From Bacteroidota bacterium (GTDB lineage: Bacteria; Bacteroidota; Bacteroidia; Bacteroidales; PUMT01): a DNA stretch of 38,980 bases. Below, piece by piece: positions 1 to 38,980 of the stretch. The stretch is taken from positions 1 through 38,980 of the forward strand of contig PWHJ01000050.1 in assembly GCA_003554865.1 (NCBI GenBank). Reading direction: 5' to 3'. Positions within the stretch are counted from its first letter, which is position 1, and every line of letters starts with the position of its first letter. Under the pieces are notes generated by a model. The model did no database searches. It was not told the origin of the DNA and saw only the letters and a list, made by a program, of their open reading frames with translations. Position numbers and translations under genes: made by a program.

Positions 1-51
1 AAATGCTGAGACAACTTTTAAATTTATTGTTTAGCATCATTTAGGTTATGT

Positions 52-82
52 TAGGGCTGCCTCAAAAGGGCAGCCCTATTTT
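52..82 (+). terminator. Intrinsic terminator of a gene left of the window
   Basis: A perfect 10-bp stem (52-61 with 69-78, arms AGGGCTGCC/GGCAGCCCT plus a closing T-A pair) encloses a 7-nt loop and is followed by TTTT. It would end transcription of a plus-strand gene whose end lies outside the window. The stem is symmetric, so it could also act on the minus strand, but no minus-strand gene ends here. Confidence 0.7.
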
Positions 83-210
83 AATTTAGCAGGCCAGTGG
101 TTTAAAGGGTAGCACTTTCCGACACACTTAATTTAGCAGGCCAGTGGTTTAAAGGGTACACTTTCCGACACACTTAATTTAGCAGTCCAGTGGTTTCAAG
201 GTAGCACTTT
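81..210. repeat. Imperfect tandem repeat, three copies of about 47 bp
   Basis: Copies begin at 81, 128 and 174. The first two are nearly identical and differ by one base missing in copy 2 (GGGTAGCACTTT versus GGGTACACTTT). The third is shorter and diverged, and fades out near 210. Each unit starts TTAATTTAGCAG and carries CCAGTGGTTT followed by GTAGCACTTT. There are no unique spacers, so this is not a CRISPR array. It lies between the terminator at 52-82 and the tamB start. It may be a remnant of a transposon end; that is inference only. Confidence 0.75.
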
Positions 211-336
211 TACCATAAATTATTACGGGCTGTAAATTTTGTATTCCCACCTTCTGATTGATAAATTAAATTTGATTATATTTAAAGTTAATATTTAATT
301 GTGTGCCGGCCGGAATAACCGACATTGTAATCTTTT

Positions 337-3300
337 TTGTTTCAAGTGAAAAAGTTTGTAAGATTTGTTTTGAAGCTGCTGGCTGTGGTTGCCGCTGCAG
401 TGTTAATGCTGGCGGTAATTCTGGTTTTATCCCTCAGGACAATACCCGTTCAGGAACATCTTGCAGAGAGGGTCAGCTCGGTGATAAATGAAAGGACAGG
501 TCTGGATGTGGGGGCGGAAAGGCTTATAGTTCTTTTCCCGGGGTACGTGGGAGTTGAAAATTTGATCGTTGGTGCGTCAAAAGGTGACTCTCTTTTATAT
601 GCCGGACATTTCGGTGCCGATGTTAATATGTTCTCTCTCTTTAAAAATCGTGTTGAAGTAAAGGAGATCACAATTGAGGACCTTCATTTACGCCTCAAAA
701 GGGAAGAGCACGATTCTCTTTTTAATTACGAGTATATACTGAAGGCTTTTGCTGAGGGAGCAAAAGAGGAGACCCGCCCCCCTTCTGAAACTTCAACATC
801 CTGGACTTTTAGCGCGGAGGCTGTAAGGATAAAAAACGCAAAGGCCGGCTATGCAGATTATCTAACAGGAACATCAATTGAGGCAGGGATAGGTATGTTC
901 ACCTGTTTTATAGAAGAGATGGATTTGCCCGGTCAAATGCTTCATTTTAAAAAGATTGGCCTGGAAGGAACTTATTTCGATTTGACATCACCTGATGATT
1001 CCGGCCGGGAAAGGGAAAAACCACAAGAGGATCTGCATTTTCGCCTGAGGGATGTCTTTGACTGGAGCATAAAGGCTGACATTTTAGATATTGCAGGCTC
1101 CTTTTTTGCAATGAGAACAGCCGGTATAAAGGAGAATCCTGTAGCGGAAGGTCTTTTGACACAAGGTCGCGTTGGGGGTGAGCCTGCTGAACGAAATGTC
1201 TCTGCTGCAACTTTTAATCCTTCAGATCTTTCTTTTTCGGATATTAATGCTTTATTTTCATCAATAAAGGTAGCCCCTGATACGGCTGCCATGAGTATTG
1301 ACCGTATGCAGTGGAAACTGGACGGGGGATTTGAACTCTCTGATATTTCTGCTGAAGTTGCAGCCGGCCGTGATCTGCAAATGGATAAACTGGTTATTGA
1401 GTCTTCCCATGCAAATATTGATGCCTCTTTTTCTGCCGGCATTAATGTTTTGGATTTCACTCCTTCAAAAACAGGCGATTTTCCTTTTAGTGCAACTGTA
1501 ACACGGGGAGAGATCGACGGGGAACTGGCCCGGTTCTTCCCGGGCCTGGACGGTTATTTGGATACGGAAATGCCCCCCCTCTCTTTTTTGCTGGAAGCCG
1601 GCGGCAGAACCGACCGTATTGCTGTTGACAGGTTTTTTCTCGATGCGCCAGGTTTGGCGGGTGCAGAAACCGAAACTGCCTTTATTGAAGGGTTGTTTAA
1701 AGAGGAGGGACCAACCCTTAATATTCCCCGCCTTTCTTTTTGGGCTCATACTCCCGGCATTATGACTTTTATACCGGAAGGAGCGGTACCGGGGGGTATA
1801 GAGTTGCCCGACACCCTAAATGCAGTTGTTTCTTTCAGCGGAAACCGGCGTTCTTTCGGGTCTTACTGCAGAATCCTTACCTCTGCAGGTGATGTTGAAG
1901 CCGATGTTTTATATTTTGCACCTCAGGGTGAGATCCCGTTCTACAAGATGGCCGTTGATGTTACCGGTCTGAACCTTTATAAGCTTGGCGGAACAGAGGA
2001 GCCGCCCGGCAGGGTTGATGCTTCTGCCAATATTGAGGGTTGGGGATTTGATCCCAAAGAGATGGATTCCGAATTTGATCTTGCCTTGCACTCTTTTGAG
2101 CTCAGCGGATATGATTACAAGGGTTTGCTCCTGGATGGGAGCATAAGGGAAGGTATTCTTGGGTCGGCGGTTGAGTATGATGACGAAAACCTTTCTTTCT
2201 CTTTTGAAGGTGAGACGAATCTGACCTCGGAGGTACCCGGTGTCAGGGGTCGGCTGGACCTTCGCCATATGGATGCCCGTGCACTGAATTTTTCACAGGA
2301 TCATATGATAATCCAAACTATTGTGGATGCCGATCTTGTGTTTAATACACCCGGCTTTGCAGAAGGCAGTCTGGAGATAAGCAATACTGGTGTGCATCAT
2401 GAAGATGATTATTACTCGTTTGAATCTTTGATGGTCAATTCTGCCTTTTCCGATGGCCGTTACAGGGTGGATGCCGACTCCCCGTTTTTTGAAGCTTTAT
2501 ATGATGGCAACTTTTCTCCTGCCGGGTTGCCGGGGGTAATGTCAGGACTTCTCAGTGAATATTTTGAATTTGGGTTGACAGAGACTGAAGATATAACCCA
2601 TGAAGACAAGAATTTTGACCTGAATGTAAATATTTACCCTTCACCGTGGTATACAGATTTTTTGTTTCCCGCGCTTGAGTCTTTTGACCCTTTTAAAATT
2701 GAAAGCAGATTTGACGGTGAAACGGGCTCTTTTTCCCTTTCTTCACTTATCCCCTTTGTCAGGTACGAGGGAACTGAATTGAGGGATTTTTCACTGAAGG
2801 CCCTTACAAGGCAGGAAACGCTTGATTTTTCCCTGTTCCTGCCTGAATTTGAAACCGGGGAGGTTTCTTTAAGGAATCTTACCGCCACCGGTGAGCTGAA
2901 GGATGATATACTCGGTTTTTCAGTCAGCTTTGATGAGACCGGCCATGATGATTGGTTTTCTCTCTCCGGCGCTGTGAGACCTGATGAAGGGGGCTTTGAG
3001 ATGACATTTGACAGGGAAGCGGTAATGGGCGGATATATGTGGCGGATTGAGGAGGGCAATTTTGTGCGGTTTGGCGGGGAAATGCCCGTTTCAGGAAAAA
3101 TATCCCTTGAATCGCAGGGTGCAAGAATTGACCTTTCGGGTTCCTACATTACCTCAAATACACCTGAAATCGACCTTGAACTGGGTCTTTCACAGCTGGA
3201 TGTGGCGTTGTTCGGGCCTTTCCTCCCGGGTGAGGTTGATGAACCTGAGGGAATTGTTAACGCTAACATAATGGCAAGAGGGAGTATGGATTCACCCGAG

Positions 3301-4842
3301 CTGTCAGGTGACATCAGTTTTCTGGAGACCGCCTTTTATTTGCACTCGGTTAATTCAAGGTTTTTTATACCCGGGGATACGCTGCTTTTCCGGGAGGATA
3401 ATATTATTCTCAGCAATTTTACTTTGACCGACAGTCAGGGGACAAAAGCGGAGCTAAACGGAAAAATCAACTTAAGGTCATACAATGATCCCCATTTCGA
3501 TCTGGGATTGACTACCAGCAACTTTATGGCCATGGATGTGCCGCAGGGATATAATGATCTTTATTACGGCAGGCTTTTCATAGACAGTGATATTAACCTG
3601 AGGGGTGGGATTAATTCTCTTGTTGCCCGGGGCGGACTGAGACTGAACGAGGGTTCTTATTTCACTATGGTTGTTCCCCAGACGTTGCCTGATGCTATAG
3701 GAGACAGGGGAGTGGTGGAGTTTATACCCCCCGGTGAGCATCTCTATCCGGTCACTGACGCGGCGCCGCTGTTTCAGCCGGCTGCCCCTTCCGCCTTCAA
3801 AACGGATCTTTCAATAAACATTGAAGTTGACCCCGGAACGGATCTCAGGGTAATAATCGATGAGCTGGCGGGAGATTATATTGAGCTCAGGGGAGGCGGT
3901 GCGATAACCTATGGCACGGATGCCCGGGGACAAACCTTTCTTTCGGGCCGCTATGAAATAGCACGGGGCAGCTACCGGATGAGCTTTTATGATCTGATCA
4001 GACGCAACTTCAGTATACAAAAGGGAAGCAGTGTTGTCTGGACAGGGGATCCGATGGAGGCGGATGTCGATATTTCCGCCTCATACAGTGTGCGAACCTC
4101 CCCTCTGGAGCTGATGGCCCATCAAACCGAAGCGGCCGGCCGCGATCCGGCAATGATGAGGCACTATCCTTTCCAGGTACAGCTTAAAATGAGGGGTGAT
4201 CTAATGCACCCGGAGATAGAATTTGAAATAACACTCCCCCCCGAACACCGGGATGCAATGGATGGCATGCTTCAGGCCAGACTTGATGAGCTCAACCGTG
4301 ATGAGTCACAGCTGAACAAGCAGGTATTTGCTCTTCTTACACTTGGGGGATTTATACGTGAGAGTCCGTTTGCCACAGCGGAAAGCGGGGCCGGACTCAC
4401 CTCGGCTGCAAGGGCAAGTGCCAGCCGGGTTCTTTCACAGCAGCTCAACAGGATGTCCGGCCGTTATATAAGGGGTGTTGATCTTAATTTTGAGGTGGAA
4501 TCATATGAGGATTATGCCCCGGGTGGGAAGGCGGGTACGACAGACCTTCATATGGAGGTTTCTAAGGATTTTTTTGACGAAAGGATGAGAATAACCGCGG
4601 GGGGCAATATTGAACTTGAGGATGAAAGAAGAAGACAGCTTTCTCCGGGCGATATTGCCGGGGATTTCTCACTGGAGTACCTGCTTGCACCCGACGGCAG
4701 TATAATATTAAAGGGTTACAGAAGAAGTGAGTTTTACGATATTTTCGAAGGTGAAGTAACCGAGACAGGGATGTCCCTGATATTTACAAAAACTTACAAC
4801 CGTATAAGGGAACTTTTTGAAAGAGATGACGAAAACCGATAA
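337..4842 (+). CDS. tamB: TamB-type translocation/assembly module protein
   Basis: A 1,501-residue AsmA-like giant. TamB proteins are anchored in the inner membrane by one N-terminal helix and span the periplasm as a long hydrophobic beta-groove linked to lipid transport and outer-membrane assembly. Visible here are a hydrophobic anchor at about residues 8-31, then a long beta-rich middle with repeated glycine/aspartate turns, and a C-terminal DUF490-like region (about 1050-1495) containing the family-typical 'LLTLGGF' near residue 1333. The start is uncertain: an in-frame stop at 328 leaves only TTG at 337 or GTG at 346. GTG gives the more usual VKKFVRF opening. The stop is 11 bp before the tamL start, so the two are almost certainly one operon, as in other Bacteroidota. 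Family assignment is firm; the exact substrate is unknown. Confidence 0.9.
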   Translation: MFQVKKFVRFVLKLLAVVAAAVLMLAVILVLSLRTIPVQEHLAERVSSVINERTGLDVGAERLIVLFPGYVGVENLIVGASKGDSLLYAGHFGADVNMFSLFKNRVEVKEITIEDLHLRLKREEHDSLFNYEYILKAFAEGAKEETRPPSETSTSWTFSAEAVRIKNAKAGYADYLTGTSIEAGIGMFTCFIEEMDLPGQMLHFKKIGLEGTYFDLTSPDDSGREREKPQEDLHFRLRDVFDWSIKADILDIAGSFFAMRTAGIKENPVAEGLLTQGRVGGEPAERNVSAATFNPSDLSFSDINALFSSIKVAPDTAAMSIDRMQWKLDGGFELSDISAEVAAGRDLQMDKLVIESSHANIDASFSAGINVLDFTPSKTGDFPFSATVTRGEIDGELARFFPGLDGYLDTEMPPLSFLLEAGGRTDRIAVDRFFLDAPGLAGAETETAFIEGLFKEEGPTLNIPRLSFWAHTPGIMTFIPEGAVPGGIELPDTLNAVVSFSGNRRSFGSYCRILTSAGDVEADVLYFAPQGEIPFYKMAVDVTGLNLYKLGGTEEPPGRVDASANIEGWGFDPKEMDSEFDLALHSFELSGYDYKGLLLDGSIREGILGSAVEYDDENLSFSFEGETNLTSEVPGVRGRLDLRHMDARALNFSQDHMIIQTIVDADLVFNTPGFAEGSLEISNTGVHHEDDYYSFESLMVNSAFSDGRYRVDADSPFFEALYDGNFSPAGLPGVMSGLLSEYFEFGLTETEDITHEDKNFDLNVNIYPSPWYTDFLFPALESFDPFKIESRFDGETGSFSLSSLIPFVRYEGTELRDFSLKALTRQETLDFSLFLPEFETGEVSLRNLTATGELKDDILGFSVSFDETGHDDWFSLSGAVRPDEGGFEMTFDREAVMGGYMWRIEEGNFVRFGGEMPVSGKISLESQGARIDLSGSYITSNTPEIDLELGLSQLDVALFGPFLPGEVDEPEGIVNANIMARGSMDSPELSGDISFLETAFYLHSVNSRFFIPGDTLLFREDNIILSNFTLTDSQGTKAELNGKINLRSYNDPHFDLGLTTSNFMAMDVPQGYNDLYYGRLFIDSDINLRGGINSLVARGGLRLNEGSYFTMVVPQTLPDAIGDRGVVEFIPPGEHLYPVTDAAPLFQPAAPSAFKTDLSINIEVDPGTDLRVIIDELAGDYIELRGGGAITYGTDARGQTFLSGRYEIARGSYRMSFYDLIRRNFSIQKGSSVVWTGDPMEADVDISASYSVRTSPLELMAHQTEAAGRDPAMMRHYPFQVQLKMRGDLMHPEIEFEITLPPEHRDAMDGMLQARLDELNRDESQLNKQVFALLTLGGFIRESPFATAESGAGLTSAARASASRVLSQQLNRMSGRYIRGVDLNFEVESYEDYAPGGKAGTTDLHMEVSKDFFDERMRITAGGNIELEDERRRQLSPGDIAGDFSLEYLLAPDGSIILKGYRRSEFYDIFEGEVTETGMSLIFTKTYNRIRELFERDDENR

Positions 4843-4853
4843 AGATATTTGAC

Positions 4854-7184
4854 TTGATAAAAGATAAAACATATGGCACAGGTGGGATCCGGGGTTGGTC
4901 TATTCTGCAGGTGTTATCCCTGGCCTTCGCAATGCTTGTCCTTGGAGCAGGGTGTTCAAATATGCGTTACCTTGGTGAAGATGAGTATTTGTACACCGGA
5001 AGCTCTGTAAAAATTGAAACCGAAGGTGAGGTGGCTGTGGAACAACAGGTGGTTCGTGAGCTGGAAAGGGTGATAAGACCGCAGCCGAACAGCAGGGTCC
5101 TTTTCTGGCGCCCCCGCCTTTGGTTTTACAATGTTGCCGGGGAGCCGGAAGATAGCAGGATCAGGTATTGGTTGCGCAACAGATTGGGCAGGCCGCCGGT
5201 CTTGCTTGAAGATGCGGCGGTTGAGCGGAATATAAGCCTCCTGGAAAACAGGCTTTACAATATGGGTTTTTTTGATTCCCGGGTGAGAAGTGATACTACA
5301 CAAAAGAGAAGGAAAGCTGAAGTTAATTATACGGTTCACCTGAGCAGGCCTTATGTTTTTGGCAAACTTCATCCGCCGGCCGGAGTCTGCGGCGCTGCAG
5401 AACATATTAAAGAGTTCATGCAGGAGTCGCTTATTGAGAAGGGGGCGCGTTACAGTCTTGAAACACTTAAAAAGGAAAGGGAGAGGATTGACCGTCAGAT
5501 GAGGAGAAAAGGGTATTACTTTTTTCATCACGATTATCTTTTGTTCAGGGCTGACTCTCTTGCAGGGAGACGCAGTGTTGATCTGTATCTCACTTTGAAG
5601 GAGGATATACCCGCTTCTGCAACAAAACGTTATAAGCTCGGGGATATAAATGTTTATGCCGGCTCTTTTGACAAAGAAGCAACTCCGGATACACTCCGGC
5701 TGGATGGGGGTATAAATCTTTTTGATGAAGGCGGTTATTTCAGGCCGGCAATGTTTGAAAAAGCAATATTTTTGCGCGAGGGAGATTACTACAGTTATGA
5801 AAATCACAGAAGAACTCTCAGCCGGCTTTTCGCACTGGGTGTTTTCAAGTTTGTTAATGTTCGCTTCACGGAAATAGATGAGGAGGAGCATCCGCTGCTG
5901 AGGGCCGACATATTCCTCACTCCTGTACGCCCGAGGTCCTTGAGCGGAGAGCTGAAGGGTGTTTCCAAATCGAACAATTTTGCCGGTCCTGCCGGAACCG
6001 CAAGCCTTAATAACCGTAATTTAATGGGGGGCGCCGAAAACCTAAGCCTTGGCTTCAATGTTGCTTATGAGACCCTGATTGGCGGAAAGTCTGATCCGGC
6101 TTCTTCCCGGCAGCTCGGAATGGAATCGAAATTGTCGGTTCCGCGTTTGCTCATGCCTTTTAAACTGAACGACAGGCCCCCTCTTATGAGGTCTGAAACG
6201 GACATTTTGCTTAGTTTTGATTTTATGAGCCGCACCGAAGCTTTTAATCTTTCTTCAGCCAGAGTTCAATATACCTACAACTGGAACAGGGGGGATTTAT
6301 GGCAGCACCGGCTCTCACCGCTGGTGTTCAATGTTTTCGCCCTGGGAAGTGTTTCGGAGAATATTGAAAGGGTGCTCATAGAGAGTGCTTTTCTTAGAAG
6401 GGGGTTTTTTGAGCAGTTCATAATAGGCTCACAATATGGATTTGTTTACAACTCTCAGCTCGAATCTGCCGGATCATCGGATATTTATTTCAGTCTCAAT
6501 CTCGATTTTTCAGGAAATACACCCTATGCCCTGCTGAAATATGTTCTGGGAGTTTCGCCTTCAGATAAGGGATACTACAGTTTACTGGGACAGGGTTTTT
6601 CTCAATACTCAAGGGCCGAATTTGATCTGCGCCATTACCGGCAGCTGGGAGAAGGGCGGAAAATGGCAACCCGCCTGGCAGCAGGCGTAGGCATACCTTA
6701 CGGCAACTCCTCTTATCTTCCTTATATGAAGACTTTTTCAACCGGCGGAACAAACAGCATAAGGGCTTTCCACCCAAGAACATTAGGTCCCGGTTCTTAC
6801 CGTCCTGAGGAGGAATTGCACGGCCAGCAAAATATCCTCCGAACTGGTGACGTAAAGCTTGAGGTAAGCGCTGAGTACCGCTTTGATATGTCCGGTATGT
6901 TCAAGGGCGCACTTTTTACAGATGCCGGAAATATATGGAGGTTAAGAGAGGAGGAAAACACGCCGGGGGGAAAATTTCAGTGGGACAGCTTTTACAGGGA
7001 AATAGCCGTGGGTGCGGGAACCGGACTGCGTGTGGATGCACAATTTTTCCTTCTTCGCCTCGACTTTGCTTTTCCTTTGATTTTGCCTTATGATTCCGGT
7101 ACCATTCAGCCCGTCAGACCTTTTGACAAAAGATGGAGACGCGAAAACCTTATATTCAACCTTGGAATAGGGTATCCTTTCTGA
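4854..7184 (+). CDS. tamL: TamL, lipidated TamA/BamA-family outer membrane protein
   Basis: A 776-residue Omp85-superfamily protein. It has an N-terminal lipoprotein signal with lipobox LGAGC (Cys34), POTRA-like repeats over roughly residues 40-360, and a C-terminal 16-strand-type barrel ending in an aromatic residue (GYPF). The lid-loop motif, usually (V/I)RGF/Y, is read here as IRAF at about residues 635-638. A lipid-anchored TamA variant encoded behind tamB is the established TamL arrangement of Bacteroidota. It would pair with the upstream TamB to connect inner and outer membranes. The start is TTG; the first in-frame ATG (residue 27) would destroy the signal peptide, so the TTG or a nearby non-ATG codon is needed. 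A terminator follows at 7225-7257. Confidence 0.9.
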   Translation: MIKDKTYGTGGIRGWSILQVLSLAFAMLVLGAGCSNMRYLGEDEYLYTGSSVKIETEGEVAVEQQVVRELERVIRPQPNSRVLFWRPRLWFYNVAGEPEDSRIRYWLRNRLGRPPVLLEDAAVERNISLLENRLYNMGFFDSRVRSDTTQKRRKAEVNYTVHLSRPYVFGKLHPPAGVCGAAEHIKEFMQESLIEKGARYSLETLKKERERIDRQMRRKGYYFFHHDYLLFRADSLAGRRSVDLYLTLKEDIPASATKRYKLGDINVYAGSFDKEATPDTLRLDGGINLFDEGGYFRPAMFEKAIFLREGDYYSYENHRRTLSRLFALGVFKFVNVRFTEIDEEEHPLLRADIFLTPVRPRSLSGELKGVSKSNNFAGPAGTASLNNRNLMGGAENLSLGFNVAYETLIGGKSDPASSRQLGMESKLSVPRLLMPFKLNDRPPLMRSETDILLSFDFMSRTEAFNLSSARVQYTYNWNRGDLWQHRLSPLVFNVFALGSVSENIERVLIESAFLRRGFFEQFIIGSQYGFVYNSQLESAGSSDIYFSLNLDFSGNTPYALLKYVLGVSPSDKGYYSLLGQGFSQYSRAEFDLRHYRQLGEGRKMATRLAAGVGIPYGNSSYLPYMKTFSTGGTNSIRAFHPRTLGPGSYRPEEELHGQQNILRTGDVKLEVSAEYRFDMSGMFKGALFTDAGNIWRLREEENTPGGKFQWDSFYREIAVGAGTGLRVDAQFFLLRLDFAFPLILPYDSGTIQPVRPFDKRWRRENLIFNLGIGYPF

Positions 7185-7224
7185 AGCCGGGCTGCAGGCA
7201 CGCAACATCATGTTGCATATCAAT

Positions 7225-7260
7225 AAAAGAGGCTGTCCCAAAAGCACAGCCTCTTTTAAA
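7225..7260. terminator. Bidirectional terminator between tamL and the 7309-7860 gene
   Basis: A perfect 12-bp stem (7225-7236 with 7246-7257; core AGAGGCTGT/ACAGCCTCT) with A-runs on the left and T-runs on the right can stop transcription on both strands. It sits between two convergent genes. A smaller 6-bp hairpin (GCAACA/TGTTGC) lies just upstream at about 7202-7216. Confidence 0.8.
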
Positions 7261-7308
7261 AATAATTTACCCTTCAGGGTTTTTACTTTATGACCAAACA
7301 GCAATAGA

Positions 7309-7860
7309 TTAAAGTGGACGGGTCAGGTCAAAATCAACCTGCAAAACCCTCTCTCCGTGGTATAGCAGCCTGTAAGTGAAGGTTGTCATCTCCTCGTCAA
7401 GCTCCACCTGCCATTCCCTTCCGTGTTCGTCCTCAAGTACTTCTTCCTTTGAAAAATCGTCAACGGGAAAATTTTGAAAATATTCGTTTCCCTCACTGTC
7501 GGAGTAGCCTCCATAAAGATGCAGGTCCTGAGGGGTCCCGTCAGGATAACGATGGTCATGACGCAACCTGAGTCTTCCGTCTTCCACCAGGAACATCCAT
7601 GTGCGCGACTCGTCATCACTTACGTGGAAGGGAATGTGAACTTCATCCTCTTCGCAAACCGTTACGTGCATCACCAGCTCCTCGTCCTCCCAGCTGTCAC
7701 GTCCTTCGGCCAGATATACCTCTTCACCCTCGAAAGATTCTCCGCAAAGGGTTGCAAGATTATCCATAAAACCCCGCTCGCCTGGTGAAAGCTCTTCCCG
7801 CGGTTCGCATGATACAAGAAACATAACTGAGATAAAGAAAATAAAAATTTTTTTGATCAT
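7309..7860 (-). CDS. Uncharacterised lipoprotein, 183 aa
   Basis: The N-terminus MIKKIFIFFISVMFLVSC is a clear lipoprotein signal with the modified Cys at 18. The rest is acidic and probably beta-rich, with the segment LRLRHDHRYPDGTP near the middle and DFDLTRPL at the C-terminus. I recall similar 'LRL(R/K)HDHR..DGT' proteins as a conserved but unassigned family in several Gram-negative groups; that is memory, not a search. It ends against the bidirectional terminator at 7225-7257 and is followed upstream by the STAS/Hpt genes on the same strand, about 100 bp away, so it may be a separate unit. No catalytic motif is evident and I assign no function. Confidence 0.8.
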   Translation of the reverse strand: MIKKIFIFFISVMFLVSCEPREELSPGERGFMDNLATLCGESFEGEEVYLAEGRDSWEDEELVMHVTVCEEDEVHIPFHVSDDESRTWMFLVEDGRLRLRHDHRYPDGTPQDLHLYGGYSDSEGNEYFQNFPVDDFSKEEVLEDEHGREWQVELDEEMTTFTYRLLYHGERVLQVDFDLTRPL

Positions 7861-7960
7861 TGTGGTTGTTTGTTTTTAAGGTTAATAAATAGTTTATTTA
7901 AAAAGTTCATGTAGTATAAAAGAATTGCCTACCCGCAGCAGGTTTGCAGCACGCCTTTTT

Positions 7961-8296
7961 CTAAAAGCTTTTCAGGCACTCTTCCTCACTGTTGAATATA
8001 TCAAAAATATTATGCAGTTGAAGAAGCCTGAATAGCTCCATTACCTGGGATTCGACGTTGCAGATCCGGAAAACCCCTTCATTGGTGCGGGCACGCTTGT
8101 GCAGGGTCAGCAATGTACCGAAGCCTGAACTGTCAATGTACTTTATGCCGTTCAGGTTGAAAACCATTTTAGTGCCGGGTTTTTCAAAGTGTTTTGCCAT
8201 TTCGTTTTTAACGTTCTCGGCAACCGGGGCATTGAATTTTTCCTCTTTTTCAAAAGAATAAACCAGTACGCCGTTTTTAAGTTCAGAGTTTAACAT
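7961..8296 (-). CDS. STAS-domain anti-sigma factor antagonist
   Basis: A 111-residue single STAS domain of SpoIIAA/RsbV type. The phospho-acceptor segment YIDSSGFGTLL (about residues 53-63) is intact, with Ser in the DSSG motif. Members bind an anti-sigma kinase or related partner when unphosphorylated and release it when phosphorylated. The length matches the family (100-120 residues). It lies 11 bp downstream of the Hpt gene on the same strand, so the two are co-transcribed. No RsbW-like kinase or PP2C phosphatase is encoded next to it, so its partner must be elsewhere. Confidence 0.88.
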   Translation of the reverse strand: MLNSELKNGVLVYSFEKEEKFNAPVAENVKNEMAKHFEKPGTKMVFNLNGIKYIDSSGFGTLLTLHKRARTNEGVFRICNVESQVMELFRLLQLHNIFDIFNSEEECLKSF

Positions 8297-8307
8297 AGTT
8301 GAAATTT

Positions 8308-8664
8308 TTACAGGGTAGCAGCAATATTTTTAAGCTCTTCAATTGCAAAGGAAAATTGCTTTTCCAGGTCTTTGATGATTAAGCTGAAGTTTTCCCCATC
8401 CCGGGATTCTTTGGCTGAATACTCAAGCGATTTGAGCTTGGCGGCAGCCTCTTCCATACCCATAATATGTGCCGAAGCTTTTGCTTTGTGCGCCAGTCTG
8501 GAGAGTTCATCGATATTTTTTTGCTGAAGCTGGTGTTTCATTTTTTCTATAAGTTCGGGTACCTGGCTGTTGAACAGCTCTATCATCTCCAGCATAACTT
8601 CCCTGTTTCCCCCTGACATATCCTTAAGGTAGGAGAGATCAACATGCCGGTGATTTATGTTCAT
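8308..8664 (-). CDS. Hpt-domain phosphotransfer protein
   Basis: A 118-residue protein made only of an Hpt four-helix bundle. The phospho-accepting His is at about residue 59 in AHKAKASAHIMG, matching the family HxxKxxxxxxG pattern. The protein relays phosphate between receiver domains of hybrid histidine kinases and response regulators in the cytoplasm. It is the first gene of a two-gene unit with the STAS gene. A -7-like box (CAAAATTA on the plus strand, 8712-8719) lies about 48 bp upstream. No kinase or receiver gene is adjacent, so it is an orphan relay. Confidence 0.88.
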   Translation of the reverse strand: MNINHRHVDLSYLKDMSGGNREVMLEMIELFNSQVPELIEKMKHQLQQKNIDELSRLAHKAKASAHIMGMEEAAAKLKSLEYSAKESRDGENFSLIIKDLEKQFSFAIEELKNIAATL

Positions 8665-8711
8665 TTTTCAGGTATTTGTTAGATAAAAATGCAATATTTA
8701 TTTGTCTACAC

Positions 8712-8719
8712 CAAAATTA
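8712..8719 (-). promoter_or_regulatory. Candidate -7 box of the hpt-STAS unit
   Basis: The plus strand reads CAAAATTA, which is TAATTTTG on the minus strand and matches the Bacteroidota -7 consensus TAnnTTTG. No TTTG is seen at the expected -33 spacing. Confidence 0.3.
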
Positions 8720-8928
8720 AGGTTTTTTGCAATAAATTTACCCCCTTGAGCTGATATATTTTTTACACCTGAGGGTTATTTTCCTTTGCTGTATTGGATA
8801 GCTGCCACCTCATTGTTCAAAATCTTACTGTTTTATAACACCTTTTCGGGTCTATCCCCCGTCAGAGCCGGCCAAACAAAAAAATTTAAGGATTGCACTT
8901 TGTCACTTTTTTCCAAATGAAAATTAAT

Positions 8929-8936
8929 TACATTTG
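8929..8936 (+). promoter_or_regulatory. Candidate -7 box of gcvT
   Basis: TACATTTG matches TAnnTTTG. A TTTG lies at 8899-8902, but the 26-nt gap is longer than the usual ~19-21, so the -33 element is doubtful. It sits 50 bp upstream of the gcvT ATG. Confidence 0.35.
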
Positions 8937-8986
8937 TCGCACTACGCCAACATTAAACAATTTTTTTACTTTCAAACTATAAAATT

Positions 8987-10099
8987 ATGGAGCAACTTAA
9001 ACATACCGCCCTGACAAACTACCACATCGAGCTGGGGGCCAAAATGCAGCCTTTTGCCGGATTTTACATGCCTGTTGAATACAGTGGTGTAAAGGATGAG
9101 CACAAAGCGGTGCGTAAAGGAGTGGGTGTATTCGACGTCTCGCATATGGGTGAGTTCTGGGTTAAAGGACCGAAAGCGTTTGATCTTCTTCAGAAGGTTA
9201 CCACAAATGATGTTTCAGCTCTTTATGACGGAAAAGTTCAGTATACCTGCATGCCGAACGGCAAGGGAGGCATTGTGGATGATCTGCTTATATACCGCTT
9301 TAATGAAGAGACATACATGCTTGTGGTAAATGGGGCAAATATTGAAAAGGACTGGAAATGGATCGCTCAGCATGCTTTTGAAATGGGCATGGAGGAGGGT
9401 AAAGAGCTATATGACGCTTCCGGTGAGATATCGCTGATTGCCGTTCAGGGTCCGCTTGCCATGAAAACGGTAAATAAACTTACCGAAGAACCGGTTGAGG
9501 AGATGAAATTTTACACTTTCAAAAAAATGAAAGTTGCAGGTATAGAGGATGCCATTTTTTCAGTGACCGGTTATACCGGTTCGGGCGGGTGTGAAATATA
9601 TGTTGAGAATAAAGATGCTCCGGCTCTCTGGGAGGCGGTCTTTGAGGCGGGGAGAGAATTCGGCATCAAACCTGCCGGTCTTGCCGCAAGGGATACCCTG
9701 CGCCTTGAAAAGGGTCTTTGTCTTTACGGGAATGACATAGATGAGACAACTTCTCCCATTGAGGCAAGGCTGGGCTGGATCACCAAGTTTACTGACAATA
9801 ACGATTTTATAGACAGGGATTTGCTTTATAAGCAAAAAACCGGGGGAGTTGAACGCAGGCTGGTAGGCTTTGTGATGGAAGAGAAGGGTATTCCGCGCAA
9901 AGATTACGATATTGTAAATGAGAATGGGGAAAAGATCGGACGGGTTACATCCGGTACAATGTCGCCGATGATGAATGTGGGCATAGGTATGGGGTATGTT
10001 AAAACCGGATATTCCACGGCCGATACTGAAATATTCATAGTGATAAGAAACCGTTCGCTGAAGGCCAGAGTTGTAAAAATGCCTATTTATAAGGAATAA
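8987..10099 (+). CDS. gcvT: Glycine cleavage system T protein (aminomethyltransferase)
   Basis: A 370-residue enzyme of normal length. GcvT takes the aminomethyl group from lipoylated GcvH and gives methylene-tetrahydrofolate plus ammonia. Visible family segments are the N-terminal HTALTNYHIELGAKMQPFAG, FDVSHMGE at about 49-56, and GGIVDDLL at about 94-101, which carries the conserved catalytic Asp. The C-terminal GcvT domain has the SPIEARLGW segment and an IGxVTSGTMSP-like end. The other glycine-cleavage genes (gcvH, gcvP) are not in the window. Its position ahead of comB and serCA fits serine-glycine one-carbon metabolism, but the 159-bp gap to comB suggests a separate transcript. Confidence 0.97.
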   Translation: MEQLKHTALTNYHIELGAKMQPFAGFYMPVEYSGVKDEHKAVRKGVGVFDVSHMGEFWVKGPKAFDLLQKVTTNDVSALYDGKVQYTCMPNGKGGIVDDLLIYRFNEETYMLVVNGANIEKDWKWIAQHAFEMGMEEGKELYDASGEISLIAVQGPLAMKTVNKLTEEPVEEMKFYTFKKMKVAGIEDAIFSVTGYTGSGGCEIYVENKDAPALWEAVFEAGREFGIKPAGLAARDTLRLEKGLCLYGNDIDETTSPIEARLGWITKFTDNNDFIDRDLLYKQKTGGVERRLVGFVMEEKGIPRKDYDIVNENGEKIGRVTSGTMSPMMNVGIGMGYVKTGYSTADTEIFIVIRNRSLKARVVKMPIYKE

Positions 10100-10258
10100 A
10101 ATTCGTTTGTCCCTGCTGATTAGTTTTTGAAGGGAGAGTTTTGCCTTCAGTTGAGTACTGAAAATGTATTGCGCTCCCTTTAAATTTTTTCGAAATTATA
10201 TTGTTTTTCGCAAAGGCACCCTTTGTTATTTCTATAATACAAATTATCCAACTAAAAA

Positions 10259-11005
10259 GTGAAACATAAAAAGAGGATAGAAGTTTGCCTGACCAACAGT
10301 TTGTTTGGCAATTATGAAACCGAAAACAGAACGGTTGTTGTGGCTGATATACTGAGGGCCACAACGGCAGTTTGCACTGCTTTCAAAAACGGTGCTGAAA
10401 AGCTTATCCCGGTTTCAACCGTTGCCGAAGCAAGGAAGATGAAAGAAAAAGGATATATTGTGGCTGCCGAGCGGGAAGGGGAAAAGCTTGATTTTGCCGA
10501 TTACGGTAATTCCCCCTTTAATTTTACCGAAGAAAATGTGAAAGGGAAAACAATTGTTTACAGTACAACAAACGGGACCAGCGCCATGCAGATGGCCGGC
10601 GGTGCCAGCTTGGTTGTTATCGGATCTTTCATTAACCTTTCATCTCTTTGCGGGTGGCTCAATGAAAAAGGAATGGCCGTGACAGTGCTTTGTGCGGGGA
10701 GGAAAGGCAGGTTTTGCCTTGAAGATGCCGTATTTGCAGGAGCCTTGTGTGAAAAGCTTATCCAAACCGGCAATTTTTATTCCGCTTGTGATTCTGCCTT
10801 TGCATCAATGACTCTTTGGAGCAGTGCAAGGAGCGATTTGAAAGGATACCTTGAGAATGCCCGGCAGCGCCACCGGCTGAAAAAAAAGGGACTCGACAAT
10901 ATTCTTGATTATACATACACACCCGATACAACATCTGTTGTGCCTGTACTGACCGGCAATTGCCTGGTCGGTTATGAACACGCGCTTCAAAACAAGCTGC
11001 TTTGA
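10259..11005 (+). CDS. comB: 2-phosphosulfolactate phosphatase (ComB family)
   Basis: A 248-residue ComB-fold protein. Known members hydrolyse 2-phosphosulfolactate to sulfolactate in coenzyme M biosynthesis. Conserved segments here are ADILRATT (29-36), AAEREG (69-74), STTNGTSAM (102-110) and CAGRKGRFCLEDAVFAGAL (145-163). The start is GTG at 10259 (GTG AAA CAT AAA AAG); no in-frame ATG lies nearby upstream. ComA and ComC are not in the window. Bacteroidota do not make coenzyme M, so the true substrate here may be another sulfonate or phospho-acid. It precedes serC by 85 bp. Confidence 0.9.
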   Translation: MKHKKRIEVCLTNSLFGNYETENRTVVVADILRATTAVCTAFKNGAEKLIPVSTVAEARKMKEKGYIVAAEREGEKLDFADYGNSPFNFTEENVKGKTIVYSTTNGTSAMQMAGGASLVVIGSFINLSSLCGWLNEKGMAVTVLCAGRKGRFCLEDAVFAGALCEKLIQTGNFYSACDSAFASMTLWSSARSDLKGYLENARQRHRLKKKGLDNILDYTYTPDTTSVVPVLTGNCLVGYEHALQNKLL

Positions 11006-11090
11006 TGTGCCGCCGGGTAGATTGACATTAAATTTAAATTATAATTGTAACCAGCTATTAAAAAAGTGTTAAACCTTAAAATCAGATCAA

Positions 11091-12167
11091 ATGAAAAAAC
11101 ATAATTTCAGTGCAGGTCCGTCGATCCTTCCGAAAGAGGTGATTGAGAATACCTCGAAAGCTGTTATGGATCTCAACGGCATAGGCTTGTCGGTTATGGA
11201 AATTTCCCATCGCGGCAAAGATTTCCAGGCGATAATGGATGAGGCGGTAGAGCTTTTCAGGGAATTGCTAGGTATTCCCGAAGGTTATCATGTGCTTTTC
11301 CTTGGAGGTGGAGCAAGTATGCAGTTTTGCATGGTTCCTTTTAACCTTCTTGAAAAAAAGGCCGCTTACCTTGAAACTGGTTCCTGGGCAAAAAAAGCTG
11401 TCAAGGAGGCAAAAAATTTCGGAGAGGTTGAAGTGACTGCCAGTTCGGGCGACAAAAACTACAACTACATACCGAAAGATTTCCGCATACCCTCTGATGC
11501 GGACTATTTCCATATAACCACCAACAACACCATTTTCGGTACTCAGATAAAGGAGGATTATGACAGTCCCGTTCCCCTGGTGGCAGATATGTCTTCAGAC
11601 ATTTTCAGCCGTCCCGTGGATGTTTCCAAATACGGCATCATTTATGGCGGTGCTCAGAAAAATCTTGGTCCCGCCGGTGTGACTTTTGTCATTGTAAGAG
11701 AAGATATACTCGGGAAAGTTAGCCGGACTATACCCACAATGCTCAATTACAAGACCCACATTGACAACGGTTCAATGTTCAACACACCTCCGTGCCTACC
11801 TGTCTTTACCGTTAAAGAAACCCTCAAGTGGCTGAAAAATCTTGGCGGTGTTGAGAAAATTCAGGAAATGAACGAAGAAAAGGCCCGTTTGCTTTATGAT
11901 GCAATAGAGAGCAGCAAAATTTTTACCGGTACTGCAGAAAAAGAGTCCCGTTCAATGATGAACGTCTGCTTTGTTATGAAAAAGGAGTATGAGGATCTCA
12001 ACGATGAGTTTTTGAAGTTTGCCCAGCAAAAAGGTATGGTGGGGATAAAGGGGCACCGTTCGGTAGGCGGGTTCAGGGCTTCGATATACAATGCACTGCC
12101 GCTGGAAAGTGTCAGGGCTCTTATCGCCACAATGAATGAGTTTGAGGATTGTATGTTAAATAAATAA
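11091..12167 (+). CDS. serC: Phosphoserine aminotransferase
   Basis: A 358-residue class-V aminotransferase converting 3-phosphohydroxypyruvate and glutamate to O-phosphoserine. It opens with [10 protein letters not shown], has the PLP-contact segment [11 protein letters not shown] (69-79), VADMSSDI near 164-171 with the PLP-pyridine Asp, and the Schiff-base Lys190 in [12 protein letters not shown]. The length matches the family. It is followed 13 bp later by serA, giving a clear serCA operon. Confidence 0.97.
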
Positions 12168-12180
12168 AATAGTAACAGAT

Positions 12181-13104
12181 ATGGCAAAAATACTGGTAGC
12201 AACAGAAAAACCCTTTGCCAAACCGGCAATAAACGGTATAAGGGAAATAACGGAAAAAGAAGGTTATGAGCTGAGTTTGCTGGAGAAATATACAGACAAG
12301 TCAGAGCTGCTGAAAGCTGTTTCCGGGGTTGAGGCCCTGATAGTAAGAAGCGATAAGGTTGACAGGGAAGTGATTGAAGCCGGCGGAAACCTTAAGATAG
12401 TTGTAAGGGCCGGTGCCGGATATGACAATGTAGACCTTGAAGCTGCATCGGAAAAAGGTATTGTGGTAATGAACACCCCGGGCCAGAACTCTAATGCAGT
12501 TGCGGAGCTGGCCACGGGAATGATGGTCTATTCTGCAAGGAATATGTTTAACGGGTCTGCCGGGACAGAGCTTTACGGTAAAAAGGTTGGCATACACGGA
12601 TACGGCAATGTCGGCAAACATATAAACAGGATAGCCAAAGGTTTCGGTATGGAAGTTTATACATATCATCCCCGTGTAGAAAAACGGGTCATCGAAGGAG
12701 AGGGGGTGATACCCGTTGATTCCATAGAGGAGCTCTACAGTACCTGTCAATATATTTCCCTTAATATACCCGCAAGAGAGGAGAATCTTAAAGCTGTCGG
12801 ACACAAGCTGTTGTCAGCCATGCCGGCAAACGGTACGCTTGTGAATACCGCCCGCAAGGAGGTCATTGATGAAGAGGGACTTCTCAGGGTAATGGAGGAG
12901 AGAAATGATATTAAGTATCTTTCAGATATAGAGCCTGACTGCAAAGGTCAAATGAGTGAAAAGTTCCCCGGGCGCTACTTTTTCACCCCAAAGAAAATGG
13001 GTGCCCAGACGGCCGAGGCAAATATAAACGCAGGTATTGCTGCGGCAAAACAGATTGCCGGCTATCTGAAAGATGGCGACACGACATTCCGGGTAAACAA
13101 GTAG
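12181..13104 (+). CDS. serA: D-3-phosphoglycerate dehydrogenase, short Lys-type
   Basis: A 307-residue D-2-hydroxyacid dehydrogenase that oxidises 3-phosphoglycerate, the first step of serine synthesis. The NAD-binding Rossmann motif is GIHGYGNVGKH (137-147). Arg225 in NTARKE and Glu251 in DIEPD match the catalytic Arg and Glu. The catalytic His of the usual TPHxG motif is replaced: TPKKMGAQTAEA (269-280) has Lys271/Lys272. There is no C-terminal ACT or intervening domain, so serine feedback through an ACT domain is not expected. This short Lys-form is, to my knowledge, characteristic of Bacteroides relatives and of Entamoeba PGDH. It is directly downstream of serC. Confidence 0.93.
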   Translation: MAKILVATEKPFAKPAINGIREITEKEGYELSLLEKYTDKSELLKAVSGVEALIVRSDKVDREVIEAGGNLKIVVRAGAGYDNVDLEAASEKGIVVMNTPGQNSNAVAELATGMMVYSARNMFNGSAGTELYGKKVGIHGYGNVGKHINRIAKGFGMEVYTYHPRVEKRVIEGEGVIPVDSIEELYSTCQYISLNIPAREENLKAVGHKLLSAMPANGTLVNTARKEVIDEEGLLRVMEERNDIKYLSDIEPDCKGQMSEKFPGRYFFTPKKMGAQTAEANINAGIAAAKQIAGYLKDGDTTFRVNK

Positions 13105-13113
13105 GCATGATGG

Positions 13114-13138
13114 ATGCAGGCGGCCGTACCGCCTGCAT
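13114..13138 (+). other. Intercistronic GC-rich hairpin between serA and DUF1015 gene
   Basis: A perfect 10-bp stem, ATGCAGGCGG (13114-13123) with CCGCCTGCAT (13129-13138), and a 5-nt loop. On the plus strand it is followed by an A-run rather than a U-run, so it is not a standard intrinsic terminator for this operon. It may be an mRNA-processing or stability element. Confidence 0.6.
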
Positions 13139-13163
13139 TAAAAAAAATTAAAACTGATAAGAT

Positions 13164-14411
13164 ATGGCTATACTAAAACCATTCAAAGGGATTCGCCCCC
13201 CGGCAAACCTTGCAAGGTACGTTGCATCGCGCCCCTATGATGTGCTTAATTCACAGGAGGCAAAGGATGAGGCAAAAGACAACCCTTATTCTCTTTTACA
13301 TATTATCAAGCCGGAAATAGATTGTCCGGAAGGGACCGGTGAGTATGACCCTCTGGTTTACGAAACGGCAAAGGAGAACTTCAAAAAGTTCCTGGAAAAC
13401 GAATGGCTTGTTCCCGACAGGGAGGATTCTCTCTATATATACGCCCAGACGATGGACTGTAAAACACAGTACGGTATTGTAGGATGCGCCGGGGTGGAGG
13501 ATTATATGAACGATGTTATCAAGAAGCATGAGCTGACACGCAAGGACAAGGAAGAAGACAGAATGAAGCACGTGAGGGTGACAAATGCCAATATGGAGCC
13601 GGTATTTTTTACATATCGCGCCGTTGAGGAGATAGATAAAATTGTGGAGGATTTTGTGAATAAAAATGAGCCGGTTTACGATTTTACTGCAGATGACGGA
13701 GTGGAGCACCGTTTTTGGGCAATAGGGGATAAGGGGACGATTGACCGGATTGTGGGGCTTTTTGGTGAGATCCCCTGCACTTATGTAGCCGACGGGCACC
13801 ACCGGACTGCCGCGGCGGCCCTGGTAGGAGAGGAGAAGAAAAAAAACAATCCCAACCATACAGGTAACGAGGAGTACAATTATTTTATGGCGGTGCACTT
13901 CCCGGACAACCAGCTTAACATTATTGATTACAACAGGGTGGTGAAGGATCTTAACGGACTTTCACCCGCAGAGTTCATCGAAAAACTTAAAGAAGTGTTC
14001 GATGTTGAGGAGAAAGGGGAAAAAATATATAAACCTGACCGTATTCATAACTTCGGCATGTACCTGGAGGGGAAATGGTATTCGCTCACGGCCAGACCGG
14101 GAACTTATGATGACAACGACCCGATTGGCAGGCTGGATGTGACCGTTTTATCGGATCATGTTCTGGACAGGATCCTTGGAATAAAAGATCTGAGAACCGA
14201 CAAGAGGATTGATTTTGTAGGCGGAATAAGGGGACCTGGTGAGCTAAAAAAGCGTGTTGACAGTTCAGAGATGAAGGTTGCCTTTGCACTTTATCCGGTT
14301 TCAATGAACCAGCTTATGGATATTGCCGATACAGGCAATATTATGCCGCCCAAAACAACATGGTTTGAGCCCAAGCTAAGAAGCGGGCTTGTTGTACATA
14401 CTCTTGATTGA
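13164..14411 (+). CDS. DUF1015-family protein linked to serine synthesis
   Basis: A 415-residue cytoplasmic protein with no signal peptide. It opens with KPFKGIRPP and has the conserved segments SRPYDVLNSQEA (22-33), KKHELTRKDKEEDR (120-133) and YVADGHHRTAAAA (207-219), all typical of DUF1015. The DGHHR motif recalls the ParB/sulfiredoxin-fold nucleotide-binding motif found in free-serine kinases such as SerK and SbnI. The gene lies 59 bp downstream of serA and ends at a strong terminator, so it is the third gene of serC-serA-DUF1015. No serB is present in the window. A role in phosphoserine/serine handling is inferred from context and motif; no member's activity is established to my knowledge. 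Confidence 0.9.
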   Translation: MAILKPFKGIRPPANLARYVASRPYDVLNSQEAKDEAKDNPYSLLHIIKPEIDCPEGTGEYDPLVYETAKENFKKFLENEWLVPDREDSLYIYAQTMDCKTQYGIVGCAGVEDYMNDVIKKHELTRKDKEEDRMKHVRVTNANMEPVFFTYRAVEEIDKIVEDFVNKNEPVYDFTADDGVEHRFWAIGDKGTIDRIVGLFGEIPCTYVADGHHRTAAAALVGEEKKKNNPNHTGNEEYNYFMAVHFPDNQLNIIDYNRVVKDLNGLSPAEFIEKLKEVFDVEEKGEKIYKPDRIHNFGMYLEGKWYSLTARPGTYDDNDPIGRLDVTVLSDHVLDRILGIKDLRTDKRIDFVGGIRGPGELKKRVDSSEMKVAFALYPVSMNQLMDIADTGNIMPPKTTWFEPKLRSGLVVHTLD

Positions 14412-14427
14412 AACTGTAGTGTTTAAG

Positions 14428-14460
14428 AATGCCCTGATTTTTTCAGGGCATTTTATTTTT
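14428..14460 (+). terminator. Terminator of the serC-serA-DUF1015 operon
   Basis: A perfect 10-bp stem AATGCCCTGA/TCAGGGCATT with a 5-T loop, followed by TTATTTTTT. It lies 17 bp after the DUF1015 stop. Confidence 0.85.
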
Positions 14461-14463
14461 TAT

Positions 14464-14471
14464 TACTTTTG
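14464..14471 (+). promoter_or_regulatory. Candidate -7 box of the YggS gene
   Basis: TACTTTTG matches TAnnTTTG and lies just past the terminator, 21 bp before the ATG. The same octamer precedes folP at 29524. No clear -33 TTTG is seen. Confidence 0.35.
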
Positions 14472-14492
14472 GAAAAGTAAAAAAACCATTCC

Positions 14493-15161
14493 ATGAACAT
14501 TCCAAAAAACCTGCAAAAACTTAAAGAAAGTATCCCTGAAGATGTGAAAATTGTTCTTGTTACTAAAACAAGAACGACAGGGGAGATTATGGAGGCTTAC
14601 AATGCGGGTCACAGGTTGTTCGGTGAGAACAAGGTGCAGGAACTTTTGCAAAAGAAGGATCACCTGCCCGAAGATATTGAATGGCATATGGTCGGACACC
14701 TTCAGTCCAACAAGGTAAAATATATAGCTCCCTTTATCGGGTTTATTCACGGGGTTGATTCCCTGAAGCTTCTGAAGGTTATAAACAAGGAGGCTGTAAA
14801 GAATTCCCGTGTAATAGACTGTCTTTTGCAGATCCATATAGCCAGGGAGGAAACAAAATTCGGAATGTCTCAGGAGGAGGTTTTTCAGATGCTGGATTCA
14901 CCCCAAACAGCAGATCTTCAAAATATCAGGCTGCGTGGTTTGATGGGGATGGCTACCTTTACCGATAAAAGCCAGCAGATAAGGGAAGAGTTTGAGCAGC
15001 TGGCTGATCTTTCTTCCCGGATCAGGCAGGGGTATATGACCCTTCTCCCGCACTTTGGTGAACTTTCAATGGGCATGTCTTCCGATTATGATATTGCAAT
15101 TGAAAAGGGAAGCACAATGATACGGGTCGGCAGTGTAGTTTTCGGCGAGCGAACTTATTGA
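14493..15161 (+). CDS. yggS: YggS/PROSC-family PLP homeostasis protein
   Basis: A 222-residue single-domain fold-type III PLP protein. The PLP Lys is Lys25 in VLVTKTR. Other family segments are FGENKVQEL, WHMVGHLQSNKVKYI and the C-terminal SMGMSSDYDIAI plus GSTMIRVGS, which bind the PLP phosphate. Members have no strong enzymatic activity; they buffer PLP and affect amino-acid and keto-acid balance. The gene stands between a terminator upstream and the 77-bp gap to the next gene. Its position next to PLP-dependent SerC is suggestive only. Confidence 0.94.
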   Translation: MNIPKNLQKLKESIPEDVKIVLVTKTRTTGEIMEAYNAGHRLFGENKVQELLQKKDHLPEDIEWHMVGHLQSNKVKYIAPFIGFIHGVDSLKLLKVINKEAVKNSRVIDCLLQIHIAREETKFGMSQEEVFQMLDSPQTADLQNIRLRGLMGMATFTDKSQQIREEFEQLADLSSRIRQGYMTLLPHFGELSMGMSSDYDIAIEKGSTMIRVGSVVFGERTY

Positions 15162-15238
15162 GACCGGTTGAAACGCCTGTATACAGTTTTTGAATAATTT
15201 TAAAAATTAAATAATAACTTTTTAAACTATTTTTTAAA

Positions 15239-16216
15239 ATGGCAAACATTGAAGTTAAATACATGGGAATGGGACTTAAAAGTCCCGTTATTGTCGGAAG
15301 TTCCGGACTAACCTCATCAGTGGACAATATCAGGCAAATGGAAAAGGAAGGTGCAGGTGCGGTAATTCTCAAATCTCTTTTTGAGGAACAGATCAATTAC
15401 GAGGCTGGCAGGCTGATGGGCGGACACGGATACCCGGAAGCGGAGGATTATATTAAAAGTTATACTAAAAGGAATTCTGTTGACCAGTATCTCTCGCTTT
15501 TGAAAAAAGCCAGGGAGAATGTTTCCATTCCCGTTATTGCCAGCATTAACTGTGTCTCCTCAACTGAATGGGTCGGCTTTGCAAAGGAGCTGGAGGAGGC
15601 GGGAGCCGATGCAATTGAACTGAATGTTTTTTATCTGCCATATGACAAAAATGCACCGTCTTCAAAATATGAAGAGGTCTATTTTGAGCTGACACAAAAG
15701 ATTAAAAGTATTGTTAACATACCCGTTTCAATAAAACTGGGTAATCATTTTACCAATCTGATAAGGGTTGTGGAAAACCTCAGGGGAGCGGGAGCTGATT
15801 CGGTCGTTCTCTTTAACCGCTTTTACGAGCCCGATATCGATATTGACACAATGAAAATGACCTCGGCGGAGGTTTTTAGCTCCCCCTCCGATATAAGGCA
15901 TACACTTCGATGGGTTGCTATAGTTTCGGGGAAAGTGCCCGGTATGGAGATATCGGCTTCAACGGGAATACATTCCGGGGAAGGTGCCGTTAAACAATTG
16001 CTTGCAGGAGCGCAAACCGTTCAGTTATGCTCTGTTCTCTACCAAAACGGACTGGGGGAGATAGGTAAAATTAATGATGAAATAGCCGACTGGATGAGAA
16101 AGGAAAATTTTAAGACAATTGATCAGTTCAGGGGCAAAATGAACTACAGCCGTATTCCCGACCCCGAGGTTTATGAACGTTCCCAGTTTATGAAGTATTT
16201 TTCAAGTATCCACTGA
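15239..16216 (+). CDS. Dihydroorotate dehydrogenase-like flavoprotein
   Basis: A 325-residue TIM-barrel protein of the class usually annotated 'dihydroorotate dehydrogenase-like'. It opens with IEVKYMGMGLKSPVIVGSSG and has the FMN-barrel segments VPVIASINC-like (IPVIASINC), SIKLGNHF with a conserved Lys, VVLFNRFYEPDID, and the phosphate-binding turn SASTGIHSGEGAVKQLLAGA. It lacks the adjacent PyrK-type subunit gene and is longer than PyrD-B, so the true substrate is uncertain: pyrimidine synthesis or another oxidoreductase step. The stop codon lies in a small hairpin (16212-16229). Confidence 0.85.
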   Translation: MANIEVKYMGMGLKSPVIVGSSGLTSSVDNIRQMEKEGAGAVILKSLFEEQINYEAGRLMGGHGYPEAEDYIKSYTKRNSVDQYLSLLKKARENVSIPVIASINCVSSTEWVGFAKELEEAGADAIELNVFYLPYDKNAPSSKYEEVYFELTQKIKSIVNIPVSIKLGNHFTNLIRVVENLRGAGADSVVLFNRFYEPDIDIDTMKMTSAEVFSSPSDIRHTLRWVAIVSGKVPGMEISASTGIHSGEGAVKQLLAGAQTVQLCSVLYQNGLGEIGKINDEIADWMRKENFKTIDQFRGKMNYSRIPDPEVYERSQFMKYFSSIH

Positions 16217-16236
16217 CATTTATGTCAGTTCTCTTT
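16212..16236 (+). terminator. Small terminator overlapping the stop codon of the DHOD-like gene
   Basis: ACTGACAT (16212-16219) pairs with ATGTCAGT (16222-16229), followed by TCTCTTT. The TGA stop at 16214-16216 is inside the left arm. The stem is short, so efficiency is uncertain. Confidence 0.5.
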
Positions 16237-16258
16237 AATGGATTTTTATTGCTCCCGT

Positions 16259-16327
16259 GGGATCAGGGTATCTTTTTGTTCAGTATGTGCCACCTTCCTG
16301 TTCAGTTTATGGTACCTTCCTGATCCC
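16259..16327. repeat. Repeat module: two 22-bp direct repeats inside a 9-bp inverted repeat
   Basis: Two adjacent direct repeats, 16277-16298 and 16299-16320, agree at 18 of 22 positions (TGTTCAGT...ACCTTCC). They are flanked by the inverted pair GGGATCAGG (16259-16267) and CCTGATCCC (16319-16327). Multiple short repeats near a terminus are known for IS21-family elements, so this may be a transposon-end remnant. The rest of the 355-bp gene-free stretch 16217-16571 shows nothing else that I can support; a 69-codon minus-strand frame across it reads through the repeats and is not convincing. Confidence 0.5.
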
Positions 16328-16571
16328 TGCCTTTTAAGAATACTCAATTTACTTTCTTTGAAGGGCCAATATTTTGCCGGAGTGTAAAACCCTGAACATT
16401 TTGCAACAATTATTTTAAATTTTCCGTAAACTGTCAGCGGGGCCAAATTTTTCATGGTAATTATAACATAACATGCCGGGTGAAGAATTTATTCGGGACG
16501 GCAAGGGTGTTTAACCGGTTTTGTGTGGAACTGACAGGCCGCCGTGTATTGATTGATTTAAAGCGTCTACA

Positions 16572-17462
16572 ATGAGAAAACTTGCGGCAGTATTGCTGAT
16601 TTTTGCATTTATCCCGTTTTATTCATGTCGCGATTCAAAAGAAGATGAGCAGGAGGAGACAGGTGAAGAGTTTATTTATGAGCCTTATGAAGAAATAGAG
16701 TATGTTAAGAGGATCTTTTACGCCCTGCCCTCTCCTGTTGAAACGGCTTTTCTCCTTAAAAGCTCTGGAGCAGTGTATGATGAAGAGTTGTTGAGTAAGA
16801 CAGAAAATTCAGGAAATTACCTTACAACAAAAAGCAAGGCCCTTAATCTTGGTATCTATATAACCGATTTAAGCTATGTGAGTTTTTTTGACCAGACACA
16901 GGAATCTATAAGGTATATGGCAACGGTGCGGGAGCTGGCCGAAAGTATGGGAGTTATGGATGCCTTTGATAACCGGACTGTTGAGCGCCTTGAGGCTAAC
17001 CTGAACAACCGTGATGTGGTCATGGATATTATATCTGAGTCTTATATGAGGTCCAGTGCTTTCCTTAGTGAAAACCGCCGGGATGCAATTGCGGCTATGG
17101 TTTTTACAGGAGGATGGGTTGAAGGGCTTTATTTAGCCCTGAATCTTGCCGATACGGGTAAAAATGGGGGGAATGGACTGGTTGAGCATATTGCCGGACA
17201 GAAACTTTCACTTGATTTGCTGATGAGGATTTTAGAGGAAAATAGCCATAACAGCGATGTTGCTGAGCTGCTTGAAGAGATGGAAAAAATATATGAGGTT
17301 TACGGGCAAATGGATGCTGCATCAACCGATTTGCGCCTGGAAACAGGTGAAGATGATAAAGCGGTAATTGTTTCCGATAGGGAGGTTAGTATGACGCAAT
17401 CACAGTTACGGGAATTGAAAAGACGTATAAACGGTGTTCGCAGCAGTTTTGTCTCTTATTAA
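16572..17462 (+). CDS. Uncharacterised helical lipoprotein, 296 aa
   Basis: The N-terminus MRKLAAVLLIFAFIPFYSC is a lipoprotein signal with Cys19, followed by a very acidic linker (about 20-45). The remaining 250 residues look mostly alpha-helical, with segments such as YALPSPVETAFLLKSSGA, KALNLGIYITDLSY and FDQTQESIRYM. I recall this pattern from a recurring Bacteroidota lipoprotein family without assigned function; no enzyme motif is seen. The stop is 10 bp before the ATG of the next gene, so the two are very likely co-transcribed and may form an envelope complex. Confidence 0.85.
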   Translation: MRKLAAVLLIFAFIPFYSCRDSKEDEQEETGEEFIYEPYEEIEYVKRIFYALPSPVETAFLLKSSGAVYDEELLSKTENSGNYLTTKSKALNLGIYITDLSYVSFFDQTQESIRYMATVRELAESMGVMDAFDNRTVERLEANLNNRDVVMDIISESYMRSSAFLSENRRDAIAAMVFTGGWVEGLYLALNLADTGKNGGNGLVEHIAGQKLSLDLLMRILEENSHNSDVAELLEEMEKIYEVYGQMDAASTDLRLETGEDDKAVIVSDREVSMTQSQLRELKRRINGVRSSFVSY

Positions 17463-17472
17463 ATTGCTTTTT

Positions 17473-17919
17473 ATGAGGCCTATTACAACGGTTTTGTTTT
17501 TTATAATAACACTGGCGGTGTCAACCGGGCCCGTCAATGCTCAGTGCAAGGTTTTTGCCGAACGCATATGCAAGGTGGAGCTGGGTTCTTATGTTCATGA
17601 CGGCAACTACCATGCGGCGATATTGTCGGAAGGCCAGGAAGCGGAGCTCTATAAAACTTTTCACGGGGGACAGGATTACAGGCTTGCCATTTGCGGTGAC
17701 GATAATCTGCCTGATATTGAATTCCGGGTTATGGATACCGATCGTAATCTTCTTTATACAAACCGTGATGATGATTACAATATAACATGGGATATTTCCG
17801 TCGAGTCAACCGAACAACTTCTTATCTCTGTCAAGGTGCCCGCCGGGGAAGGCAATTCACAGGGCGGTCCTGAAAGTGGCTGTGTGGCGATAATGTTCGG
17901 TTTCAGGGAAGAGGAGTAG
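17473..17919 (+). CDS. Small secreted protein partnered with the upstream lipoprotein
   Basis: 148 residues. The ATG at 17473 gives a good Sec signal peptide (MRPITTVLFFIITLAVSTGP, cleavage after VNA-Q); the longer GTG frame from 17434 overlaps the upstream gene and puts extra residues before the signal, so I reject it. The mature part is a likely beta-sandwich with Cys at four positions (QCKVFAERIC, AICGDD, SGCVAIMFGF), which may form disulfides. The alternation 'EFRVMDTDRNLLYTNRDD' to 'ISVKVPAG' resembles carbohydrate-binding or pre-peptidase C-terminal folds, but that is inference. It ends 15 bp from the uvrA stop on the other strand. Confidence 0.8.
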   Translation: MRPITTVLFFIITLAVSTGPVNAQCKVFAERICKVELGSYVHDGNYHAAILSEGQEAELYKTFHGGQDYRLAICGDDNLPDIEFRVMDTDRNLLYTNRDDDYNITWDISVESTEQLLISVKVPAGEGNSQGGPESGCVAIMFGFREEE

Positions 17920-17934
17920 TAAAACTGCATCAGC

Positions 17935-20736
17935 CTAATTCAGCTTTTTTTCAAGATACCTTCCGGTATAAGATTTGCCGCACCGGGCAAGCTCTTCGGG
18001 AGTGCCCTCAAAAACAACATAACCTCCTTTTTCACCACCTTCGGGACCCAGATCAATTACCCAGTCGGCACTTTTTACAATTTCGGGGTTATGCTCAACG
18101 ATGAGGATGCTGTGGCCTTTTTTTATCAGCTGATCAAAGGAATCAAGCAGCATTCGTATGTCGTGAAAATGGAGTCCCGTTGTAGGCTCGTCAAAAATAA
18201 AAAGTGTGGCCCCCCTTTTCTCCTTACCAAGGAAGGAAGCCAGCTTAACACGCTGGTTCTCTCCTCCGCTGAGGGTTGAGGAGGGCTGGCCCAGCTTTAT
18301 GTATCCAAGCCCCACATTCTTTAAAGGTGCAAGCCCTTCAATGATTTTTTGCTCCTCTCCCTTTTCTTCTGAAAAAAAATCAATGGCCTCGTTTACAGTC
18401 ATCTCCAGAACCTCATGGATATTTTTCCCCCTGTAATTGACCTCCAGTATATTATCCTTAAACCTTTTGCCGTTGCAGCTTTCACAGACAAGATGAACAT
18501 CTGCCATGAACTGCATTTCAACTTTTGTTGACCCTTCGCCGCCACACTCACCGCACCGGCCGTTCCCTATGTTAAAGGAAAAATGTGAGGGTGTTAAACC
18601 GTTTATTTTTGAAGCAGGCTGTCCGGCAAAAAGTTTTCTTATCTCGTCATATGCTTTGACATAAGTTACCGGGTTGGAGCGGGAGGATTTTCCTATTGGG
18701 TTCTGGTCGACAAATTCAACTGTTTCAACAAGGCCGGTATCTCCTTTTAGTGCGGTGAACTTGCCGGGCTTCAAAGGTTTACCGTGATAAAGGTTGCTCA
18801 GTGCAGGGTAAAGTACATCCTTTACAAGTGAAGATTTTCCGGATCCGCTAACGCCGGTTATTACAGAGATTATATTCAGAGGGAATTTAACATTGATATT
18901 TTTAAGGTTGTTTTCTCTTGCTCCGGTTATTTCTATGTAACCGTTCCATTTTCTTCTGCCGGAGGGAACCGGTATTTTCTCTTTTTCTGTCAGATATCTG
19001 GCTGTCAGGCTTTTTTCTTCGTCAAGAAGCTGCCGGTGATCACCTGTGAAAATTATTTCTCCTCCCTTGCGTCCTGCACGCGGACCGATATCTATGATCA
19101 TATCGGAGGCCCTTATCACCTCTTCCTCATGTTCAACCACAATTACCGTGTTGCCTATATCTTTAAGGTCCTTCAACACCCCTACAAGCTGACCTGTGTC
19201 TCTCGGATGCAGTCCGATACTTGGTTCGTCCAGTATGTAAAGGGATCCGACCAGGCTGCTGCCGAGTGATGTTGCAAGTTTTATTCTCTGGGATTCGCCG
19301 CCTGAAAGGGTTGAAGAACGGCGGTTGAGGGGGAGGTATCCCAGTCCGACTCTCCTTAAGAACTCAAGCCTGCTTGATATCTCCCTTAGAATTCGGCCGG
19401 CCACATTCTTTTCGTAGGAGGGTAATTCCAGGTGTTCAAAAAAATCGCAAAGTTTTTTAACAGGCATAACAACCAGCTCCTGAATTGACCTGCCTCCGAC
19501 CTTTACCCGCGAAGCTTCTTTTTTTAAGCGGGTCCCGCCGCATTCGGGACAAATGGTCTTTCCCTTGTAGCGGCTCAGCATTACACGGTATTGAATTTTG
19601 TATTTTTTTTTCTCAAGGTATTTAAAAAAGCTGTTTAGTCCGTTAAAATACCTGTTCCCTTTCCATAGAAGAGCTCTTTGTTCATCAGTGAGCTCATTGT
19701 AAGGTTTGTGAATGGGGAAATCGAATTTCGATGCATTGTAAACCAGCCGCTCTTTCCATTTTTTCATTTTTTCTCCGCGCCAGCAGGCTATTGCGTCATT
19801 ATAAACCGAAAGGCTTTTGTCGGGAACAACCAGGTCCTCATCCACACCTATCATCATTCCGTAACCCTCGCAAAGGGGACAGGCGCCAAGTGGACTGTTA
19901 AAGCTGAACATGTGCATCGAGGGCTCTTCAAATTCAATACCGTCCAGCTCATAGCGTGACGAGAAATAATGAGTTTTTTCCTCACCCGCTTCGTCGTATT
20001 TTATTATACACTTGCCCTTGCCTTCGTTAAAAGCCGTTTCCACCGAATCGGCTATTCTCGCCCGTGTATCCCCGTCATAGGCAACCCTTATCCTGTCAAC
20101 CGCCAGGTTTATACTTTCAACATTCGTAAGTGGCTCTTTGCGCTCAAGTATGTCATTTATTTTTTGCACCTGGCCGTTGATCTCAACACGGGTCACCCCT
20201 TCCTGCATTTTAATACTGAGATATTGTTCAATTTTATTTTTGCCGGGTACCTCCACGGGGGCAAGCACCAGCGCTGCACTGTGTTCTTTTAGCGAAAGGA
20301 TGAAGCTTGTAACATCCTGGGGTGTGTGCTTTTTCACCTCCTGACCCGAAACCGGGGAGAATGTTTTTCCCGCGCGTGCGTATAAAAGCTTGAGATAATC
20401 GTATATTTCCGTTGACGTTCCTACAGTTGATCTCGGATTTTGGGCTCTCACCTTTTGTTCTATGGCTATGGCCGGGGGGATGCCTTTTATGAAATCGACC
20501 TCAGGCTTGTTTATTCTTCCAAGGAATTGTCTGGCGTAAGAGGACAAACTTTCAACGTAACGCCTTTGCCCTTCAGCATACAGAGTGTCAAATGCAAGCG
20601 AGGATTTTCCCGAACCCGACAAGCCCGTAATGACAATGAACTTGTCGCGCGGAATAGAAAGGCTGATATTTTTCAGGTTATGTACTTTTGCACCTTTTAT
20701 ATATATGTTATTATTGGATGCAATTTTTTCTGGCAT
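17935..20736 (-). CDS. uvrA: Excinuclease ABC subunit A
   Basis: 933 residues, close to the family length. UvrA is the damage-sensing ATPase of nucleotide excision repair. Two ABC modules are visible: Walker [10 protein letters not shown] at 38-46 and GVSGSGKSS at about 626-634, each with an LSGGE signature. The zinc finger CGECGGEG...CESCNGKRF of the second module is intact. The first zinc module looks reduced: CPLCEG is present near 286, but the earlier Cys pair (where E. coli has CPICG) reads [17 protein letters not shown] is present further on. The gene converges with the small secreted protein gene and diverges from the sigma-factor gene. Confidence 0.97.
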
Positions 20737-20838
20737 AATTATTGATGTTAATATTAAAGAGAGGCATTATTTACGCTGCCAATTTTGTTTAGAAATGTTA
20801 AAATGCTCATTTGACATAAATTATAAGCTAAATTTTTG

Positions 20839-20846
20839 TATATTTG
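20839..20846 (+). promoter_or_regulatory. Candidate -7 box of the ECF sigma factor gene
   Basis: TATATTTG matches TAnnTTTG. A TTTG lies at 20810-20813 but at 25-nt spacing, longer than ideal. Transcription would begin at about the hairpin at 20851-20872. Confidence 0.4.
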
Positions 20847-20850
20847 CAGG

Positions 20851-20872
20851 TGTAGGATAAAGCGATCCTACA
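20851..20872 (+). promoter_or_regulatory. Hairpin at the predicted 5' end of the sigma-factor transcript
   Basis: TGTAGGAT (20851-20858) pairs perfectly with ATCCTACA (20865-20872) around a 6-nt loop. It lies just downstream of the -7 box and 75 bp upstream of the start codon. As DNA it could be an operator; as RNA a 5' stabilising stem. Confidence 0.5.
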
Positions 20873-20934
20873 TTATAATAAGATGCAGGGTGTATCGTTA
20901 ATGAACATGGAGTAAAATTGAGTAACGTAAAGTA

Positions 20935-20942
20935 AAAGGAGG
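20935..20942 (+). promoter_or_regulatory. Strong Shine-Dalgarno that selects the GTG start at 20948
   Basis: AAAGGAGG lies 5 nt before GTG at 20948. Such a strong site is unusual in Bacteroidota and favours GTG 20948 over ATG 20969. Confidence 0.6.
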
Positions 20943-20947
20943 TTGTT

Positions 20948-21544
20948 GTGCAGGCACGAAAACAAAATATGAGTGACCAGGAACTGGTGCAGAAGTTTCT
21001 GGAGGGTGACCAGGCGGCGATTGAACAACTTATTAATCGCCATAAGGACAAGGTGTATACTTACATATTGCTGATTGTTAAAAATCAGCAGCTTGCAGAG
21101 GACATATTTCAGGATACATTTATCAAAGTTATCAGGTCATTGTTGGATGGAAAATACCGTGAGAACGGTCGTTTTGCCTCATGGGTTATTAGGATAGCCC
21201 ATAATCTCATAATTGACCATTTCCGCAAGGAAAAGCAGGTCAACAAATACTCCAATGATGACTATGAATCGGATATATTTAATTCCAAAAAGTTTTCGGG
21301 CACCAACGTGGAAGAATACATGGTAGAGAACCAGATCACTACTGATGTAAGAATGCTGGTAGATGAGCTGCCCGAAGAACAGAAGCAGGTTATACTTCTG
21401 AGGCATTATGGCGGACTGAGTTTTAAGGAGATTGCCGAGCAAACCAATGTAAGTATAAACACGGCACTGGGCCGTATGCGTTATGCTTTGATCAATCTTC
21501 GTAAAATCATTGAGCGTAAAAACATAAGTTTGACGGCCAGCTGA
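20948..21544 (+). CDS. ECF-type RNA polymerase sigma factor
   Basis: 198 residues with the two ECF domains. Region 2 includes DIFQDTFIKVIRSL and FASWVIRIAHNLIIDHFRK; region 4 is LPEEQKQVILLRHYGGLSFKEIAEQTNVSI..., the helix-turn-helix that reads the -35 element. The start is GTG at 20948, supported by the purine-rich site before it; ATG at 20969 is the alternative. No anti-sigma factor with a membrane helix follows, as is common for ECF genes; instead a terminator at 21583-21625 ends the transcript. Target genes are unknown. Confidence 0.94.
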   Translation: MQARKQNMSDQELVQKFLEGDQAAIEQLINRHKDKVYTYILLIVKNQQLAEDIFQDTFIKVIRSLLDGKYRENGRFASWVIRIAHNLIIDHFRKEKQVNKYSNDDYESDIFNSKKFSGTNVEEYMVENQITTDVRMLVDELPEEQKQVILLRHYGGLSFKEIAEQTNVSINTALGRMRYALINLRKIIERKNISLTAS

Positions 21545-21582
21545 TATAGACATATTTTAACGTTGTAATAAAACAATAATTT

Positions 21583-21625
21583 GAAAGATGGGGGATCTGT
21601 CAATAATAAAAATCTCCCATCTTTC
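21583..21625 (+). terminator. Terminator of the ECF sigma factor gene
   Basis: GAAAGATGGGGGAT (21583-21596) pairs with ATCTCCCATCTTTC (21612-21625), 14 bp with one G-U pair, and is followed by a GTTTATT run. The loop is 15 nt. Confidence 0.75.
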
Positions 21626-21664
21626 GTTTATTATAACGTTAAAAAATGTTAAACCCACCTGTTT

Positions 21665-21877
21665 ATGAAGAACGATTCACGTTATGTTTATATGATCGAT
21701 TTACTGGAAAAAGACAGCAGCAACGGCTACGGCTTTTATTCGTCAGTACTTGAAAATGCTTTTGAGTTCAGCGATGTTTTGGATTACCTTGATAATCAGG
21801 TTTTTTCTGTTAATAACAGGGTGGTCCAGAATATAGTCGATTATGCACGCAGGCAACAAAATTCACTTGGTGCCTGA
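21665..21877 (+). CDS. Small uncharacterised protein, 70 aa
   Basis: A 70-residue acidic, probably helical protein with no signal peptide or Cys. Segments GFYSSVLENAFEFSDVLDYL and NRVVQNIVDYAR look like two amphipathic helices. It follows the sigma factor but is separated from it by a terminator, so it has its own transcript, with an AT-rich upstream stretch. A regulatory role near the sigma factor is possible but unproven. The good start codon, coding-like composition and absence of a competing frame make it a probable gene. Confidence 0.6.
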   Translation: MKNDSRYVYMIDLLEKDSSNGYGFYSSVLENAFEFSDVLDYLDNQVFSVNNRVVQNIVDYARRQQNSLGA

Positions 21878-21906
21878 GATGAAGTTAACTGCAATACGGT
21901 TTTTTC

Positions 21907-22632
21907 TCAAAGTTGTAAATTATCCTGTTTGCAATTATTCAACAGGTGAACCGTATGGGTGGATACTATCCCGGCTGTTTCGGTTCTCAATCGGTATTTT
22001 CCCAGGGCTGCCGGAGAATAACCGTTTGAGATAGCCACATTCACCTCTTCTTCCGAAAATCCTCCTTCCGGCCCTATAAGTATAAAAGCATTTTCCCCTG
22101 CCCTGTATAAAGAACCTAAGTCCGTCTCTCCTTGTTCCGCACCCGTTGCTATGAATTTTTGCCCGTCAAACTTTTTTTTGACCGCATCGGTGAATTTTGT
22201 CATTTCCATGAGCTGAGGCCGGTAAGCTTTAAGCGATTGCTTCATTGCCGCTGTAATGATTTTTTCAAGCCTGGCGTGTTTGATTGTTTTTCTTTCCGAA
22301 TGCCTGCACAAAAGAGGGGTTATCGTGTCTATTCCGATCTCGGTTGCCTTTTCAATGAAGTTTTCGAATCTTGAGGCGTTTTTCGGTGGACTAATACCGA
22401 TGTCTACGCTGTAATCCCTTTTTTTCCATTGAGGGTGTTTTTCGAGGATCCCCAACTCACATCCGGCGGAATCCGCTTTGGTGATTTTTGCCCTGAAAAG
22501 ATCTCCTTTACCGTTTGTGACGAAAATAGCCCCGCCTTCTCTCAGCCGCAAGACCTTTATGCAGTGATGCGATTCTTCCCTGTCAAGATAACAGTTGTCT
22601 TCATTAAACGAAGAGGTGTAGAACAGTTCCAT
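21907..22632 (-). CDS. rsmE: 16S rRNA m3U1498 methyltransferase
   Basis: A 241-residue SPOUT methyltransferase that N3-methylates U1498 of 16S rRNA using SAM. It has an N-terminal PUA-like domain (ELFYTSSF..., CIKVLRLREGG) and a C-terminal knotted domain with ILIGPEGGFSEEEV and the knot segment LGKYRLRTETAGI. The length is typical. The start ATG at 22632 is followed by MELFYTSSFNEDN, matching homologous openings. Confidence 0.95.
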   Translation of the reverse strand: MELFYTSSFNEDNCYLDREESHHCIKVLRLREGGAIFVTNGKGDLFRAKITKADSAGCELGILEKHPQWKKRDYSVDIGISPPKNASRFENFIEKATEIGIDTITPLLCRHSERKTIKHARLEKIITAAMKQSLKAYRPQLMEMTKFTDAVKKKFDGQKFIATGAEQGETDLGSLYRAGENAFILIGPEGGFSEEEVNVAISNGYSPAALGKYRLRTETAGIVSTHTVHLLNNCKQDNLQL

Positions 22633-22674
22633 TTTTTTTTATATGGCTAAATTACATAAAATTGAAGATAATCA

Positions 22675-22682
22675 TATATTTG
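22675..22682 (+). promoter_or_regulatory. Candidate -7 box of the phosphodiesterase gene
   Basis: TATATTTG matches TAnnTTTG, 37 bp before the ATG. No TTTG is seen at -33. Confidence 0.4.
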
Positions 22683-22719
22683 CCGTAAACTACCTATAAC
22701 AAAAATTAAAAACAAATTT

Positions 22720-23217
22720 ATGAGGCTGATTGGCTGCTTGTCCGATACACACGGTTATCTGAATGAACAGTTATTTGATTTTTTTGCCGGTTGTGATGAA
22801 ATATGGCATGCAGGTGATATCGGCAATGTTGAAGTTGCTCTGCGGCTGGAAAATTTTAAGCCTCTTAGAGCGGTATGCGGTAATGTTGACGGGACGGAGC
22901 TGCGCGGGGAATTTCCTTCTCACCTGAGATTCGAACTTGAAGGAACCGATGTATGGATAACCCACATAGGGGGGTACCCGGGCAAATATGACAGGGGTAT
23001 TAAATCCCACATTATGGAACATCCTCCCCGGTTGTTTATTTGCGGACATTCTCATATTCTCAAAGTTGTAAATGATAATAAGCTGGGCCTGCTGCACATT
23101 AATCCGGGAGCGGCCGGCCGGGCGGGGATTCACAGGGTTTCAACCGCTGTGAGGTTTGCTCTCGATGCCGGGAAGGTAAAGGATCTGGAAGTTATTGAAC
23201 TGGAAAAAATGTTTTAA
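22720..23217 (+). CDS. YfcE/MJ0936-family metallophosphoesterase
   Basis: A 165-residue calcineurin-like phosphoesterase of the small YfcE/MJ0936 type. All metal-binding motifs are visible: CLSDTHG (D, H), HAGDIGN (D), CGNVDG (N), THIGG (H) and CGHSHILKV (H-x-H). Members hydrolyse phosphodiesters in vitro; the cellular substrate is usually unknown. It converges with the giant gene, 8 bp between stops. Confidence 0.93.
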   Translation: MRLIGCLSDTHGYLNEQLFDFFAGCDEIWHAGDIGNVEVALRLENFKPLRAVCGNVDGTELRGEFPSHLRFELEGTDVWITHIGGYPGKYDRGIKSHIMEHPPRLFICGHSHILKVVNDNKLGLLHINPGAAGRAGIHRVSTAVRFALDAGKVKDLEVIELEKMF

Positions 23218-23225
23218 AAAGAGTT

Positions 23226-26200
23226 TTATTCTCCCGCTTCCGCATTGTTGTTGTAGCGGCTGAAAAACTGATTTAGTTTGGTTTCTGTGGCAAGCATGTA
23301 AATGTAAGGTGTTTCCCCCCGAGGCACTCTCATTTCTCTTCTTCGTGTGCGCAAATCATCAATTATCTCTACAAATGAAGGATCTGATGAGTATGCCTGC
23401 ATAACCCCCCTTGTATAACCGAAATAATACCAATTATCTTCGTCCGCTTCAATGTAGATATCCATAAAATCTGTCGCCCCGCTTTTTGATATTTCAATAA
23501 AGCCGTTTACCTGCCTGTTGATTTTTTCACCTCCTATATATTTCAGGTTAAGCTTTCCGCTGGAACGGTAGGATTGTGTCTCCTTGTTCCACAGCAGGCT
23601 GATCCGGCTGAAAAACATAGTTTTGTCCATTTCCGGGGGAACGCCTCTCCTGCTTAAGGCTCCATCGCTTTTGCTCCTGTATTCGCCGGCAGCTTCTTTA
23701 CCAAGAAGTTCATTCAGGCCCCTGTTGAAGAAAAATCCCCCGGAATCCGGTGGTTCGCTTTCACCTCCTTTGAGAAGCTTTTCCGCCATAGCCTCTATTG
23801 CCTCTTCCGAAAAGAAGAAATCTGCACCCATCATCAGATCCAGAGATGTTTTCCCTTCCTCTGTAAGGGAGGTGAAAGAACCGGCCGCATTCAGCTTTAA
23901 CTGTCCAAGGTCTGCGCCCGGGTCAATTTTGCCCTCTCCGTATAAAATACATTCTTCCCTGTCAATACTCAGGTAATTTCCCGGATGGGAGGGATCGGAA
24001 AACCTTTCCCGAAGACCTACCCGGTATTCCCCGGTCGATGAATGATACTGAAGATATCCCCCGGCATTTATTACCGGCAGGGCGTTATCATTCCATTCCC
24101 CCATAAAGGCGGATTCAAGTCTGGAGGGATCGCCTGCAACATATAAGCCGGAATACAATCTTTTGCCGTTGACAGAATTTGGCTGCTTCTCAACCGGGAG
24201 CATTACATTCTGCGGGTTTACCTCGTATTCAAATGAGAGCCACCTGGGGTCATCTGGCCCGCAATTGAGGTAAGCCATAACCCCTCCGCTGAACTTTAGC
24301 CGGGGATTATCCGCCCGAAGAGTTACCTCACCCTTGAAGCCGAAGTGATCATTTAAACGGAAGTTATCATTTTCCGCTAACTTTCCATGAGCCGTTGTTA
24401 TCAAACTGTCACTGACACTTATCGTATCCATTCTTATAGTCTGAGTACTGCCTTTGTCGTCAATGTAATCATAGTAGCCGTAACCGAAATAACTGTTTTT
24501 CCCTTCAATTTTTAATTTTGCTTTGTGAATTGTGTGTTCCCCGGCTTCTATACGTGCATCCTCCAAAGGCTGCATTTCCGCGTTTTCTTTAACTTTAACC
24601 TCTTCCCCTGTGGGGTGGATGAGGGCATCGGCAATCCTTACATATTTCACCTCTTCTGAGGTGAGAAGGTTATTGCTGTAATCGTAGGTTGAAAGAGGAG
24701 AAATATAACTTAGCGAGTCCTGTCCCTGCCGGTATGATATATATTTTGCCCCGGCATATTCACCCGGGGCAAAAATTTTTTCTGCTCTGAGTTCAATATT
24801 CATTTTTTCAATATCCCATGAGTATGCAGCGGGATAAGCATTATAAAAAATCCCGGGAAATTTTACAATTTCATTATCGCTGTTAAGCGTGAAATTACCG
24901 TGCTGCTCTTCTATGTCAACACTTGTTTTTACGTTGGAAGAGATGAACAAAGTGTCGTTTTCCCCGCCGAATAATATAAAGTCGGTAGTATCAGACTCAA
25001 AGGTGGTTGATCCGAACGTAAAAAGAGATGAGGTTAGCCTTGCATTTTCAGCATCCAGCATTCCTTCACCGCTTAATTCTTCACGTGAAAGCACAAGGTT
25101 TCCCCTGAAAAGGGTATTTTCGTTAAAAACCCTGAAGGGTTCTTCTCCCTGCATAATCAGCAACGAGTCTTTTTCCGGAAGCCATTGAAGGGGGTTGTTT
25201 TTTGAAGCTACAAACGGATACTCTTCTTTTCCTCTCAGCTTTTCCATTTCAAATTTGCTTGCTGTTGCATTCATGGAGTCCGGGTAGAAACTGAATCCCG
25301 GGGAGTGGATGCCGGATGTGAGATATTCAACCTTACCGCCCCCTTTCAGTCCACTGTTGCTCATGGTTATCGTATCATAAAAAGTTCCCCTTTCCCCGTA
25401 CAAGGGGAGGCCTTTTTCGGTTGTTTTGTGGGTGAATCCCAGCGACATGTCTTTTTGAAGGGTAAGGCTTTCCTCGATTTCGGGGAATATTCCCCCGGAG
25501 ACGAACTTTCCCTCAAGCTCCACAAATTCAAACCTGAAAGTGCTTAAACTATCCACCTGAAAGGGAAAAAGCTCGAAATAAACCTTGTCACTTTCATATA
25601 TCCCTCCGTATATACCGGGGTTGTCGTAGTGTACATATGAGTTTTCACTACTTTGGAATTTAGGATAATCTTTATGCTCCTCCCTGCCTGATTTATTGTC
25701 GGGTTTGTCGATGTAGACCATCCCGGTCGTACTTCGTATTATGTTTTTGACATTGTTTACAAGTGCTCTCCCGTACATATCATATTCATCGCTGGCAGCC
25801 AGAATTTTTATTGAATCTATTTTTTGCATTCCTATGCTGAACTCCTCATAATCGAACTGAAAATTGTTGCCGAAAAAAGTAAGATAACCTGCATTAATTA
25901 CTCCATTGAAACGGAAATTTCTGTTGCGTTTGAGAACAATGGTGTCGTTTTCCGGGAATAAATTGACATTGTGAACATTACTGATATTTACCCCTTTAAT
26001 CCCGTTTATTTTAAGCTCATTTGTATTAAGGTACAGGGAGGCGTTCTCGCGGGGAGCATCTGTTTCGGATTCAAAAACTATTATGTCATGATCAATCATA
26101 TTGTTGTTGGCCCTGATGTAATCGTTGAGCTTGTCCCTGATAACGAAAACATCACCGGATGTGTCATAGTAAATAAAACCTTCAAGAGCAAGGTCAATCA

Positions 26201-27695
26201 GCAGATGCCTTACCCCGCTTAACGGTTTTTTTAAAAATGAGGCGAATTTTTCCACTGAAAGTTCTTCGTCTTCGTTACTTGAAGCGAATCGCCTTATGGA
26301 AAACAGGGGGTGGGTTTTTTCCATTCCATGAATGTTATGAAAATGTGCCTTGCTGAAATAATTTAATGACTCAAATTCAGCGCTTCCCCTGGAGCTTCCC
26401 CGGGGCATTGTAAAAACAATTTTATCCTCATTTACATTCCAGATAAGTCTGCCGAAATCCATGTTAACCCTGTGATAAGTGTTGGTGTAAAAGCTGCCTG
26501 ACATAACATTGTCGTTGCGGGTCAGTGTCAAATCACCCGAAACGGAGGAAAAGGCGAGTTTGAGATCGGGGTGGTAGATTGAATCGTTTTCAATATAAAA
26601 TACTATACTTGAGCTGTTTGAGTTTATTTCCTCAACGGATAGTACAAAATGTTCGGATCTGGCAACAAAAAATGTATCTTCTTTGCGTATAAACTTTAGG
26701 GTTGCTCCTGAACTTTCACTGCCCGAGCCGGTAAAACTGCCGCCCCTCATTGAAATGCCCCCGTTGTAGTGGATTTTGGGAAATATATTGTTAATTGTAA
26801 GATCTTCTCTGTAAGATCTGAAACGTGGGTAGGTTACCTTGTCTTCGTCCAGTCCCCTTGTAACGCGGTCTTCCAGAGTGCCGTAAAGATTTCCCTGAAA
26901 ATGACGCCCGAAGGCAAATTTTACCGAATCGGCCGAATAATGAGGATTTACCAGATCTATTTTGTATTCACCCAAAGTTGCCTTAACCTCATCCCGGTCA
27001 TGACCGGAGCGCTCCCATCCAACCGTTCCGTTTGAGCCTTCCCATTTTTTTTCCATTATGTTTAAAATCCCTTCCGTTTCCCTTATCACGATACTGTCAT
27101 TTCCGGAGAAACACAAAAGGTCGGTTTCGGAAAAGCTGATCAGCAGGGCTTCATCGAAGTGAAAACGGTAGCCCGACCCGGAGGCTTTCCATGTAACGGC
27201 CGCTGAACCGAAAAGTATGTTGTCGTTTAAGAGTTCGTGTACTCTCTCGAGGGACTCGTTGATAACCGATAGTCTCAGTCCGCCTTCTTCCAGGTAATAT
27301 AAGAAGGCTTCCAGCCATACGGGAAAATGGTTTCGTGCGGCGTCATGGTTTGCAAAGAGATCGAGCAGTTTCAACAGGTTGATAAAATGGGGCGCGGGTC
27401 TGGCATTTTGAATTGCGAAAAGATTGGCGGAATTTAAAATTATTTCCTTTTCACCGGTTGTAAATTGTTCTGATCTCCAGGCGGCAGTGAAACTCTCCAG
27501 CACTTCCTCTTCTTTATCGCTCAGGTTGTGCCCCATAAAATTCTCCAGCTCTTTTATGAAATTATTTTGCTCACCCGTGAAATAATCCCTGTTTTGTCCG
27601 TGCAGTTTCACTGGGCTTCCCCAAAAGAAAAGCAGCAAAATTGTGAACAGCGCAATTATGTTCTTTTTTGATCCAAAGAGAAGGCAATCCCCCAT
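23226..27695 (-). CDS. Giant secreted beta-rich protein, about 1,489 aa, unrecognised
   Basis: The ATG at 27695 gives MGDCLLFGSKKN, then a hydrophobic signal (IIALFTILLLFFWG) with likely cleavage near HGQ. A longer frame from TTG at 27749 would begin inside the terminator hairpin at 27746-27775, so I reject it. Residues about 30-160 look helical; most of the rest is alternating beta-strands with Gly/Asp/Asn turns, as in AsmA-like, LptD/OstA-like or long beta-helix proteins. A short compact segment around residues 480-530 (LSVEKFASFLKKP...GFIYYDTSG) looks different, perhaps a small winged-helix-like domain. 'NAGYLTFFGNNFQFDY' near 590 is a motif I associate with large uncharacterised Bacteroidota envelope proteins. 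I find no catalytic motif, no anchor Cys and no C-terminal sorting signal. The function is unknown. Confidence 0.85.
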   Translation of the reverse strand: MGDCLLFGSKKNIIALFTILLLFFWGSPVKLHGQNRDYFTGEQNNFIKELENFMGHNLSDKEEEVLESFTAAWRSEQFTTGEKEIILNSANLFAIQNARPAPHFINLLKLLDLFANHDAARNHFPVWLEAFLYYLEEGGLRLSVINESLERVHELLNDNILFGSAAVTWKASGSGYRFHFDEALLISFSETDLLCFSGNDSIVIRETEGILNIMEKKWEGSNGTVGWERSGHDRDEVKATLGEYKIDLVNPHYSADSVKFAFGRHFQGNLYGTLEDRVTRGLDEDKVTYPRFRSYREDLTINNIFPKIHYNGGISMRGGSFTGSGSESSGATLKFIRKEDTFFVARSEHFVLSVEEINSNSSSIVFYIENDSIYHPDLKLAFSSVSGDLTLTRNDNVMSGSFYTNTYHRVNMDFGRLIWNVNEDKIVFTMPRGSSRGSAEFESLNYFSKAHFHNIHGMEKTHPLFSIRRFASSNEDEELSVEKFASFLKKPLSGVRHLLIDLALEGFIYYDTSGDVFVIRDKLNDYIRANNNMIDHDIIVFESETDAPRENASLYLNTNELKINGIKGVNISNVHNVNLFPENDTIVLKRNRNFRFNGVINAGYLTFFGNNFQFDYEEFSIGMQKIDSIKILAASDEYDMYGRALVNNVKNIIRSTTGMVYIDKPDNKSGREEHKDYPKFQSSENSYVHYDNPGIYGGIYESDKVYFELFPFQVDSLSTFRFEFVELEGKFVSGGIFPEIEESLTLQKDMSLGFTHKTTEKGLPLYGERGTFYDTITMSNSGLKGGGKVEYLTSGIHSPGFSFYPDSMNATASKFEMEKLRGKEEYPFVASKNNPLQWLPEKDSLLIMQGEEPFRVFNENTLFRGNLVLSREELSGEGMLDAENARLTSSLFTFGSTTFESDTTDFILFGGENDTLFISSNVKTSVDIEEQHGNFTLNSDNEIVKFPGIFYNAYPAAYSWDIEKMNIELRAEKIFAPGEYAGAKYISYRQGQDSLSYISPLSTYDYSNNLLTSEEVKYVRIADALIHPTGEEVKVKENAEMQPLEDARIEAGEHTIHKAKLKIEGKNSYFGYGYYDYIDDKGSTQTIRMDTISVSDSLITTAHGKLAENDNFRLNDHFGFKGEVTLRADNPRLKFSGGVMAYLNCGPDDPRWLSFEYEVNPQNVMLPVEKQPNSVNGKRLYSGLYVAGDPSRLESAFMGEWNDNALPVINAGGYLQYHSSTGEYRVGLRERFSDPSHPGNYLSIDREECILYGEGKIDPGADLGQLKLNAAGSFTSLTEEGKTSLDLMMGADFFFSEEAIEAMAEKLLKGGESEPPDSGGFFFNRGLNELLGKEAAGEYRSKSDGALSRRGVPPEMDKTMFFSRISLLWNKETQSYRSSGKLNLKYIGGEKINRQVNGFIEISKSGATDFMDIYIEADEDNWYYFGYTRGVMQAYSSDPSFVEIIDDLRTRRREMRVPRGETPYIYMLATETKLNQFFSRYNNNAEAGE

Positions 27696-27745
27696 TCCAT
27701 ATAACAAATTGAAAACTAAACGTATAATGTTTATACGCTGTAAAA

Positions 27746-27775
27746 TCAAAAAAGTTCCCTGAGGAACTTTTTTGA
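27746..27775 (-). terminator. Terminator between tpiA and the giant gene
   Basis: A perfect 13-bp stem TCAAAAAAGTTCC/GGAACTTTTTTGA with a 4-nt loop. On the minus strand it follows tpiA by about 75 nt and is U-rich on its 3' arm. It can act on both strands. Confidence 0.8.
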
Positions 27776-27850
27776 TGCATATTGAATTGTCAGGAAAGCA
27801 ATAACCGGCTGTTCAACTTTTTCTCTGTCGAAGGCCGGCAAGCTGATCTG

Positions 27851-28606
27851 TTAAAAAGAGTTGATAATGCCGTAGAAATCTTTGGCCGAGAGAGAAGCCC
27901 CGCCTATCAGTCCACCGTCAACATCCTTGTTTGCAAACAGCTCCGGGGCGTTGGACGGCTTGCAGCTGCCCCCGTAAAGGATTACCTGTTCTTCGGCTGT
28001 CCGGGTGCTGTACTTCTCTTCCACCAGATGCCTTATGTACTGGTGCATCTCCTGAGCCTGCTCAGAAGTTGCATTTTTACCTGTGCCAATAGCCCATACT
28101 GGCTCATAGGCTATTATAACATTTTTGAGTTTTTCTTCATCCAGATCAAACAAGCCGTATTCCAGCTGTTTTTTAATAACTTCGGTGTAAATGAGCTTTT
28201 CCCGTTCATGTAATTTTTCACCGCAGCAGAAAATAGGCTTCAAATCGTTCTCAAGGGCAAGCTTGACCTTACCGGCAACCTCCAGGTCGCTTTCATTAAA
28301 ATATATCCTGCGTTCTGAATGCCCTATTATGACGTATTCGGCACCTGCTGATCTTATCATTGATGCAGACACTTCACCTGTTAAAGCACCCGAGGGCTCG
28401 GCTGCACAATTTTGCGCTGCCAGTCCTATCTTTTCTGTCAGTACTTTTTTGATCCCGGCAAGATGCGTGAAAGGGGGAGCTACAATAACATCAACGTTTT
28501 CGGGTAAACCTTTGGCTACAAGATCATTCACGGAACTTGCCAGCTTAATTCCCTCCTGAAGGGTGGTGTTTAATTTCCAGTTTCCGGCTACAATTTTACG
28601 TCTCAT
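27851..28606 (-). CDS. tpiA: Triosephosphate isomerase
   Basis: 251 residues from ATG at 28606, the standard length for this glycolytic enzyme. Catalytic residues are Lys11 in AGNWKLN, His96 in IGHSERR and Glu168 in AYEPVWAIGTGK; the phosphate-binding GGSCKPSNA is also present. A longer frame from TTG at 28633 adds nine residues, but the promoter -7 box ends only 15 nt upstream of it, and GGGAG precedes the ATG, so 28606 is preferred. It is preceded by tmk on the same strand. Confidence 0.97.
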   Translation of the reverse strand: MRRKIVAGNWKLNTTLQEGIKLASSVNDLVAKGLPENVDVIVAPPFTHLAGIKKVLTEKIGLAAQNCAAEPSGALTGEVSASMIRSAGAEYVIIGHSERRIYFNESDLEVAGKVKLALENDLKPIFCCGEKLHEREKLIYTEVIKKQLEYGLFDLDEEKLKNVIIAYEPVWAIGTGKNATSEQAQEMHQYIRHLVEEKYSTRTAEEQVILYGGSCKPSNAPELFANKDVDGGLIGGASLSAKDFYGIINSF

Positions 28607-28647
28607 ATGATACTCCCTTTTTTTGGCAACCAATTTTCAGATGATAA

Positions 28648-28678
28648 CAAATTTATTACAATCGGTGATTTTTTCAAA
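28648..28678 (-). promoter_or_regulatory. tpiA promoter with both -33 and -7 elements
   Basis: Read on the minus strand, TTTG (28675-28678) and TAAATTTG (28648-28655) are separated by exactly 19 nt, the ideal Bacteroidota sigma-ABfr layout. The box lies 42 bp before the ATG at 28606. Confidence 0.65.
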
Positions 28679-28694
28679 ATTATTTAAACAAAAT

Positions 28695-28711
28695 CCCCTC
28701 GATTGCAGGGG
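28695..28711 (-). terminator. Weak terminator after tmk
   Basis: On the minus strand CCCCT pairs with AGGGG around a 7-nt loop and is followed by ATTTTGTTT. The stem is only 5 bp. Confidence 0.4.
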
Positions 28712-28727
28712 CGTGTGGCAAAGAAGC

Positions 28728-29417
28728 TCAGCCAGTAATTTTTTTGGATTTTAGCAAAGAGATGATCCTGGAGGAGATCTCACGGGCTTCCATAATTTCC
28801 CCGTTTTCGGAAAAGCATTTAAGCACTTTCATATCCTCCTCCTTTTCGGCTAGTTCCAGGTAAGATTGCCGTACTTTTTCCTGAAATTCTATTTTTTCTT
28901 CATGAATATCTTTTTTTCCCCCCAGGTAATTTCTGTCGTTGCCGGTTCTTGCTTTTTGAAGGTTTTGCCTTGTAAAGTCCATGGGCACGTCAAGGAAAAT
29001 ATTGACCCCGGGCCGGGGAATGGAATAATATGAATATTCCATGTAGAGGATCCATTGTTTGAGCTGGTTTTTCTCTTCTTCAGTTTTAAGTTTTGCACAC
29101 TGGTAGGCTATGTTGGAGTAAACATAACGATCGGCTATGACCACCCTCCCCTCCGAGAGCCATTGTGATATTTCCTTTTTGGCATCGTTGCGGTTCCCGG
29201 CGTAAAGAAGAGCCGTCATATAAGGGCTTACATTTTCAATACTCCCGAGCTCCCCCCGCAGGAACATGCCTATAAGCGATCCAAACAGGGAAGAGTCGAT
29301 GCGGGGAAAGTGCATGAAGTTGTACGGGATCTTTTCCCTCTCAAAATGTTTGCACAGCAGGTCTAGCTGTGTTGATTTCCCCGAACCGTCAAGTCCCTCA
29401 ATTACTGCAAAACCCAT
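28728..29417 (-). CDS. tmk: Thymidylate kinase
   Basis: A 229-residue P-loop kinase phosphorylating dTMP to dTDP. The P-loop is EGLDGSGKSTQ (7-17), the DR(Y/H) motif is ADRYVYSNIAYQ, and the lid region is KARTGNDRNYLGGKKDIHEE. The P-loop lacks an Arg and the lid is Arg/Lys-rich, which fits the bacterial type-II arrangement. It is slightly longer than many family members (about 205-215). It lies about 120 bp upstream of tpiA, which has its own promoter. Confidence 0.92.
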   Translation of the reverse strand: MGFAVIEGLDGSGKSTQLDLLCKHFEREKIPYNFMHFPRIDSSLFGSLIGMFLRGELGSIENVSPYMTALLYAGNRNDAKKEISQWLSEGRVVIADRYVYSNIAYQCAKLKTEEEKNQLKQWILYMEYSYYSIPRPGVNIFLDVPMDFTRQNLQKARTGNDRNYLGGKKDIHEEKIEFQEKVRQSYLELAEKEEDMKVLKCFSENGEIMEAREISSRIISLLKSKKITG

Positions 29418-29523
29418 ATTTTTAAATTATTTGTACCGTTTAAGGGTGTTTCCGATAAAAGTCAGCAAGGTGTGTAAATATACCTTATTTTAATTTTTAT
29501 CCCAGATTATTTTTAAAACTTAT

Positions 29524-29531
29524 TACTTTTG
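29524..29531 (+). promoter_or_regulatory. Candidate -7 box of folP
   Basis: TACTTTTG matches TAnnTTTG, 27 bp before the folP ATG, and equals the octamer before the YggS gene (14464). No -33 TTTG is seen. Confidence 0.35.
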
Positions 29532-29557
29532 CATGGAGTTTACACCAAAACAATAAC

Positions 29558-30424
29558 ATGCAACTTACCTCGAAAAAAAAGATACTAAACTGCGGCGGTA
29601 AACTTGTAGATCTTTCTTTTCCCAAAGTTATGGGGATACTGAACGTGACTCCCGATTCATTTTATGACGGGGGACGTTATAACACAAGTGAAAGAATATA
29701 TGAAAGGGTGGAGGAGATTGTCAGCTCCGGAGCCGACATCATTGATGTGGGGGCGGTCTCGACCCGCCCTGGCGCAGAGGAGATACCCGTAAAGGAGGAA
29801 TTGCTCCGGCTTGAACCGGCCCTGGAGATTATCCGCAAGCATTACCCCGAATCAATTGTGTCGGTCGACACGTACCGTTCGGAAGTGGTGCGGGAAGTTG
29901 TCCAAAATTACGGAGTTCAAATTATAAACGATATTTCGGCGGGTAAAATGGATCCCCAAATGCATAATACAGTTGCATTGTTTAATGTACCCTACATTGT
30001 AATGCACATGCAGGGCAGACCCGAGAACATGCAGCTCAGGCCGGAGTATGAAGATGTTACATGCGAGATTTTCAGGTTCCTTTCTGAAAAGGTTAAGTCG
30101 CTGAAAGAGTTGGGTGTTAAAGATATAATAATCGATCCCGGTTTCGGCTTCGGCAAAAGGCCCGAACATAATTACCGGCTTGCAAAAGATCTTGATATAT
30201 TTGGTTTTATGGAGTTGCCCCTGCTTGTTGGTTTTTCAAGAAAGTCTATGGTTTACAAGCTTTTGGGACTTCCCTCTGGTGAGTCACTGACCGGGACAAT
30301 CGTATTTAATACTATGGCCCTTATGAAAGGTGCAGATATTTTAAGGGTCCATGATGTTAAGGAGGCTGTGGAGGCTGTCAAAATTTTTTGTGAGGTAAAC
30401 GGCCGGGAAGATTCAGAGAAATGA
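29558..30424 (+). CDS. folP: Dihydropteroate synthase
   Basis: A 288-residue TIM-barrel enzyme joining p-aminobenzoate to dihydropterin pyrophosphate in folate synthesis, the sulfonamide target. Family motifs are all present: MGILNVTPDSFYDGG (25-39), GADIIDVGAVSTRPGAEE, SVDTYRSEV, INDISAG, IVMHMQGRPENM, IIDPGFGFGK, VGFSRKSM and RVHDV. It is followed 21 bp later by cdaA, giving a two-gene operon. Confidence 0.97.
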   Translation: MQLTSKKKILNCGGKLVDLSFPKVMGILNVTPDSFYDGGRYNTSERIYERVEEIVSSGADIIDVGAVSTRPGAEEIPVKEELLRLEPALEIIRKHYPESIVSVDTYRSEVVREVVQNYGVQIINDISAGKMDPQMHNTVALFNVPYIVMHMQGRPENMQLRPEYEDVTCEIFRFLSEKVKSLKELGVKDIIIDPGFGFGKRPEHNYRLAKDLDIFGFMELPLLVGFSRKSMVYKLLGLPSGESLTGTIVFNTMALMKGADILRVHDVKEAVEAVKIFCEVNGREDSEK

Positions 30425-30445
30425 TAAAAAATATATAATTACCGG

Positions 30446-31252
30446 ATGACCGAAGCATTTATTTCTTTAAGGGTACTTGACATACTGGACATAATAATGA
30501 CTGCCGCCCTTTTATACTGGGTCTACAGGCTTATAAGAGGCACTATTGCAATAACCATTTTTGCAGGCATTTTTTCAGTTTATCTTTTTTGGTTGCTTGT
30601 GCGTGCCCTCAATATGGAACTGCTTTCATCCATTCTCGGTCAGTTTATAGGTGTGGGTGTGATTGCCCTTATCATTGTTTTTCAGCAGGAAATAAGACGT
30701 TTTCTGATTTTTATAGGGACCCGCTATCTTACAAATTTCGGTTTTTCCTTTGAGAAAATGTTCTCCTTTACCAAGGAATCGGCACCCAAGTTGCGTATCC
30801 GCTCGATTATCAAGGCGTGCAAAACCTTTATGGATACCAGGACCGGCGCTCTTATTGTCATAGCAAGAAAATCTGAGCTGCTTCCTTATATTCAGACAGG
30901 TGACCTTGTTGATGCTGAAACTTCAAGCAGGTTAATGGAGAGCATTTTTTGCAGGGAGAGTCCCCTGCACGACGGGGCAATAATAATAATTGACGAAAGG
31001 ATAAAAGCTGCCCGTTGCATCCTTCCCGTGTCTGAGACCATTAATCTGCCGCCCGAGTGCGGAATGCGTCATCGCGCCGCACTTGGTATGGCTGAGCAAA
31101 CCGATGCCATTGTGATAATTGTTTCCGAGGAAAAGGGGATGCTTTCCCTTGCTGACACCGGTGAAATACATCTGAATATTACCATTGAAAAGCTTAAGGA
31201 GACACTTGAAAAAGAGTTTTTTGACGACCCCTACAAGGGTTTGCTCAGTTGA
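30446..31252 (+). CDS. cdaA: Diadenylate cyclase (CdaA type)
   Basis: A 268-residue membrane-bound enzyme that makes c-di-AMP from two ATP. Hydrophobic segments over about residues 12-78 form three helices, then a DAC domain with the DGA motif (SPLHDGAIIII, about 171-181) and RHRAA (about 208-212). It lacks the CdaR and GlmM neighbours known from Firmicutes; here it follows folP, which I recall as the usual Bacteroidota arrangement. c-di-AMP commonly controls potassium and osmotic balance. The stop is 5 bp from the plsY stop on the opposite strand. Confidence 0.95.
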   Translation: MTEAFISLRVLDILDIIMTAALLYWVYRLIRGTIAITIFAGIFSVYLFWLLVRALNMELLSSILGQFIGVGVIALIIVFQQEIRRFLIFIGTRYLTNFGFSFEKMFSFTKESAPKLRIRSIIKACKTFMDTRTGALIVIARKSELLPYIQTGDLVDAETSSRLMESIFCRESPLHDGAIIIIDERIKAARCILPVSETINLPPECGMRHRAALGMAEQTDAIVIIVSEEKGMLSLADTGEIHLNITIEKLKETLEKEFFDDPYKGLLS

Positions 31253-31257
31253 TAAGC

Positions 31258-31902
31258 TTAATGTTTTTCTCTGTTTTTGAACAGGAAGCTGGCCTTTGAT
31301 TCCTGGTTGCGCAGAAGCCTCTCAATATTCTTTTGATGGGTAAAGAGCAACAGTACAAAAACGATCAGGGAAAAAATGACCAGCGAAGGAGTGGTTGTGT
31401 TGAATACAACAATCACCATAACGGGGAAAGAGAGTCCGGCTATCATCGAGCTAAGTGAAACATATTTTGTTGCAATCAGGGTTACAAGGAACACCCCGAG
31501 GCATATAAGTGTTGAGACCGGGTCGATAGCCAGTATTACTCCCACAAAAGTTGCAACGCCTTTTCCTCCCCTGAAATTGGCAAAAAGGGGAAATATATGT
31601 CCCATAATTGCTGCAAGTCCAAGCAGGAGCTGAAAATTAATGTATTCTCCTGAAACGGGTATGTGATAATGGGAGAAATGAATGAGTTTTACCGCAACCC
31701 ATCCCTTAAGAATATCAAGCAGAAGAACGGGTATTCCGGCTTTGTATCCAAGGACACGTATTGTATTTGTGCTGCCGGCATTTTTGCTGCCGTGGTTACG
31801 GACATCGATTTTGTAGAAACTTCTGCCTACCCATATGGCATTGGGTACAGATCCGATTATATAGGCCAAAAAAAGTATAAAAGCATTCCAGATCCACGGC
31901 AT
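31258..31902 (-). CDS. plsY: Glycerol-3-phosphate acyltransferase PlsY
   Basis: A 214-residue integral membrane enzyme transferring acyl groups from acyl-phosphate to glycerol-3-phosphate, the first step of phospholipid synthesis. The three family motifs are visible: GSVPNAIWVGR, the phosphate loop GSKNAGSTNTIRVLG, and GGKGVATFVG. Several hydrophobic helices fill the rest. It converges with cdaA; no terminator separates them, so read-through or antisense overlap is possible. Confidence 0.95.
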   Translation of the reverse strand: MPWIWNAFILFLAYIIGSVPNAIWVGRSFYKIDVRNHGSKNAGSTNTIRVLGYKAGIPVLLLDILKGWVAVKLIHFSHYHIPVSGEYINFQLLLGLAAIMGHIFPLFANFRGGKGVATFVGVILAIDPVSTLICLGVFLVTLIATKYVSLSSMIAGLSFPVMVIVVFNTTTPSLVIFSLIVFVLLLFTHQKNIERLLRNQESKASFLFKNREKH

Positions 31903-31987
31903 AATTAATCCTTTGAATGATGTGCAAATTTCGTCAATTTCAACGAATTTTCAAAATAGTAAAAAAAGTGTGCAAATAATAACGCAA

Positions 31988-32818
31988 TTAAGAGGTTTTT
32001 ATGATTATTTTTTTTACCGCATCAGTGAAGCCGGAATTGTTGTTTCCGGTGCAGACTTCATATATTCCCCTCAAGTCACCGGGGGCATTTCCGACAACAT
32101 AGGAGTAAGCAGAAAAATTTAGCATGTCAAGGTCGTTGTAATCGTTTCCTACAGCCAGTGTATTATCCCTTTTTATGCAGAGCCTGTTGCAAAGCCATTT
32201 GGCGGTATGACCCTTTGATACTTCAGGGGGGAGTACCTCTATCCACATGGTGCAGTTGTCAAGTGGTGAAGTGGCCCTTATAACGCGCAGACCGCTCAAC
32301 TTGTTACGAATATTTTCAAGTGTTTCCGGATCTTCCGGAACAATGGCCAGCAGCTGACTTGCATTTTTGTAGTTGGGAGGATCAAGTGATAGAGGGTATG
32401 CAAAATCGCTGTAGATGCTGCACCTGTTTTTAAAGTCTGAATTGCCGCAGTTGGCGTCATAGTATAGGAAACGGTGATTTTCCGGAACAAGGTCGTGCAC
32501 CATAAAGCTCATTTTTGCCTCTATAAATGTATCAATGGCAAACCTTACCTCTTTTTCCTTCAGGTGTGCCGCGTATAAAAGCTCGCCGGTGCGCCAGTCT
32601 AAAACCCCTGCTCCGGTAGAGAATATTATGTAATCAACCGGAAAGCCCTCTTCCACAACCTTTCTTAAGCTGTAAAGACTTCTGCCGGTGGCAATAACAC
32701 GGCAGACATCCATCTCTCCCAACATCTGAAGAGTATCCCGGTCCTGAGGGCTCACAAGCTTTTCATCATTGAGCAAAGTACCGTCAAGATCGGTAATGAC
32801 CATCCTCAGTTCACCCAT
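31988..32818 (-). CDS. Cof-type HAD-IIB sugar-phosphatase-like protein
   Basis: A 276-residue HAD-superfamily hydrolase with a C2-type cap. Motif I is VITDLDGTLLND (Asp nucleophile), motif II SGTG-like ATGRS, motif III Lys in EVSKGHTAKWL, and motif IV GNDYNDLDML. Family members are phosphatases of sugar phosphates, FMN or PLP. It lies 85 bp upstream of plsY on the same strand. The substrate cannot be told from sequence. Confidence 0.92.
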   Translation of the reverse strand: MGELRMVITDLDGTLLNDEKLVSPQDRDTLQMLGEMDVCRVIATGRSLYSLRKVVEEGFPVDYIIFSTGAGVLDWRTGELLYAAHLKEKEVRFAIDTFIEAKMSFMVHDLVPENHRFLYYDANCGNSDFKNRCSIYSDFAYPLSLDPPNYKNASQLLAIVPEDPETLENIRNKLSGLRVIRATSPLDNCTMWIEVLPPEVSKGHTAKWLCNRLCIKRDNTLAVGNDYNDLDMLNFSAYSYVVGNAPGDLRGIYEVCTGNNNSGFTDAVKKIIIKTS

Positions 32819-33002
32819 ATATGCATTATTTGATTAAGATTTCCAATAACCGGTTGCAAAATTGGTAATATAATATAATAAAGTCACTTTTTCAACTCTT
32901 CGCTGAAAATGATTCCTCCTGAAACTTATCTTCGTGTTCCCCCTTTACCCGTCAGACTATGCAGGAGGTGAAAAAAAATAAGCGATTAATTTTTATAATT
33001 GT

Positions 33003-33010
33003 TATTTTTG
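33003..33010 (+). promoter_or_regulatory. Candidate -7 box of the PLP-enzyme gene
   Basis: TATTTTTG matches TAnnTTTG, 19 bp before the ATG. A -33 TTTG is not seen. Confidence 0.35.
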
Positions 33011-33029
33011 AACCGGAAAAGTATTTACT

Positions 33030-34010
33030 ATGGAACATTTTAACCGCCTTGAACTTGCCCACACACCAACACCTCTTCAGCGCCTTGAGAGAGCGGGAAG
33101 GCATCTGAAAATTGACCTGTGGGTCAAAAGGGACGATCTTACCGGGGATTTGCTCACGGGTGGCAACAAGATCAGAAAACTTGAATATATACTCAGTGAT
33201 GCCCTTGAAAAAAGAGCAGATCATATTCTGGTAGCCGGCGGAATTCAGTCGAATCTTGCAAAGACTACTGCCGCCCTGTCGGTAAAGCTGGGCATTAAAC
33301 CGGTGATGATTCTGGCCGGGGAGAAACCCCGGCAAAAGGAGGGTAATTTTTTTCTTTCTTCATTTCTTGATATTGAAACTGTTTTTATTGATGCTTCGCA
33401 TCCTTCTCAACTCGAAAGGGCAATGCACGACCATGCCGCCGTTCTTGAGCGTTCCGGCAAAAGGCCTTATATAGTTGATTTCGGCGCATCGAACGGACTC
33501 GGTGCACTTGGGTACCTGGAGGCTTACAGGGAACTGGAGGCACAAAAAAAACAGAAGGGAGTTGAATTCGACCGTGAATTTGCAGCGGCAGGTTCTGCAG
33601 GGACTCTGGCCGGCATAATTGCAGGCCGCAGTCTTTGCGGATCATCCTCGCATATTGCAGGAATAAGTCCATGGCTCCCGGAAGCCGAGGTAACGGAAAG
33701 GGTAAGCAAATGTACCGGAGAGCTTGCCGGCATGCTGAACGAAAATATAGATACCGGTATTGAAGCTGGCGAAACGATTATAGATGACAACTTTATAGGA
33801 GAAGGCTACGGCAGCCCCACACCAGGATGCCTGGAGGCTATACGGCTCCTGGCTGAAAAAGAAGCGCTTTTGCTTGATCATACTTATACGGGAAAAGCTA
33901 TGGCGGGTTTGATATCTTATGTTGAAAAGGGAATTGTAAAACCCGGGGAAAAGGTTCTTTTCTGGCATACCGGAGGGGCCCCGGCCCTTTTTATGCTTAA
34001 GGAAGATTAA
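33030..34010 (+). CDS. D-cysteine desulfhydrase / ACC-deaminase family PLP enzyme
   Basis: A 326-residue fold-type II PLP enzyme. The opening LELAHTPTPLQRL and the PLP-Lys segment GDLLTGGNKIRKLEY (Lys47) are diagnostic of the D-cysteine desulfhydrase/1-aminocyclopropane-1-carboxylate deaminase group. SAGTLAGIIAG binds the cofactor phosphate and GYGSPTPGCLEAI lies near the active site. Substrate choice (D-cysteine, ACC or sulfolactate-related compounds in some members) cannot be fixed here. It is followed closely by the FtsE-like gene, with a hairpin between. Confidence 0.88.
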   Translation: MEHFNRLELAHTPTPLQRLERAGRHLKIDLWVKRDDLTGDLLTGGNKIRKLEYILSDALEKRADHILVAGGIQSNLAKTTAALSVKLGIKPVMILAGEKPRQKEGNFFLSSFLDIETVFIDASHPSQLERAMHDHAAVLERSGKRPYIVDFGASNGLGALGYLEAYRELEAQKKQKGVEFDREFAAAGSAGTLAGIIAGRSLCGSSSHIAGISPWLPEAEVTERVSKCTGELAGMLNENIDTGIEAGETIIDDNFIGEGYGSPTPGCLEAIRLLAEKEALLLDHTYTGKAMAGLISYVEKGIVKPGEKVLFWHTGGAPALFMLKED

Positions 34011-34011
34011 A

Positions 34012-34040
34012 GGGGAATTGTCCGTGCAGGTAAATTCCCC
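34012..34040 (+). other. Hairpin between the PLP-enzyme gene and ftsE
   Basis: GGGGAATT (34012-34019) pairs with AATTCCCC (34033-34040) around a 13-nt loop, with no T-run after it. It covers the TTG that opens the longer ftsE frame, which argues against that start. Confidence 0.55.
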
Positions 34041-34083
34041 GAAAAAATACGGCCCTGTAATGGCCATTAAAGCAAATTTTCAA

Positions 34084-34797
34084 ATGGGACTCGACACAAT
34101 TATCGAATTTAACAATGTATCGGTTGTTCAGGCTGACAACCTGGTTTTGTCAGGTGTAAGCTTTACCATCAGCAAAGGCGAGTTTGTTTACCTTATAGGC
34201 AGGGTGGGAAGTGGTAAAACAAGCCTTATAAAAACAATGAACGCCGAATTGCCCGTGGTGGAAGGGGAGGCAATGGTTGTGCAATATGACCTGAAAAGGC
34301 TGAAGAGAAAGCATATACCCCGCCTTCGCAGAAAGCTGGGAATAGTATTTCAGGATTTTCAACTGCTGCCCGACCGCACCGTGTATGACAACCTGATGTT
34401 CGTTCTCAAGGCCACCGGCTGGAAAGGCAAAAAAGATATGGATGACCGTATCGTTGATGTGCTGAACCGGGTCGGACTTGTTTTCAAGGGTTACAAAATG
34501 CCTCACCAGCTTTCCGGGGGAGAGCAGCAGCGGGTGGTTATAGCCCGGTCTCTTTTGAACGATCCTGAAATTATTCTGGCCGATGAGCCTACAGGAAACC
34601 TGGATCCTGAAACATCGGAGGATATACTTAAACTCCTGATGGAAATAAGCGGAAGCGGAAGAGCAGTTGTAATGGCAACGCACAACTATACTCTTCTGAA
34701 AAAATTTCCCGCCCGTACACTCAAATGTGAAAAGGAAAAGGTAAATGAAGTTGACCACACAGCTGAGATCGATTTCACCTCACTTATGATAGATTAG
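34084..34797 (+). CDS. ftsE: FtsE-like ABC transporter ATPase
   Basis: 237 residues from the ATG at 34084 ([14 protein letters not shown]), close to FtsE length; ATG at 34060 is the alternative, and the TTG at 34018 lies in a hairpin. Visible are Walker A GRVGSGKT (about 39-46), the signature LSGGEQQRV (about 143) and Walker B with D-loop [12 protein letters not shown] (about 163). FtsE with FtsX controls peptidoglycan hydrolases at division. No ftsX follows here; in Bacteroidota the two genes are often apart. It could also be a LolD-type ATPase; the moderate similarity in this class leaves some doubt. Confidence 0.85.
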
Positions 34798-35186
34798 TCT
34801 TAAAGCCCGGTTCGTACAAACAAAGTTAATTAAGCTAATATTCAATAAGTTATTATAGAATGTCAATTAAATACATTTCTTTTTATTCTGAATGGACCCC
34901 CGTGTTTGTTCATCTTATTTTGTCTGCCAAAGGCTGAGGGGGGGCAATCGTACAAATCATTGTTCTTTGCACCAATCGATGAAAAATAAGAGCTCCCCTT
35001 ACCGGATAAAAACTCGTGAGGGACAATGTTGACGGTAACGGAGCGTTATTTTGGTAAATAGATTTATGTGAAATTTATTGGTAAGTTGTTTGGAACGGCC
35101 TGAAATTTGCACGTAAATAATTATTTTATTCTAATTTTAACAGAAATTTTTCTATTACTACGTTAGTTATTTAAAAACATTTGCAA
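34798..35186. other. 389-bp gene-free region before the TPR gene
   Basis: AT-rich with a G-run near 34938-34944 and a small inverted repeat TAACG/CGTTA at 35036-35048. Two tiny frames occur (25 codons from 34860, 17 codons from 34980); neither is convincing. I see no clear terminator after ftsE and no TAnnTTTG box near the TPR start. Confidence 0.4.
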
Positions 35187-38100
35187 ATGCTAAGGATAGC
35201 CGCATTATTACCGATCTTTTTTATCTGTTTGATTGTGCTGCCTGATTCCCTAATGGCCCAGAAATCCCTTTTTCACGAAAATATTGATTTGGATTATAGA
35301 AAAGGGGTGGAGTTGTTTGAGAAGGAAAAATATGGTGCGGCACAGGAATATTTTAAAAGGGCTGTAGAAAAATATGACGACCACTCTATGCTGAGGGGAT
35401 ATGCCGAATATTATTCAGCCCTTTGTGCAATAAAGCTTCAGAATGAAGATGCAGAATACCTGATGGTCAATTTTATTGAGAGTCATCCTGCAAACACTAA
35501 AACCGACGAAGCTCGGTTTTATCTTGGGCGCCACCATTACCGCGACAACTCCTTCAGTGATGCCTCCCGGTGGTTTGCTTCCGCCCGGCCTGAAATGTTG
35601 CCTGCAGAGATTCGTGATGAATATTATTTTTCAATGGGTTACAGTTTTTTCATGACAGGCGAATTTGACCGGGCCTCAACGGCATTTATTGAAGTAATGA
35701 ACGGAACATCCGGTTATGCAGATGCGGCAACCTATTATTATTCACATATAGCATATACGGAGAACAATTTTCAAACCGCCCTTGCAGGGTTTACCGAGCT
35801 GCGTGATGATACGGAATTCTCCGAGCTTGCATCATACTATATAATTCAAATATATTACCTGCAACGTCGCTTTGAGGAGGTGATAAGATACGGTCCGGAG
35901 CTTCTGGAGACGGCGACCGAGAGGCGTGTACCTGAGATAGCCCGTATTATCGGCGAGTCTTATTATCGTCAGGGTAATTATGAGCAGTCAGTGGACTATC
36001 TGGAAATATACATGGACAAGTCAGAAGAGGTCTCGCGTGATGACCGCTATCAGATTGGATTTGCATATTACAGAACCGGACGGTATGAAAAGGCTGCTGA
36101 AATGTTTGAAGGTGTTAGCGGACCCGATGATGAACTTCAGCAGAATGCCTTGTATCATTTGGCAGACTGTTATATTGAGCTGGGGGAAAAGGACAAGGCA
36201 CGGGTGGCTTTCGAATCTGCCGCCCGGATGGAACATGACCAGAGGATAAGGGAAGAGGCCCTTTTTAATCATTCTGTTCTTACGTATGAGCTTGCACATA
36301 TGCCTTTCAATGAAGCAATCGACGGTTTCAACGAGTTTATAGAGCTTTATCCCCAATCTGACAGAATCGATGAGGCTTACAATTACCTTGTGATGGCCTA
36401 CATGAATACTAACAATTACAAGCAGGCCCTGGTTTCCCTCGAAAGAATATCTGACAAAACCAGTGATATTGAGGAGGCTTATCAGCGTGTGGCTTATTTC
36501 AGGGGACTGGAACTGTTCAATGATCTGAATTTTTCGGAGGCGGTTGAGATGTTCGATCTTTCCCTGCAGTATTCACAATATGATCCCTCGATTGCGGCAC
36601 AGTCCTATTACTGGAAAGGGGAGGCGTACTACAGGCTTGAAAATTTCGATAATGCCACAAACAATTACAGCCGGTTTCTGCTTTCCCCCGGTGCTTTTGA
36701 GCTGGATGAGTACAAAACCGCCCACTACAATATGGGGTATGCCTACTTTGAAAAGAAGGAGTATTCTGATGCTCAGTCATGGTTCCGCAGATACCTTAAT
36801 TTTGATGAGGTAACGGGTACTCGCCGTTATGCGGATGCCTTAAACCGTACCGGAGATTCCTATTTTTCAATGAGCCGTTACAGTGATGCCCTGGGATATT
36901 ACAGAAGGGCTGCCGATGCCGGGAAGATTGATACAGATTATGCCCTGTTTCAGATGGCAGTTTGTGAGGGGCTGCTCGACAGGGAGGAGAATAAAATTGA
37001 TATACTTTACACTCTTGTTCAGGAGCATCCCGGCTCTCCCTACAAGCCTGATGCGCTTTATGAGCTTGGGAGAACCTACCTTGACATTCAGTCTCCCGAT
37101 CAGGCCATGGAATATTATAACCGCGTATTCGAAGAGTTCCCCGAAAGCCGCCTGGCTGAGAGGTCATTGCTGCAGATCGGGCTTATTCATTATAACAGGG
37201 ATCGCTATGAGGAAGCTTTGGCCACCTATAAACGCGTTATAGATGAGTACCCCGGAACGTCCGAGGCAAGAAGTGCGCTGACCGGGTTAAGGAATATATA
37301 TATAGACATCGATGATGTGGATTCCTATTTCGAGTATGCTGACCAGCTGGGTGATTTTGCCGATATGACAGCCTCCGAGAAGGATTCCCTTACCTATGTT
37401 TCGGCCGAAAATGTTTACATGTCAGGCGATTGTGAAAGTGCAACAGAGCGTTTAGAAAACTACCTGGATGAGTTTGGTAACGGGATTTTTACAGTAAACG
37501 CCCATTTTTACCTGGCCGATTGTTACCATATGAAAGGGGAGTATGAGAAGGCTCTGGAATCCTATAATTATGTGACCGAAAACCCGCGCAGCGAATTTGC
37601 CGAACAGGCTCATGAAGGTGCAGCAAGTATCTATTTTGACAAGGAAAACTGGCAGCCGGCCCTTGAAAATTTCGAGAAGCTTGAAGAGTTGTCACGCAAC
37701 AAAGGTAATTTGAAGATTGCAAGGAAGGGACAAATGCGCTGCCATTTTGAGTTGGGTAACTACAGCGAGGCAGCAGGCTCGGCAGACAGAGTCCTTGCAA
37801 TGGAAGATGTGCCTGCAGAAATTGTCAGGGAAGCCAAATATATTGGTGCAAAATCGTACCTGGCGCTTGATGAGCTTGATGAGGCCGCAGATAGATTCAG
37901 TGATATTTCCGGGGAAGTTTCCAGCCGGGAAGGAGCAGAATCAAAATACAGGGTTGCAGAAATTTATTTCCGGAAAGGTGAGTATGAAAGGGCCAAAGAG
38001 GAGGTAAACGATTTTATTTCAATGAGTACCCCGCATCATTACTGGATGGCCAACTCTTTTATTTTACTGGCAGATGTATATATGGAGGAAGGTGATTATT

Positions 38101-38216
38101 TTCAGGCAAGGCATACACTAAAGAGTGTGATTGACAATTATGATGTCCCGGATGACGGCATCATTGACAGGGCGGAGGAGCGTCTTGAAACTATTGAGGA
38201 AAGGGAAAATATGTAA
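35187..38216 (+). CDS. Large periplasmic TPR protein, 1,009 aa
   Basis: The ATG at 35187 gives a Sec signal peptide (MLRIAALLPIFFICLIVLPD, cleavage at MAQ-K); the TTG at 35181 adds two residues only. The rest is a long run of tetratricopeptide and Sel1-like helical repeats, with many copies of a YYxxAxxxFxxxxxYP-like pattern, such as YRKGVELFEKEKYGAAQEYF and EAYNYLVMAYMNTNNYKQAL. Such proteins are scaffolds for envelope complexes. It lies 64 bp upstream of the beta-barrel gene on the same strand. In other Bacteroidota I recall this pair together; its job there is not established to my knowledge. Confidence 0.9.
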   Translation: MLRIAALLPIFFICLIVLPDSLMAQKSLFHENIDLDYRKGVELFEKEKYGAAQEYFKRAVEKYDDHSMLRGYAEYYSALCAIKLQNEDAEYLMVNFIESHPANTKTDEARFYLGRHHYRDNSFSDASRWFASARPEMLPAEIRDEYYFSMGYSFFMTGEFDRASTAFIEVMNGTSGYADAATYYYSHIAYTENNFQTALAGFTELRDDTEFSELASYYIIQIYYLQRRFEEVIRYGPELLETATERRVPEIARIIGESYYRQGNYEQSVDYLEIYMDKSEEVSRDDRYQIGFAYYRTGRYEKAAEMFEGVSGPDDELQQNALYHLADCYIELGEKDKARVAFESAARMEHDQRIREEALFNHSVLTYELAHMPFNEAIDGFNEFIELYPQSDRIDEAYNYLVMAYMNTNNYKQALVSLERISDKTSDIEEAYQRVAYFRGLELFNDLNFSEAVEMFDLSLQYSQYDPSIAAQSYYWKGEAYYRLENFDNATNNYSRFLLSPGAFELDEYKTAHYNMGYAYFEKKEYSDAQSWFRRYLNFDEVTGTRRYADALNRTGDSYFSMSRYSDALGYYRRAADAGKIDTDYALFQMAVCEGLLDREENKIDILYTLVQEHPGSPYKPDALYELGRTYLDIQSPDQAMEYYNRVFEEFPESRLAERSLLQIGLIHYNRDRYEEALATYKRVIDEYPGTSEARSALTGLRNIYIDIDDVDSYFEYADQLGDFADMTASEKDSLTYVSAENVYMSGDCESATERLENYLDEFGNGIFTVNAHFYLADCYHMKGEYEKALESYNYVTENPRSEFAEQAHEGAASIYFDKENWQPALENFEKLEELSRNKGNLKIARKGQMRCHFELGNYSEAAGSADRVLAMEDVPAEIVREAKYIGAKSYLALDELDEAADRFSDISGEVSSREGAESKYRVAEIYFRKGEYERAKEEVNDFISMSTPHHYWMANSFILLADVYMEEGDYFQARHTLKSVIDNYDVPDDGIIDRAEERLETIEERENM

Positions 38217-38280
38217 GTTGATACACATTTGGAAAAATTAACGAAAGAGGGTTTTAATAATGTTTTATATTATCAACAAA

Positions 38281-38980
38281 ATGAAAAGTAAAAGTAATAA
38301 CCTAAAACGGCTGTTGGTAAACGTACAGTTTTTATTGCTGGTATTTGCCTCTTCTTTGTCTGCATTTGGGCAGCAAACCCTGGAAAGGGAAGTGGTTGTG
38401 GTACGCCCCTATCAGCCGACAGTAGGCGATGCAACCAAAATAAGCGAACTTCCCGAGATCAAGGATACGGTGGAAGCCCCCCCGGATATTGATTATTCCA
38501 TTTACCCCATGCCACTTGATATTGATTTTGAATTGGAGCCAATAACTGCTGCACGCCTTGAACATGACCCTCTTCCGGAGTTGCGCAACAGTCACATCAA
38601 ACTTGGGTTTGGTACCTATACAACACCCTATGCCGAATTGAACATAAATACCGGGCGAAATGAGAAATATTCAGCTGGTATATATTTGAAGCACCGGTCA
38701 TCACACGGCAATATCGAACTGGAAGACGGACAGGATGCTATTTCGGGTTACGGTGACAATGAACTGCTGCTGCACGGCAAGCGGATGTTAGGCAATTCGA
38801 ACCTGCGGGCCGAAGCGGGTATAACCTCCAATGAGTTCCATTATTACGGATATAACACTTCAGTTGATACTACATTTCAGGAAAACGATATCAGGCAGAA
38901 CTTTCTGAGAGCTCACGCCTCTTTGGGATTTGAGTCGGCAAAAAACGACTCTACATCTCTTCTTTACGATATTTCACTTG
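38281..38980 (+). CDS. Outer-membrane beta-barrel protein, 5' part, cut by window edge
   Basis: Open from ATG at 38281 to the window end (233 codons visible, no stop). The N-terminus MKSKSNNLKRLLVNVQFLLL is a Sec signal with cleavage after SAFGQ. Then comes EVVVVRPYQPTVGDATKI, a proline-rich stretch, and beta-barrel strands beginning HIKLGFGTYTTPYAELNI. I recall this opening from Bacteroidota outer-membrane proteins often labelled TonB-dependent receptor, although no carboxypeptidase-like or plug domain is seen here. An in-frame ATG at 38260 is an alternative start. It probably works with the TPR protein just upstream. Confidence 0.85.
   Translation, partial: MKSKSNNLKRLLVNVQFLLLVFASSLSAFGQQTLEREVVVVRPYQPTVGDATKISELPEIKDTVEAPPDIDYSIYPMPLDIDFELEPITAARLEHDPLPELRNSHIKLGFGTYTTPYAELNINTGRNEKYSAGIYLKHRSSHGNIELEDGQDAISGYGDNELLLHGKRMLGNSNLRAEAGITSNEFHYYGYNTSVDTTFQENDIRQNFLRAHASLGFESAKNDSTSLLYDISL

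Follow-up and report, generated by a model that had tools for sequence, protein, structure and literature searches.

A gene on the minus strand of a 38,980-nucleotide stretch of DNA from a Bacteroidota bacterium (the whole stretch being referred to here as the window) encodes a giant exported protein with a predicted Lpt-like jellyroll fold (23226..27695). In Bacteroidota, this protein is a strong candidate for a lipid carrier not yet described. We estimate a probability of about 0.55 that it moves a lipid or glycolipid through the periplasm as a second, very long slide. The reading frame is intact over 1,489 codons, from an ATG at 27695 to a stop codon ending at 23226, and the gene is present in one copy in its own genome. 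Residues 1-33 (27597..27695) were predicted to be a signal peptide, with Gln34, conserved in 91% of weighted homologs in the alignment, following the hydrophobic N-terminus as the new N-terminal residue. In Bacteroidetes, signal peptidase I substrates start with Gln after cleavage, the so-called Q-rule (PMC5837995), and since Gln34 is conserved directly after a hydrophobic segment, the giant protein fits this rule and is predicted to have its signal peptide cleaved. The frame, its length, the export signal and the strand-rich structural models thus all agree with the initial annotation, made from the sequence alone, of a 1,489-residue exported beta-rich protein.

That annotation had also found no recognised family, and our searches of Pfam, NCBIfam families and PDB sequences likewise returned no match to the giant protein. 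The same held for its relatives, as 14 diverse homologs compared with Pfam and NCBIfam gave just scattered single matches (E>0.02), and the T9SS C-terminal sorting domain had no NCBIfam match in the giant protein or in these homologs. Nothing was found pointing to a polysaccharide lyase or to secretion as a T9SS substrate, a plasmid search gave no match, and a literature search of partial coverage found no description of the family. Antibody matches and one designed-protein match, which appeared in sequence and profile searches, were taken as noise.

Homologs were detected in 139 of 198 genomes in the order sample and in 10 of 198 genomes in the phylum-wide sample, with every match of the latter falling in the same class, and a profile search of that phylum-wide sample recovered the identical 10 genomes. 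Because 30% of the order sample and most of the phylum sample lack the protein, it is not universally needed. A first scan of the contigs of named genomes with the single giant protein gave no match, and a scan with a 14-row alignment detected 399 related stretches, of which the 80 that were kept all belong to Bacteroidota metagenome-assembled genomes. The 122 aligned members, ranging from 1,473 to 1,774 aa, can be aligned over almost their whole length, and identity among about 120 full-length homologs is about 23-55%. An open full-length frame in that many homologs means that the ORF is not a product of chance, and the giant proteins are a large, conserved and unnamed family of Bacteroidia. 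At two loci (L208 and L212), two adjoining ORFs each match the giant protein, which means either that the gene is split or that it occurs in tandem.

Structures were predicted with AlphaFold2 for two overlapping pieces, using alignments with 101 rows, all of them natural sequences without changes. Mean pLDDT and pTM were 93.4 and 0.80 for residues 34-996, and 93.6 and 0.73 for residues 540-1489. When the two models were merged, about 98 strands were assigned, and helices were located at the N-terminus (43-158, in line with the small helical N-terminal part described earlier), at 449-530, and near the C-terminus. Strands in every region of the modelled protein are strongly amphipathic, a pattern that would also fit a closed sandwich.

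Comparison of the models with known structures by VIA-align placed Lpt proteins first for both pieces. The top 21 rows for residues 34-996 (Z 7.7 to 12.1) and the top 16 rows for residues 540-1489 (Z 9.3 to 11.8) were all LptA, LptC, LptD or LptH chains, while the first rows outside Lpt were the CPAP TCP10 domain (Z 9.1 at 6.4 Å) and winged-helix proteins (Z 7.5). For example, LptC 6mjp_C matched residues 842-970 with Z 12.1 at 2.6 Å over 121 residues, and in the 540-1489 piece with Z 11.8 at 2.4 Å over 127 residues. LptD matches of good quality fall on its N-terminal jellyroll and involve residues 307-590 of the giant protein, across the helical insert described below (9rps_A, model positions 274-557, Z 10.9, 3.0 Å over 139) and 540-749 (9fz5_A, Z 9.6, 3.9 Å over 147); LptC 4b54_B additionally matched 307-446 (model positions 274-413, Z 9.0). 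Foldseek also listed LptD among its top rows, with E of about 1e-4 to 1e-3 and a low TM over the whole chain. An Lpt-type jellyroll fold over two separate parts of the predicted structure, within about residues 307-1096, is thus well supported. The initial annotation had suggested an extended beta scaffold like that of AsmA/TamB or LptD proteins, and the Lpt side of this suggestion holds, as LptC, LptA, LptH and the LptD jellyroll rank first, but membership in AsmA/TamB is not supported, since the TamB, AsmA, DUF748 and YhdP profiles gave no match to the giant protein, with the TamB encoded in the window as positive control (1e-53). TamB and YhdP folds were not among the PDB matches listed, an absence that does not exclude a beta-taco fold.

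The two jellyroll regions appear to be related to each other. Self-comparison of the giant-protein profile, which found the duplication independently of the fold matches, paired residues 190-455 with 748-1006, 535-640 with 983-1096, and 712-859 with 803-953 at scores of 41-69, versus at most 27 for the best of reversed and shuffled control profiles. The first two pairs fit one jellyroll unit that is present twice, with the first copy split by a winged helix. This insert, residues 448-534, confirms the winged-helix-type segment that had been noticed at about 480-530; it matched 9is6_B (Z 7.5 over 64 residues) and CadC 1u2w_B (Z 7.4 over 72 residues) by VIA-align, showed weak profile matches to TFE and IclR, and is kept across the 122 aligned homologs with an occupancy of 1.0.

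From these alignments, models and matches, the following layout was derived, with all parts on the minus strand. A helical N-terminal domain of low conservation (residues 34-158, 27222..27596) precedes a beta region (159-447, 26355..27221), which matches Lpt jellyrolls from about residue 307 and, by the 9rps_A and 4b54_B matches and the self-repeat, forms the first part of the first unit. The winged-helix-like insert (26094..26354) comes next, followed by the second part of the first jellyroll (535-747, 25455..26093), assigned by the 9fz5_A match and by conservation. The second Lpt-like unit (748-1096, 24408..25454) was assigned by the 6mjp_C match and the profile self-match, and a C-terminal beta region with helices (1097-1489, 23229..24407) completes the protein. 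Cys1145 and Cys1249 of this last region (window 23949-24263) are conserved in >90% of homologs and may form a C-terminal disulfide. The segment NAGYLTFFGNNFQFDY, residues 601-616, lies inside the Lpt-like jellyroll region.

In other bacteria, a beta slide fold carries lipids through the space between two membranes, and Lpt jellyrolls dock end to end in the Lpt bridge. By analogy, once its signal peptide is cleaved, the giant protein would form a long amphipathic beta slide in the periplasm. This slide would comprise two Lpt/OstA-type jellyroll units in tandem, each about 350 residues long, with the winged-helix domain splitting the first, and would be flanked by the helical N-terminal domain and the C-terminal beta/helical domain. 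On its way between the membranes, a lipid or glycolipid would have its acyl chains sheltered by the hydrophobic face inside the jellyrolls, as in LptC-LptA-LptD, and the helical, winged-helix and C-terminal parts could dock to membrane partners. A shared Lpt fold by itself is no demonstration of function, and we infer lipid transport, together with the groove, cargo, direction and partners, from the predicted models. We regard as doubtful a further-reaching version, in which this single protein forms a near-complete periplasmic lipid bridge to the Bacteroidota outer membrane, of the order of 200 Å in length (about 98 strands at two per 4.8 Å rung), with an Lpt-like fold and a sequence unrelated to AsmA/TamB, and moves phylum-typical lipids, which include phosphatidylethanolamine, ornithine lipids and sulfonolipids.

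The gene occupies a conserved position. The same-strand gene directly upstream was prmA (80) or tpiA (14) in 94 of 105 loci, often at a gap of 30 bp or less and sometimes overlapping. In the window, tpiA (27851..28633, minus strand) is the upstream neighbour in the same direction, about 155 bp away; prmA, which in most relatives sits between these two genes, is absent here (27696-27850), as it also is in two relatives of the same GTDB family (L052 and L053). Directly downstream, the same 105 loci showed plsY in 22 cases, a convergent yfcE in 19 and rsmE in 4. The plsY product, glycerol-3-phosphate acyltransferase, performs an early step of phospholipid synthesis, and a plsY gene also lies nearby in the window (31258..31902, minus strand). 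The position of plsY directly 3′ of the giant gene in those 22 loci gives a weak hint of a lipid-related role, weak because the other neighbouring genes are general housekeeping ones. Separately, two adjacent ORFs without a Pfam match (16572-17462 and 17434-17919) have relatives that recur in five of the compared loci.

A tie to tamB/tamL, which the initial annotation had drawn from their presence in the window, was not borne out. TamB was found both in genomes that carry the giant gene (132 of 139) and in genomes that lack it (58 of 59; p=0.44), and no tamB/tamL cluster recurs beside the giant gene in the other genomes compared; in the window itself, TamB/TamL are about 16 kb away. The genome encodes two TamB proteins, one beside TamL (337-4842 of the window) and one at G000:C1:16930-18258.

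Given that the nearest folds are specifically Lpt jellyrolls, of the kind that dock end to end, the giant protein might be an accessory or parallel bridge of LPS export working with LptD or LptB2FG, in which case the cargo would be LPS or a second glycolipid and not phospholipid, sulfonolipid or ornithine lipid. We consider this unlikely, as canonical Lpt genes exist separately, OstA_2 is equally frequent with and without the giant gene and thus independent of it (p=1.0), and no lpt gene was recognised beside the giant gene in the loci examined, where the neighbours are tpiA, prmA, plsY, yfcE, rsmE and tmk. Another reading takes the slide fold as merely structural and the protein as a non-transport scaffold of outer membrane or surface assembly, for example in type 9 secretion or gliding. 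The winged-helix and helical domains do resemble modules for protein docking, there are weak matches to OspA-type single-layer sheets (Z up to 5.9), and the type 9 secretion protein SprA was present in 138 and absent from 1 of the genomes with the giant gene, versus 49 and 10 of those without it, so that 10 of the 11 genomes lacking SprA also lack the giant gene (Fisher p=2.6e-5, a test that ignores phylogeny). We gave this association little weight, because the genomes are not independent, so that it may stem from few lineages, and 49 genomes with SprA lack the giant gene; as the Lpt matches are also well above OspA, a scaffold of this kind appears quite improbable.

The pattern of conservation bears on a further alternative. 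Within the family, conservation is highest at about 655-755, in a stretch that reads IDxPxNKSG...YVYYD...QxDxSLGF, and D535, D537, N667, K668, D749 and D1023 are invariant polar residues in the homolog alignment, which is more than a plain slide needs. Those of 655-755 could form a specific head-group site or, with lower probability, belong to an enzyme. An envelope enzyme, acting for example on glycan with invariant Asp, His, Asn and Lys as its active site, would account for the conserved polar residues, above all those in 660-750, but neither the protein nor the 14 homologs match any enzyme family in Pfam or NCBIfam, and Lpt proteins, not enzymes, head the fold lists. We therefore regard an enzyme as very improbable, and a periplasmic lipid slide remains our preferred reading. 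Its significance lies in the lipid route to the Bacteroidota outer membrane, for which this giant, with its predicted Lpt fold and conserved gene position, offers a concrete candidate. A study of Flavobacterium johnsoniae found that TamL is unlikely to transport lipids (PMC12045153).

Among known systems, bridge-like lipid transfer proteins of the AsmA-like/TamB/YhdP type share with the giant protein the idea of a long beta groove and a similar size (the TamB in the window has 1,501 aa). The giant protein differs from them in its N-terminus, which resembles a cleaved signal peptide and not an anchor in the inner membrane, and in lacking linkage to tamB/tamL. OstA_2 proteins (PF13100), whose family is named after OstA/LptD, are exported Bacteroidota proteins as well, but they form a separate family, with lengths of about 500-700 aa, that is near-universal (185 of 198 genomes), and hhalign of the giant-protein profile with a profile built from 30 OstA_2 proteins gave a probability of 0.3%. 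Since the same genome also carries OstA_2, LptD_2 and two LptF/LptG-family loci, the giant protein is not a missing piece of LPS export. The closest likeness in predicted fold is to LptA, LptC, LptH and the N-terminal jellyroll of LptD (Z 9 to 12.1, 2.4-3.9 Å over 111-147 residues), with no detectable sequence homology to these jellyroll proteins: the OstA, OstA_2, LptC and LptD families had no Pfam match to the giant protein, nor was any Lpt family found among the 14 homologs. Unlike the Lpt proteins, it combines two duplicated units, a winged-helix insert, a helical N-terminus and an extra C-terminal domain in one chain, and its gene adjoins tpiA-prmA, while the canonical Lpt genes are elsewhere in the genome. 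It would be an Lpt-like slide with a winged-helix domain inserted in an exported protein, an arrangement we do not know among described Lpt proteins. Because the Lpt fold is shared by prediction and the sequence is not, we keep the giant protein apart from the Lpt family, and it should not be filed as a member of Lpt or AsmA, though it probably works like an Lpt slide.
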